This document shows positions 1-48,751 of a DNA stretch of 48,751 nucleotides, in pieces; within the stretch, counting starts at the first letter, position 1; every line of letters begins with the position of its first letter. A program made the translations under genes and the position numbers. Source of the DNA: Chloroflexota bacterium (GTDB lineage Bacteria > Chloroflexota > Dehalococcoidia > Lucifugimonadales > UBA3495); the NCBI GenBank assembly GCA_009837355.1, contig VXTR01000083.1, forward strand, positions 1-48,751, written 5' to 3'. Below the pieces are notes generated by a model. That model was given only the letters and a program-made list of their open reading frames with translations. It did not search any database and had not been told where the DNA came from.

Positions 1-41
1 GGCCGGGGGTGGGATGGATTGCGGGGACATCGTTCAGATTC

Positions 42-533
42 CTAGTACGGGCGGCTGACCAATTCAATCCAGCGGGCAGACAGCCATTGCCCTTGCAACC
101 GAACCCACACGGTTCCATCTCGCTCTTGGCCGCTGTACTCACATTGTCCATACCACTGAACCGAAGCTCCAGACTGGCTAACCCGGTCGACACAAATTGA
201 GCCGTCTAGCCTAGTGTTGTACCAACCATTATCCCAAGTCAGTACGGCAAGGAACGTCCCTTCGGGTGTAGGGGCCGGCGTCGGTGTAGGCACTGGCCGA
301 CTACGACCTTGGTATGGCCGCTCAATAAGGTCAACTTCCATTGCTTCTTGCCATTGACCGGAATAATGGACGTAGAACTTCCCGTTGAGATATTGACCTG
401 GGAATTCGCAATCTTCGTACCAATCGATGTAGTCCCCATACGTGTCCCAAATTCTATCGATGCAAGGCTGTCCCGACTGGGTCACATTGTAACGGTACGT
501 GCCACCGTCGCTCCAAGTCAGTAAAGCGAAATA
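42..533 (-). pseudogene. Detached C-terminal repeat region of the upstream protease, behind an in-frame TGA
   Basis: This stretch continues the frame of the trypsin-like protease after a TGA at 536-534 and runs 163 codons to a TAG at 44-42. It encodes two related modules of about 70 residues separated by a Pro/Thr linker. Each module begins with a TW motif (ALLTW, AVLTW), carries a Cys pair (PCIDR..EDCEF and ICVDR..GQCEY) that could form a disulphide, and ends with RPY. The residues just before each module align as PD-stop-YF and PEGTF, so the TGA sits where the sister repeat has glycine. A GTG at 485 could restart translation, but it would cut into the first module and leave no signal peptide. 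I read it as the broken C-terminus of one secreted protein. The function of the modules is unknown. Confidence 0.75.
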
Positions 534-1538
534 TCAGTCGGGATCAAGATAACGTAGGGTTGGGGTCGGCGACGGCTGGGGGGTCGCCGTTGGAATTCTC
601 TTGCTCTGGCGATTGGCAAGCGAACTGAGGCGGGTGTGAATTTCGGCTATCGAAAGAGCGTAGCCCACGTTTTCCAAGTCGAGGCGGCGCCAGGTGTTCA
701 TGCCGATGATTTCACCATGGGAGGTAACCAAAGGGCCGCCGCTATTGCCGGGGTTTATTGCCGCGTCAGTTTTAATCCAATGCACACTGTCGATCAAAGC
801 TTCCGCGGATGAGACTATGCCACTCGTAACGCTTAAGCCACCTCCTCCTTCGGGAAATCCAACCGCTAAAACCTCTGCCCCCAGGTGGATGTCCGTCGAG
901 GTGGCAACTCCCTGACCTTCCCGGTTCAGATATGCAAGGCCGCTATCCCAAGTGGTCCGCCCGAAGTCGAAGTCATCCGGGCCTACGTCAAGCAGGGCCA
1001 CATCAGCATATTCATCGATAGCGAGGACACTTACCCGGTTCAGAGGAGATACGCCATCCAATTCCACACTTACGCGGACGGTCCGGTTGGAGCCAACCAC
1101 ATGGGCGTTGGTGACTACATACCATTTTGACCGATCAGATGGGTCCTGGATAAAGAAACCAGTACCGTTTCCTTGCCAAGTCTCAATAAGGACCGTCCAT
1201 GGTTTCAGTCGCCGGCTCCAATCAGCAACGGATGGCGTTGCAGTAGGCTGCGGAGTATCAGTGGGTCGTGGCGTCGCAGTTGGGGTCGGCGTAGGAGACG
1301 GTCGCGGCGTGGCTGTGAGTGCCGGGGTCGCGGTCGAGACAGGAGTTGTCGCGGGCACGGGGGTGCCTGTTGGAGCTTGGGCCATTGCCGTTTGTATCCC
1401 AGCCTGCACCTGTGACGAAACCCTAGCATCGAGGGTTGCGTCCAGGTTGTGGGTAGGGGTAGGCACCGGCGTTGGTACCGGGGCGGTACATGCCAGCGCA
1501 AGCAGCAGTGTAACTACTGCTATGTAGGCGGCGTTCAT
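534..1538 (-). CDS. Secreted trypsin-like serine protease lipoprotein (C-terminus lost to an in-frame TGA)
   Basis: The 334-residue product starts with a lipoprotein signal (LLLALAC, lipidation Cys17). A Pro/Thr-rich linker follows (about 53-103), then an S1C/trypsin-like domain. The catalytic triad is visible: His146 in TNAHVV, Asp179 in ADVALL and Ser266 in NPGNSGGPL. The protein is expected to be anchored outside the cytoplasmic membrane. The ATG at 1538 was chosen because AGGGA lies upstream and because a longer reading to 1601 only translates a dispersed palindromic repeat. The reading frame resumes after the TGA with two more domains (42-533), so the original protein was about 498 residues. 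The catalytic domain is complete and may still work. Its substrate is unknown. Confidence 0.85.
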   Translation of the reverse strand: MNAAYIAVVTLLLALACTAPVPTPVPTPTHNLDATLDARVSSQVQAGIQTAMAQAPTGTPVPATTPVSTATPALTATPRPSPTPTPTATPRPTDTPQPTATPSVADWSRRLKPWTVLIETWQGNGTGFFIQDPSDRSKWYVVTNAHVVGSNRTVRVSVELDGVSPLNRVSVLAIDEYADVALLDVGPDDFDFGRTTWDSGLAYLNREGQGVATSTDIHLGAEVLAVGFPEGGGGLSVTSGIVSSAEALIDSVHWIKTDAAINPGNSGGPLVTSHGEIIGMNTWRRLDLENVGYALSIAEIHTRLSSLANRQSKRIPTATPQPSPTPTLRYLDPD

Positions 1539-1556
1539 TAGTTCCCTGAAACCGCT

Positions 1557-1583
1557 GGATTCCGGCTTTCGCCGGAATGACGG
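1557..1583. repeat. Dispersed palindromic repeat, copy 1
   Basis: A 27-base element, identical to 22997-23023, containing a perfect 8-base stem (ATTCCGGC / GCCGGAAT) with a TTTC loop. It lies in the gap between two co-directional genes, just upstream of the protease start. When translated it gives the familiar spurious FRRKPESS peptide, which explains the false N-terminal extension of the protease frame. Confidence 0.8.
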
Positions 1584-1641
1584 TAGGGTATAAGGGAACA
1601 ACGATGGGATATGCGGAAATGACGGGTAGGTGGCAACGTGC

Positions 1642-2460
1642 CTAGCCGTCGCGGGGTTTGCGGCCTTTGCGGGCGAGGAAGTCGGAGAAGCCTTCTTCTA
1701 CGGACAGGCCCTTGAAGCGGCCGGTGCGGCCTTCGATTTCGTTGCGGTACTGCTCTTCGATGGGCAGGCCGGAGTGTTCCAGGAGCAACTGCTTGATGTT
1801 GGCCAATCCTTCAACGCGGTTGCGGGCGATGCCGGCGGCGATGTCCAGTGTGCGCTCCATCAGCTCTTCGGAGGGAACCAGGTGGTTGATGAGGCCGATG
1901 TGATAGGCCTCGTCGGCGAAAACCTCGCGTCCGCTGAGCAGCAGTTCTTTGGCGCGGTTGATGCCCACCAGGTGGGGGAGGCTCCAAGTGGCGTTCATCT
2001 GTCCGTAGTTGACCGCCAGGAAACGGAAGCTGGTCTTTTCGCAGCCGACGAGGAAGTCCAGGCTGGTGGCCAGCACGGTGCCGCCGCCGTAGCAGAGGCC
2101 GTTGACGGCACCGATGACGGGCTTGCTGCTGGTGTGGAGGTGCCAGGTGTATTCGGCGCGCTCGGCCTGGCCGGCTTCACGGTCTTCGGGGGACAGCTCG
2201 CGGTTTTCGTGGATGTCCGCGCCGGCGGAGAAAGCCCGCTCGCCGGCCCCGGTGATGATTACCGCGCCCACGCTGTCGTCGGCCTCGTAATCGGTGATGG
2301 CCTGGTCTAGCTCACGAACCAGCTGGAGGTTGAGGGCGTTGAGGACTTCGGGGCGGTTGAGGGTAACCACGCCGATGTGGGTTTCAACTTCGCTGCGTCC
2401 CATCATGGCGGGTCGGGCAACGGTTTCGGTGTTGATGCAGGAGTAAGTGGTGGCGACCAT
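1642..2460 (-). CDS. Enoyl-CoA hydratase/isomerase family protein (crotonase)
   Basis: A 272-residue crotonase-fold protein that probably acts on a CoA thioester in acyl or aromatic acid degradation. The first oxyanion-hole motif AFSAGADI is at 76-83 and the second, GLCYGGG, at 121-127; the N-terminal strand is VVTLNRPE. The segment that in true hydratases carries the second catalytic Glu reads NYGQMNATWSLPHLVG and has no Glu, so hydration activity is doubtful. Isomerase, hydrolase or dehydratase chemistry is possible. The start at 2460 is supported by AAGGA 11 bases upstream, although a start at the later Met pair is possible. It follows the rseP operon in the same direction after 35 bases and may be a read-through member. 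The substrate is not deducible. Confidence 0.85.
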   Translation of the reverse strand: MVATTYSCINTETVARPAMMGRSEVETHIGVVTLNRPEVLNALNLQLVRELDQAITDYEADDSVGAVIITGAGERAFSAGADIHENRELSPEDREAGQAERAEYTWHLHTSSKPVIGAVNGLCYGGGTVLATSLDFLVGCEKTSFRFLAVNYGQMNATWSLPHLVGINRAKELLLSGREVFADEAYHIGLINHLVPSEELMERTLDIAAGIARNRVEGLANIKQLLLEHSGLPIEEQYRNEIEGRTGRFKGLSVEEGFSDFLARKGRKPRDG

Positions 2461-2495
2461 GTTCAGTTGCGTCCTTTTACGATGCGTCTTGTTTC

Positions 2496-2903
2496 CTACG
2501 ATTCTTCGGATTCGCCGGCTAAAATTTCGGCCAGTTCGGACGTCAGGGGTACCCCGCGCTGGGCCAGCAGGCGCTGGATGCGCTCGCGTTCCGCTTTCCG
2601 ACCTTCTGCCAGACCTTCCTGGCGGCCCTTTTCCCGGAATTCTTTGCGGACTGCTTCTCTGGCTGCAAAATACAATTTCATGCCTCCGTACATCAATGCC
2701 GCCGAAGGGAACAGCAGCAGCGTCGCCACTATTATAACGCCGTTGTCCCAGACGGTCATCCGGTGCAGATGGCCCAGCACTGGCAGCACATTACAGCTGA
2801 CGCAGGCGCGCAGCAGGACGGCGAACAACATACTGGCGCTGATGGCTATAGAGCCGTCAAAGAAACGCCACCCGATCCGACTATTGTCTCCGTTATCGCC
2901 CAT
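2496..2903 (-). CDS. Small two-helix membrane protein with charged C-terminal coiled coil
   Basis: A 135-residue protein starting 4 bases after the rseP stop, so almost certainly co-translated with it. Hydrophobic segments at about 18-40 and 54-80 predict two transmembrane helices. They are followed by a highly charged helix (about 80-113, EGLAEGRKAERERIQ) and a short acidic tail. The charged stretch resembles the tails of Rpn/PD-(D/E)XK proteins, but no nuclease domain is present. The start is the ATG immediately after the upstream stop; a longer frame to 2981 only reads through rseP. The position next to a site-2 protease could mean an accessory or substrate role, but this is speculation. 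I do not recognise the family. Confidence 0.65.
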   Translation of the reverse strand: MGDNGDNSRIGWRFFDGSIAISASMLFAVLLRACVSCNVLPVLGHLHRMTVWDNGVIIVATLLLFPSAALMYGGMKLYFAAREAVRKEFREKGRQEGLAEGRKAERERIQRLLAQRGVPLTSELAEILAGESEES

Positions 2904-2907
2904 TACG

Positions 2908-4227
2908 CTAGCCGCCCAGGGGGCTGACGCCTTGCACGAGGCGAAGGATGTCCTGGGCGGTGAGCGCGATAACCAACGCAATTATCGCGATGAAGCCAAT
3001 GAGGTGGACCAATCCTTCTTTATTGGACGGTACGCGCTTGCCGCCGCGTACCCACTCGATGGCGACGAAGAGCAGCCGTCCGCCGTCCAGCATGGGTATG
3101 GGCAGGATGTTGAGTATCGCCAGGTTGATGCTGAGGAGGATGGCAACAATCATCCAGCCCTGGAACCCGCCCTGGCGGGTGACTTCGCCGGTAATCTGGG
3201 CGATGCCGACGGGACCGCTGAGTTCGGGGCCGCGGCCGCCGCCGAACCAGCCGCGGACTTCGCGCCCGATGAGGGTCAGCATATCCCAGGTTTCGGTTAC
3301 GCCGAGGCGCAAAGCTACCCATGGCGGCTCAGCACGGCGCTCTTCCTGCTGGCCGACCACGGTGAACTGGATGCCCACTGCGCCCTGGCCGGGCGGGGGA
3401 TTCACCCGAGGCGTGAGTTGCGTAACCTGCTGCTGTCCTTCCCGGTCAATCACCCAGGTCATTTCCGAGCCGGCGGCCAACATGACTTCGCGGGGGAGGG
3501 CTTGCGGCGATTCCAGGGGCTGCTCCCCGATAGCCAGCACACGGTCGCCAGGCATTAAACCGGCGGCGGCGGCCGGCGAGTCGGGGGACACGTTGGTGAC
3601 TTGCACCGTGCCGCCCACCAGTTCGGTGTGCGGGACCATAGCCATGATGGCGAAGGCCACAATGGGGAAGAGGGCGTTCATGGCGGAGCCGGCGGCGAGC
3701 ACGATGGCCCGTTTGCCCACGCTACAGCGAGCGAGGCTCTGGGGCGCTGCGGGGTTGTTCTCCCCGGACAAACGCACGAACCCGCCCAGGGGCAGCCAGT
3801 TCAGCGAGTAAATCATATCGGCCAGCACGATGCGGTCGGGATGGACTTCCCTGACCCTGCCCTCGTGGCGCAGGAATTCGTCGCTGGCTACGTCGTCCAG
3901 GCTGCGGGGCCGGTCGGAGTCGGCGCCGCGAATCTCAACGTACCTGGCGGCCAGCTTGCCATCGTCGGCTTCACCGGACAGAATCCGCACCACCTGGCCA
4001 GGTTTGATCTCCGACAGAGAGCCGTTGAGGCATTGGGTGTCCGTGGTGACCAGGGTCTCGGTGCGTCCGGTGTAGATGCCGAAAGCACGGGGCGGATAGC
4101 CGACGCCGAACTCCAGGGTCTTGACGCCGAAAGCGCGGGCAGTCCAGAAATGTCCAAGCTCATGCACCACGACCAGGAGCACCAGCATCGGGAAAAAGGA
4201 CGCGACGGCAATCAGCAGAGTGTCCAT
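2908..4227 (-). CDS. rseP: Site-2 intramembrane zinc metalloprotease RseP
   Basis: A 439-residue membrane protease of the S2P/RseP family, which cleaves transmembrane substrates such as anti-sigma factors. The zinc motif HELGH is at residues 22-26 in the first helix and the third ligand motif MLDGGR at about 379-384. A PDZ domain lies near 205-275 and GPVGI at 338-342. Between HELGH and the conserved LPLGGF (145-150) there are about 120 residues, roughly 80 more than in the short E. coli-type layout, giving an extra soluble domain. The gene follows dxr after 11 bases in the conserved uppS-cdsA-dxr-rseP order, which supports the assignment. Confidence 0.93.
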   Translation of the reverse strand: MDTLLIAVASFFPMLVLLVVVHELGHFWTARAFGVKTLEFGVGYPPRAFGIYTGRTETLVTTDTQCLNGSLSEIKPGQVVRILSGEADDGKLAARYVEIRGADSDRPRSLDDVASDEFLRHEGRVREVHPDRIVLADMIYSLNWLPLGGFVRLSGENNPAAPQSLARCSVGKRAIVLAAGSAMNALFPIVAFAIMAMVPHTELVGGTVQVTNVSPDSPAAAAGLMPGDRVLAIGEQPLESPQALPREVMLAAGSEMTWVIDREGQQQVTQLTPRVNPPPGQGAVGIQFTVVGQQEERRAEPPWVALRLGVTETWDMLTLIGREVRGWFGGGRGPELSGPVGIAQITGEVTRQGGFQGWMIVAILLSINLAILNILPIPMLDGGRLLFVAIEWVRGGKRVPSNKEGLVHLIGFIAIIALVIALTAQDILRLVQGVSPLGG

Positions 4228-4238
4228 AGGGGTGGCCG

Positions 4239-5366
4239 TCAGGCAGCGGGAAGCCCGGCCAGTTCACGGGCGCGAAGGTTGGCCCATTGGTCGGCGGCCT
4301 GGATTGCGTCCAGGTCCGGCTCGGTGTCATTGCCATGTTCGGCCAGCACCTGTTCGACTACTCGGTGAATACCGGTGAATGGGATTTTGCCCTTCAGGAA
4401 AGCATCCACGGCGACCTCGTCGGCGGCGCTGAGGGCGGCCGGCGCGGTGCCACCGGCCTGGCCGGCGGAAATGGCGAGGTCAAAGCAGGGGTAGCGCTCG
4501 GGTTGCAGGGGTTCGAAGTCCAGAGACCAGGGCGCGCCGATGTCCAGACGAGGGATGTCGTCGTTGGCGAACCGCCTGGGATAGAACAGGGCGTATTGAA
4601 TGGGCAGGCGCATACTGGGCGGACCCAGCTGGGCTTTCACGGAGCCGTCGTCGAACTCCACCATGGAGTGGATCGTGCTTTGCGGGTGCACCACCACGGC
4701 GATGTCCTGCCAGGAGACGGAGAAGAGCCAGTGGGATTCGATGACTTCAAAAGCCTTGTTCATCAGGGTGGCGGAGTCGATGGTGATCTTGTCGCCCATG
4801 CGCCAGGTGGGATGCTGGAGGGCCTGCTCCGGCGTAACGGAGTCCAACTCTTCCAGAGGGGTACGGCGGAACGGGCCACCGCTGGCGGTGATCATCAAGC
4901 GGCGGATGTGATTATCTTCACCTTGCAGGCACTGCCAGATGGCGCTGGGCTCGCTATCCACCGGCAGGATGACGCCGTCGCCTTCCGCTTCCGCCGCCTT
5001 AAGCATCTGGCCGGCCATTACGATGGGTTCCTTGTTGGACAGGGCGACCTGCTTGCCGGCCCGCAAGGCGCTGAGAGTGGGCCATAGCCCTACGGCGCCC
5101 ATTAGCGCTACCATCACCTGGTCAACGTCCGGCAGCGTGGCCATTTCATCCATAGCCATCAGGCGCGTACCGGCCGGCGGGGAGGGCAGGTCGGCGTTGC
5201 ACCACACGTAGCGGGGCTTGAACTCGGCAGCCTGTTCCAGCAGGAGGTCGACGTTGTTGCCGGCGGTCAGCCCGACTACTTCAAACTCCTGGGGAAAGGC
5301 TCTTACGATGTCCAGAGTTTGCCGGCCGATGGAGCCGGTGGAACCCAATATAACGATGCGTCGCAT
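4239..5366 (-). CDS. dxr: 1-deoxy-D-xylulose-5-phosphate reductoisomerase
   Basis: A 375-residue cytoplasmic enzyme of the MEP isoprenoid pathway that converts DXP to MEP with NADPH. The N-terminal dinucleotide-binding motif ILGSTGSIG starts at residue 6. The metal and substrate motif VDSEPSAIWQ and the loop ITASGGPFR are intact, as is MNKAFEVIESHWLF. The length is normal for the family. The ATG at 5366 was chosen because the nucleotide-binding strand begins immediately after it; longer starts would extend into cdsA. It sits between cdsA and rseP, feeding the same envelope lipid supply as uppS. Confidence 0.95.
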   Translation of the reverse strand: MRRIVILGSTGSIGRQTLDIVRAFPQEFEVVGLTAGNNVDLLLEQAAEFKPRYVWCNADLPSPPAGTRLMAMDEMATLPDVDQVMVALMGAVGLWPTLSALRAGKQVALSNKEPIVMAGQMLKAAEAEGDGVILPVDSEPSAIWQCLQGEDNHIRRLMITASGGPFRRTPLEELDSVTPEQALQHPTWRMGDKITIDSATLMNKAFEVIESHWLFSVSWQDIAVVVHPQSTIHSMVEFDDGSVKAQLGPPSMRLPIQYALFYPRRFANDDIPRLDIGAPWSLDFEPLQPERYPCFDLAISAGQAGGTAPAALSAADEVAVDAFLKGKIPFTGIHRVVEQVLAEHGNDTEPDLDAIQAADQWANLRARELAGLPAA

Positions 5367-5382
5367 GAAAATAGCGCCCCGA

Positions 5383-6279
5383 TCAGTTGGCGGCAGCGGA
5401 ATATGCAGCCACGATGTACACCACAATGAATGAAGGCAGCAGGCTGTCCAGTCGGTCCAACATACCCCCGTGGCCCGGAAAGAGGTTGCCCGAATCCTTC
5501 GCCCCCGCCCAGCGTTTGACCTTTGATTCCAATAGGTCGCCCGCTGGCGACACTATACCTAAAATAACACCGATGGCGGCCGCTTGCCATAGTTGCAGCG
5601 TGAGCGGCGTCAGCATCGCCAGCGCGGCTGCTGCGACGGCAGCTCCGACCAGCCCGGCGGCTGCTCCTTCCCAGGTTTTGCCGGGGCTAACGTTGGGCGC
5701 CATGGGACGGCGACCAATGAGGCGTCCCACGGTGTAGGCGGAGGTGTCGGCAGCGTACACGGTGAGGATGGCGAGGAGCAGCCACCACAGGCCGAGGTTG
5801 GCGATTGCGCCGTCAACGTCCGGCATCGGCCCGATGCGCCGGATAGCGAGGGCGCAGGCCAGCCCGCCGCCGACGTACACCGGCGCGATGACCAAGTATG
5901 CCGCCGCCACAACCGGACGGCGTCCGCGCCAGGCGGCAATCATCCACAGGGCGGCGGCGATGCAGCCAGCTGCGCAGATGGCCGCCGCCGTTATTGCGAA
6001 ATCGTCAGGGCTGGCCGCCAACTCGCCGGCCAGTACCAGCGCGACGGCCCAGACGGCGCCGAGGAGAGCGGGGAGCGCGGTCGGGGCAGCATCGGCGACG
6101 ACTTCTTGCTGGGCGTTGACCGTGTCAGTTCCGTTGGGGGGATTCAGCCGGTAGGCTTCCCAGACACCGATGGCCGCGGCTGCGACAGCCAGCAGGGTGA
6201 GCCAGGGTGGACCGAACCAGATGGCCGCCAGGATGATGGGAACGCCGACCAGGGCGGTCAAGACCCGGTGAAGCAGCAC
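5383..6279 (-). CDS. cdsA: Phosphatidate cytidylyltransferase
   Basis: A 298-residue multi-pass membrane enzyme that makes CDP-diacylglycerol from CTP and phosphatidate. Several hydrophobic helices span the protein, starting with the N-terminal VLTALVGVPIILAAIW. The family signature near the C-terminus is complete: SPAGDLLESKVKR, then KDSGNLFPGHGGMLDRLDS. The middle of the protein is very Ala-rich. The gene begins 3 bases after the uppS stop, so the two are translationally coupled, and dxr starts 16 bases after the cdsA stop. Confidence 0.94.
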   Translation of the reverse strand: MLLHRVLTALVGVPIILAAIWFGPPWLTLLAVAAAAIGVWEAYRLNPPNGTDTVNAQQEVVADAAPTALPALLGAVWAVALVLAGELAASPDDFAITAAAICAAGCIAAALWMIAAWRGRRPVVAAAYLVIAPVYVGGGLACALAIRRIGPMPDVDGAIANLGLWWLLLAILTVYAADTSAYTVGRLIGRRPMAPNVSPGKTWEGAAAGLVGAAVAAAALAMLTPLTLQLWQAAAIGVILGIVSPAGDLLESKVKRWAGAKDSGNLFPGHGGMLDRLDSLLPSFIVVYIVAAYSAAAN

Positions 6280-6282
6280 GGG

Positions 6283-7047
6283 CTATGCCTCGTCGGAAAG
6301 GGGCGGCTTATCGAGAGCGCCAAATCGTCGGCGTCGTTGACGGTAGGCGTTCAGGGCGAGGTCCAGTTCGGCGGCGTCGAGGTCGGGCCAGAGGACGGGA
6401 GTGTGATAATACTCACTATAGGCGGCCTGCCAGAGCAGAAAGTTGCTGAGGCGCTGCTCGCCGCCGGTGCGTATGATGAGGTCGGGGTCGGGGCAGCCGT
6501 CGGTGTACAGGTAGCGGCTGAACAGAGCCTCGTCGAGTTGCTCGGCGGGCACACCGTCAGCCAGGATGCGTCGGACTGCTTGCAGGATTTCGTCGCGGCC
6601 GCCGTAGTTGAAGGCTATGTTGAGAGTGGCGGCGGTGTTGTCCCTGGTGATGTCCTGGGCTTTGGTGATGGCCCGTTGCAGTCCGGCTTCAAGGGGGGCC
6701 AGGTCGCCCAAGTGAACCAGCCGGATGCCGGCTTCATGGAGTTCCCGGGTTTGAGGCTCGATCTCCTCCGCCAGGATAGACATGAGAGCAGCCACCTCGT
6801 CGGAAGGACGGCGCCAGTTTTCGGTGGAAAAGGCGTAGAGAGTAACAACGGACACGCCGCGCTCGCTCAACGCTCCGACGACTCGGCGGATGTTGGCAAC
6901 GCCTTTACGGTGGCCGGCGTGGCGCGGGAGCCGGCGTTGGGCGGCCCAGCGTCCGTTGCCGTCCATGATGACGGCAACGTGGGCAGGCACCGGGCCGGCC
7001 CGGTGGTCGGGTCCCGGGTGATGCGAGAAGCTATCGGCGGTGGGCAA
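6283..7047 (-). CDS. uppS: Undecaprenyl (polyprenyl) diphosphate synthase
   Basis: A 254-residue cis-prenyltransferase that makes the C55 lipid carrier for peptidoglycan and other glycans. The catalytic VIMDGNGRWA motif is at about 27-36 (Asp29), followed by GHRKGV and LYAFSTENWRRP. The C-terminal signature RTGGEQRLSNFLLWQ is intact. The N-terminal 20 residues are a poorly conserved extension. The gene lies 44 bases downstream of frr and immediately upstream of cdsA in the conserved order. Confidence 0.95.
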   Translation of the reverse strand: MPTADSFSHHPGPDHRAGPVPAHVAVIMDGNGRWAAQRRLPRHAGHRKGVANIRRVVGALSERGVSVVTLYAFSTENWRRPSDEVAALMSILAEEIEPQTRELHEAGIRLVHLGDLAPLEAGLQRAITKAQDITRDNTAATLNIAFNYGGRDEILQAVRRILADGVPAEQLDEALFSRYLYTDGCPDPDLIIRTGGEQRLSNFLLWQAAYSEYYHTPVLWPDLDAAELDLALNAYRQRRRRFGALDKPPLSDEA

Positions 7048-7091
7048 TGGATTGTCTGACGTACTTCGGCGCTGGCGTTGATAGGCGAAGG

Positions 7092-7694
7092 CTAGACTTC
7101 CATTATCTCGGCCTCTTTGGCCGCGGCGACTTCGTCGATGGACTTGACGTGAGCGTCGGTGGTTTTCTGCAGGGCATCCTGGCTGCGCCGGTTTTCGTCC
7201 TGGGAGATTTCCTTGTCGCGCTCCATTTTGCGCAGCGAATCCACACCGTCGCGGCGGACGTTGCGCACTGCGACCTTGCTGTCCTCCGCTTTGCGCTTCA
7301 GGAGCCGGACCATTTCCTGGCGTCGCTCCTGAGTAAGGGGTGGAATGGGAACGGTAATCACGTTGCCGTCGTTGGAAGGGTTGAAGCCCATCTCGGATTG
7401 GGTGAGGCTGCGCTCAATGTCGCGGAGGGCCTGCTTGTCCCAGGGCTGGACCATGATGGCGCGGGCGTCGGGGGCGGAGATGGAGGCAATCTGCTTGAGC
7501 GGTGTGGGGGAGCCATAGTAATCGACGGGCAGATCCTCGATGAGGGCCGGCGTGGCACGACCGGTGCGCAGGGTGCTGATGTCCCGGCGCATGGCTTCGA
7601 TGGACTGGCCCATTCTGTATTCGGCATCGGCCAGCACGTCCTCGATAGTACGCTCGTCCTGGCCGTCGTTGTCCCTGCCTCGGCGTGTTGTCAT
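7092..7694 (-). CDS. frr: Ribosome recycling factor
   Basis: A 200-residue protein that with EF-G splits post-termination ribosomes. The family core is clear: EAMRRDISTLRTGRATPALIEDLPV, DARAIMVQPWD and the tail motif KMERDKEIS (the first motif is given in full over residues 33-57). It has about 15 extra N-terminal residues compared with the usual 185. The ATG at 7694 was chosen because a strong ribosome site (AAAGGAGGGG) lies 5-6 bases upstream. That site is encoded by the last codons of pyrH, whose stop ends one base before the ATG, so the two genes are coupled. Confidence 0.94.
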   Translation of the reverse strand: MTTRRGRDNDGQDERTIEDVLADAEYRMGQSIEAMRRDISTLRTGRATPALIEDLPVDYYGSPTPLKQIASISAPDARAIMVQPWDKQALRDIERSLTQSEMGFNPSNDGNVITVPIPPLTQERRQEMVRLLKRKAEDSKVAVRNVRRDGVDSLRKMERDKEISQDENRRSQDALQKTTDAHVKSIDEVAAAKEAEIMEV

Positions 7695-7695
7695 T

Positions 7696-8490
<795 letters not shown>

Positions 8491-8507
8491 TCAACCGACG
8501 GGTGGAG

Positions 8508-8526
8508 AATCCGCGGCCGGCGGATT
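8508..8526. terminator. Hairpin at the tsf stop codon
   Basis: A 7-base perfect stem (AATCCGC / GCGGATT) with a 5-base loop overlaps the end of tsf and precedes pyrH. There is no T-tract. It could be an attenuator or mRNA-end stabiliser that lowers expression of pyrH relative to the ribosomal genes. No transcription data support this. Confidence 0.3.
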
Positions 8527-9031
8527 ATTCTCCCAGGGCGAGACGGCTGAAGTGGACCACGCGAACGTTCTCGCCGGTCTGTGCGGCGGTTTCGCGGACC
8601 AGGTCGGCCAGAGTGCGGGAACCGTCCTTGATGAAGGGCTGCTGCAACAGGCACACCTGGGCTGCGGGACGGTCGTCGCCGTCTTCCTTGTCGTCTTCGC
8701 TGAGGTACACGGGCGACATTGCCGCGACCTGCATGGCGATGTCGTGGGCCAAGGCGCGGAACTCGTCGGTACGGGCGACGAAGTCGGTTTCGCAGCCGAG
8801 CTGCACCAGAGCTCCGACCCGGCCGCCGGTGTGGATGTAGGACTCGATCAAACCGTGGGACGTTTCGCGGTCGGCACGCTTGGCGGCCTGCTCGAAACCT
8901 TTCTGGCGCAGGGCCTCGGCCGCTTTGTCGAGGTCACCGGAGGTGTCTTCCAAGGCTTTTTTGCAGTCGCTGATTCCGGCGCCGGTCTGCTCGCGCAGGG
9001 TTCTGATTAGTTCAACTGTAACGGCAGGCAA
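8525..9031 (-). CDS. tsf: Elongation factor Ts, short form
   Basis: A 168-residue guanine-nucleotide exchange factor for EF-Tu. It has the UBA-like N-terminus (LIRTLREQTGAGISDCKKAL), given as residues 8-27, and the nucleotide-exchange motif CETDFVART. It has only one dimerisation subunit. Long forms as in E. coli are about 280 residues, while short forms are known in Thermus, cyanobacteria and Chloroflexota, which supports the taxonomic guess. It lies 51 bases downstream of rpsB. Confidence 0.94.
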   Translation of the reverse strand: MPAVTVELIRTLREQTGAGISDCKKALEDTSGDLDKAAEALRQKGFEQAAKRADRETSHGLIESYIHTGGRVGALVQLGCETDFVARTDEFRALAHDIAMQVAAMSPVYLSEDDKEDGDDRPAAQVCLLQQPFIKDGSRTLADLVRETAAQTGENVRVVHFSRLALGE

Positions 9032-9082
9032 AGTGAGTGTCTCCTGGCAAGGTAATCCGGTGTGGTTTATGGCAGCGCTGGG

Positions 9083-9964
9083 CTATTCGAGAGGGCGAGC
9101 GGACATCATTTGTCCCAGCTCTTCCAGGGTAACGGTGCTGCTGAAGGGCGCTGAGCCCTCTGCGGGAGCGTCGGCGTCGGCGTCCGGTTCGGCGGCGGCG
9201 ACCATCATGGCTTCGCGCTGGGCCGAGCCTTCCTCGATGGCGGCGGCCATGCGGCCAGTGATGAGGCGGATGGAGCGAACGGCGTCATCGTTGCCCGGGA
9301 CGGCGTGGGTAACCTGGCCCGGATCGCAGTCGGTGTCCACGATGGCGAAGATGGGTATGTTGAGGCGCCGGGCTTCGGCGATGCAGATGTCTTCCTTGCC
9401 GATGTCGATGACGAACAGGGCGGAGGGCAGCCGGTCCATGTTGCGCAGGCCGGTGAAATACTTTTCCAGCTTGTTGAGCGTATGGGTGAGGCTGACGATT
9501 TCCTTCTTGGGCAGACGGGCCAGGTAGCCGGAATCGCGCTGCTCCTGCAACCGCTTCATGTGGTCGATGCGGCCCTTGATGGTCTGGAAGTTGGTGAGGG
9601 TGCCGCCGAGCCAGCGCTGGTTGACGTACCACTGCCCGGTGCGCTCGGCTTCGGAAGCGATGACGTCCTGGGCCTGCTTCTTGGTGCCCACGAACAGCAC
9701 CTTGCCGCCGGAAGCCGACAACTCCACCATGGCCTTGTAAGCGTCGTTAATCAGGCCCATGGTCTGCTGGAGGTCGATGATGTGGATGCCGTTGCGCTGG
9801 GTGAAGATGTAGCGGCGCATCCGGGGGTTCCAGCGTCGGGTCTGGTGGCCGAAGTGGACGCCGGCCTCCAAGAGCGATTTCATCGTAATGGGTTCCAAAG
9901 CGAGCGTCGGGTCGGCGACGGGGGGCGTCGCAGTCGCTACCGGCTGTTCCGGGGCTTGTACCAT
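9083..9964 (-). CDS. rpsB: 30S ribosomal protein S2
   Basis: A 293-residue small-subunit protein. Family signatures are present: SLLEAGVHFGHQTRRWNPRM, VLFVGTKKQAQD, NQRWLGGTLTNF and AIVDTDCDP. Short low-complexity extensions at both ends (Pro/Ala/Thr-rich before SLLEAG, acidic Ala-rich after GRMAAA) account for the extra length. ATG 9964 was preferred to an upstream Met at 10018 because the promoter -10 covers the latter position. It is the first gene of the rpsB-tsf-pyrH-frr operon. Confidence 0.95.
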   Translation of the reverse strand: MVQAPEQPVATATPPVADPTLALEPITMKSLLEAGVHFGHQTRRWNPRMRRYIFTQRNGIHIIDLQQTMGLINDAYKAMVELSASGGKVLFVGTKKQAQDVIASEAERTGQWYVNQRWLGGTLTNFQTIKGRIDHMKRLQEQRDSGYLARLPKKEIVSLTHTLNKLEKYFTGLRNMDRLPSALFVIDIGKEDICIAEARRLNIPIFAIVDTDCDPGQVTHAVPGNDDAVRSIRLITGRMAAAIEEGSAQREAMMVAAAEPDADADAPAEGSAPFSSTVTLEELGQMMSARPLE

Positions 9965-10008
9965 AAGCTGTCCTGCCTCACGTTCGGGTTGGCGTAAAAT
10001 GCCAGCAG

Positions 10009-10037
10009 AGTATAGCATAGGGGTGATAAGGCGGCAA
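10009..10037 (-). promoter_or_regulatory. Promoter of the rpsB operon
   Basis: A -35 TTGCCG (10037-10032), a 17-base spacer ending in TGC, and a -10 TATACT (10014-10009). The TGC just before the -10 makes it an extended -10. Predicted transcription start near 10002 gives a leader of about 38 bases before the ATG at 9964. Confidence 0.7.
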
Positions 10038-10066
10038 ACGCCGCGCGAGCCACCGGAGTTGCGAAA

Positions 10067-11272
10067 ATGCCTGCGTCGTTAGTCCTGACCAACGCCAACC
10101 TGATTGACTGCGTGAACCCCGGCGTCGCCGGCGACGCAACGGTGGTTATTGAAGATGGCCGTATTGTTGAGATTGGAGCGGGACGGGTTGGAAGCACCGG
10201 CAGTTTGGAGGTAATTGACCTGGCGGGGGCTTTTCTCCTGCCCGGCCTGTGGGATGTGCATATCCATCCCGAGTATCCGGTGCCGCCCGGGATGACGGTG
10301 GCGCAGGAAACGGCCAATTTTGGACGGACGCTGTCCCTGGCGATGACGGAGGCCGGAGTAACCGGCGTGCGCTGCGCCGGCGCGGCGCACTTCATGGACG
10401 TGGCGTGGAAGCGGGTATTTGACGCCGGCGACGTGGTTGGGCCGCGAGTGTTTGCCTCCGGGTATTTTTTGACCACCACGGGCGGACACTTTCTGACTTC
10501 TGGGCAGGCGCGGGAGTGCGACGGGCCCTACGGGTTTGTGCAGGCTATCCGGGAGCAGATGAAGGGCGGAGTTGACCACATCAAGCTGAACCTGACCGGC
10601 GGTATCATGGGGCCGGACTGGGACCGGCACTGGCACTCGTTCCTGCTGGAGGAGGAGTTATCCGCGGCCTTTGCCATCTGCCGGCAGCGGGAGTTTCCGG
10701 TGATGGCTCACGCGGCGAATCCCGATGCGGTGAAGTCGGCGTTGCGGCTGGGAGCGCACAGCGTGGAACACGGCTACATCATGGACGAGCAGTGCATCGG
10801 GACGCTGGCCGAATCGCCGACGTGGTACGTGCCGACGCTGGCGATTTCGCACCTGACCGAGGGGCAGGCGCAGAACGAATACGAAAAGCGGTGGCTGGCA
10901 GAGCGCAACATCGCCATGGAGCTGCAATGCCGGGCCGATGCCGCTGCCGATGAGCACGCCCATTGGTTCAAGCGCGCCCTGGACTCCGGGGCGAAGATGG
11001 CGCTGGGGTCGGACATCCGCCCGCTGAAGGACGCGGCGCTGCTGGAGATGGGGCTATGGGTGCGGGACGGGGCGACGACGTGGCAGACCTTGCAGGCGGC
11101 GACTTGTCACGCGGCCGAGCTGTGCGGAGTGGGCAGTAAGCTGGGGACGGTTGAGGCCGGGAAGCTGGCCGATCTCATCGTGGTGGGAGACAATCCGCTG
11201 GAGGACATCAGCAACCTGCGGCAGTTGCAGTTGGTTATCAAGGATGGGCGGGTTGTGTCGGATAAGCGTTAG
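10067..11272 (+). CDS. Metal-dependent amidohydrolase
   Basis: A 401-residue amidohydrolase of the imidazolonepropionase/prolidase-like branch. The metal ligands expected of the TIM-barrel family are visible: HIH (His65, His67) in LWDVHIHPE, a Lys in DHIKLN, His in VMAHAAN, His in HSVEHGY and the catalytic Asp in ALGSDIRP. The C-terminal strand GKLADLIVVGDNPLED closes the composite beta-sandwich. It is transcribed away from rpsB, 102 bases away, and stands alone. The substrate (cyclic amide, dipeptide or similar) cannot be deduced. Similar enzymes are common in organisms living on dissolved organic matter. Confidence 0.88.
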   Translation: MPASLVLTNANLIDCVNPGVAGDATVVIEDGRIVEIGAGRVGSTGSLEVIDLAGAFLLPGLWDVHIHPEYPVPPGMTVAQETANFGRTLSLAMTEAGVTGVRCAGAAHFMDVAWKRVFDAGDVVGPRVFASGYFLTTTGGHFLTSGQARECDGPYGFVQAIREQMKGGVDHIKLNLTGGIMGPDWDRHWHSFLLEEELSAAFAICRQREFPVMAHAANPDAVKSALRLGAHSVEHGYIMDEQCIGTLAESPTWYVPTLAISHLTEGQAQNEYEKRWLAERNIAMELQCRADAAADEHAHWFKRALDSGAKMALGSDIRPLKDAALLEMGLWVRDGATTWQTLQAATCHAAELCGVGSKLGTVEAGKLADLIVVGDNPLEDISNLRQLQLVIKDGRVVSDKR

Positions 11273-11301
11273 CGGTTAGGTATCGGTTCGATCCATTGCA
11301 G

Positions 11302-11322
11302 CCGGATGCGCAGGTCATCCGG
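11302..11322. terminator. Hairpin between convergent genes
   Basis: A 7-base perfect stem (CCGGATG / CATCCGG) with a 7-base loop lies at the end of the convergent gap after the amidohydrolase gene and overlaps the end of the opposing gene. It has no T-tract. It may act as a weak bidirectional terminator. Confidence 0.3.
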
Positions 11323-11860
11323 TAGATCGCGGGGCGGCCGGCGCTGTTCGCTGCCCGGTTTCTTTCCTGGAAGGCTGCCAGGGTTCGACCAGAGGGGTAA
11401 CGTCCACGGGCTCCAGGCGATAGACCTTGCCGTACTGCGCGGCGGTTTCCAGGTCCTCGGCCTCCAGGGCCTTGCGGACTTCTTTCATCCGCGCGCTGTC
11501 TTGGGGGCTTACTCCGGCGGCCCATACTGAGCCGATGCCGTTGAGCTCGGTCTGCATCTCTACAGCGTAGCCGTTTGCCTCCTGCATCCGGGTGCGGTAT
11601 CGCTCATAGCTCGGGAACGTTTTGTGTCCCTCTGGCACAATGTGCAGGGGGATCACTCGATACAAGTCGCCTTGGGAAGCGGCCACGTCCAGATAGCCAT
11701 GGTCAATGGCATCCCGAAAGTCCTCAATCCGGTCCAGGTCGAATACCAGAATATACGGAAAAGGACATTCGTTAGGGTCAGGGATGCGCATCTCCATGTT
11801 CAAGGCGTATTCCTTGTAGTAAATCACCCGGGAAAAATACTCAAACTCGGTAAAGTTCAT
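11315..11860 (-). CDS. Hypothetical protein paired with a DUF4258 protein
   Basis: A 181-residue soluble protein that I do not recognise. The first two thirds alternate strands and charged helices (FPYILVFDLDRIEDFRDAID). The C-terminal 25 residues are Pro/Arg-rich and look disordered. The start ATG overlaps the stop of the preceding DUF4258 gene by 4 bases (ATGA), so the two are co-translated and probably act together. It has no signal peptide or membrane helix. The tight pairing resembles two-gene toxin-antitoxin or immunity modules, but nothing in the sequence proves that. Confidence 0.7.
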   Translation of the reverse strand: MNFTEFEYFSRVIYYKEYALNMEMRIPDPNECPFPYILVFDLDRIEDFRDAIDHGYLDVAASQGDLYRVIPLHIVPEGHKTFPSYERYRTRMQEANGYAVEMQTELNGIGSVWAAGVSPQDSARMKEVRKALEAEDLETAAQYGKVYRLEPVDVTPLVEPWQPSRKETGQRTAPAAPRSTG

Positions 11861-12180
11861 GCGCGCCTCCGGGTCCTCAAGTCGGGTTCCCAGCGGTCAA
11901 GGCCGGGGTAGTAGGCGGTAATCACCAGCGCGTCTCCGGTGGCGGAGTGGAAGCCCCATATTACGTGAATCGGCGTTCCGCTGCGGTCATGTTGCAATGA
12001 TAACACGGCTGGGCGCTGGCCTTGTTCATCGTACAATTCTACAGTCGTGGCCGCGGCGATGTCATGAATCAGGTCAGCATTTTCGAGGCCACGCTGGTCG
12101 CGCCGTAAACCGCCATGCCCACTAGGAATCCAACGGCCGGCGGCGACCAATGCCTGGATTTGTTCCAGCAGGGTTGGCAC
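11857..12180 (-). CDS. DUF4258 domain protein
   Basis: A 107-residue protein matching the DUF4258 pattern. It has an N-terminal His/Arg helix (GHGGLRRDQRGL), then a strand pair with IHVIWGF, and the ending ALVITAYYPGLDRWEPDLR followed by Arg residues (the latter 19 residues at 84-102). DUF4258 proteins are small RelE-like or BrnT-like folds often found in two-gene modules, but their biochemistry is poorly known. It overlaps the next gene by 4 bases and starts 22 bases after the stop of the upstream cyclase gene. Confidence 0.7.
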   Translation of the reverse strand: MPTLLEQIQALVAAGRWIPSGHGGLRRDQRGLENADLIHDIAAATTVELYDEQGQRPAVLSLQHDRSGTPIHVIWGFHSATGDALVITAYYPGLDRWEPDLRTRRRA

Positions 12181-12202
12181 TGGTTCGCCGGCGGGGTTTG
12201 GC

Positions 12203-13123
12203 TTACAGGATTGCTACGGGGTTGACGGGGGAGCCGGTACCGCCTACTACTCGGAGGGGGTTGATGGTTAACATGAACTCCCAGCGGCCGGCGGCGGCGC
12301 AGGCTTCGGCCAGGGGCTGCAGCAGGGCGTTGTCGAGGAGGCCGATGCCGTAGGCGAAGATGCTGCCGTGGACGGACCAGGGCAGGTCGTAGCCGTTGGG
12401 GGTGTGGTCCATCATGTCCCACACCAGGACGCAGCAGTCGCTCTGGCGGATGAACTTGAGGCAGGAGGCGTGGAGGCCGGGGCGGAGGGTTGAGTCGCTG
12501 CCCCACAGCGGGTTGCCGTCGGCGTTCCACTTCTCGCGGCCGCCGTACACCACCAGGGCGTCGCCGGGCTCCATCTGCACGCCCTGGGAGTCGCAGACTT
12601 CCTGCAATTCCCAACCGTGGATGGGCGTTTCCTGGGTAACGTAGTCGGTGCCCCGATAGCGCGGCACGTCGAGCAGCACGCCACGAGTGATGATGCCCTC
12701 CTTCCAGTGTTCCACGGAGCCGTACTTGGCGCCGTCGAACTGAATCATCTCGTTGGGGTCTTTGCCGTTCCACATGCCGTTGTGGTCCCAGACGTGGCAG
12801 AGGGCGTCCAGGTGGGTGGTGGCGGTGCCGTGGTAGGAGACGCCGTAGTAGTCGGTGGACATACCGCCGCCCGGCTCGCGGGGGCCTTTGCGCATATAGT
12901 GGATAGCCGGAGTGGGATTGTTGGGCGCGGGGGTTACGGGGAACTCGCGGCTGAGGGAAATCGCCTGGCCGCTCTTGACCAAGCCGGCGGCGCGGAGGCG
13001 CTTGGAGTCGTCAACAAGGTTGACCGCGCCTTTCTGGTCATCGGGACCCCAACGGCCCCAGTTCACATCATCCTTCAGGTAGCCCAGGACTTCTTCCTTG
13101 CTGGGAACTTGATTGGTGGTCAT
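12203..13123 (-). CDS. Cyclase family protein (kynurenine formamidase-like metal hydrolase)
   Basis: A 306-residue member of the cyclase/arylformamidase family (PF04199 type). The metal-binding signature appears as SYHGTATTHLDALCHVW (about 96-112), and a downstream His/Glu region lies in HASCLKFIRQ. Known members hydrolyse formamides or cyclic amides with Zn or Mn. A strong ribosome site (GGAGGGACCACA before the ATG) supports the start at 13123. It follows tenA in the same direction by 21 bases. The combination tenA-cyclase hints at breakdown or salvage of an N-containing ring compound. The substrate is unknown. Confidence 0.85.
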   Translation of the reverse strand: MTTNQVPSKEEVLGYLKDDVNWGRWGPDDQKGAVNLVDDSKRLRAAGLVKSGQAISLSREFPVTPAPNNPTPAIHYMRKGPREPGGGMSTDYYGVSYHGTATTHLDALCHVWDHNGMWNGKDPNEMIQFDGAKYGSVEHWKEGIITRGVLLDVPRYRGTDYVTQETPIHGWELQEVCDSQGVQMEPGDALVVYGGREKWNADGNPLWGSDSTLRPGLHASCLKFIRQSDCCVLVWDMMDHTPNGYDLPWSVHGSIFAYGIGLLDNALLQPLAEACAAAGRWEFMLTINPLRVVGGTGSPVNPVAIL

Positions 13124-13144
13124 TGTGGTCCCTCCGGTCAGGTT

Positions 13145-13822
13145 TCAGCGTGCGTCATTCCAGTCCTGGCCGTGGTAACAGGCTTGCCAGAACTGGTACT
13201 CGTAGCGCAGGGTGGTGCGGAAGATGCGTTCGAGGTTGGCGGCTTTGGCGGCGTCAGCGCGCTGGCCGGCTGAGTTGAGACGGTCAGCGAACCAGTCCAC
13301 CAAGTCGCCGAGAACGGCGGGGCTGTGAATGTCGATCCAGCCCTGATAGACGGCGTTGTTGGGCTGAGCTCCGGAGTTGATAAGCCGGGAGGCCCAGTCC
13401 AGGTAGGTGCCTTCGGTTACGTAGAACAGGGCCAGCACGTCGTCAATGTCGCCCTCAAAGGCGGTGCGAACCATGAAGTCGCCAAAGGCCTGGGTAACCG
13501 GGTTGGCCTCGGTTTCCAAGTATTGCTCCACGGTTACGCCGAGGTCGTGGAAGCCGTTGAGGAACAGGTCGTTTTCGGCGGAGAGGAAGTTGGCGAGGAA
13601 GCCGTTGAGAATCTTGCCAGCCTCGTAGTCGGGGGCGGCTTTGGCGATGGCGAGGGAGGTGAGCTTGACCAGGTCTTTGCAGAAGACGTAATCCTGCCGG
13701 AAATAGCTGCGGAACTTGTTGATGTCCAGGCTCCCGTCGCCCATCTCGGTGACGAAGGGGTGGGTGACCATGGCCTCCCATTGGGAGTGGTACTTGGCGC
13801 GGAGGTCGTCGGTGAACGGCAT
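13145..13822 (-). CDS. tenA: TenA/thiaminase II family protein
   Basis: A 225-residue helical protein of the TenA/THI-4 family, whose members hydrolyse aminopyrimidine precursors in thiamine salvage. The pattern FRSYFRQDYVFCKDLVKL and the central FYVTEGTYLDWASRL are typical. The catalytic Cys in YxxC position of classical TenA is replaced (the region reads LFYVTEGTY), so it belongs to the TenA_E-like branch or to relatives with another substrate. A GGAG ribosome site lies 8 bases before the ATG. It lies between coxG and the cyclase gene. No thiamine biosynthesis genes are nearby, so involvement in thiamine metabolism is only probable. Confidence 0.82.
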   Translation of the reverse strand: MPFTDDLRAKYHSQWEAMVTHPFVTEMGDGSLDINKFRSYFRQDYVFCKDLVKLTSLAIAKAAPDYEAGKILNGFLANFLSAENDLFLNGFHDLGVTVEQYLETEANPVTQAFGDFMVRTAFEGDIDDVLALFYVTEGTYLDWASRLINSGAQPNNAVYQGWIDIHSPAVLGDLVDWFADRLNSAGQRADAAKAANLERIFRTTLRYEYQFWQACYHGQDWNDAR

Positions 13823-13842
13823 ATTTGCTCCTGCTGCTGACG

Positions 13843-14280
13843 CTACACTGATTCGGCGAGGCAGCCGAAGAAACGATCCAACATTCCCTTGGCGACGGAA
13901 CCCATCATGCGCTGGCCGACGCGGGCGACGGCGCCGCCCACCTGGCTGTCGGCGTCCACGTGGACGGTGGTAGCACCGCCGTCGTCAGTGGGGGTGAGGG
14001 TAATGGTGGACACGCCGCTGGCGAAGCCGAGGTTGCCCGACCCCTCGATGGCCATCTTGTAGGAATGGGGCGGGTTGAGGTCGGAGAGGGACACGGTAGC
14101 GGTGTATTGGCCGCTGACGGGGCCGACGCGGATGTTGACGGCGGCGCGGTAGCGGTCGGGGCCATCGGGTTCGATGCTCCGGCAGCCGGGGATGCAGCCG
14201 GCGAGCACGTCGGGGTTCATCAGGGCGTCCCAGACGGCCTGGGGGGGTTTGGGGAAGTGGTAGTCGCCGGATAGTTCCAT
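13843..14280 (-). CDS. CoxG/SRPBCC family carbon monoxide dehydrogenase subunit G-like protein
   Basis: A 145-residue START-like fold protein. The pattern FPKPPQAVWDALMNPDVLAGCIPG is the hallmark CoxG start (residues 7-30), followed by GPVSGQYTATVSLSD and the C-terminal helix RVGQRMMGSVAKGML. CoxG proteins help recruit CO or xanthine-type molybdenum hydroxylases to the membrane, but no Mo-hydroxylase subunit is in the window. The classical C-terminal membrane anchor is absent. The ATG at 14280 was chosen because the CoxG fold starts there. A TATAAT only 9 bases upstream predicts a leaderless transcript. Confidence 0.85.
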   Translation of the reverse strand: MELSGDYHFPKPPQAVWDALMNPDVLAGCIPGCRSIEPDGPDRYRAAVNIRVGPVSGQYTATVSLSDLNPPHSYKMAIEGSGNLGFASGVSTITLTPTDDGGATTVHVDADSQVGGAVARVGQRMMGSVAKGMLDRFFGCLAESV

Positions 14281-14289
14281 AGTGGGGGG

Positions 14290-14298
14290 ATTATAGCA
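14290..14298 (-). promoter_or_regulatory. Extended -10 promoter of coxG-like gene
   Basis: TGC-TATAAT on the minus strand, with the -10 ending 9 bases before the ATG at 14280. The predicted start falls within about 3 bases of the ATG, so the mRNA would be leaderless or nearly so. There is no good -35, which extended -10 promoters do not need. Confidence 0.6.
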
Positions 14299-14308
14299 GG
14301 GATGCAGG

Positions 14309-15142
14309 CTAGTCCAGCCCGACGCGGCGGAGGGTGTAGGCGTCGCCGGCCATAATGTCGGCAATTCTGGGCGGCAGGCTGCGGAAATCATCGGTGGCCG
14401 CCGAAATCAGTCTTCCGGTGAGAGCTCCGCTTTCGGCTGAGGCCAGCCAGACGGCGAGCTCGGCGCACTCGTCGATGGACGCGCCACCGCCGGAGGTTAC
14501 TCGCAGGCCGAGTTGGTGGATGAAATCCGCTCCGGCCTGGCCGGCCTGCTCGGTCATCTGGTCCCACATACTGGTATGGACCGAGCCGGGGCCGAGGGCG
14601 TTGACCGTGATGCCGCTGCCATCCAGTTCCTGAGCCAGCACTTCGGTGAGGCGCACGACTGCGGCCTTGCTGGAGCAGTAGGCGGACATATTGCTCCACG
14701 CGTTGGCCGCCCCCGCGCCGGACAGGTTGATTATCTTGCCGCTGGTCTGCTCCAGCATAACGGGGATGACGGCGCGGCACACGAGGAAGGTTCCGGTGAG
14801 GTTGACGGTTACGGTGCTTATCCAGTCAGCAATGTCGTTGCCTTGCAAGGGACCGATGGGACCGGAGATACCGGCGTTGTTAACCAGCACGTCAATGCGG
14901 CCGAATTTATCGAGCGCGCTGCGGGCCAGGCGTTCCGCGTCTTCCTGGCTGGTAACGTCGGTGGGGACGGCGATGGCTTCGGCGCCCAATTCGGAGGCGG
15001 CGCTGACGGCCTCCTGCAGCTCGGATTGGCTGCGGGCGGCCAGCGCGAGCTTTGCGCCCTGGCGGGCGTAGGCCAGAGCGATGGCGCGTCCGATGCCGCG
15101 TCCGGCGCCGGTGATGATTGCTACTTGGCTATCGAGTTTCAT
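14309..15142 (-). CDS. Short-chain dehydrogenase/reductase
   Basis: A 277-residue classical SDR. The cofactor motif GAGRGIGRA is at 12-20, NNAG at 88-91, the catalytic Ser lies in IINLSGAG, and the Tyr/Lys pair in YCSSKAAV. The Ser/Tyr/Lys triad is complete, so it should be an active NAD(P)-dependent oxidoreductase. The 50 residues after the core (SLPPRIADIM) form a short C-terminal extension. The gene lies 28 bases upstream of coxG but coxG seems to have its own promoter. The substrate is unknown. Confidence 0.88.
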   Translation of the reverse strand: MKLDSQVAIITGAGRGIGRAIALAYARQGAKLALAARSQSELQEAVSAASELGAEAIAVPTDVTSQEDAERLARSALDKFGRIDVLVNNAGISGPIGPLQGNDIADWISTVTVNLTGTFLVCRAVIPVMLEQTSGKIINLSGAGAANAWSNMSAYCSSKAAVVRLTEVLAQELDGSGITVNALGPGSVHTSMWDQMTEQAGQAGADFIHQLGLRVTSGGGASIDECAELAVWLASAESGALTGRLISAATDDFRSLPPRIADIMAGDAYTLRRVGLD

Positions 15143-15164
15143 GGCGTAACCTCACTACGAGTTC

Positions 15165-15181
15165 TGACTGGTACTCAGTCA
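15165..15181. promoter_or_regulatory. Inverted repeat overlapping a possible -35 of the SDR gene
   Basis: Perfect 6-base arms TGACTG and CAGTCA around a 5-base centre lie 22-39 bases upstream of the SDR start. A minus-strand TTGACT (15182-15177) overlaps the right arm and could be a -35, but no clear -10 follows at the right distance. It may be an operator or a weak terminator after the isoaspartyl methyltransferase gene. Confidence 0.3.
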
Positions 15182-15197
15182 ACACTGGAATAGGAAT

Positions 15198-16382
15198 TCA
15201 GCTTACCCACGACAGGGTCCAGGTGTAATGTGACCTTTTGGCAATTGTCCAATGACCGTCCGGAATGAATTGCGGCGGGTTGAAGAGTGCACGAATATGC
15301 AGGTCGCGAATCGAAGGGCGTCCCAGCCGATCCCACTCATCAAGAAGCTCAATCAGCCGGTTATAAGCCGTGTCGTCTCTCCCATAAACCGCCACCCGTT
15401 CGGGATGCGCGTTCGATAGTACGGCGGCGCTGGTGCTGTCGAGGTCAACCAGGCAATAGCCGAAGCCTTGGAAAAGGGCTTTCTCAGATGATGAAATAAC
15501 CATGAAGGTTCCTGGGTGAGCCGTAAGGGACATATAGAGGCCGGAGAATATGTCCTGGGGATAAAATTGTCCTTCCAGTGAGCGCCCGGCTTCGAGGAGC
15601 CTGGCATCCTGGGCAAACAGGCGGTTCAAATCCCGGCGGAAAGATTGGTCGTCCCACTCCAGTCCGATGGTCATTTGCTGGGAGTCGCCGGTAGGATCGC
15701 CAATTGGGAAGTAGCCTTCGGTTCTTTGCCACATCCCGCGCATCGGGATGAACGTGCATGGGGATGCCGACAAACTGCTGAGTTCACCGTCTCGCTTTTC
15801 AAGCGCAACGCTCAGAGTAAATCCTTTGAACCATAGGGGGACGACCATGATGCCGCCATTCTTCAGCTGGTCAACCCAATGTGGCGAAACATCCTGCGCG
15901 CCTACGGTGACAATAATCCGATCGTAAGGCTGCTCTGCCGGGAATCCTTCGAATCCGTCCCCACAGACACACTTGACATTGTCGTACGCGGCATTGGACA
16001 GGTTCACGGCGGCCTCGTCCACGATGTCTCGGTCGATGTCCACGGTGACGACGCTGCCGCTTTCGCCGACCATGTGGGACAAGATAGCGGCGTTGTAGCC
16101 TGTACCGGCGCCTATTTCCAGTACGCGAGAGCCGGGCTGCACATTCAACTGCTCAACCATGATAGCCATCATTGTGGGTTGAGATGAAGAACTGGTCGGT
16201 ATTTCCGCATCCCAACGAGTAAAAACCGGCTGGTCAGAGTAGGCGGTAGCGACATCGACCTTCGGGACAAACAAGTGCCGTGGCACTTGTTCGAAGGCTT
16301 GCCGCACCGCCCGGCTCGTGATAGCGCCCCGGTCAACGAGGTCTTGAACGAGTGCGTTGCGTAAATGGTCAGCCGGAGCCAT
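15198..16382 (-). CDS. Protein-L-isoaspartate O-methyltransferase family, with long C-terminal extension
   Basis: A 394-residue protein with a complete PCMT-type AdoMet-dependent methyltransferase domain in the first 200 residues. Visible motifs are RHLFVP, the SSSSQPTMMAIMVE loop, motif I VLEIGAGTGYNAAIL and the post-I GSVVTVDID. Housekeeping PCMT repairs L-isoaspartyl sites and is about 210 residues. Here about 180 extra residues follow, and I cannot assign them. Long PCMT homologues also occur as aspartimide-forming enzymes in peptide natural-product clusters, but no precursor peptide or lanthipeptide enzyme is visible nearby. The gene starts 6 bases after the M20 amidase stop, so it is probably co-transcribed with it. 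Confidence 0.82.
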   Translation of the reverse strand: MAPADHLRNALVQDLVDRGAITSRAVRQAFEQVPRHLFVPKVDVATAYSDQPVFTRWDAEIPTSSSSQPTMMAIMVEQLNVQPGSRVLEIGAGTGYNAAILSHMVGESGSVVTVDIDRDIVDEAAVNLSNAAYDNVKCVCGDGFEGFPAEQPYDRIIVTVGAQDVSPHWVDQLKNGGIMVVPLWFKGFTLSVALEKRDGELSSLSASPCTFIPMRGMWQRTEGYFPIGDPTGDSQQMTIGLEWDDQSFRRDLNRLFAQDARLLEAGRSLEGQFYPQDIFSGLYMSLTAHPGTFMVISSSEKALFQGFGYCLVDLDSTSAAVLSNAHPERVAVYGRDDTAYNRLIELLDEWDRLGRPSIRDLHIRALFNPPQFIPDGHWTIAKRSHYTWTLSWVS

Positions 16383-16388
16383 CCGTCA

Positions 16389-17639
16389 TCACCGCTGGTC
16401 GGCGAGGAGCAGGGCGTTGAGGAGAACCTGGGCGCCGTTGGCGCAGTCTTGTGGGGTGGTGTACTCGGCCGGGGCGTGGCTGATGCCGCCGACGCTGGGG
16501 ACGAATATCATGGCGGCCGGGGTGATGGCGGCGATGGCCTGGGCGTCGTGGCCGGCGCCGCTGGGGAGGCTGACGTGGGCGAGGCCGGAGGCTTCAGCGG
16601 CGTCGGCGGCCAACTGCTGCATATTGGCGGAGATGGGCACGGCCGGCGTGTTGCGCTGGGCGGTGACGGCGATGGCGACGTTCTCGGCGTGGGCGACCTC
16701 CTCGGCGGTGCGACGCAGTTCCACCTCGGCGGCGGCGAGGGATTCCATGCGCTCGTCGCGGAACTCGACGCCCATCTGGACGCGACCCGGTATGACGTTG
16801 CCGGCGTTGGGGTGCACGTCCATGCTGCCCACGGTACCGACGCGGCAGACTTCCATTGCGCCGGCGATGCGGCGCACGGCGAGGGCGATTTGCGCGGCGG
16901 AGGACATGGCGTCCCGGCGGAGGGCCATGGGCGTGGTGCCGGCGTGGTTGGCCTCGCCGACGATGTCAACGTGATAGACGGAGCGGCCAGTGATGCCGGT
17001 AACGATGCCGATGGGATAGCCGCCGCGGTGGAGGGTCGGCCCCTGCTCGATGTGGAGTTCCAGGTAGCAGGCCAGTTCGTCGGGTCGGCGGCGGGCCTCG
17101 GCGATGCGGGAGATGTTGCCGCCGATGTCGGGCAGGCGGGACGTGAGGGTTGCACCGTCGTCGTGGACGGCGGCAAAGTCCTCGGCTTCCCAGAGGCCGG
17201 CGATGGCGCGGCTGCCCAGGAGCCAGCGGTGAAAGCCGGTGCCTTCCTCGTTGGTGAACACGACGACTTCCAGGGGATGGCGGGTGGCATGGTCGGCGTC
17301 GGCGAGGGCCTGGACGACTTCGATGGCAGCGATGACGCCCAGGGCGCCGTCGTACTGGCCGCCGGAGGGGACGGTGTCGGTGTGGGAGCCGAGCATGATG
17401 GCAGGCAGGGTCGGGCCGTTGCCGCTGCTATCGCCTTCCTTGCGGCCGATGACGTTGCCGCCGGCGTCGATGCGGACGGACATGCCGGCGGCTTGCATGA
17501 GTTCCATCACGTAGTCTCGGCCCGCCACGTCAAACTGCGAAAAGGCGACGCGCTGCATCCCGAACTCGTCCTGGCCGATTTGACCCAGGGCGGCCAGGTT
17601 GTCGTTCAAGCGGGTTGAGTTAATGGCAACGCTGGGCAT
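16389..17639 (-). CDS. M20 family amidase (N-carbamoyl-amino acid or allantoate amidohydrolase)
   Basis: A 416-residue dinuclear zinc hydrolase of the hydantoinase/carbamoylase group. Metal ligands are visible in order: His in LGSHTDTVPSGG, Asp in YDGALG, Glu in TNEEGTGF, His in LELHIEQGP and His in ISHAPAEYT. The lid-domain residue pattern NHAGTTPM is intact. It hydrolyses N-carbamoyl amino acids, allantoate or ureidoglycolate-like compounds, releasing ammonia. ATG 17639 was chosen because GGAGAG lies 7-8 bases upstream. It lies between an ABC permease and an isoaspartyl methyltransferase gene on the same strand. Confidence 0.9.
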   Translation of the reverse strand: MPSVAINSTRLNDNLAALGQIGQDEFGMQRVAFSQFDVAGRDYVMELMQAAGMSVRIDAGGNVIGRKEGDSSGNGPTLPAIMLGSHTDTVPSGGQYDGALGVIAAIEVVQALADADHATRHPLEVVVFTNEEGTGFHRWLLGSRAIAGLWEAEDFAAVHDDGATLTSRLPDIGGNISRIAEARRRPDELACYLELHIEQGPTLHRGGYPIGIVTGITGRSVYHVDIVGEANHAGTTPMALRRDAMSSAAQIALAVRRIAGAMEVCRVGTVGSMDVHPNAGNVIPGRVQMGVEFRDERMESLAAAEVELRRTAEEVAHAENVAIAVTAQRNTPAVPISANMQQLAADAAEASGLAHVSLPSGAGHDAQAIAAITPAAMIFVPSVGGISHAPAEYTTPQDCANGAQVLLNALLLADQR

Positions 17640-17682
17640 ACTTGCTCTCTCCAATGAAATTCAATCTCTGTTGCTAACCGTT

Positions 17683-18498
17683 TCAACTGTCCAAATCTCT
17701 CCTGCTGAATATCGCCAACGTCACCCAGCAGAACAACCCGGCGTACGCCAGCAGGGCTGGGAGGAAGACTATCGCTTTTGGTTCGTCGTTGCCCAGCAAG
17801 CCACTGCTCACACCCTGCAACGTCCAGCGCAAGTAATCGACCAGCTCAATATCCCAAATGAGACCCGCAAGCAGTCCGAGCAGCCGATAGCCAATCGTTT
17901 CAGCGACAATCAGACCGATGCCGACGCCCACACCGAAGGCCGTTGACCTGCCGATGACACAGAGCAACGTTCCCAAAGCGAGGTAGGCAACCGCCACGGG
18001 CCATGCGCTGGCGAATTTTAATCCGGCATCGCCCCATCCCTCGGGAAAGCCGGGTGATTGCTGGATTATTCCCTCCGCCCCGTTTTCCCCTGCTACCAGG
18101 CCCACCAACGCCGCCAGGCACCAGGCAACGATCCAGATTACCACCAGAACGACCGCGCCCAACAGTATCTTGAGCAGAATCAGTCGACTTGCCGGCATAC
18201 CGCGGGCCAGCGAAGCGCGCCAAGTTCCCCAACCGAATTCTCCTCCGAAAATGAAGCCCGCCAGGATGACGCCAAGGAACGGCGCCAGCGTTGACAACAC
18301 GTCGAATACAACGTGAGGAAAACCATACGCCGGCATCGTTTCGCCAACGGCAGGAACGAATCGCATCCCGACTGCAATCGCCAGAGCGCCAACGACGAAC
18401 AGCCCGAGGATACCAACGATGGCCCAGAACCCGACGCGCCGGGAGAGGCGGAACCATTCCCAACGCAGGGCGACGATGACAGGATTGATGTTAGTCAT
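17683..18498 (-). CDS. ABC-2 type transporter permease
   Basis: A 271-residue membrane protein with about six hydrophobic helices (for example WAIVGILGLFVVGALAIAVG). The cytoplasmic motif GTWRASLARGMPASRLILLK is typical of the ABC-2 permease family. It is the membrane partner of the preceding ATPase, whose stop codon overlaps this start by 4 bases (ATGA). Such two-part exporters move antibiotics, lipids or peptides out of the cell. The substrate cannot be told. The C-terminus ends in a helix with a short charged tail. Confidence 0.88.
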   Translation of the reverse strand: MTNINPVIVALRWEWFRLSRRVGFWAIVGILGLFVVGALAIAVGMRFVPAVGETMPAYGFPHVVFDVLSTLAPFLGVILAGFIFGGEFGWGTWRASLARGMPASRLILLKILLGAVVLVVIWIVAWCLAALVGLVAGENGAEGIIQQSPGFPEGWGDAGLKFASAWPVAVAYLALGTLLCVIGRSTAFGVGVGIGLIVAETIGYRLLGLLAGLIWDIELVDYLRWTLQGVSSGLLGNDEPKAIVFLPALLAYAGLFCWVTLAIFSRRDLDS

Positions 18499-19469
18499 TC
18501 GTTTTCACCTCCCGACTCGCCGGTAACTGCCATGAAGCCGGCCTCCAGTGAGCCAACGGTGGGGCGGAGCTCGGCGACATAGATGCCGGCGTTGGCCAAG
18601 TCGCGGGTGATTTCCCATTCCCGGCCCGGCGTTGCGGCGACATTCAGGCCATCCTCGGATTGGTCGAGCAACTCCCAACCGGCCTCACTGAGGAGGTTGG
18701 CGGCCTGGTCGTCATCGGTGGTGCGGATATGGACGCGCCCATTTGAGGACGTTGTGCCCATCCCGGACACGGGGCCGGAGTAGAGCAGCTTGCCTCGCGC
18801 CATGACGCCGACGCAGTCACAGACCTGTTCAACCTCGTTGAGGAGGTGGCTGGCGAGGATGATGGTGCGGGGTTGGCCGTTGCGCGTTGAGTCTGCGGCA
18901 GCCAAGTCGCGAATGAGCTCGCGGACTTCCACGATGCCGGAAGGGTCCAGGCCGTTGGTCGGCTCGTCGAGAATGAGGAGGGACGGATTGCCGAGGAGAG
19001 TGGCGGCGATGCCCAAGCGCTGTTTCATTCCGGTGGAGCAGGCCCGGAACTTGCGCGTCGCCGCGTCGCCGTCGAGGTTGACAGTATCAAGCAGTTCTTC
19101 AATCTCGTCGTCGCCGCCGTGGGAAGCGTAGATACCCTGCAAGCATCGCAGGTTGTCTCGGCAGGACAGGTAGGGCCAGAAGGTGGGGCGTTCGATGAGA
19201 GCGCCGACGTGTCTGAGAGCGGCGCGCTGGCCGGCGGCGCCGGTTTCGCCCAGCAAGGTTATCGCGCCGGCGGTGGGGTTCAGGAAGCCGGCCAGCATGG
19301 AGAGCAGGGTGGTCTTGCCGGAACCGTTGGGGCCGAGGAGGCCGTACACGCCGCCGGCCGGGATGTTCAGCGTAACGTCGTCAACGGCGCGCACCCTACC
19401 GAAACGCTTGGAGAGGCCGGATACGGTTACGGCGGGGGATTGGTTATTTTCCGGTGTTGTATTGGTCAT
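18495..19469 (-). CDS. ABC transporter ATP-binding protein
   Basis: A 324-residue ATPase. Walker A GPNGSGKTT (about 46-54), the signature helix STGMKQRLGIA, Walker B LLILDEPTNGLDP and the switch His in ASHLLNE are all present. The signature reads STGM instead of LSGG, as in many ABC-2 ATPases. The C-terminal 100 residues form the regulatory extension usual in this group. It overlaps both neighbours by 4 bases, the FAD oxidoreductase upstream and the permease downstream. The three proteins are therefore translated as one coupled set. Confidence 0.92.
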   Translation of the reverse strand: MTNTTPENNQSPAVTVSGLSKRFGRVRAVDDVTLNIPAGGVYGLLGPNGSGKTTLLSMLAGFLNPTAGAITLLGETGAAGQRAALRHVGALIERPTFWPYLSCRDNLRCLQGIYASHGGDDEIEELLDTVNLDGDAATRKFRACSTGMKQRLGIAATLLGNPSLLILDEPTNGLDPSGIVEVRELIRDLAAADSTRNGQPRTIILASHLLNEVEQVCDCVGVMARGKLLYSGPVSGMGTTSSNGRVHIRTTDDDQAANLLSEAGWELLDQSEDGLNVAATPGREWEITRDLANAGIYVAELRPTVGSLEAGFMAVTGESGGENE

Positions 19470-20671
19470 GCCAGCACGTCATAGTCGTAGCCAGTGTTGT
19501 TGAGCGCGCCCTCGGCGAATCGTGAAAGGCGCAGGGGGGATATGTCCATAGTAACAGCCTCGCCGTTGGCAATCAGCTCGGCCATCAGCAGGCCGACCAT
19601 GGGGGAGAGCTTGAAGCCGTGTCCGCTGAAGCCGGTGCACAGATACAGGCCATCCACGCCGTCAACCCGGTCGATGATGGGGTGTGAATCGGGGGTGTTG
19701 GTGTAGAGTCCGGCGTATCCGGCGGCGAGTTCAGCGTCGGCCATGGGCGGGATGCGGCGGGCCAATCGCTGCCAGACGTCCTGTATGAAGGATGGGCTGG
19801 CGCGTTGGGCGAAAACGTCGGGGTCGTGCACCACGTCGGAATGATTGCCGTTTCCCACCAGGGTCAACTCCCGGCCCTCCGGGCGGAAGTAGATGCGGTT
19901 GCTGATGTCAGCGCCACCCGGATGGTAAGGCACTGCGTCCAGCGGGCGGCGGAAGTGTAACACCTCGTGCCGGGTGGCGACCAACGGCGCGTCGATGTCG
20001 TGGGACTGCAGGAAGGCGGGCGACCAAGGCCCGGTGGCGACGACCGCGAGGGGGGTTTCAATGCGAGCGCCGGCGGCGGTGTTGACGGCGGTAACCCTAC
20101 TGCCGTCGGCGCCGGTTTCGATGGCGGCGGCGGGGGTTTGCAGCCGGATGCTGACTCCCTCAGCGCGGGCTCGGGTTGCGTAGGCGTAAGCGGTGGCGGA
20201 TGCGTCGGCGTGGCCGGAGTAGGGTTCGTAGGCGATGGCGGCGGCGTCGGAAACGGCAAACCCGGGCGCCAATCCGGCGGCGTCCGTCGGGCTGATGATG
20301 TCGGTGATTACGCCCACGGACTGCTGGATGGCGATGTTGACTCGGAAAGCGTCCACGTCGTCCGGGCCGGCGAACACCAGGTAGCCGGTTGGAACGTAGC
20401 CGCAATCGCCGCCGATGATGTCGGCGAAATTGCGGTAGATGTGCAGGCTGCGCCAAGCCATCTCAGCGTTGACGGCGGTGGAGTAGTAGTGCATACGGAT
20501 GGCGGCGCTGCTGCGTCCGGTGGAGCCGCTGCCCAGCGTGTCGCGCTCCAGCAAGACGATGCGCCGCAGGCCGTGGGTGTTGGCGGTGATTGCCAGGTTG
20601 CAGGCGATACTGCAGCCCATGACGCCGCCGCCGATGATGACGACGTCGGCGGTTTCGGTAGCGTTGGTCAT
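19466..20671 (-). CDS. FAD-dependent oxidoreductase (DAO family, sarcosine oxidase-like)
   Basis: A 401-residue D-amino-acid-oxidase-fold flavoprotein. The Rossmann motif VVIIGGGVMGCSIACNLA lies at 9-26, the FAD-ribose acid in VLLERDTLGSGSTGRSS (39-55) and the C-terminal FAD contact GFSGHGFKLSPMVG. Family members oxidise secondary or tertiary amines such as sarcosine, dimethylglycine or N-methyl amino acids. Its stop overlaps the ABC ATPase start by 4 bases, an unusual partner for an exporter. It starts 13 bases after the stop of an HNH nuclease gene. The substrate is not deducible. Confidence 0.88.
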   Translation of the reverse strand: MTNATETADVVIIGGGVMGCSIACNLAITANTHGLRRIVLLERDTLGSGSTGRSSAAIRMHYYSTAVNAEMAWRSLHIYRNFADIIGGDCGYVPTGYLVFAGPDDVDAFRVNIAIQQSVGVITDIISPTDAAGLAPGFAVSDAAAIAYEPYSGHADASATAYAYATRARAEGVSIRLQTPAAAIETGADGSRVTAVNTAAGARIETPLAVVATGPWSPAFLQSHDIDAPLVATRHEVLHFRRPLDAVPYHPGGADISNRIYFRPEGRELTLVGNGNHSDVVHDPDVFAQRASPSFIQDVWQRLARRIPPMADAELAAGYAGLYTNTPDSHPIIDRVDGVDGLYLCTGFSGHGFKLSPMVGLLMAELIANGEAVTMDISPLRLSRFAEGALNNTGYDYDVLA

Positions 20672-20684
20672 AGGTTCTGCCGGC

Positions 20685-21095
20685 CTAATTGCGCTCTCGG
20701 GAGCGGCGCACCTGGAAAGTGGTTCCGCGCTGTTTACGCATCCAGCGCAGGAACGAGGCCACCCTGGGGTTGGCCCGCAGGAGTTCCACGCTGTACAGTT
20801 CCTCGGCGAGGGTGGTTACCGAAAACATGGCGTGAACCTGACGGTGGCAAGTCGGGCAGAGCCAGGCGGTGGGCCCGTGATTGCCGCCGCGGGCGCGGGG
20901 CACCAGGTGATGCACGGTAGAACGCTCGACGATACGTTCACACAGTGCACACGTACCGTCGTCCGGAAGATTGCGCCGGTCGCCACTCTGGCCATGCCCC
21001 CGTCGGATGCCGTTGGCTACACCGGAACCGGAGGGAGGAGACAGCGACGCGCTGCGAGTTCCGCGGGAGCGGGTGCGTCCGTGTCGTTTAGCCAT
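20685..21095 (-). CDS. HNH endonuclease family protein
   Basis: A 136-residue protein. The C-terminal half has a zinc-bound HNH core: CALC, then VHHLVPRARGGN (catalytic His pair and Asn), then LCPTCHRQVH. The N-terminal 45 residues are basic and low in complexity. The ATG at 21095 was chosen because it overlaps the end of the preceding gene by 8 bases and the longer frame merely reads that gene's DNA. Stand-alone HNH proteins may nick or cut DNA non-specifically. No target or partner methylase is nearby. The position between an unknown gene and a flavoenzyme gives no functional clue. Confidence 0.75.
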   Translation of the reverse strand: MAKRHGRTRSRGTRSASLSPPSGSGVANGIRRGHGQSGDRRNLPDDGTCALCERIVERSTVHHLVPRARGGNHGPTAWLCPTCHRQVHAMFSVTTLAEELYSVELLRANPRVASFLRWMRKQRGTTFQVRRSRERN

Positions 21096-21582
21096 CGGAG
21101 CCGGAGGTGTCCAGGAACCGCCAGCCGGGGAGGTCGACCTGCCATTGGGCATCTTCGTACAGCATGGGAATCATGAGGCCGGACATCAGCCGGCTGCTTT
21201 GCACTACAGTCTCATCGGTAACGCCGAAGGGAAGGAAGACGAAAGCGTGCTCATCGTCGACGTAGCGAGTTGGCGCGGCGGCCAAGTCGGACAGGTCTTC
21301 CAGCGGCCAGAGACGCAGGACGGTGGTGCGGAAATCGTCGAGCAACGACATCCGCATGGGGTGATTGGAGTCGTAGGCGGCCCGGTAGGCAACCTGCATA
21401 TCAATGCTGTTGCGGGTGGCCCAGACACCCATGCGCATCCCGCGAGTTTCCTTGGAAAGCATGGCCCAGGCCAGGTCCATATCGCCGTCGCGGATTGACT
21501 CGGCAAAGAGCCCGGCGCGTTGGCCGACTTCGTCGGGTTCCTGACTGCGCCGCTGTCCCGGCATTCGCATGTTGGCCGCCAT
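21088..21582 (-). CDS. Hypothetical protein, possibly NTF2-like
   Basis: A 164-residue soluble protein. The opening helix pattern AGLFAESIRDGDMDLAWAML is like the start of NTF2/SnoaL-like or DUF4878-like proteins, followed by a mixed strand region ending WQVDLPGWRFLD. The family was not recognised with certainty. It is the first gene behind a good promoter (21632-21660) and its end overlaps the HNH gene by 8 bases. Function unknown. Confidence 0.65.
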   Translation of the reverse strand: MAANMRMPGQRRSQEPDEVGQRAGLFAESIRDGDMDLAWAMLSKETRGMRMGVWATRNSIDMQVAYRAAYDSNHPMRMSLLDDFRTTVLRLWPLEDLSDLAAAPTRYVDDEHAFVFLPFGVTDETVVQSSRLMSGLMIPMLYEDAQWQVDLPGWRFLDTSGSDG

Positions 21583-21631
21583 GGTTCCGGGCAGTAGTGG
21601 CGCGGTTCGGCGCTCCCCGGAGACTGCTTAC

Positions 21632-21660
21632 ATTCTAGGGTTTGGAGGGCGCAGTAGCAA
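21632..21660 (-). promoter_or_regulatory. Promoter upstream of the NTF2-like/HNH/FAD/ABC gene run
   Basis: A -35 TTGCTA (21660-21655), a 17-base spacer and a -10 TAGAAT (21637-21632). It would drive the minus-strand series from 21582 down to at least the ABC permease, where all gaps are short or overlapping. Confidence 0.5.
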
Positions 21661-21677
21661 ACGGGCGTATGGTGAAT

Positions 21678-22442
21678 TCAGGCTGGGGTTACGGCATCGC
21701 CAACGCGCACGGCGCCAGCTTTCTCGACGATGCCGTACACGCCGAAGTAGGCGGCCAAGGCGTTGGGGCGATAACCCAGGATGGACTTCACGGCGTCGGT
21801 GTCGGTCTCTCCGGTAATGGGGTCCTGGTTGACGATGGCGCAGCGGGGGTCGGGGGCCAGCACGCGGATTACGGCATCGCCGAGGGTGAGGGTGCGGTTC
21901 ATCCAGCCGTCTTCCTGATGGGGCTGGCAGCCGTCCAGCAGGAGGGTGGGACGAAAGCGGTCGGTGGCGAGGCAGTCGTCGTCGGACATACCCATTTCGG
22001 ATGACAGGCGTTCGACTGACGCCCGGGACAGGATAGAAACGGGGAATTCGTCGAACACCTGGCAGGGAAGGTCGGACATCATCAACTTTACGGGCTGGCC
22101 GCAGAACTCGCTCAACGCATCAGCCCAGTCGCCCAGCAGGGCCCGGCCGCGCACTCGGCGGCCCCACACGATGGTCCAGGCCGGGGCGTCCAGTTCGGGG
22201 CTGCTTTCCAGCGCGGCGCCGTCGGGGAAGCGGATGCCCAGGCGTTCCGCTTCAGCATTCCAGGATGCCGTCAACTGGGCCAGCTTGCCCACCTGGCGAC
22301 GGGTCAGGAGCCGGCCCTGGCCGTTGACCAGGTAGAAGTGCCGGTCATCAAGGATTCCGCCCAACTCGAGGTTGACGGATTGCAGGGGAACCAGCGCCAT
22401 GGACTTGACGGGGGCGATGTTGATTTCGGCGACGGTAATCAT
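21678..22442 (-). CDS. MOSC domain protein
   Basis: A 254-residue protein with the MOSC N-terminal beta-barrel (INIAPVKSM..GGILDDRHFYLVN) and the MOSC C-terminal half. The conserved Cys is in DPRCAIVNQDPITGETD. MOSC domains are sulphur carriers related to the end of molybdenum cofactor sulphurase, and in bacteria they act on reactive N-hydroxylated or sulphur compounds (YcbX, YiiM). The normal RCxxTTxDPxTG reads RCAIVNQDPITG here. A TATACT lies 15 bases before the ATG. It is 7 bases downstream of the zinc-finger/GIY-YIG-like gene. Confidence 0.87.
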   Translation of the reverse strand: MITVAEINIAPVKSMALVPLQSVNLELGGILDDRHFYLVNGQGRLLTRRQVGKLAQLTASWNAEAERLGIRFPDGAALESSPELDAPAWTIVWGRRVRGRALLGDWADALSEFCGQPVKLMMSDLPCQVFDEFPVSILSRASVERLSSEMGMSDDDCLATDRFRPTLLLDGCQPHQEDGWMNRTLTLGDAVIRVLAPDPRCAIVNQDPITGETDTDAVKSILGYRPNALAAYFGVYGIVEKAGAVRVGDAVTPA

Positions 22443-22449
22443 TTTTTAA

Positions 22450-22959
22450 TCAGCCCCAGTATAGTGGGGGGCGATCCTCGAGACCATCGGGCGAGGGGTA
22501 AATCCCGGTTATCATTTCAAACCTTTTGGCTAAGTACGTGTATCCGCCTAGTCCGGCAAGGAACATCGCATCTAATGCCCATTCAAACCTGAATGCCTCG
22601 AACTTACTTAGTTGCAACTCAGCGGGAGTGGCCCAGATGATGGCCCTTCCAGTAACTTCATCATGCTCTGCGTCGCGCGCGTAGGGGTCGGATGACATAC
22701 CGATGTAACCGTCGTCGCAAAAGTACACGAACCAGGAGCGACCTTCCGGCAACGATTGCAAAAAGCCGTAGCAATCACTGCACTGGTCGCAGTCCCAGCT
22801 CTTGGATCCTTTCCCCCTGCAATCACGGTCTGGGCATTCTCCACGACAATCCTGACAGGTAAGATAACCTGCGCCCTTATTCCTCCCGCAAAGCAGGCAC
22901 ATATTCAACATCTTAGGATCCATCAGATCGCGCAGTCGTTCTATGTTGTTGGTACTCAT
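22450..22959 (-). CDS. Cys-rich zinc-binding protein with GIY-YIG-like C-terminal domain
   Basis: A 169-residue protein. Residues 21-63 contain nine Cys in a dense pattern (CX2C-X10-CX2C-X3-C-X4-C-X9-CX2CX2C), probably two or three zinc knuckles. Residues 76-121 read like a small GIY-YIG nuclease fold: FVYF, YIGMSSDPYARDAEH and a Glu at about 118 or 121. GIY-YIG enzymes cut nucleic acids, and the zinc part could bind DNA or RNA. The match is by eye and the spacing between the first strand and YIG is short. The start at 22959 was chosen because the longer frame reads through a palindromic repeat. Confidence 0.55.
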   Translation of the reverse strand: MSTNNIERLRDLMDPKMLNMCLLCGRNKGAGYLTCQDCRGECPDRDCRGKGSKSWDCDQCSDCYGFLQSLPEGRSWFVYFCDDGYIGMSSDPYARDAEHDEVTGRAIIWATPAELQLSKFEAFRFEWALDAMFLAGLGGYTYLAKRFEMITGIYPSPDGLEDRPPLYWG

Positions 22960-22996
22960 TTTTGAACCCCGAAGGACATAGGATGTTACGGGGAGT

Positions 22997-23023
22997 GGAT
23001 TCCGGCTTTCGCCGGAATGACGG
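22997..23023. repeat. Dispersed palindromic repeat, copy 2
   Basis: Identical over 27 bases to 1557-1583, with the same 8-base stem and TTTC loop. It lies in the 106-base gap between the HpaB-type gene and the zinc-finger/GIY-YIG-like gene, again upstream of a minus-strand start. The flanking bases differ between the two copies, so the unit is about 27 bases. Confidence 0.8.
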
Positions 23024-23065
23024 TGGCGGGTGGAATGGCGGTTTGGTTGGCTTTGGTTGGTGTCA

Positions 23066-24520
23066 CTATTCCAGGGAGAGGAACTCCTGGACCAGGTTAC
23101 GCTGGGCGGTGCGGTCGTAGGTTTGGTAGAGGAGGGCGGCGTTGCGGGCGGCGTCGCCGCCGAAGTAGCGTTCGTAGAGGGTTTGCCGGCCGCCAAACGC
23201 GCTGCACGACACGTCCCAGGCGAGGCGGAAGAGGCGGATGCGTTCTTCGGCGGTGGCCGTGTCGGTGTCCATGTAGCGGTGAATGTCCTCGGCGAGAGGG
23301 CCGTTGAGGTCGGCCTCGGCGGGCAGGGCCATTAGGCTGCTGGAACCCAGGAGATGCAGGATTTCGGCCATGCGCGGGTACATGGTAATCATCTGCTTGC
23401 GGGCGACCAGCAGGGGCCGGTAATCGGGACAGAAGATGCCCCACTCGTCAAGCTCGGCCTGGGCCTCGGAGGCGGCCAGCAGGGCCTTGGTAATTTCCAG
23501 GTTCTCGATGAGCTCGGCGATGAGGTGCTGCGTTGGCGGCAGTTCGCCGGAGCCGAGCGTCTCCGACATCAGGGTCGCCAGGCCGAGCATAAACTCGCAC
23601 TTGACCACGTTCTTGGTGACCACCTGGTGGCCGGTATGGGCGTTGCGGTTGGTGCGCTCACCCCAGCGGTTGCACAGTTCCACGTCGTTGTAGAGGAACA
23701 CCCGCTGCCAGGGCACCAGGACGTCGTCGAAGAACACGATGGCGTCCATCTCTTCAAAGCGGCTGCCGGCCGGATGGTCAAAGTGAGAGCGGCCGAGGTC
23801 GATGGTATCGCGGCACTGGAACTTGAGGCCCTGGGTGTTGCAAGGAATGGCGAATCCGAAGGCGTACTTGCCCTCATCGCCGGCAGGGACGCGGCGAGTG
23901 CGGGCGGGATAGACGGCGATTTCGTCGGAGAGGGGGCCGAGGGTGGCCAGGACGCGGGCGCCGCGGACCACGATGCCATCGGCGTTTTCGTCCACCACCG
24001 ACAGCGCCACTTCGGTGCGGTCGTCAAAGGGAGTCGCGCCCACGGAGCGGCTGCGCTGCAGGTTGACCAGGGTGTGAGTCATCACGATGTCGTTTTCCCG
24101 GATGTACTCGTAGTAGTCCAGGATATTCTGCCTGAACTGCGGGCGGTTCAGTCCGGAGTAGTCGGCGGCAGCGGCCATGGACATGACGGCAACGTTGAGG
24201 AAATCCGGCGTGCGGCCCATCATGCCGCAGGAGAACTTTGCCCAGTTGCGCATCATCTTGCGGCGGCGTTTCAGGTCGTCGCCGTTACGGGGCATGATGA
24301 AGGACAGACCTACCGGGTCGCCGCTGCTGGGAGAGGCGTAGGTCATTTCGTCGCGTATTGCCGGATCGTGCTGCATATCCAGGAGGCCGGCGACGGTTTG
24401 CAGGCCGCCGGCGAAGGCGGAATGCCGGGTAACGTCGGCTACTTTCTCCCCGCCGATGTAGATGTCGGCGGCGCGCTCCCGCAGGCCGGCGATGTATTGC
24501 GCTCCGGTGCGTGCTGGCAT
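23066..24520 (-). CDS. hpaB: 4-hydroxyphenylacetate 3-hydroxylase family oxygenase (HpaB-type)
   Basis: A 484-residue flavin-dependent hydroxylase/dehydratase of the HpaB/4-hydroxybutyryl-CoA dehydratase superfamily. Recognisable segments are TYASPSSGDPVGLSFIMP near 60-77, RSRSVGATPF, MDAIVFFDDVLVPWQRVF and SSLMALPAEADL. The large subunit uses FADH2 supplied by a separate reductase to hydroxylate phenols. No reductase (HpaC) is in this window, so one must come from elsewhere. GGAGG stands 8-12 bases before the ATG. Similar genes are abundant in SAR202-like Chloroflexota. The exact aromatic substrate is unknown. Confidence 0.88.
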   Translation of the reverse strand: MPARTGAQYIAGLRERAADIYIGGEKVADVTRHSAFAGGLQTVAGLLDMQHDPAIRDEMTYASPSSGDPVGLSFIMPRNGDDLKRRRKMMRNWAKFSCGMMGRTPDFLNVAVMSMAAAADYSGLNRPQFRQNILDYYEYIRENDIVMTHTLVNLQRSRSVGATPFDDRTEVALSVVDENADGIVVRGARVLATLGPLSDEIAVYPARTRRVPAGDEGKYAFGFAIPCNTQGLKFQCRDTIDLGRSHFDHPAGSRFEEMDAIVFFDDVLVPWQRVFLYNDVELCNRWGERTNRNAHTGHQVVTKNVVKCEFMLGLATLMSETLGSGELPPTQHLIAELIENLEITKALLAASEAQAELDEWGIFCPDYRPLLVARKQMITMYPRMAEILHLLGSSSLMALPAEADLNGPLAEDIHRYMDTDTATAEERIRLFRLAWDVSCSAFGGRQTLYERYFGGDAARNAALLYQTYDRTAQRNLVQEFLSLE

Positions 24521-24558
24521 AACTGTCCCTCCTGACCTGAACAGTGGTGTGGGCTGAC

Positions 24559-24969
24559 CTACACCACTGCGTCAATCCCAATGGCGTCAATGGCGCGGGG
24601 CCGGTTGTCGGTTTTCAGGGCAATCATGGCGTAACCGGCCTGGCGACTGAGGATGTGCATACTCTCGATGTTGACGCCGGCGGCCTTCAGGCTGCCGGCA
24701 ACGCCGGCCAGGGCGCCCGGTTGGTCGGGCAGGCGGACGACCAGCGCGTCATCGCCGACGGCCTTGAAGCCGGCCTGGTTGAGCACGTAGAGGGCGCGGT
24801 CGTAGTTATCCGCGGTGAGGATGATTGCGCCGTGGCCGCCGGCGGTTTCGGCGTTGATGGTTTCCAGGTTGATGCCTTCATTGGCCAACGCGGCGGTGAC
24901 GTCGGCGATGACGCCGACCTCGTTGTCGGCCATGATGACGATGCGGTTCATCAGGTTGGGCTGGTTCAT
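24559..24969 (-). CDS. ACT domain protein overlapping histidine decarboxylase
   Basis: A 136-residue protein consisting of two ACT domains in tandem (about 9-75 and 77-136). The motifs NEVGVIADVTAALANEGINL and PGALAGVAGSLKAAGVNIES are the ligand-binding loop and first helix of each domain. ACT domains bind small molecules, mostly amino acids, and regulate enzymes. The start overlaps the end of the histidine decarboxylase gene by 4 bases, so the two are translated together. That suggests an amino-acid (perhaps histidine) sensor for the decarboxylase, which is inference. Confidence 0.85.
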   Translation of the reverse strand: MNQPNLMNRIVIMADNEVGVIADVTAALANEGINLETINAETAGGHGAIILTADNYDRALYVLNQAGFKAVGDDALVVRLPDQPGALAGVAGSLKAAGVNIESMHILSRQAGYAMIALKTDNRPRAIDAIGIDAVV

Positions 24970-26114
24970 GAGGAAAGCTCCCGGGCGGCGCAGTCGTTGA
25001 CGAGATCGTCAATCATTTGGCGGGTTACGTGGGGCATGGTGATGATGTGGGTGATGTCGCCTTCGGGGGCCATCTGCCACTTGCGGAAAACCTCCGGGGC
25101 CGGTCGGGGGAATACCACGGTGACCGAGTTTTTGTGTCGCCAGGCGGGGATGCCGCGCTCGTTGAACTGCCCAACGGCATACTCGGCGGTGTCCAAGGCG
25201 CCGGCCACGAGCTTGCGAAAGCCGGCGTCGCCATAGCGGGCGAAAGCGTGCCATAGGAGCAGGGGCGTGAAGGCGTTGCGCGAGCCGGACAGGGTGGTGT
25301 CCTCAACGCCGACGTACTCGATGGCGCGGCCCACGCGTTCGACGTAGGGTCGCCTGGTGAGCACGACGCCGCAGGGGAGGGGAGCGCCAATCATCTTGTG
25401 GCCGCTGATGGATACGCTGTCGATGCCGGCGTCAAAGCCATAGGGCTGGGGGTCGCCCACGAAGGGCAGGATCATGCCGCTGAGCGCGGCGTCGGCGCGG
25501 ATGTAGTGGCTGGTGACAGCCTGGTCGCGGAGGATGTCGCGTATGCGGGGGATGTTGTCGATCGCGCCGCGCATGGTAGTGCCCACGTTGGCCATTATGA
25601 CGGCGGGCAAGTCGCGATTCACCCGGATCATGGCTTCAAGATCATCGTAGTCGATTTCCCCGTTTTCCTGTCGCCGGATCATGATGTGGCGGGCGTTGAG
25701 CACCCGCACGTTTTTGAGTACGCTGTAGTGGGTCTCTTCGGAGAAGTAGAACATTGCGTTGGGGAACAGTTCCCGCGCCAAGTACAGCCCGTACATATTG
25801 CCCTCGGTGCCGCCGGAGGTTACGTAGCCCCAGGCATCGGCCGGGTCGATGCGCATCAGGGAGGCGAAACGGGCGATGACCTCCCGCTCAAAGGCGTGGG
25901 TGTTGCTCCAGTAGTTACTGGGGTGAAAGGGATCTCCCACATTGTTGATTGAGTAGTCCAAGAATGGCAGCAGGGCCGAATAGTTGAAATCCTGGTTCAC
26001 CGGATAGCCAACTTGCTGCCGAGTGGCCGCATGAATATCGCACAGGAGCCGGTTCAACCGCTCCTGGATTTCGCACTCCGGCAACGCGGTCCCCGCCGTT
26101 GCGTTGGTTGTCAT
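24966..26114 (-). CDS. hdc: Histidine decarboxylase (pyridoxal-phosphate type)
   Basis: A 382-residue PLP enzyme of the histidine/serine decarboxylase group. The PLP Lys is Lys230 in SISGHKMIG. His119 (SEETHYSV) should stack on the cofactor and Asp198 (RADAALSG) binds its ring nitrogen. The strings GYVTSGGTEGNMYGLYLAREL, EIDYDDLEAMI, NVGTTMRGAID and TTLSGSRNAFTPLLLWHAF follow the Morganella-type enzyme closely. It would convert histidine to histamine, or a related amino acid to its amine. The ATG at 26114 has GGAGGA 7 bases upstream. It overlaps the ACT gene by 4 bases. Confidence 0.86.
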   Translation of the reverse strand: MTTNATAGTALPECEIQERLNRLLCDIHAATRQQVGYPVNQDFNYSALLPFLDYSINNVGDPFHPSNYWSNTHAFEREVIARFASLMRIDPADAWGYVTSGGTEGNMYGLYLARELFPNAMFYFSEETHYSVLKNVRVLNARHIMIRRQENGEIDYDDLEAMIRVNRDLPAVIMANVGTTMRGAIDNIPRIRDILRDQAVTSHYIRADAALSGMILPFVGDPQPYGFDAGIDSVSISGHKMIGAPLPCGVVLTRRPYVERVGRAIEYVGVEDTTLSGSRNAFTPLLLWHAFARYGDAGFRKLVAGALDTAEYAVGQFNERGIPAWRHKNSVTVVFPRPAPEVFRKWQMAPEGDITHIITMPHVTRQMIDDLVNDCAARELSS

Positions 26115-26166
26115 ACCGGTTCCTCCGGTGAATGGGGTGAGGCGCTGAAATTCAGGGCAATCCAAA

Positions 26167-26195
26167 TTGCCGTTGCCGAAACTGTATGCTATACC
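26167..26195 (+). promoter_or_regulatory. Promoter of the alpha/beta hydrolase gene
   Basis: A -35 TTGCCG (26167-26172), a 17-base spacer ending in TGC and a -10 TATACC (26190-26195). It has the same -35 and extended -10 arrangement as the rpsB promoter. The -10 ends 30 bases before the ATG. Confidence 0.55.
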
Positions 26196-26225
26196 AGCGG
26201 AAACCGCAATCGCACGAGGTCTCAG

Positions 26226-27038
26226 ATGCCCACCATCCAGCGCGGCGACGCAACACTGCATTACTATCTGGACGATTTCACCGACCCATGGCGAGACTCA
26301 CCGGACGCCATAGCGCTGCAGCACGGGTTCTCGCGCAACGGCAACTTCTGGTATAACTGGCCGCCGCTGCTGAGCAGGGAGTATCGGGTCATCCGTCCCG
26401 ACATGCGGGGAATGGGCCGGTCGAGCATCAACCCGGCGCGATACGAACCCACGCTGGACACGCTGATGGGGGACCTGCTGGCGATTCTGGACGACGCCGA
26501 GGCCGAGCAGGTAGTGTACGTGGGCGAATCATTCGGCGGCATCATGGGGATGCAGTTCGCGCACGATTACCCGGAGCGGTGCCGGGCGCTGGTGCTGTGC
26601 AACTCGCCGTGCCGGCTGACGCGGCGGGAGAGCGCCACGCCCGGCGGCAGCTGGCTGGCGACGATGGAGGAGGGGGGAATCGGCGCCTGGTCGGCTGCCA
26701 CCATCGACTACCGGCTGGATATGCGCCACGCGCCCGAGGGCCTGAAAGACTGGTACATCGCCGAGATGGACAAGACCCCCGGGGAAATCGGCCAAGCTCT
26801 GCATCGCTACCTGGACAGCCTGGACTTTGGCCCGCACCTGAAGGACATTGCCGTGCCCACGCTGTTGCTCACCGGCGACGAATCGCTGACCACCGGCATG
26901 GAGCAGCAGGAGTTCATGGCGTCCCAAATTCCCAACAGCAGGCTGGACGTGTGGCACGGCCTGGGGCACGGGGTGAACGTCATCTACCCGGAGTGGTGCG
27001 TAGAGCGGATACGGGAATTCCTGGGGGAAACAGGCTAG
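26226..27038 (+). CDS. Alpha/beta hydrolase
   Basis: A 270-residue alpha/beta-fold hydrolase. The oxyanion-hole region LQHGFSRNG, the nucleophile elbow GESFGG (Ser in VYVGESFGGIMG), the acid LLTGDESLTT and the catalytic His in HGLGHGVNV are all visible. The start ATG at 26226 follows the promoter and the conserved region begins at once. It is transcribed away from the histidine decarboxylase gene, and its stop lies 3 bases from the opposing HEPN-TPR gene. The substrate (ester, lactone, epoxide or haloalkane) cannot be told. Confidence 0.88.
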   Translation: MPTIQRGDATLHYYLDDFTDPWRDSPDAIALQHGFSRNGNFWYNWPPLLSREYRVIRPDMRGMGRSSINPARYEPTLDTLMGDLLAILDDAEAEQVVYVGESFGGIMGMQFAHDYPERCRALVLCNSPCRLTRRESATPGGSWLATMEEGGIGAWSAATIDYRLDMRHAPEGLKDWYIAEMDKTPGEIGQALHRYLDSLDFGPHLKDIAVPTLLLTGDESLTTGMEQQEFMASQIPNSRLDVWHGLGHGVNVIYPEWCVERIREFLGETG

Positions 27039-27041
27039 GCG

Positions 27042-27959
27042 CTAGCGGAGACGGCTCTGGGCTTCTCGCACTTCCTTGCCCCGGCGCCGGGCTTTGTCCA
27101 GATTGGCGCGGGCGAGATTGTCGTCGGGATTGAGATGTATCGCCGACTCAAAGTCGCTTACCGCTGACGTGTAATCGCCGAGGCAGAATTGGGCATAGCC
27201 GCGGTCAGCGTAGGCTTCCGCGTAGTCCCGGTTCAGGGCGATAGCGCGGTTGAAGTCGTTGATTGAGCGCTGGTACTCGCCCATGTGTCCCCAAGTGAGG
27301 GCACGTTGATACCAGGCGTGGGCGCTTTCGCGGTTGGCGGCGATGGCCTCTTCAAAGTCGGCGATCGCCTTCTCGAAGTCTCCCTCTTGCCGGTTGGCGA
27401 TTCCCCTTTGGATCAGGGAGTCGGTCTTGTCGACGGCTTTCACGCCGGCGGCATGGTGAACTGCAGCAGTCGGAGATTGTGGGTAGGTTGCCGGCGTTTC
27501 GGTTGCGTATCGCTTTCGGCGCAGACGGTGTTTCGCCTCATGCACCCGCTCCGCCTCGGCGCCGGCGTTCACCGCCATCAGGAGACGGCCGATGGAATCG
27601 AGGGCACGATCAAGGTCGTCATCGTCAAAGGGTTCCTGGTGCGCCCAGCGGTTACGAGTCTCACGGATTTCCGACACCAAGCTGCGTTCGATGGGGCCGA
27701 GATGGTCGCGGAAGACTTCGTTCCAGCCCGTTGCCATCACCTTCAACATCAACGATACGTCACCGGCAACATCGCCGGAGGTATCCACATCGTTGGGGAC
27801 GTAGCGGCCCATACCGGCGGCCTCCCGGAGCCTGGAAGCTACGTATGGCCCCAGCCCCACGGAGAGCAATTGCAGGGCGTTGCCAACCAGGCCGTGATTG
27901 GCGGAGGGGGCATTTGCAGGAGTAGAGGAGCCATTGGCAGAAGTGTAAGCAGATGTCAT
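27042..27959 (-). CDS. Swt1-type HEPN domain fused to TPR repeats
   Basis: A 305-residue protein. Residues about 24-130 match the Swt1-like HEPN domain: ALQLLSVGLGPYVASRL, the helix WNEVFRDHLGPIERSLVSEI and the HEPN ribonuclease motif RNRWAH (Rx4H, 102-107), then QEPFDDDDLDRALDSI. About 180-290 hold three TPR units. HEPN domains with Rx4H are often RNases, and Swt1 HEPN domains frequently sit beside defence or stress ATPases. Here it is fused to a protein-binding TPR array instead. The gene ends 3 bases from the convergent hydrolase gene. The function is not known. Confidence 0.75.
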   Translation of the reverse strand: MTSAYTSANGSSTPANAPSANHGLVGNALQLLSVGLGPYVASRLREAAGMGRYVPNDVDTSGDVAGDVSLMLKVMATGWNEVFRDHLGPIERSLVSEIRETRNRWAHQEPFDDDDLDRALDSIGRLLMAVNAGAEAERVHEAKHRLRRKRYATETPATYPQSPTAAVHHAAGVKAVDKTDSLIQRGIANRQEGDFEKAIADFEEAIAANRESAHAWYQRALTWGHMGEYQRSINDFNRAIALNRDYAEAYADRGYAQFCLGDYTSAVSDFESAIHLNPDDNLARANLDKARRRGKEVREAQSRLR

Positions 27960-28234
27960 GCGAATGTTCCAGCAGGTGATACGGGCCGCCCGGCGTCGCG
28001 CCGGTAAGTCCGATGAATGATGGGTATCGCGGACTACGGTAGCACAAAAAAGGCGAGCAGCAATAGGACGCGGGCAGACGATTTCGTCGATTTGTCGATT
28101 CAGTGAAACCGTTCGGCCCTATCGCACAGCATTGCCGTAAAGTGTATAATGCCGGGAATATACCGATAATTTGCAGCCGGTCAACGCCATTCGCGGCGTA
28201 AAACGACGCGGCCGCGCTAGAGGAGGGACGCATT
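27960..28234. other. Intergenic region with dapA promoter
   Basis: A 275-base gap between the divergent HEPN-TPR and dapA genes. The only signal I see is a TATAAT (28145-28150) in front of dapA. No tRNA, small ORF or riboswitch is recognisable. Confidence 0.5.
28145..28150 (+). promoter_or_regulatory. TATAAT -10 upstream of dapA
   Basis: A perfect TATAAT 84 bases upstream of the dapA ATG. The -35 side matches poorly. With a start near 28157 the leader would be about 78 bases. Confidence 0.4.
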
Positions 28235-29137
28235 ATGCCTACTGAGATTGGGCGATTGATTACCGCCATGGTCACACCATTTGATGCCGACGGCCAGGTC
28301 GACTATGAACAGGCGAAGCGTCTCGCCCGGGCTTTGCTGGACTCCGGCACTGATGGGCTGGTAGTAACCGGAACCACCGGGGAGGGGCCGGCGCTCTCCA
28401 TGGAGGAGAAAGCCCGTCTATACGGTGAAATCAAGGACGCCATCGGGTCCAGGGGCGCGGTTATCGCCGGCACCAGCGACAACAACACCGCCGCCTCCAT
28501 CGAGCTGAGCCAGGAAGCGGAGAGGGTGGGAGCGGATGCCCTGCTGCTCACCGTGCCGGCTTATAACAAACCGCCGCAGGAGGGCCTGTATCAACATTTC
28601 CGGGCGTTGGCGGAATGCACGAATCTGCCGGGAATGCTGTACAACGTGCCCAGCCGGACCAGCCTGAACATGACGAGCGACACGACGGTGCGGCTGTCGG
28701 AAATCGAGAACATAGTGGGCATCAAGGAAGCCAGCAGCGACCCGGTACAGATTGCCAAAGTCATCCGGGACACATCGGACGATTTCAGGGTGTGGTCTGG
28801 AAACGACGACGAAACCTTCAGCATTATGTCAATGGGCGGTTACGGCGTGGTGAGTGTTGCAGCTCACTTGATAGGCGACCAAATCAAGCAGATGATCGGC
28901 CTGACACTGGAAGGGGACATTGAGGCGGCCGGCGCCGAACACTTGAGGCTGCTGGATATGTTCAAGGGGCTATTCATCGTCTCGAACCCCATTCCCGTAA
29001 AGTACGGGCTGAACCGAGCCGGAATGAACGTAGGCGACCCTCGTTTGCCACTGGTACCACCGGATGAGCGAACCGCCGCTCAGATTGACGAACTGCTAGG
29101 ACGATACGACATCGACATTACTGCGCCGGTGGACTGA
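28235..29137 (+). CDS. dapA: 4-hydroxy-tetrahydrodipicolinate synthase
   Basis: A 300-residue class I aldolase-type enzyme of lysine biosynthesis that condenses pyruvate and aspartate semialdehyde. The Schiff-base Lys164 is in GIKEASSD. Tyr136 is in YNVPSRT, the TGTTGE motif at 45-50 binds pyruvate and Tyr110 lies in PAYNKPPQ. A strong GAGGAGGGA ribosome site precedes the ATG. lysA is about 5 kb away, so lysine genes are scattered here. Relatives (N-acetylneuraminate lyase, KDG aldolase) share the fold, but the motif set fits DapA best. Confidence 0.9.
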   Translation: MPTEIGRLITAMVTPFDADGQVDYEQAKRLARALLDSGTDGLVVTGTTGEGPALSMEEKARLYGEIKDAIGSRGAVIAGTSDNNTAASIELSQEAERVGADALLLTVPAYNKPPQEGLYQHFRALAECTNLPGMLYNVPSRTSLNMTSDTTVRLSEIENIVGIKEASSDPVQIAKVIRDTSDDFRVWSGNDDETFSIMSMGGYGVVSVAAHLIGDQIKQMIGLTLEGDIEAAGAEHLRLLDMFKGLFIVSNPIPVKYGLNRAGMNVGDPRLPLVPPDERTAAQIDELLGRYDIDITAPVD

Positions 29138-29154
29138 GGGTAGTCCACCGGCGC
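29123..29154. terminator. 13-base-stem hairpin covering the dapA stop codon
   Basis: A perfect 13-base stem (left arm 29123-29135, right arm 29142-29154) with a 6-base loop that contains the end of the TGA stop. It has no T-tract. It is stable enough to act as a terminator or to protect the mRNA end. Confidence 0.5.
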
Positions 29155-29215
29155 CACGAATCGAGGGTTGCACAACACCGGTTACGCCGGACGCGTCTCG
29201 AATCCCATAACTCCA

Positions 29216-29221
29216 TATAAT
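29216..29221 (+). promoter_or_regulatory. TATAAT -10 of the NYN gene
   Basis: A perfect TATAAT 66 bases before the NYN-protein ATG, located after the dapA hairpin. The -35 is not obvious. It suggests the NYN gene has its own promoter. Confidence 0.4.
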
Positions 29222-29286
29222 CGGACGGACGGCCGCAATGCAGAACCAGACAGCCAGATTGGCCACAGGTAACGAGGAGCAACACA

Positions 29287-30183
29287 ATGCCGCTAAAAAC
29301 AGTTGTCTTCGTTGATGGACAGAATTTTCGGCACAATTTGAGAGACTTTCACTTCCGTTCCGACCCTCCTCACCCGAATAACCCTGAATACCGGCTGGAT
29401 GAAAAGCATTTTCGATGGCAGGATTTTTTTCAGGACGCCCTGGCCAAGTTTGACGACGTTACCGGCTGGGAACATCAACTGGTGCGCGTCTATTGGTATT
29501 ACGCCGAGAACATTACCCCGTGGTCGCCAAACCTCTGGCGCGCCCAGCGAATCGTGGACGACCATGGAGCGCGCATTCCGGAGTTGACTACTGAATTGGT
29601 CATCCAAAAAGCCCAGGAGTGGTATGAGCACGAATTCCGGCGATTCCACCAACTGCGCAAGTCGGTCTTTGAGGAGATACAGCAGAACACCAACTTCCTG
29701 GAGTTCAAGTACGTCGGGCAATATGTCGTTCAACCCTTCCGTCCCTACCGGCTGGAGTACGATTACGACGGAAACATTACCTTCCAGGGAACGCAAATCG
29801 GCGAAAAGGGCGTTGACATCGGCATCGCGGTGGACATGATTTCCAAGATGGACAGCTTCGACGTTGCGGTGCTGGTCTCCGGCGACAGCGACTTTCACCC
29901 GGTGGTGCGCTATCTCAAAGACAATTTAAAGTACGTGTATCATTTCTCGGTGGGGCGCGGAGTTGGACAAGACACCCAATTCTTCTCTCCGGCGCTGCGC
30001 GGCGTAGTTGACTGCTTCCAGGGGTTCGACGAGCTGGAACTGCTCAGCAACTACGTCAACGAACACGCCGGGATTCCTCCGGCCATCATGGACACCATCA
30101 ACCTGCGGGCTGCCGAACTGGAGCGGATGCTGGGCGAGGAGCCGGCGCATTACGGGCGGGACGCTGAGCCCGCGCTGCGTTAG
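29287..30183 (+). CDS. NYN domain protein (PIN-like RNase fold)
   Basis: A 298-residue protein with the NYN/LabA pattern: strand VVFVDGQN (Asp10, Asn13), EKGVDIGIAVDM (Asp177, Asp183) and VLVSGDSDF (Asp200, Asp202). These acidic residues build the metal site of the PIN-like nuclease fold, so an RNase role is likely. A 60-residue insertion of helices (about 95-125) separates the first and second motifs. GAGGAG precedes the ATG. It ends 4 bases inside the opposing plsC stop. The cellular target is unknown. Confidence 0.82.
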   Translation: MPLKTVVFVDGQNFRHNLRDFHFRSDPPHPNNPEYRLDEKHFRWQDFFQDALAKFDDVTGWEHQLVRVYWYYAENITPWSPNLWRAQRIVDDHGARIPELTTELVIQKAQEWYEHEFRRFHQLRKSVFEEIQQNTNFLEFKYVGQYVVQPFRPYRLEYDYDGNITFQGTQIGEKGVDIGIAVDMISKMDSFDVAVLVSGDSDFHPVVRYLKDNLKYVYHFSVGRGVGQDTQFFSPALRGVVDCFQGFDELELLSNYVNEHAGIPPAIMDTINLRAAELERMLGEEPAHYGRDAEPALR

Positions 30184-30860
30184 CTGGCGTCGTGATCCGT
30201 TGAAACGGCCGGCGGACGAGGGCGCAGGCGGTCAGCGTACACGCCCCGGTAGGACTCGGGCAGAAGGGCGGCAATGCGTTCCATAACCATGTCGCTGACG
30301 GAGTTCAGCATCGCTTTGTTAATTGGACCTTCCATCTGCGGAGGCGTGAAAGGCGTTCCGATGTTCACTTGCCAACTGGCGAGGGGAACAGGCATTCGCC
30401 AGGAGGGAAACTTCTCGGAGCCGGCGATGCCTACCGGCAGAATGGGGGCCTGGGTTTTCAATGCCAGCCAAGCCAACCCGGTTCTGGCTTGCCGCAGCTG
30501 TCGGGTCTGACTGATGCCGCCCTCGGGAAACATCAGGATGGCCTGGTCTTTTTCCAGCGCCTGCAGGGCGTATCGCAGCGCTTCGCCGCCGCCGCGTTCC
30601 CGGTCCAGAGGCACCGCACCCACGGCGTTGCAGTAGAATCGGCCGACGGGTTTGTTCCAGAGCTCTTTCTTGGCCAGAAAGACTATCTGCCGGGGCAGAG
30701 CAACCACCAGGGAGCCGGCGTCATTCAACGACAGGTGATTGCTGGCGACCAGGAGCGGCCCGTAGGGTGGCATCGCCTCCTGACCGGTGATGGTCAAGCG
30801 CCCGGTCATGGACCATACAATTTGTCCGAAACGGCGGCTGGGTTGGTATAACCATGCCAT
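30180..30860 (-). CDS. plsC: 1-acyl-sn-glycerol-3-phosphate acyltransferase
   Basis: A 226-residue membrane-associated acyltransferase. The catalytic NHLSLND (His42 to Asp47) HX4D motif and FPEGGIS (111-117) are present, with the amphipathic N-terminus. It makes phosphatidate from lysophosphatidate and acyl-ACP or acyl-CoA, upstream of CdsA in phospholipid synthesis. The gene starts 3 bases after the cmk stop, so it is co-translated. The cmk-plsC pair is a conserved neighbourhood in many bacteria. Confidence 0.9.
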   Translation of the reverse strand: MAWLYQPSRRFGQIVWSMTGRLTITGQEAMPPYGPLLVASNHLSLNDAGSLVVALPRQIVFLAKKELWNKPVGRFYCNAVGAVPLDRERGGGEALRYALQALEKDQAILMFPEGGISQTRQLRQARTGLAWLALKTQAPILPVGIAGSEKFPSWRMPVPLASWQVNIGTPFTPPQMEGPINKAMLNSVSDMVMERIAALLPESYRGVYADRLRPRPPAVSTDHDAS

Positions 30861-30863
30861 GGG

Positions 30864-31598
30864 CTATTGCTCCGATGCGGCCGGCTGCAAGGTGAGGCCA
30901 GTGGCGTGGCATACGGTGGCTACGACTATGGAAACAGTGTCCAGGAACTCGTTACCATCGGTGTTGATAACCAGCGCGCCGTCGGCCACCGTGAGGGGAG
31001 AGTCGCTGCGTTGGCTGTCCAATTCGTCGCGGCGAATGGTGTCGGCCAGGGTTTTCCGGTAGTCGGCGGTTGGGTCGGTTTTCAATTGTTGGCGCCAGCG
31101 GCGGCGGGCCCGTTCTGCCGCTGAGGCGTCGATGTAGAGCTTTACATCGGCGTTGGGCAGCACTACCGAACCGATGTCTCGCCCTACCATTACGATGCTG
31201 CCGGCGGCTCCGATGGAGCGCTGCTGCTCCACGAGGGATTGGCGCACGCCGGAAAGGGCGGCGACCGCGGAGACGGAGCGGTCAACCTCGGCGGCCGCCA
31301 GTTCTTGACTCAAACCGTGTCCGTCGATAATGATGGCCGCCGATTCAGAGCCGCTGTAATCCACAGCCATGGCGCAATCGGTCGCCAACTTTTCGACGGC
31401 ACCGGCGTCCATGATCGAAATGCCCCGGCGCAGGGCCAGCCAGGTGACGGCACGATACATGATGCCAGTATCCAGAAAGCGCAAATGCAACCGCTGGGCT
31501 ACGGCCCGGCCCACCGAACTTTTGCCCGACGCCACCGGCCCGTCAATGGCGATGGTGGGGCCGTTAGCGCGAGGTGGTGTTTGGGAATTGCTTGGCAT
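30864..31598 (-). CDS. cmk: Cytidylate kinase
   Basis: A 244-residue kinase that phosphorylates CMP/dCMP to CDP/dCDP. The P-loop GPVASGKSS begins at residue 20, DTGIMYRAVTW is the substrate helix, IVMVGRDIGSVVLPNADVK contains the family Asp-Ile-Gly motif, and the lid Arg-rich helix is ASAAERARRRW. The start at 31598 was chosen because the extended -10 TGC-TATAAT ends 6 bases upstream. It is 32 bases from the divergent small membrane gene. plsC follows directly. Confidence 0.93.
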   Translation of the reverse strand: MPSNSQTPPRANGPTIAIDGPVASGKSSVGRAVAQRLHLRFLDTGIMYRAVTWLALRRGISIMDAGAVEKLATDCAMAVDYSGSESAAIIIDGHGLSQELAAAEVDRSVSAVAALSGVRQSLVEQQRSIGAAGSIVMVGRDIGSVVLPNADVKLYIDASAAERARRRWRQQLKTDPTADYRKTLADTIRRDELDSQRSDSPLTVADGALVINTDGNEFLDTVSIVVATVCHATGLTLQPAASEQ

Positions 31599-31604
31599 GG
31601 CCGA

Positions 31605-31613
31605 ATTATAGCA
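31605..31613 (-). promoter_or_regulatory. Extended -10 promoter giving a leaderless cmk mRNA
   Basis: TGC-TATAAT on the minus strand. The -10 ends only 6 bases before the cmk ATG, so the predicted start is at or beside the A of the ATG. No Shine-Dalgarno sequence is possible. The -35 region (CATTAA) is poor, as for many extended -10 promoters. Confidence 0.6.
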
Positions 31614-31630
31614 TCGGGGCGTGGAGGTTA

Positions 31631-31978
31631 ATGATATTCGGGATTTTTGATTCGCCGTGGCAAGTGTTGGCGCTGGCCGGCTGGTGTTTCCTGATGGGTT
31701 GGGGGTTTCGCATCGGCCTGCTGCGGATGGCACTGTCGCTGGGGGCCGTGGGCTTGCTGTGCGGACTGGCCTGGTTGTTCCGTGATGCCAGCAGTCCCGC
31801 GTTGGTGTATGGGCCGCTGGCGTTTGTCGGTGTGATCTGCGTTATCAGCATCGGCTTCTTTGGGCGGCACCTGGAAACGCGGCTGGGGCATGATTCCAAG
31901 ACGGTCCGCATTAACCACGCCGGAGGACTGCTGCTGGGTTTGCTCATAGGCGTAATAGTCTGGGTATTTTGGCTGTAA
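31631..31978 (+). CDS. Small membrane protein, CvpA-like topology
   Basis: A 115-residue hydrophobic protein with about four predicted helices (for example LALAGWCFLMGWGF, ALSLGAVGLLCGLAWL, LAFVGVICVISIGFF and GGLLLGLLIGVIVWVFWL). The spacing and the GFRIGLLR start recall CvpA (colicin V production) proteins, but the identity is not established. The ATG at 31631 has GGAGG only 2-3 bases upstream, a very short spacing. It is divergent from cmk. Confidence 0.55.
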   Translation: MIFGIFDSPWQVLALAGWCFLMGWGFRIGLLRMALSLGAVGLLCGLAWLFRDASSPALVYGPLAFVGVICVISIGFFGRHLETRLGHDSKTVRINHAGGLLLGLLIGVIVWVFWL

Positions 31979-32012
31979 CGGGGACGGAAATCACCGGGGT
32001 TTCGTCGCCGGC

Positions 32013-32042
32013 GTGCCAAAATTTACCTTTTGCCAGTATAAT
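32013..32042 (+). promoter_or_regulatory. Promoter of the HNH-Smr gene pair
   Basis: A perfect -10 TATAAT (32037-32042) with a partial -35 GTGCCA (32013-32018) at 18 bases. The leader before the HNH ATG would be about 75 bases. Confidence 0.5.
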
Positions 32043-32124
32043 ATGGTGCAGTGCATTTGGTTTCCGCACAAGGCAATTGAGACAACAGGCACGGAACGCG
32101 CTGGCGACGCATTGAGGTTGGCAG

Positions 32125-32856
32125 ATGGCAAGCCGGGGACGAACCAGTCGGAAACAGAATTCGGCCAAGGGTAAAGGCCTCCCGCGACGTGGCCGCAACG
32201 ATGGCCGGCGGAATGGAACGACTGGCGCCGCCGTTGAATCTTCGTCTCAGCATGAATCCGGTATTCGCAAGAATGGGGCCGTATCCATTCCCGGCCGCCT
32301 CACCGCTCCAGTGCTGGTGCTTAACCTGAACTACGTTCCGGTGAACGTGTGCACAGTACGCCGCGCCATTGTCCTGGTAGCCAAGGGCAAGGCGGAGTTG
32401 CTGGAGCACCGCCAGGATGAGGCTCGCGTCCGTACTTTCAACGCATTTCTCGACGCGCCATCAATCATCCGGCTGGTGTACCTGGTCAAGCGCCCTTTCG
32501 CTCCGCGCCGGCTATCCAAGAAGGAAGTTTTCCTGCGCGACCATTACACCTGCCAGTACTGTGGCAAGCGTTCGCAGCATCTCACCCTGGACCATGTGGT
32601 GCCGCGTCGCCAGCATGGGCCACACACCTGGGACAACGTTGTAGCCGCCTGCGGTCGCTGCAACCTGGACAAGGCGGGCCGCACTCCGGAAGAGGCTAAC
32701 ATGAAGCTGCGACGCGTCCCGACGGCGCCGCAACCCAACCCCTACCGGATCCTGGAAAACCGCACGATCCTTGAAGAGTGGCGCCAGTATATTCCCTGGC
32801 AGTCGAACGGGCGCAGCCGGGAGGAGGAGCCGGCGGCGATGGCGATGGCGGATTAG
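32125..32856 (+). CDS. HNH endonuclease
   Basis: A 243-residue protein. After a basic, disordered N-terminal 55 residues comes the conserved VLVLNLNYVPVNV domain with RRAIVLVAKGKAELL, then a zinc-held HNH core: CQYCG, TLDHVVPRRQHG, CGRCN. This architecture is known in bacteria including Chloroflexota and cyanobacteria, and its biological role is not well defined. The ATG at 32125 follows the promoter. It ends 6 bases before the Smr gene, so the two are probably co-translated. Confidence 0.85.
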   Translation: MASRGRTSRKQNSAKGKGLPRRGRNDGRRNGTTGAAVESSSQHESGIRKNGAVSIPGRLTAPVLVLNLNYVPVNVCTVRRAIVLVAKGKAELLEHRQDEARVRTFNAFLDAPSIIRLVYLVKRPFAPRRLSKKEVFLRDHYTCQYCGKRSQHLTLDHVVPRRQHGPHTWDNVVAACGRCNLDKAGRTPEEANMKLRRVPTAPQPNPYRILENRTILEEWRQYIPWQSNGRSREEEPAAMAMAD

Positions 32857-32862
32857 GCGGTT

Positions 32863-33321
32863 ATGTCCAGCATCGACCTGCACGGCAAGAACTGGACGGA
32901 AGCGCTGGCCGAGTTTATCGATTGCTACAATCGCGTCGTGCCATCGGGCAGCGCCGCGGCTGCGACGCTGGACGTGGTGCACGGTTACGGCTCAACCGGG
33001 GCAGGAGGGGTAATACGCACTCGGCTACGGGCCTTTCTGTCCAAGTATCCCCAGTGCCTGGAATATCAACCGGGCGAATCGGTTGACGGCAACCAGGGGC
33101 ACACACTGGTCAAGCCGATGCAACGCTTGCCCGATACCGGCGGGTTGCTGGCCGAACAGGTCTGGGAATACTGTGAAACGCCGCGCACGGTGAGCAAGAT
33201 CACCGGCAAGTTTCGCCGCCATGGCGACCCCCAAGTGCAACAGGCTATCCGTACGCTGGAACGGCAGGGCCGCCTGCGGACGGTAAGCAAGGGCCGGTTT
33301 AAAGAGTACGAAGCCGCGTGA
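32863..33321 (+). CDS. Smr domain protein with winged-helix-like tail
   Basis: A 152-residue protein. The N-terminal Smr domain (about 1-90) has SIDLHGKNW, VVHGYGSTGAGGVIR and LVKP. Smr domains cleave nucleic acids and act in ribosome rescue, mRNA decay or mismatch repair. The rest (about 92-152) looks like a winged helix with CETPRTVSKITGKFRR and QAIRTLERQGRLRTV. I have not seen this fusion described, but that is from memory only. The gene starts 6 bases after the HNH stop. It ends near the convergent holB gene. Confidence 0.75.
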   Translation: MSSIDLHGKNWTEALAEFIDCYNRVVPSGSAAAATLDVVHGYGSTGAGGVIRTRLRAFLSKYPQCLEYQPGESVDGNQGHTLVKPMQRLPDTGGLLAEQVWEYCETPRTVSKITGKFRRHGDPQVQQAIRTLERQGRLRTVSKGRFKEYEAA

Positions 33322-33335
33322 GTATGTCGGCGGGG

Positions 33336-34385
33336 CTATATGGTCGGTACGTCGAGCATCATGCACTCCAGAGCCAGGCGTGGGTTGGCGTTGGCATCGA
33401 GGGCAGCCAGAGTGGAGTGAATGCGGCGGAGCAGGGTGACGATTGCCGACGACGGGATGCCGGCGGCGAACTGTTCCAGCTCCTCAATACGGTCGGCATT
33501 CTGCACATGCTCCGGAACGCCTTCTTTGAGCAGCAACAGGTCGCGCCACCAGCCCTGCCAGAGATACAGCGTCTGGCGTACAGATTCCCGGTCGCCGGAA
33601 AAGGCGCTGCCAAGAGTATTGGCGTAGGCAAACCGCCGGTCCAGGGGGGCCGCGACCGATTCCACGATACGGTCCAGTTCCTCGGAGCGGGTGTCGAGCA
33701 TCGTGGGGTCGGCCAGGGCGTTGATGGCCCAGCCGGGGCAGCCTCGCGCCAGGCGCGCCAACCGGCTGGCGTGGTCCGGCTCGGCGCTGTGCTGCGATGC
33801 CAGATAATCCGCCAGCGCAGCGCCGGGCATCGGCCGCAGCGAAAGCAAGCGGCAGCGGGAGCGGATGGTGGGGAGGATGGCGTCCTCGGCGGTGGTGAGG
33901 AGCAGGAGCAGGACGCGCTCCGGCGGCTCTTCAAGGGTTTTCAGCAGGGCGTTGGCCGATTCGCTCTGCCCGGCCGACAGGGTTTCGGCTCCGTCGAAAA
34001 TGATGACCTTCCAGCCGCCCTCCACCGGAGTGACCGACAGGAAGTTTTCAGCCTCCCGCACCTGCTCAATGCTGATGCGGGTAGGCACGCGCGGGTCGCC
34101 GCCCACTGCCACGATATTGAGGTCGGCGTACACGCCGCGCCGAATGCGGGAGCAGGGTTCGCAGAGGCCACAAGGGCCGCCTCCGGCAGCAGCATCGGGA
34201 ACCATCAAGGCGGACAGCAGTCCGCTGGCTACAGGGCAGTTGACGGCGGCGGCCATGTCCAGGGCCAGGGTCATTTTGCCGACGTTGGGCGGGCCGGACA
34301 GCAGGTAGGCATGGCCCAAGCGCCCGGCTTGCAGGCTGGCGTCCAGCTGACGGAGCAGGTGGTCCTGACCAACGGTTTGCCACAT
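33336..34385 (-). CDS. holB: DNA polymerase III subunit delta prime
   Basis: A 349-residue clamp-loader AAA+ protein. The N-terminus has the Walker A-like GPPNVGKMT, the zinc motif CGLCEPCSRIRRG, Walker B-like VIIFDGAETL, the sensor region NALLKTLEEPP and SRCRLL. It is slightly longer than E. coli HolB. The ATG at 34385 (MWQTVGQDHLL) is preferred; a GTG at 34403 would overlap lysA by 11 bases and has no better ribosome site. lysA lies immediately upstream (7-base gap), so they are probably co-transcribed. Confidence 0.9.
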   Translation of the reverse strand: MWQTVGQDHLLRQLDASLQAGRLGHAYLLSGPPNVGKMTLALDMAAAVNCPVASGLLSALMVPDAAAGGGPCGLCEPCSRIRRGVYADLNIVAVGGDPRVPTRISIEQVREAENFLSVTPVEGGWKVIIFDGAETLSAGQSESANALLKTLEEPPERVLLLLLTTAEDAILPTIRSRCRLLSLRPMPGAALADYLASQHSAEPDHASRLARLARGCPGWAINALADPTMLDTRSEELDRIVESVAAPLDRRFAYANTLGSAFSGDRESVRQTLYLWQGWWRDLLLLKEGVPEHVQNADRIEELEQFAAGIPSSAIVTLLRRIHSTLAALDANANPRLALECMMLDVPTI

Positions 34386-34392
34386 AGCAGGG

Positions 34393-35706
34393 CTACAAGT
34401 CACAAAGCATCATGTCGGCGTAGGACTCGCGGCGGCGGATGAGGCGGCTCTCGCCGTTGTTCACCAGCACGATGGGCGGGCGAGGGTTCAGGTTGTAATT
34501 GCTGGCCATGGACGGGCAGTAAGCGCCGGCTGCCGGGATGGCGATCACGTCGCCGGCGGCTGGCGTGGGCAGCAGGATGTCCGAGGCGAGCACGTCGCCG
34601 GACTCGCAGTACTTGCCGGCGATGGTGACGGTGGCATCGGCTTCGGCCCCCGGCCGGTTGGCCGACAGCACTTCGTAGGATGCCTGGTACAGGGCGGGAC
34701 GGATGTTATCGCCCATGCCGCCGTCCACGCTGACGTAGGTGCGGATGCCCGGAATCTGCTTGATGGCGCCGATGCGGTAGAGGGCGACGCCGGCCGGCCC
34801 AATGATTGAGCGGCCCGGTTCGACAACCAGGCTGGGCTGCTCCATGCCCAACTCGGCGCAGGTTGCGGTGAGCGTGCTCACGATTGCCTCGGCGTAGTCG
34901 CTTGCGGCAGGGGGTTGGTCGTCCCGGGTATAGGCGATGGCGAACCCGCCGCCGGGGCTGAATTCCTGGAGGCGCAATCCCTGCTCTCGGAGGCCGGCAG
35001 CGAAACGCAGGACCAAGTCGGTGGCGGCCTGGTAGGGTTCCAGCTCAAAGATGGGCGAGCCCAGGTGAAAGTGCAGGCCAAGCAGGTTCAGATGGGGCGC
35101 AGAGATGGCCTGCAATATCGCGCGTTCCGCGTCGCCGGTCTGGATGGAGAAGCCGAACTTGGAGTCGATGATGCCGGTGGTCGTGTAGGCGTGGGTATGG
35201 GGGTCGATTCCCGGCGAAACGCGCACCAGGATGTCCTGCGTCTTTCCGGCGTCGGCGCAGATTTGTTCCAGCAGGTCAAGTTCGTGGAAACTGTCCACCA
35301 CCACTCGGCCAATGCCGGCGGAGACCGCTTCTTCAAGCTCGGCCGGCGTCTTGTTGTTGCCGTGGAAATACACCTTGTCCAGCGGGACGTCGCCGGCCTG
35401 GGCTACCGCGAGTTCACCGCCGGATACCACGTCCAAGCCCAGCCCTTCCTCGGCGAAAATACGGGCCAGGGCCGGGTTGATGTACGCCTTGGAGGCGTAC
35501 ACGGCCTGGGAGTTGGAGTAGCGGTGGGCGAAAGCGTCGGCGAATTGGCGGCAACGGGAGCGCAGCGTGGCTTCGTCCAGAACGTAAAGCGGCGTGCCGT
35601 ATTGCTCGGCCAAGTCAACGGCATCGCAGCCGCCGACGGTGAGGTGGCCGGCGGCGTTGGCGCTGGCGGTATCGGGGAATACGTGGGTGAGATGCGGGGG
35701 CAGCAT
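34393..35706 (-). CDS. lysA: Diaminopimelate decarboxylase
   Basis: A 437-residue PLP enzyme of fold type III that makes lysine from meso-diaminopimelate. Lys73 in VYASKAYINP binds the cofactor. The phosphate-binding motif SPGGGF, the substrate motif EPGRSI, HFHLGSP and the active-site Cys in CESGD are all present. The N-terminus carries a 20-residue polar extension. It ends 42 bases from the sat stop and starts the lysA-holB run. dapA is elsewhere in the window. Confidence 0.94.
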   Translation of the reverse strand: MLPPHLTHVFPDTASANAAGHLTVGGCDAVDLAEQYGTPLYVLDEATLRSRCRQFADAFAHRYSNSQAVYASKAYINPALARIFAEEGLGLDVVSGGELAVAQAGDVPLDKVYFHGNNKTPAELEEAVSAGIGRVVVDSFHELDLLEQICADAGKTQDILVRVSPGIDPHTHAYTTTGIIDSKFGFSIQTGDAERAILQAISAPHLNLLGLHFHLGSPIFELEPYQAATDLVLRFAAGLREQGLRLQEFSPGGGFAIAYTRDDQPPAASDYAEAIVSTLTATCAELGMEQPSLVVEPGRSIIGPAGVALYRIGAIKQIPGIRTYVSVDGGMGDNIRPALYQASYEVLSANRPGAEADATVTIAGKYCESGDVLASDILLPTPAAGDVIAIPAAGAYCPSMASNYNLNPRPPIVLVNNGESRLIRRRESYADMMLCDL

Positions 35707-35748
35707 TAGCAGGCTCCGGTGTTTGGTATCGAGTTTGCCGGCACTAAT

Positions 35749-36996
35749 TTAGCACATGAACGAGGGTGGAACAGTGAGGACGGGGGTGCGCTGGCGGAGG
35801 TACTGTTCGGTAACGAAGGGCGAGCCGAATCCGTATTGGTCGGCGCACTGACGCACTATTGCCAGGGTTTCGGCACGCAAGGTCTGGGGCGCCGGTTCGG
35901 AGCCGCCGTCGATGATGCTGCGGATGAGGCGTCCGGCGAGGTCCTGCTTGGCGTCAGGGTGGCCGCAGATTCCCTCGTAAGCGACGCCGTAGCAAGTTGG
36001 GCAGTACCACCATTCCAGAGTGAGCACCGACCGGATGCCGAGGTCGGGCAGCTGGCTGAAAATGTCGTGGGCGGCGTAGCGGTCGTAATAGTCGCCGACG
36101 CCGGCGTGGTCGCGGCCAAACATGTGATGAGTGCAGCCCAGGTTCTTGCGGACCAGGGCGTGGAACACAGCTTCACGGGGGCCCGCGTAGCGCATATCCC
36201 ACAACAGCGCGGTGGTGCGGTGAATGTCGTCGCGGAAGAAGCCTTGGGCGCGGAGGTTATCGTGGGCGAGGACAATGGCTTCGTCGATGTAGTCGCCGAT
36301 TTTCTTTTCACCGATAACGGCGCTGACCAGCACGCCGTCGGCCCCGGCCTCCATGAAGGCACCCTTCATCAGGTACTCGTGGCCGGAGTGGGGGACGTTG
36401 CGGGTCTGGTGGGCAACGGCGCGCTGCCAGCCGGCATCGGAGAGTTCGTCGCGGAGCTGGGCGGGGGTGCGCCAGTAGCGGTCAAAGGGCGGGCTGATGA
36501 CCGGCTGGCAAACGAGGGTGATGTCGCCGGCGACGAAACGGTCGGCGTAGGCGAGGGTGCGCTGTACGCCGGGGTGCGCCGGGTCAGTGGTGGCGTACAC
36601 ATGGCGGGCCAACTCGGTGAGGTCGGCGGCAAAAATGTCGGACACGTCCAGGGTGGCCAGGGGGTTGCCCTGGTGAGTGAGCAGGACGGTATCACCGACA
36701 GAGATGCCGGCTCGCTGCAATTCAGCCGAGGCAAGGTCGAGAACGATGGGAATGGGCCAGACGTAGCCATTGGTCAGTCGCATTGTTTGGGCAACTGAGG
36801 CCACGTCGTCGCTGCCCATGAAGCCGGTCAGGGGCGAGAAAAAGCCATAGGCGATGTTGACGCACTCGTGGGCAATTTGCTCGCGCACCCCGACGGTTGG
36901 CAGGCGGGCCAGCTCATTGGCATCCGGTCGGGGCCGCACACGCTGCACCAGAACGCCGCCGTGGGGGGAGAGGCTGTTGTCAACGCCAGTAGTCAT
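35749..36996 (-). CDS. sat: Sulfate adenylyltransferase (ATP sulfurylase)
   Basis: A 415-residue ATP-sulfurylase of the homo-oligomeric Sat type. The sulphate/ATP motif QTRN (197-200) with HSGH (203-206) and the later FGRDHAGVGDYY motif (about 302-313) are both intact. It activates sulphate to APS for assimilation, or works in reverse in some sulphur-oxidising pathways. No APS reductase, APS kinase or sulphite reductase gene is in the window. The predicted TGA-TACAAT promoter gives a start near the ATG. lysA follows 42 bases downstream. Confidence 0.93.
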   Translation of the reverse strand: MTTGVDNSLSPHGGVLVQRVRPRPDANELARLPTVGVREQIAHECVNIAYGFFSPLTGFMGSDDVASVAQTMRLTNGYVWPIPIVLDLASAELQRAGISVGDTVLLTHQGNPLATLDVSDIFAADLTELARHVYATTDPAHPGVQRTLAYADRFVAGDITLVCQPVISPPFDRYWRTPAQLRDELSDAGWQRAVAHQTRNVPHSGHEYLMKGAFMEAGADGVLVSAVIGEKKIGDYIDEAIVLAHDNLRAQGFFRDDIHRTTALLWDMRYAGPREAVFHALVRKNLGCTHHMFGRDHAGVGDYYDRYAAHDIFSQLPDLGIRSVLTLEWWYCPTCYGVAYEGICGHPDAKQDLAGRLIRSIIDGGSEPAPQTLRAETLAIVRQCADQYGFGSPFVTEQYLRQRTPVLTVPPSFMC

Positions 36997-37005
36997 AGCG
37001 TCGGC

Positions 37006-37014
37006 ATTGTATCA
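37006..37014 (-). promoter_or_regulatory. Extended -10 promoter of sat
   Basis: TGA-TACAAT on the minus strand, with the -10 ending 9 bases before the sat ATG. This predicts a leader of only about 2-3 bases. The hexamer TACAAT differs from consensus by one base. Confidence 0.5.
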
Positions 37015-37102
37015 CTGGCGTTGGCAATCCGCTGGGCTGTTTACGCCGTAATAGGACGCAAGCGATCGCGAATTTGATTGAAGGAACGAAGGGAGAAACG
37101 TT

Positions 37103-38902
37103 ATGAATTCGCCATCAAGAATCCGAACTGCGGCGATGACAGCCATTGCGTCGCTGGTAATCCTTACCGTCCTAGCCTGCGGAGGGTCGGAATACGTTGC
37201 GGCGCCGTCCGGACAGTCGCCCAGCGCGCCGGCGTCCAGTTCGTCGGCAACGTCAGGGACGACGGGGACTGCCAGCACGGCACAGCGCATCGCCGCGACG
37301 CGGGCCTCGACTCAATCAACAGCGCGCGACAAGGGTTCAGCGTCTCAGCAATCCCCGACGGCGGCGCCGGCTTCCGCCGCGACGGGGACAGCGGCATCGG
37401 CGATGTCGGCGCCGACCCCGGCAGCCAGGCAGGCACAAGCTCAAGGTCAGAGCGTCCCCGCTTCGGGTGGGCCGGTCATTCTGCCGGAATCGGGCGGCAC
37501 TGATAATCCGAACGACGGGGCATATCCGCTGACCTACTACGAGCACTACGGCGTCAACCCGTTTATTGATGCCGACGAGGATGCGCTATCCACCTTTGCA
37601 CTGGACGGGGACACAGCGTCTTACGAGATACTGAAACAGTATCTGCGCGACGGTTACCTGGTAGAGCCGGACGCGGTGCGAGTTGAGGAGTACGTGAACA
37701 GCCTGCCCCAGGGTTACGCGCCGGCCGACACCGCGCTGGGGCTACATCTGGACGCCGGCCCAGCCCCGTTTGGAGACGAAGGGTACAAACTGCTGCGGGT
37801 AGGAGTGAGCAATCCGGCGCCTACGGATGAGCGCGACCCGGTGTCGCTGATATTCGTGGTGGACGTGTCGGGTTCGATGGAGGCGGACAACCGTTTGGGA
37901 CTGGCCAAAGAGGTGATATACGGGATTTCCGAGCAGATGATACCCGGAGACCGGGCGGCTATCGTCACCTACGCCAATGACGTGCGCGTGGCCCGGGACT
38001 GGACTGACAGCGACGAGGCAAGGGAGATTTCCACCGCCGCCAAGCGGTTGCGCGCCGGCGGCAGCACTTACGCCGAGGCCGGCCTGACGCTGGGTTATAA
38101 CCTAGCCTCCGACGAGATGGAGCGAGGGCGGAAAGCGCGGCTGGTGCTGCTGTCCGACGGAGTGGCCAACGTGGGAGCCACCGGGCCGGATTCGATACTG
38201 AAAATCGTGGACGAATACGCCCAGCGCAACGCCACGTTGACGACTATCGGAGTCGGCATATCAGGAAATTACAACGACGTGCTGCTGGAAGTGCTGGCCA
38301 ACCGGGGCAACGGGACTTATCACTACCTGGCCAACCGGGACGCTACGGAACGGTTCCTGGCAGAAAGCGTGGCCGGCATTTTCACCGAGACGGCACGGGA
38401 CGCTCGCATCCAGGTTGAGTTCAACCCGGAGGTGGTGCGCAAGTACCGTCTAATCGGATACGAAAACCGCGCAGTGGCCGACGAGGATTTTCGTGACGAC
38501 TCGCTGGACTTCGGCGAAGTGGGTTTTGCCCGCGACGTGTCGGCATTGTACGAGCTGCGACTGTTCGATGACGCTGCGGTTGACGCAACGATGGCTACGG
38601 CGCGCTTGCGCTGGCGAGACCCGCAAAATCGGCAGGTCATCGAGTTATCTCAGGAAATCACCGCCGGCGAAGCGGCCGACGAGCTGTCCGAAACTGACGC
38701 ATATTTCCGCCAGACCGCCGCTGTCGCCGAGTTCGCCGAGCTGCTCCGCGAATCCTTCTGGGCACAGTGCAGCGACCTGGACGCCGTGCTGGAACTGTTG
38801 GACGGCGTGGAAGGCGAGCTGGGTGAGAACAGAAGCTACGGCGAGCTACGAGAACTGGTCATCAGCGCAGGTCGGCACTTCGAGCCGTATTGCAAGAATT
38901 GA
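37103..38902 (+). CDS. Lipoprotein with von Willebrand factor A domain
   Basis: A 599-residue secreted protein. The lipobox LTVLAC ends at Cys26. A Ser/Ala/Thr-rich linker (about 30-125) follows, then the YfbK-type N-terminal domain (about 140-200, with YEHYGVNPFIDADEDALSTF). Next is a von Willebrand A domain whose MIDAS motif DVSGS is at 254-258, followed by the Thr in GGSTYAEAG and Asp in LLSDGVANVG. The C-terminal third is a DUF3520-like beta domain. It probably binds a surface or matrix protein with Mg2+. GGAG precedes the ATG at 37103. Function unknown. Confidence 0.87.
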   Translation: MNSPSRIRTAAMTAIASLVILTVLACGGSEYVAAPSGQSPSAPASSSSATSGTTGTASTAQRIAATRASTQSTARDKGSASQQSPTAAPASAATGTAASAMSAPTPAARQAQAQGQSVPASGGPVILPESGGTDNPNDGAYPLTYYEHYGVNPFIDADEDALSTFALDGDTASYEILKQYLRDGYLVEPDAVRVEEYVNSLPQGYAPADTALGLHLDAGPAPFGDEGYKLLRVGVSNPAPTDERDPVSLIFVVDVSGSMEADNRLGLAKEVIYGISEQMIPGDRAAIVTYANDVRVARDWTDSDEAREISTAAKRLRAGGSTYAEAGLTLGYNLASDEMERGRKARLVLLSDGVANVGATGPDSILKIVDEYAQRNATLTTIGVGISGNYNDVLLEVLANRGNGTYHYLANRDATERFLAESVAGIFTETARDARIQVEFNPEVVRKYRLIGYENRAVADEDFRDDSLDFGEVGFARDVSALYELRLFDDAAVDATMATARLRWRDPQNRQVIELSQEITAGEAADELSETDAYFRQTAAVAEFAELLRESFWAQCSDLDAVLELLDGVEGELGENRSYGELRELVISAGRHFEPYCKN

Positions 38903-38926
38903 TGTCTGGGAGCAGTTCTCATCAAT

Positions 38927-38954
38927 GCAGGGGCGATCCATGGGTCGCCCCTGC
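38927..38954. terminator. 10-base-stem palindrome between convergent genes
   Basis: Perfect arms GCAGGGGCGA and TCGCCCCTGC around an 8-base loop that contains CCATGG. It lies in the 72-base gap where the von Willebrand lipoprotein gene and the crotonase gene converge. It may be a bidirectional terminator or a mobile palindromic unit; it has no T-tract. Confidence 0.5.
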
Positions 38955-38974
38955 AACGCATCGGTGTCTCGTGT

Positions 38975-39793
38975 TCAAGAGTCGCGATATTCGGCAGTAC
39001 GCTTTTCGCGGAAGGCAGTAACGCCCTCGGCGTGGTCTTGCGAAGTAAGGGTAATGGTCTCTCCGGCAGCGGCCATCTTCATGGCGGTTTCAAGGTCAAA
39101 TTCCAGTCCCTTGTAGAGCATCATTTTGGAGAGGCGGATGGCAATGGGCGGGCCGGCGGCGATGCGTTCCGCCATTGCCAAGGTGGTGGCTTCGAGTTCG
39201 TCCTCCGGCACCAGGCGATTGAGGAAGCCGAGGCGGTAGGCTTCTTCGGCTTCCAGGAAGTCGCCAGTGAACAGCATTTCGGCGGCGCGGCCCAGGCTGC
39301 CCAGGGTGCGGGGATAGAGCCAGGTGCCACCGAAGCCGGGGAAAAGGCCGATGCGGACGTAGGCGGACATGAAGCGGGAGCGGGGAGTGCCGATGCGGAT
39401 GTCGCAGGCACAGGCCAAATCCAAGCCGGCGCCGGTGGCGACGCCGTTGACCATGGCAATGACGGGTTTTTCGCAGCGCTGGACTCCTAGAATCATGTTC
39501 TGCGCCAATTGGAAGCTACGCCTAACTTCGTCGGCATTGCCGGAAGTCCAGCCTTCGCCAGAGCCGTTGGACGAGCCGCCCAGTTGGTTGAGGTCACCGC
39601 CGGCACAAAAGGCGCGGCCGGCTCCGGTGATAATGAGTACGCGGACGTTGGGATCAGCGTCGGCGTCGGCCACGGCACCGGCGATTTCGACCTGCATCTG
39701 GTCGTTGATGGCGTTGAGACGGTCGGGACGGTTGAGGGTGATGCGGGCGATGCCGGCATCGGTACGGTAGGTTATGAGTTCGTATTGAGACAT
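38975..39793 (-). CDS. Enoyl-CoA hydratase/isomerase family protein (second crotonase)
   Basis: A 272-residue crotonase. The oxyanion-hole motifs AFCAGGDL and NGVATGAGLDLA are intact. The active-site segment reads AYVRIGLFPGFGG, without the Glu of a true hydratase and more like PaaG-type isomerases. It is only a distant paralogue of the crotonase at 1642-2460. A GAGGAGGGG ribosome site precedes the ATG. It ends at a convergent gap and starts back-to-back with the second NYN gene. A catabolic CoA-ester role is likely; the substrate is unknown. Confidence 0.85.
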   Translation of the reverse strand: MSQYELITYRTDAGIARITLNRPDRLNAINDQMQVEIAGAVADADADPNVRVLIITGAGRAFCAGGDLNQLGGSSNGSGEGWTSGNADEVRRSFQLAQNMILGVQRCEKPVIAMVNGVATGAGLDLACACDIRIGTPRSRFMSAYVRIGLFPGFGGTWLYPRTLGSLGRAAEMLFTGDFLEAEEAYRLGFLNRLVPEDELEATTLAMAERIAAGPPIAIRLSKMMLYKGLEFDLETAMKMAAAGETITLTSQDHAEGVTAFREKRTAEYRDS

Positions 39794-39827
39794 TGAGCAG
39801 CCCCTCCTCGGCTGATTGCAGCGAATC

Positions 39828-39836
39828 AGTATAGCA
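39828..39836 (-). promoter_or_regulatory. Extended -10 promoter of the second crotonase gene
   Basis: TGC-TATACT on the minus strand, 34 bases before the ATG. The leader of about 28 bases contains the GAGGAGG ribosome site. It lies back-to-back with the NYN2 promoter, 23 bases apart. Confidence 0.5.
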
Positions 39837-39859
39837 CGGTGGAAGTCCGCCTTTTGGGT

Positions 39860-39865
39860 TATAAT
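39860..39865 (+). promoter_or_regulatory. TATAAT -10 of the second NYN gene
   Basis: A perfect TATAAT 40-49 bases before the likely start codon. It lies inside the longest possible reading frame (start at 39839), which argues that translation begins further downstream. Confidence 0.4.
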
Positions 39866-39904
39866 GCGGGTGGCTATCCGATTTACAATCCAGTGGGATA
39901 TGAG

Positions 39905-40768
39905 GTGACTGAATTGGAAGAGACCGGGAACGGTGTATTACTGGCAATAGACTGGGAGAATATCCGGCGGGGCGCTCAGCTGTATCAGAGAATCGTAACG
40001 CCGCAGACCTTGTATGAAGCGATGAAGGGCGTGGGCGAGGTGTTTGGCGAGGTTAAGGGCGGCAAGGCGTTTGGCGACTGGGGATTGCGGCCCGACGACG
40101 GCGCTGCGTTTAATGAGACCGGCATACAGCCTTACCAGGCGCCGCGCACCATGGCCGGGAAAGACCGCAGCGACCCGGCGATGCTGCTGGAAGTGTACGA
40201 CTGGCTGCGGGACCGGGAGGACTGCGGCGTAATCGTGCTGGCGTCGGGTGATTCGGATTTTCAGATACTGGTGGACAAGGCCAGGGACATGGGCCGGCGC
40301 ATCGTGCTGTGCGCGTTCAGCCAGTCGGTGGCGCGGGACATGCTGGCGGTAGCGCCGCTGTTTCCGCTGGAAGCCGAGCTGGGCATCCAGCTGGCGGAGC
40401 ACGGCGACGTGCCGGTGTCGGAGCACCAGGAAGCGGCGCTGCAGGACGTGATGCATGTATTCGTGCGAGAGATGGGGAAGCTGGAAAACCGGATGAACTT
40501 CGTGGGCTACAATATGCTGTGCAACCAGTGGATGCTGGACTGGGGGATGGCCTGGAACGAGTACGAGTGCCGGAAGCTGGTTGACCAGTGGATTTATGAT
40601 GAAATCATTGAACGGCACGACGTGTACAATCCCAACAACCCGCAATACCCCACCTCAGCGATTCGCCTGGTTCGTTCCAATGAGCTGGTGCGGGACGTGC
40701 TGGGATTGAACCGACCGGCCATCAGCAACCCGGTGGTTCCGGGAGAACCAACAGCAATTGAGTACTAA
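39905..40768 (+). CDS. NYN domain protein (second)
   Basis: A 287-residue protein with the NYN pattern: LLAIDWENIRRG at the start, later VLASGDSDFQILVDKARDMG with the conserved acidic pair. It is shorter than the NYN protein at 29287 and lacks its helical insertion, so the two are different subfamilies. The start is uncertain: GTG at 39905 is listed, but TTG at 39914, with a perfect GAGGTGA ribosome site 5 bases upstream, is equally good. thrC follows 12 bases after its stop. A link to threonine synthesis is not obvious. Confidence 0.8.
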   Translation: MTELEETGNGVLLAIDWENIRRGAQLYQRIVTPQTLYEAMKGVGEVFGEVKGGKAFGDWGLRPDDGAAFNETGIQPYQAPRTMAGKDRSDPAMLLEVYDWLRDREDCGVIVLASGDSDFQILVDKARDMGRRIVLCAFSQSVARDMLAVAPLFPLEAELGIQLAEHGDVPVSEHQEAALQDVMHVFVREMGKLENRMNFVGYNMLCNQWMLDWGMAWNEYECRKLVDQWIYDEIIERHDVYNPNNPQYPTSAIRLVRSNELVRDVLGLNRPAISNPVVPGEPTAIEY

Positions 40769-40780
40769 CGGGAGTACGGC

Positions 40781-41968
40781 ATGACGCGCTTCAGCTACAT
40801 TGACCACCTGGAATGCACCAATTGCGGCAGGAAGTTTCCGTATGACGGGCTGGCGTCGGTCTGCGAGTACTGCGGCAAAGTTCTGTTCGTGCGGTACGAC
40901 CTGGCGCGGCTGCGTCGGGAAGTACAGCGGTCGGATTTGGACCGCAGACCGGCGAATATGTGGCGGTTCAATGAACTGCTGCCGGTGGTGAATCCGGAGG
41001 CCGTCATTACGTTGGGCGAAGGGGGAACGCCACTGTTGGAGGCAGCGACCCTGGCCAAGGAGGTTGGCATACGCCGGCTGCTGGTCAAGGAAGAAGGGCT
41101 GAATCCGACGGGCACGTTCAAGGCACGGGGGATTGCGGCGGCCGTGTCAAAGGCTTGGGAGCAGGGCGCGCGGGGATTCACCATGCCGTCGGCGGGCAAC
41201 GCGGCCGGCGCGGCGGCGGCGTACTGCGCACGGGCCGGCACGCCGGTGAAGGTGTTCATGCCCCAAGACGCGCCGGTGGCAAACAAGAAAGAGTCCATCG
41301 TGGCCGGCTCGGAGTTGAACCTGGTGGAGGGTCTAATCAGCGACGCCGGGCGGATTGCAGTGGGCGTCGCCGCCGAGCAAGGGCTGTTTGACCTGTCCAC
41401 GTTGAAGGAACCTTGCCGGGCGGAAGGCAAGAAGACGATGGGGCTGGAAATCGCGCAGCAGTTGGGCTGGCGAATGCCGGACGTCATCGTGTACCCCACC
41501 GGGGGCGGGACCGGCATCATCGGGATGTACAAGGGGTTCCAAGAACTGCTGGAGCTGGGCTGGATAGAGGGCAAGCCGCCCCGCTTCTACGCGGTGCAGG
41601 CCGACGGGTGCCAACCCATCGTCAAGGCGTTTCAGGACGGGACGGACACGGCCGAGGCGTGGCAGAACGCGGCGACGAAAGCCGACGGGCTGCGGGTGCC
41701 GGGGCCGTTTGCCGACTACCTGATTTTGCAGGCGATACGGGAAACGGGCGGCGGCGCGCTGGCGGTCAGCGATGACGAGATGGTCGACGCGATGTACCGC
41801 ATGGCGACGCTGGAAGGCATCATTGCGTGTCCGGAGGGGGCGGCGACGCTGGTGGGACTGGAGCGGCTGATGGCCGACGGCAGCATCGGCGCCGACGAGG
41901 AAGTGGTGCTGCTCAACACCGGGTCGGGATACAAGTACCTGGACTTGCTGCGGGGGCCGGAGGAGTAA
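40781..41968 (+). CDS. thrC: Threonine synthase
   Basis: A 395-residue PLP enzyme of fold type II converting O-phosphohomoserine to threonine. The N-terminus has a zinc ribbon (CTNC at 12-15, CEYC at 28-31), typical of one class of threonine synthases. The PLP Lys114 is in PTGTFKARG. The GGGTG phosphate-binding loop (PTGGGTGII) and the substrate motif SAGNAAGA are intact. Cysteate synthase is a related alternative, but threonine synthase fits best. It follows the NYN gene by 12 bases and ends near the convergent IMPase gene. Confidence 0.88.
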   Translation: MTRFSYIDHLECTNCGRKFPYDGLASVCEYCGKVLFVRYDLARLRREVQRSDLDRRPANMWRFNELLPVVNPEAVITLGEGGTPLLEAATLAKEVGIRRLLVKEEGLNPTGTFKARGIAAAVSKAWEQGARGFTMPSAGNAAGAAAAYCARAGTPVKVFMPQDAPVANKKESIVAGSELNLVEGLISDAGRIAVGVAAEQGLFDLSTLKEPCRAEGKKTMGLEIAQQLGWRMPDVIVYPTGGGTGIIGMYKGFQELLELGWIEGKPPRFYAVQADGCQPIVKAFQDGTDTAEAWQNAATKADGLRVPGPFADYLILQAIRETGGGALAVSDDEMVDAMYRMATLEGIIACPEGAATLVGLERLMADGSIGADEEVVLLNTGSGYKYLDLLRGPEE

Positions 41969-41984
41969 GTCGGCGTCGAACGGG

Positions 41985-42941
41985 CTACCGCCCACTGTTG
42001 AACGCTTTCTTGACTGCGCGCAAGGCGCGACGTATAGGGCGGCGACGCTGGTGGAAGTTCCGGGCCAACAGTGGAGCCAGGGTTGGGTTGGCCGCGATGA
42101 GGGGGGCTACCCATTTGCGCAGCTCGGCCATAGTGGGCGGCTTTTGGTCCCAGGCGGGCGCCAGGGATTCCATGGGATGCCACTGCCGGCGGCCGGGGAG
42201 GCGGGTCATCACAACGCCACCGGCCTCTTTGACGGCCAGCGCGCCGCCGAGCATATCCCACATACGGGGGGCGCCGATGACGGCGAACTGCATCACGCCC
42301 ATTGCGGTGAGGGCGAGCTCGTAGGCGATGCTGCCGGTTACGCGCATCTGGCCCAGGGGCTGGCCTTTGAGTCCTTTGCCGACGCGGGTTGACGCGCCGA
42401 AGGAGCCGGGCAATCCAATCAGGCGGTCTCCGCGCAGTTTATCGGTTTGATAGACCGCCACCGGATTGCCGTCGGCGAAAGCGCCGCCGCCGGCGCGGCA
42501 GTGGACTACGACGCCGCTGCCCGCGTCTGTTGTTGAAGAGCCGGCGGGCCAGGGGATATAGACGGCGCCGGCGATGGGACGACCCCGGTGCAGCACGCCG
42601 ATGGACGACGCGTACACGGGCAGTCCGTTCATAAAGTTGGTGGTGCCATCCAGGGGGTCGAGCACCCACAGGTAATCGGGGGCGACGGTGTCACCGTCGG
42701 CGCTGGCATCGTCCTCCTCGCCTAGGATGCCGTGGGTTGGGAACCGTGCGGAAATCTGCTTTTCCAGGAAAGCCTGCGTTTCCTTGTCGGCGGTGGTTAC
42801 CGGGTCCTGCTGGGCACGGTCTTTATACTCGACGTTGAGAGCGCGTCCGAAATGGTTGGACAGCAGGTTGCCGGCGCCTCGGGCGAACTCGACGGCGGCG
42901 GACTCGATGGCGATGAGTTCGGAGTCGGTGGGCGCGGTCAT
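41985..42941 (-). CDS. Inositol monophosphatase family protein
   Basis: A 318-residue Mg2+-dependent phosphatase. Metal motifs GEED (74-77), DPLDGTTNF (95-103) and WDMLGG are present; the last normally reads WDxAAG, with Asp kept. Substrates in the family include inositol monophosphate, fructose-1,6-bisphosphate and PAP, and I cannot choose between them. The C-terminal 30 residues are very basic (HQRRRPIRRALRAVKKAF). A TACAAT lies 10 bases before the ATG, so the mRNA may be nearly leaderless. Confidence 0.87.
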   Translation of the reverse strand: MTAPTDSELIAIESAAVEFARGAGNLLSNHFGRALNVEYKDRAQQDPVTTADKETQAFLEKQISARFPTHGILGEEDDASADGDTVAPDYLWVLDPLDGTTNFMNGLPVYASSIGVLHRGRPIAGAVYIPWPAGSSTTDAGSGVVVHCRAGGGAFADGNPVAVYQTDKLRGDRLIGLPGSFGASTRVGKGLKGQPLGQMRVTGSIAYELALTAMGVMQFAVIGAPRMWDMLGGALAVKEAGGVVMTRLPGRRQWHPMESLAPAWDQKPPTMAELRKWVAPLIAANPTLAPLLARNFHQRRRPIRRALRAVKKAFNSGR

Positions 42942-42951
42942 AACGGTTGGG

Positions 42952-42957
42952 ATTGTA
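42952..42957 (-). promoter_or_regulatory. TACAAT -10 just upstream of the IMPase gene
   Basis: A -10 hexamer TACAAT ending 10 bases before the ATG. The TGN of an extended -10 is not at the right place, so this is weaker than the coxG, cmk and sat examples. Confidence 0.35.
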
Positions 42958-42977
42958 CACCATGGCGAGCTTGGGGC

Positions 42978-43002
42978 GGTGGTTCGACAGGCTCACCATG
43001 AG
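42978..43002. repeat. Dispersed 25-base repeat, copy 1
   Basis: Nearly identical to 44642-44666, with one difference (ACAGGC versus ACGGGC). On one strand it reads as the common MVSLSNH peptide. This copy lies in the divergent gap between the IMPase gene and an SDR gene and just upstream of the SDR -10. Confidence 0.75.
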
Positions 43003-43014
43003 GGGATGCCGGGC

Positions 43015-43023
43015 TGTTATAAT
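43015..43023 (+). promoter_or_regulatory. Extended -10 promoter of the second SDR gene
   Basis: TGT-TATAAT with a perfect -10 (43018-43023), 32 bases before the ATG. The leader holds a GAGGAGG ribosome site. The repeat at 42978-43002 ends 15 bases before the -10 hexamer and overlaps where a -35 would be. Confidence 0.6.
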
Positions 43024-43055
43024 CGGCGGCAGCAATAGAGGAGGCCGGGCTGATA

Positions 43056-43847
43056 ATGGATTTGGAACTGAATGGCAAGGTTGCGATTGTGGGCGGCGCC
43101 AGCAAGGGGCTGGGGCGGGCATGCTCGGAAGTGCTGGCAGAGGAGGGCGTGCGGGTGGCGATGTGCGCGCGCACGGCGTCGGACCTGGAGCGGGCGGCGG
43201 ACGAGATACGCGCCGCTACGGGAGCCGAGATTTTCACCTTTGCCGGCGACCTGGACCGGGAGGAGACCATCGCCGAGTTGGTGGCGGGCACGGTGGAACG
43301 GTTCGGTCAGCTGGACATCATGGTGAACAACTCGGGCGGGCCGCCGCAAGCCTACGCCAAGGATTCCACCGAGGAGCTGTGGCAGGTGTCGGCGAATCGC
43401 TCGCTGTTCTTCTTCGCACGGATGACGCGGGAGGCGCTGCCGCATCTGAGGGCGCAGGGCGGCGGACGCATCATCAACATCCTGGCCAGCACGGTCTATA
43501 CGCCGATACCTAATTTGGCGCTGTCGGCGGCGACGCGGATGGGCGTCATCGGGTTTATGAAGAACCTGGCCGACGACGTCGGGCAGGAGAACATACTCAT
43601 CAACAACGTGTGTCCCGGCAGCATCATGTCGGAGCGGATGATGGAGAACGTGGAGGATCGGGCGCGGACGCAGGGGATTCCCATCGAGGACGCGCTGGCG
43701 CAGCGGGCGGAGCAGACGGCGTTGAAACGCATCGGTGAGCCGCGGGAGTTGGCGTACCTGGTGGCGTTCCTGGCGTCGTCGCGGTCGAGCTACATCACGG
43801 GGACGACGATGCTGGTGGACGGCGGGCTGGTGCGGTCGGTGATGTAG
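43056..43847 (+). CDS. SDR family oxidoreductase, atypical active site
   Basis: A 263-residue SDR. The cofactor motif GGASKGLG and NNSGG are present, and the catalytic-Ser position lies in ILASTVYTP. The usual YxxxK active-site pair is absent; the corresponding region reads LALSAATRMGVIGF. This resembles a FabG-like subgroup with SNxxR in that region. Its chemistry is therefore uncertain. A GAGGAGG ribosome site precedes the ATG. A TPR gene follows after 7 bases. Confidence 0.85.
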   Translation: MDLELNGKVAIVGGASKGLGRACSEVLAEEGVRVAMCARTASDLERAADEIRAATGAEIFTFAGDLDREETIAELVAGTVERFGQLDIMVNNSGGPPQAYAKDSTEELWQVSANRSLFFFARMTREALPHLRAQGGGRIINILASTVYTPIPNLALSAATRMGVIGFMKNLADDVGQENILINNVCPGSIMSERMMENVEDRARTQGIPIEDALAQRAEQTALKRIGEPRELAYLVAFLASSRSSYITGTTMLVDGGLVRSVM

Positions 43848-43854
43848 GCCAGCG

Positions 43855-44211
43855 ATGACGAGGCCGCAATTTGTCCAGCCGCCGGAGCCGACTTCGGCCG
43901 TCGAGTACGTAGAACGGGGCAACCGGTACAGCCGGAACGGGGTGTACGAGCGGGCGATTGCCGACTATACGGCGGCGATTGAGCTGGACGCGGAATGCGC
44001 CGACGCCTGGTTCAACCGAGGGGTGTCCTGGTACGAGGTGGGAGATTACCCGCAGTCGATTGCCGACTTGACGGAGGCAATACGGCTGGACCCGGAGGAC
44101 GATAACTACTACTCGCGGCGGTCGCTGTCGTACCTGTTCAACGACCAGCCGGAGGAGGCACAGGCGGACATGGACGTCAGCGAGGCGATACGGCTGCGGG
44201 CGTGGGGATAA
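43855..44211 (+). CDS. TPR repeat protein
   Basis: A 118-residue protein made of about three tetratricopeptide repeats (VEYVERGNRYSRNGVYERAI, ADAWFNRGVSWYEVGDYPQSI, NYYSRRSLSYLFNDQ), which mediate protein contacts. It has no signal peptide or membrane segment. It starts 7 bases after the SDR stop and stops directly against the opposing DUF35 gene. The binding partner is unknown. Confidence 0.8.
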   Translation: MTRPQFVQPPEPTSAVEYVERGNRYSRNGVYERAIADYTAAIELDAECADAWFNRGVSWYEVGDYPQSIADLTEAIRLDPEDDNYYSRRSLSYLFNDQPEEAQADMDVSEAIRLRAWG

Positions 44212-44625
44212 TCAGGAAGCGGGTTTGAAGTAGGGGATGGTGATTTGGGGGGTGGCGTTTTGGAAGGTTACTTCGACGGCCATGCCGATGTGGACGTCGC
44301 GGGGGTTGCAATCCACGATGTTGGTGAACATACGGACGCCCTCTTCCAGCTCGACCAGGGCCAGGACGTAGGGAACCATATCGGCAAAGCCGGTGGTGCG
44401 GTTCTGGTAGGTGATGGTGTAGGTCCAGACGGTGCCTCGGCCGGAGGACTGTACCCAGCCGACGTTTTCGCCCCAGCAATCGACGCAGATGCCGCGAGGA
44501 TACCACTGGTATTCGTCGCAGCCTCGGCAGTACTGGATGACAAGCTGGCCGCGGCGGCAGGAGTCCCAGAAGGGCTTGGTTTCACCGACGACGGTTGGCA
44601 GGGGTTTGTTCCAAGGGGTGGTCAT
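44212..44625 (-). CDS. DUF35 OB-fold/zinc-ribbon protein (thiolase partner)
   Basis: A 137-residue protein of the acyl-CoA-associated DUF35 family. It has an N-terminal helix (TKPFWDSCRRGQLVIQ), a zinc ribbon with CRGC and CVDC, and an OB-fold beta-barrel that ends with IPYFKP. Such proteins are subunits of SCP-x thiolases or Ltp2-type aldolases. The adjacent thiolase is 45 bases upstream, with a dispersed repeat between them. The gene ends back-to-back with the TPR gene. Confidence 0.9.
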   Translation of the reverse strand: MTTPWNKPLPTVVGETKPFWDSCRRGQLVIQYCRGCDEYQWYPRGICVDCWGENVGWVQSSGRGTVWTYTITYQNRTTGFADMVPYVLALVELEEGVRMFTNIVDCNPRDVHIGMAVEVTFQNATPQITIPYFKPAS

Positions 44626-44641
44626 GGTTGGTTCCTTTAGT

Positions 44642-44666
44642 GGTGGTTCGACGGGCTCACCATGAG
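44642..44666. repeat. Dispersed 25-base repeat, copy 2
   Basis: Differs from 42978-43002 by a single base. It sits between the DUF35 and thiolase genes, about 1.6 kb from copy 1. Confidence 0.75.
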
Positions 44667-44670
44667 CGGG

Positions 44671-45852
44671 TTAGTCGCGGGCTAGGATGACGGTGCCGCC
44701 GGAGTGGCGGGAGCCGAGGGCGCCGCCGGTGCCGTGGGCCAGGGCGATCTTGCAGTCGGAAACCTGCCGGGCAGTGCCGTCGAACTGGTGGCGGAGCTGG
44801 CGGGTCGCTTCCAGGAGCAGGAAGATACCGCGCATACCCGGATGGTTGGAGGACAGGCCGCCGCCATCGGTGTTGATGGGGAGCGCGCCGCCGACCTGGA
44901 TGCGCCCGCCGCTGACGAACTCTCCGCCCTCGCCCTTCTTGCAGAAGCCGAGGTCTTCCAGGGTTTCGACGACGGTGATGGTGAAGGAGTCGTACACCAT
45001 GGCCATGTCGATGTCGTCGTGGGTTACGCCGGCCATTTCGAAGGCGCGGGGCGAGCTCTGGTGGGCGGCGATGTAGATGAGGTCGCGCTTGCCGGCGCCC
45101 TGGTGGGCGATGGCCTCGCCGGCGCCGAGTATCCACACCGGGGTATGCTTGCAGTTGCGGGCGACCTCGGGGGAGGCGACGACGACCGCGCCGCCGCCGT
45201 CGGTGATGACGCAGCAGTCCATCAGGTGGAGGGGGTCGGAGATTACGCGGGAGTTGACCACGTCCTCGACGGTGATGGGGTCGCGGAAGAGAGCTTCGGG
45301 GTTCATGGAGGCGTGATGCCGCATGGCGACGGAGACCTCGGCCAGCTGCTCCGACGTCGTGCCGAACAGGTGCATGTGGCGGCGGGCGATCATGGCGTAG
45401 AGGCCGACGGTGGTGAGGCCGTAGATCTCCTCGAAACTGTCGGGCGACGGGTCCAGGATGGGATGGCCGTAGCGTCCGACGCCGCCGGTGCCCACGGAGA
45501 CGCCGCCGGAGCGGGCGAGGCTGCTGTAGGTGATGACGGCGCAGTTGATGCGGCCGGCAGCGATGGCAGTAAGCGCGTGGGACAGGTGGAACTCGAAGGA
45601 ACCGCCGCCGACGGTGGTGTTGTCCACGTAGGAGGGGTACATATTGAGGTAGTCGGCCAGGTTCATGCCGCTGTTGCGGATGCTGCTGGAGGCGGTGAAG
45701 AGGCCGTCAACGTCGTCCTTGGTGAGGCCGGCGTCGTCGAGGGCTTTGATGATGCTTTCGCCCTGGATTTGGAGTTCGCTCTTGTCGGGAGCGTAGCGGG
45801 TGACGTGCTCGTGGATGCCCACGATGGCGGCGGCGCGCCTGAGGTCAACCAT
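44671..45852 (-). CDS. Thiolase-fold protein without a normal nucleophile Cys (Ltp2/SCP-x type)
   Basis: A 393-residue thiolase-like protein. The position of the nucleophilic Cys is replaced by Ser in VGGGSFEFHLSHA, while SSNHPGMRG and HGTGGALGSRHSGG are retained. The AMVYDSFTITVVETLEDLG segment carries a Tyr that is conserved in Ltp2-type retro-aldolases. Together with the adjacent DUF35 protein this suggests an aldolase or acyl-CoA condensing step rather than beta-ketothiolysis. GGAGGT precedes the ATG. The physiological substrate is unknown (steroid-like or branched acyl-CoA is possible). Confidence 0.85.
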   Translation of the reverse strand: MVDLRRAAAIVGIHEHVTRYAPDKSELQIQGESIIKALDDAGLTKDDVDGLFTASSSIRNSGMNLADYLNMYPSYVDNTTVGGGSFEFHLSHALTAIAAGRINCAVITYSSLARSGGVSVGTGGVGRYGHPILDPSPDSFEEIYGLTTVGLYAMIARRHMHLFGTTSEQLAEVSVAMRHHASMNPEALFRDPITVEDVVNSRVISDPLHLMDCCVITDGGGAVVVASPEVARNCKHTPVWILGAGEAIAHQGAGKRDLIYIAAHQSSPRAFEMAGVTHDDIDMAMVYDSFTITVVETLEDLGFCKKGEGGEFVSGGRIQVGGALPINTDGGGLSSNHPGMRGIFLLLEATRQLRHQFDGTARQVSDCKIALAHGTGGALGSRHSGGTVILARD

Positions 45853-45895
45853 AGGGGTGGCACCTCCGTAAGGGGTTGGTTGAAAAGGTTGGGGT

Positions 45896-45904
45896 ATTAT
45901 GCCA
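45896..45904 (-). promoter_or_regulatory. Extended -10 promoter of the thiolase/DUF35 operon
   Basis: TGG-CATAAT on the minus strand, 43 bases before the thiolase ATG, with a leader of about 37 bases including GGAGGT. Confidence 0.45.
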
Positions 45905-45917
45905 CAAACGGAGGGGT

Positions 45918-46613
45918 TCAGGCGTGCAAGTAGAGAGGGTCGGGGAGTTTGACGTGGAAGGTTTTTTCCAAGGCCCGGCGCCAGAGGGGAGAGAGGATGA
46001 TGTAGTCCGGGTTTTTGGAGGCGTTGCGGGGCCGGGGATGACAGGGGAAAGGGCGCGGGTCGCGGCCGGATTGGTACCAGCCGTGGGGGTCGGTTTTGGC
46101 GGCGAAGTCATCATTAAGGCGGAAACGGTTGCGGATTTCCAGGTAGTTGGGCAAGGTGGTGATGTCGCGCACGGTGGCAAAGTGGGGTGCGGCGGGTTCG
46201 TCGGGTTTGCGGATGGAGCGTCGGGTTTGATGGATGGGCAGAGGTTCGCCGGCGACGATGGCGTCGACGGCTTTGACGAAGGAGTTGGCGCGGCGACGGA
46301 GACGAAGGAGCCGGCGGCGGTCTGCATCCGTGGCCGGCCGTGACGAGATGCGACGGGGCAGGTCGCAGGCTTCGCGGAAGGTTTTGAGGTGTCCGTGGCC
46401 GAGTTCGTCAAAGACATAGCCATGGATAGCCCATCGGAGCTGACGAGGGGAATTATGCCGGGTTTGACGGTGGACGGCCAGGGCGGTGGCCGCGTGAGAA
46501 GCAGCCCGGGCGATGGCCTGAGCGGCCCGGCGGTGATCGCGGCGGGCGATGTTGTCCTGGGCGTGTTTGAGGAACCGGGCGGCTTTGGCCTGGTGGTAAC
46601 TGACAGTTGCCAT
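45918..46613 (-). CDS. Hypothetical protein with HEPN-like helical N-terminus
   Basis: A 231-residue protein that I cannot assign to a family. The first 60 residues (AARFLKHAQDNIARRDHRRA, AASHAATALAVH) look like the helix-turn-helix of HEPN or DUF5618 domains, but an Rx4-6H catalytic motif is not clear. The middle is rich in Arg, and the C-terminal half (PNYLEIRNRFRLNDDFAA, LSPLWRRALEKTF) may bind nucleic acid. GGAG lies 12 bases before the ATG. It sits alone between the thiolase operon and a gene-poor stretch. Confidence 0.65.
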   Translation of the reverse strand: MATVSYHQAKAARFLKHAQDNIARRDHRRAAQAIARAASHAATALAVHRQTRHNSPRQLRWAIHGYVFDELGHGHLKTFREACDLPRRISSRPATDADRRRLLRLRRRANSFVKAVDAIVAGEPLPIHQTRRSIRKPDEPAAPHFATVRDITTLPNYLEIRNRFRLNDDFAAKTDPHGWYQSGRDPRPFPCHPRPRNASKNPDYIILSPLWRRALEKTFHVKLPDPLYLHA

Positions 46614-47205
46614 AGGCAGGGTGTGCTCCTGTAGAAGGGGCGCTCCTTCTGGCGGTCAGTCCGGCCAGTTGGTTTCGGTGGTTCGGTTCGGTTTTGTGTG
46701 GTTTCGGGTTCGGGGGTTCAGGATGTCGGCGCTACGGCCTGGGAGCGGGTGTTGCGAGTTTGATGTCCTAGATTTGCGCGTGCTAACTGCCGCCGCGATG
46801 AGGGATACCAGTCCTCAGCGCAACCCTGGCCCGTGGGGGCAGGGGTAACCGGCGGTTCTCGCGCGGCGGTGTTTTGACTCCCGCCGTGCCGACTGCACGT
46901 AGCCGGGTAAGATGACCGACCGTAGCACAGGCAGCGGCGCAGAAAGTTCCGAAGTGCCGTCCTCGCGTAGGACAGCGGTTAGGCCGTTTGGTTCCTGAAC
47001 CCTGATGAACCCGATATTCAGATGTGGCGTCGGGCGGTGTCCGTGGGCCGGTGCACCGGGCTGGGGACGGGGGCCGTAGGGAGTAGCGCAATGCTCCGGC
47101 GGGCGTGCTGATTGCCTGACGTGGTGTATAGTGTAGAGAACGGATGTGCGGATTGTCAAGGGGTATGAGAGCACGTATTTTGTCAGAATCAGGATTTGGA
47201 GGATT
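46614..47205. other. 592-base region without a convincing gene
   Basis: GC-rich DNA with no reading frame I trust. On the minus strand one frame (roughly 46815-47120) has a protein-like stretch including LTAVLREDGTSELSAP and RSVILPGYV, faintly like the end of a Uma2-family nuclease, without a start or good context. The + strand hairpin-like GGTTCCTGAACC near 46990 is not part of a tRNA. The region holds a strong minus-strand promoter (47130-47159). Confidence 0.5.
47130..47159 (-). promoter_or_regulatory. Near-consensus promoter with no known gene downstream
   Basis: A perfect -35 TTGACA (47159-47154), an 18-base spacer and a -10 TACACT (47135-47130), on the minus strand. The first convincing start codon downstream is 46613, about 510 bases away. 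It may drive a non-coding RNA, a leader or a lost gene. Confidence 0.5.
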
Positions 47206-48537
47206 TTAGGATTTTTCAGATTGGAGGTTGACCAGCCCACCGCGCCACACCAGGGGGTCGCCAGTCTCAGGGTCAAATGAGCCATTAGGTATTATGGGTG
47301 GATTGTCAGGGTCGGCTACAGTTTGGTCAAGTTGGAGTTGGGATAGGCGTGCGTACCTCCCTGGGCGCACTATTTCGCCTGTCGCTGTGCGTATAGGTTC
47401 GGTTCCTAAGACAGCTCCAGACACTATAGCTCCCTCTAAATCAGCGCCGGAAAGGTTCGCGTCCGTCAGGTCAGCACCTGAAAGATTAGCATTTGCCAAG
47501 TTCGCATCGGAAAGGTTTGCATCCCACAACAAGGCACCGGAAAAGTCTCCTCCCGACAAGTCGGAGCCGCAAAGGTTCGTGCGTATCGCCGCAGCGTTAG
47601 AAAAATTGGCATAGACCGAGCGATCACCAGAAAGGTCAGCTTCTGTCAGATCGGCACGCGAAAAATTTGCACGAGCCAAGAGAGCACCAGAAAGGTTGGC
47701 CTTTGCTAGGCGAGCATTGGAAAAATTTGCACGAGTCAAGCGCGCATGGGAAAAGTCGGCTTCTGTCAAGCGAGCATTAGAAAAATTTGCGCGCACCAAT
47801 ACAGCACTGGAAAGATTCGTTTTTAGTAGGTAAGCACCAGAGAGTTCAATTCTCACTAAGTCAGCTCCGCTAAGGTATGCGTATTGTAGATTGGCGCCCG
47901 TAAAAGCCAACTCCCTCATGTCAGCACTTTTCAGACGGACACGTCGCAAATCTAACGTGAACTCGGTTTTCGATTCGATCAGTTGACCGGCCGAACTGCG
48001 TTCGCCTATGGCAGTGATGACAGCTTGAACGTCTGCGGGCACCTCTCTGAGGTCGAACGGTATATCGTCCTCCCCGAGGGGATTTCTGACGAAGGTGCAA
48101 AACAGGCGCATTACTTGAAGGTGGTATTGCCCCGGATATTCCTCGGCCAGTCGTTGTAGCGCGTAGATTCCGCCCAATCGTACTGACAGCACGGGGCTGC
48201 CTAGCATTCCGGCACCGCGTTGGTAGCGCTCGTTGAGTAAGCTTTGCTGGGCGGTTGCAGTCTGCTCTTGGGCAGCGTCGGCTTGGCGTTCGGCAACCTG
48301 GGCTCGCCAAAAGGCGAAACCGAGTGCGACCACGCCAGCGACGATAAAGCCTACGTTGCGGAGAGTATCGCCGTTGGAAGCTTTGCCATCTTCACTGGAA
48401 CGCAACCATTCCCATTGGAGCCATACAGCAAAGCCGCCAGCAACGACGAGCACAATGCCAAGGAGTATGAAGATGATGAGGTACTGGCTGCTGGGACGCT
48501 TGCGCCAAGCGTTTTCGACGAAGGTTTTCATGCCCAT
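47206..48537 (-). CDS. Membrane-anchored pentapeptide-repeat protein
   Basis: A 443-residue protein. Two N-terminal transmembrane helices (about 19-45 and 60-80) are followed by a coiled coil (ERQADAAQEQTATAQQSLLN) and a 100-residue folded segment beginning GAGMLGSPVLSVRLGGIYAL. From about 200 to 370 it has a long A(D/N)LxX pentapeptide array (for example ANFSNARLTEADFSHARLT) that forms a right-handed quadrilateral beta-helix. The C-terminus returns to a mixed fold (QTVADPDNPPIIPNG). The arrangement of a membrane anchor plus pentapeptide helix is known in several bacterial groups; its role is unclear. The first or third Met is the start. Confidence 0.87.
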   Translation of the reverse strand: MGMKTFVENAWRKRPSSQYLIIFILLGIVLVVAGGFAVWLQWEWLRSSEDGKASNGDTLRNVGFIVAGVVALGFAFWRAQVAERQADAAQEQTATAQQSLLNERYQRGAGMLGSPVLSVRLGGIYALQRLAEEYPGQYHLQVMRLFCTFVRNPLGEDDIPFDLREVPADVQAVITAIGERSSAGQLIESKTEFTLDLRRVRLKSADMRELAFTGANLQYAYLSGADLVRIELSGAYLLKTNLSSAVLVRANFSNARLTEADFSHARLTRANFSNARLAKANLSGALLARANFSRADLTEADLSGDRSVYANFSNAAAIRTNLCGSDLSGGDFSGALLWDANLSDANLANANLSGADLTDANLSGADLEGAIVSGAVLGTEPIRTATGEIVRPGRYARLSQLQLDQTVADPDNPPIIPNGSFDPETGDPLVWRGGLVNLQSEKS

Positions 48538-48622
48538 ACCGCCTTTTACTACACTGGCTATTTGGTGTCGGCGCGCTGGGGATGTCCTTGCGTATATTCG
48601 CCTTTGACTACGCCAAAAGTAG

Positions 48623-48631
48623 ATTTTAGCA
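48623..48631 (-). promoter_or_regulatory. Extended -10 promoter of the pentapeptide-repeat gene
   Basis: TGC-TAAAAT on the minus strand, 85 bases before the first ATG, with a partial -35 (CGGCCA) 17 bases upstream. Confidence 0.4.
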
Positions 48632-48706
48632 CGGGCCGGCGGGGATGGCCGGGGTTATACTGTCAGTGTTGAGTGCCGGAATGGCGACGATGGAGGAAGG
48701 TTAGCG

Positions 48707-48751
48707 ATGGCTTTTGCAGGGTTGGATTTGACGGGTCGGAAGGCGTTGGTT
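48707..48751 (+). CDS. SDR family oxidoreductase, 5' end only
   Basis: An open frame of 15 codons to the window edge: MAFAGLDLTGRKALV. The LxGRKALV pattern is the first strand of an SDR Rossmann fold, preceding the TGxxxGIG motif expected next. A GGAGGAAGG ribosome site lies 6-8 bases upstream. It is transcribed away from the pentapeptide-repeat gene. The rest lies outside the window. Confidence 0.6.
   Translation, partial: MAFAGLDLTGRKALV

Follow-up and report, generated by a model that had tools for sequence, protein, structure and literature searches.

A probable GIY-YIG-type protein with an N-terminal cysteine array at an HpaB–MOSC junction of a Chloroflexota genome

Between the genes for an HpaB and a MOSC protein, contig VXTR01000083.1 of a Chloroflexota bacterium carries an open reading frame (ORF) of 169 amino acids: probably a horizontally acquired, stand-alone GIY-YIG endonuclease, nearest to the URI/Slx1 type and equipped with an N-terminal cysteine module. 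The window (the whole stretch analysed) comprises 48,751 nucleotides. The frame is intact from its ATG to its TGA, and its ends coincide exactly with positions 22450-22959, which an earlier note had described as a dense zinc-knuckle array joined to a GIY-YIG-like domain. The features discussed here are as follows.

22450..22959, minus strand: ORF of 169 aa with Cys-rich N-terminus and GIY-YIG-like domain, from reading of the ORF; unique in its own genome
22771..22899, minus strand: Cys array, residues 21-63, CxxC-x10-CxxC-x3-C-x4-C-x9-CxxCxxC, from the sequence; probable metal-binding module
22549..22740, minus strand: GIY-YIG-like domain, approximately residues 74-137, from profiles, alignment and guided model
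22723-22725, minus strand: Tyr79, conserved column
22705-22707, minus strand: Tyr85, conserved column
22675-22677, minus strand: Arg95, conserved column
22663-22665, minus strand: His99, conserved column
22582-22584, minus strand: Glu126, conserved column
22443..23065, no strand: segment that other genomes of the genus lack between HpaB and MOSC, from junction comparison
22990..23043, no strand: one copy of a repeat dispersed in the genome, lying between the ORF and HpaB; its core is an inverted repeat (ATTCCGGCTTTCGCCGGAAT; CGTCATTCCGGCGAAAGCCGGAATCCA)

Residues 74-137 match a URI-type profile far above both shuffled and real controls. Of 61 genomes searched within the phylum, 59 gave GIY-YIG matches, and 30 of the domains were sorted by eye into 15 of URI type and 15 of UvrC type (14 and, as the fifteenth, L009 from the genome itself; L052, with an internal stop, was dropped); eleven MUG113 loci formed a third set. 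Against the URI-type domains hhalign aligned residues 71-155 with a score of 34.7 (P 1.2e-5, probability 80.9). None of 500 shuffles of residues 71-169 scored as high (best 18.2), nor did any of 900 randomly drawn background frames; the best of these (20.8, LilHuddy) had itself been retrieved through similarity and is no independent control. Omitting the 15 members one at a time leaves the score between 32.1 and 36.9 (lowest without L051), and the domain alone reaches 33.4. The UvrC-type and MUG113 sets gave hhalign probabilities of 0.7% and 0.2%, and the genome's own UvrC-type domain reached no more than 17.3 with the URI set. Leave-one-out tests, run for five of the 15, gave scores of 126-212 for true URI members, so the 169-aa protein is a distant relative. 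With hmmsearch and the URI set the protein obtained 5.1 bits, where the best of 2000 shuffles had 3.4, and it headed the 1283 rows that a search including 1831 background frames reported; the mixed set put it third of 1370 rows.

The curated libraries give a different picture: no model in Pfam, PHROG, NCBIfam or PADLOC recognises the protein as a nuclease. The Pfam and PHROG GIY-YIG models produce no row even at E up to 10, and the protein does not reach the cut-off of PF01541, an annotation threshold that lies outside the superfamily's own definition. In its own genome the sole Pfam GIY-YIG hit lies elsewhere, in an 813-aa frame on C24. The GIY-YIG likeness put forward in the earlier note is upheld by the profile with its controls, by the conserved residues and, less independently, by a guided structural model; the curated family models lend it nothing.

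The protein is ordered as the cysteine array, then RSWFVYFCDDGYIGMSSDPYARDAEH, then a helix-like stretch with Glu121 and Glu126; YIGMSSDPYARDAEH, which follows the array, spans residues 85-99. In alignment A1, whose 15 rows are the 169-aa protein and 14 distant GIY-YIG relatives (20-32% identity), Y79, Y85, G87, R95, H99 and A122 are invariant (15/15 rows) and E126 is found in 14/15, the exception being a Gly in L053; the relatives by themselves have Arg and His in 14/14 cases and Glu in 13/14 (all but L053). Both motif tyrosines stand on invariant columns, Y79 in WFVY and Y85 in YIG, the first half-motif reading FVY; Slx1 likewise varies in its first half-motif (PMC8599992). The distance from Y85 to R95 is 10 residues, as is that from Y26 to R36 in C. 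glabrata Slx1 (PMC8599992), and R95 to H99 is four, matching the distance between R84 and Y88 in the model of Hpy188I (PMC2630997).

The hairpin is where the domain departs from the others. Tyr79 and Tyr85 are spaced by 6, compared with 10, 11, 12 or 15 in 30/30 comparison domains, a regular-expression count that may have picked the wrong Tyr in a few of them; the earlier remark that the first strand of the motif is compressed was well founded. In the hhalign alignment with L038 two residues are missing on each side of the turn, and a shortening of two per side could keep the pairing register. It may also be that a Tyr-Tyr spacing of 6 does not leave a working active site.

Structural models agree with the profile result within limits. 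The single-sequence AlphaFold model is poor (pLDDT 41.7) and a Foldseek search with it is meaningless. Guided by A1, AlphaFold gave a mean pLDDT of 70 (84-87 in the blocks covering residues 76-105), with predicted strands at 76-81 and 86-89, a helix at 92-103, a strand at 107-109 and a helix at 119-137: a beta-beta-alpha-beta-alpha core, from an alignment that is itself GIY-YIG, so that the model leans to the fold. The first Foldseek rows for the guided model were a UPF0213 protein and EF2693, which we take to be a protein of the same kind (best E 0.43, not significant). At the head of the VIA-align rows stood the catalytic domain of I-TevI (Z 5.0; 66 residues with an rmsd of 2.7), followed by the N-terminal domain of a plant glutaredoxin, presumably also of GIY-YIG fold (Z 4.9); four Slx1 entries had Z 3.7-4.3, and MbtH-like and NRPS fragments reached 4.8 and 4.3 as well. 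These matches of a predicted model are consistent with GIY-YIG and are not independent proof of it. A search of solved structures by sequence returned four rows (best E 0.66), no nuclease among them.

The N-terminal array indeed holds nine Cys within 43 residues, as the earlier note had counted: reading the ORF places them at 21, 24, 35, 38, 42, 47, 57, 60 and 63, with one extra at 81 and none beyond it in the protein. At least nine Cys in 43 residues occurred in 14 of 20000 whole-protein shuffles and in 3 of 1829 stop-to-stop frames of at least 50 aa (window plus 34 loci), most of which are probably non-coding; the density is by itself unusual, not decisive. The name zinc knuckle, taken strictly, does not suit it. 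A zinc knuckle (CCHC) is CX2CX4HX4C with a His ligand; the array is devoid of His, the sole His of the protein being H99 with none before it, and its pairs are CxxC, as in zinc ribbons. The best library row for the module was DZR_2 (PF18912, Pfam E 2.2), presumably the N-terminus of ComF-like proteins, which has the same CxxC-pair spacing. Aligned by hhalign with 30 DZR_2 stretches from the phylum, the module had a score of 18.8 and a probability of 18.8; 1/300 full shuffles and 23/300 shuffles with the Cys fixed equalled this score, and the similarity is not significant against the latter. The spacing looks ribbon-like, and the DZR_2 similarity, its homology unproven, seems largely explained by that spacing. 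A weak genome match, L087 (E 0.0075), is likewise a Cys-rich, ribbon-like stretch. It is improbable that the array carries one or more iron-sulphur clusters in place of zinc: C57xxC60xxC63 does resemble ferredoxin spacing, and the only NCBIfam row was the YfhL 4Fe-4S ferredoxin, but this match (E 0.18, short of its cut-off) is not significant and the CxxC-x10-CxxC part is ribbon-like, though there too the DZR_2 similarity is equally unproven.

Of the three sets compared, stand-alone bacterial proteins of URI/Slx1 type (UPF0213-like) show the highest profile similarity. Tyr, Tyr, Gly, Arg, His and Glu are common to both, with an identity of only 20-32%; the hairpin here is about four residues shorter, and the 15 URI frames fetched have 0-3 Cys upstream (from stop to domain) instead of a nine-Cys N-terminus. 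Eukaryotic Slx1 joins GIY-YIG to a C-terminal C4HC3 RING zinc domain (PMC8599992). The likeness lies in the union of GIY-YIG with a Cys-rich metal-binding domain, here a predicted one; the difference is that the array of the 169-aa protein is N-terminal and has no His, and no Cys follows residue 81 where an orthodox Slx1 would have its RING. I-TevI has a zinc finger within its C-terminal DNA-binding part (in the portion of PMC1564403 concerned), and GIY-YIG homing endonucleases of this kind resemble the guided model in fold and have, as our protein may have, a modular link to a zinc-containing part, whereas no intron was found here with Rfam. The zinc or Cys parts named in that portion of PMC1564403 come after the nuclease domain, and a narrow search of the literature, covering titles and abstract openings, found no description of a nine-Cys module ahead of a GIY-YIG domain.

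HpaB lies upstream and MOSC downstream, both in the direction of the ORF. The ORF may be read together with them, because the direction is shared and its stop lies 7 bases before the MOSC start codon; a simple scan of 22300-23300 found no sigma-70-like promoter or terminator. The GC content of the ORF is 52.7%, against 62.6% for the window, and its GC3 59%, against 71-85% in six neighbouring ORFs. MOSC and HpaB are likewise neighbours in each of 13 further genomes of the genus, and none of these 13 loci contains a match to the 169-aa protein: the gap between the HpaB and MOSC matches is 5-67 bases in 12 of them and 1208 bases in the thirteenth, L021, where it holds a different frame. The gene is therefore, within this sample, an insertion peculiar to one genome, and its absence from 13/13 junctions together with its low GC (53% in a 63% window) argues for recent acquisition. 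The junction has taken in other DNA at least once: L021 has an insert of about 1.2 kb (its positions 293-1500) whose frame is radical-SAM-like by eye. The gaps of two relatives, L012 and L020, contain another short inverted repeat, of GGGGCGAATAATTATTCGCCCC type.

The repeat at 22990-23043 recurs at no fewer than 39 further genomic places (E below 1e-6); a first look gave 95 candidates, of which 40 were scored, and copies are probably more numerous. Since this adjoining repeat is so widespread in the genome, the insert appears to belong to the genome's own DNA and not to a contaminant. Elsewhere in the window, positions 20685-21152 (minus strand) encode an HlpB-related HNH protein (NCBIfam E 1.5e-25, below the cut-off of that model); its start overlaps the next ORF upstream, and four same-genus loci (L012, L013, L014, L016) have matches of 64-70% identity. 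Positions 27042-27959 (minus strand) encode a HEPN_Swt1 domain with TPR repeats after it (Pfam E 9.1e-26).

Searches for homologues returned the gene itself and little else. There is no second copy in its own genome; no homologue of the whole protein was found in viral contigs, or by tblastn in phages or plasmids. With residues 74-169 and E up to 10, tblastn gave one row in phages and one in plasmids, the latter a CydD gene (E 3) that was set aside. Within the family 1/50 genomes matched, namely its own; in samples of the phylum (E up to 0.01) and class, 8/400 and 8/393 genomes matched, own genome included. The 14 other phylum and class matches (E 1.4e-4 to 0.0097) were attributed to chance or Cys composition: nine have internal stops, and in the five open ones (L004, L005, L008, L087, L089) the GIY-YIG regular expression is absent. 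The exact compressed-hairpin pattern occurs once in the window, in the ORF itself, and in neither viral nor genome contigs. The viral-contig pattern YIGM[ST][ST][DN]P..R...H found four stretches (two distinct proteins), all four GIY-YIG and homing-endonuclease-like by eye; of 26 pattern-matching stretches in genome contigs none was confirmed as a homologue. Cys-spacing patterns matched at least 120, 29 and at least 120 stretches in viral contigs, and among those listed no open frame fits the GIY-YIG regular expression or scores convincingly with a profile. A match in Arthrobacter phage LilHuddy, WYVYLCSDGYSSGLSRYPHAR, was rejected as chance: its frame crosses annotated gene 45 in a different reading frame, has a stop immediately before it and runs on into a separate small frame.

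From these comparisons we infer nuclease activity, zinc binding and a role for the 169-aa protein. In Slx1 the GIY Tyr is the general base, the YIG Tyr and the Arg act on the phosphate and the Glu on a single metal (PMC8599992). By analogy with the work on Slx1 and Hpy188I, Tyr79 would serve as general base, Tyr85 and Arg95 would hold the scissile phosphate, Glu126 would hold one divalent metal, and His99 would sit at the position of Hpy188I Tyr88. The nine Cys could form a double-ribbon-like unit around two metal ions, most likely of zinc, with C21/C24/C35/C38 as one possible ligand set and four of C42/C47/C57/C60/C63 as the other; by binding nucleic acid or a partner, the module may guide the small catalytic domain to where it acts. 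What the evidence supports best is a small endonuclease that depends on metal and has an N-terminal module that would recruit nucleic acid, its gene probably having come with a mobile element or by transfer. It may serve defence, repair or its own spread; the protein has no match in the PADLOC defence library, no Rfam match lies within 20000-25000, and neither a second copy nor an orthologue was found.

Three other accounts deserve consideration. That the resemblance is due to chance, in an unrelated Cys-rich protein or a non-coding frame, would fit the silence of the curated models and the poor single-sequence AlphaFold model; a score far above that of 500 shuffles and 900 other frames, and key residues all present in order across the full domain, make it very unlikely. 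A better case, though still an unlikely one, is that the GIY-YIG fold no longer cuts, the hairpin having lost its active geometry, and that the protein has a binding role, with nucleic acid or a partner, or is decaying after transfer. Its Tyr-Tyr spacing, below the minimum of 10 seen in all 30 comparison domains, speaks for this, as does the lack of any orthologues found that might show selection on the residues; against it, the frame is intact and every expected catalytic residue is kept, where a decaying gene would lose them before long.

The remaining account narrows the main reading and does not oppose it: a selfish, free-standing, homing-endonuclease-like nuclease would place its own gene in the DNA between other genes. 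Many homing endonucleases have GIY-YIG domains (PMC1564403), the junctions of all 13 relatives lack the segment, the GC of the gene is low, and the same junction of L021 received a different insert. However, the nearest profile is of URI type (the sets compared had no separate profile for intron-type homing endonucleases), Rfam points to no known intron, the gene is single-copy, and the adjoining repeat stands at 39 or more places where the gene does not; we regard homing as rather doubtful, if somewhat less so than loss of activity.

The biological weight of the acquired GIY-YIG protein is so far limited to one gene in one genome. It might, as a tentative proposal about which we are more doubtful than confident, represent an unrecorded GIY-YIG family with an N-terminal double metal ribbon and a uniquely short hairpin (spacing 6), spreading by transfer into operon junctions of environmental bacteria and missed by the curated models searched. 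A Cys module ahead of the nuclease is a new arrangement among those described in the portion of PMC1564403 cited above. If the protein is active, the GIY-YIG active site would tolerate a hairpin that falls short of those in the comparison set by about four residues, and profile libraries would be missing real members of the superfamily.
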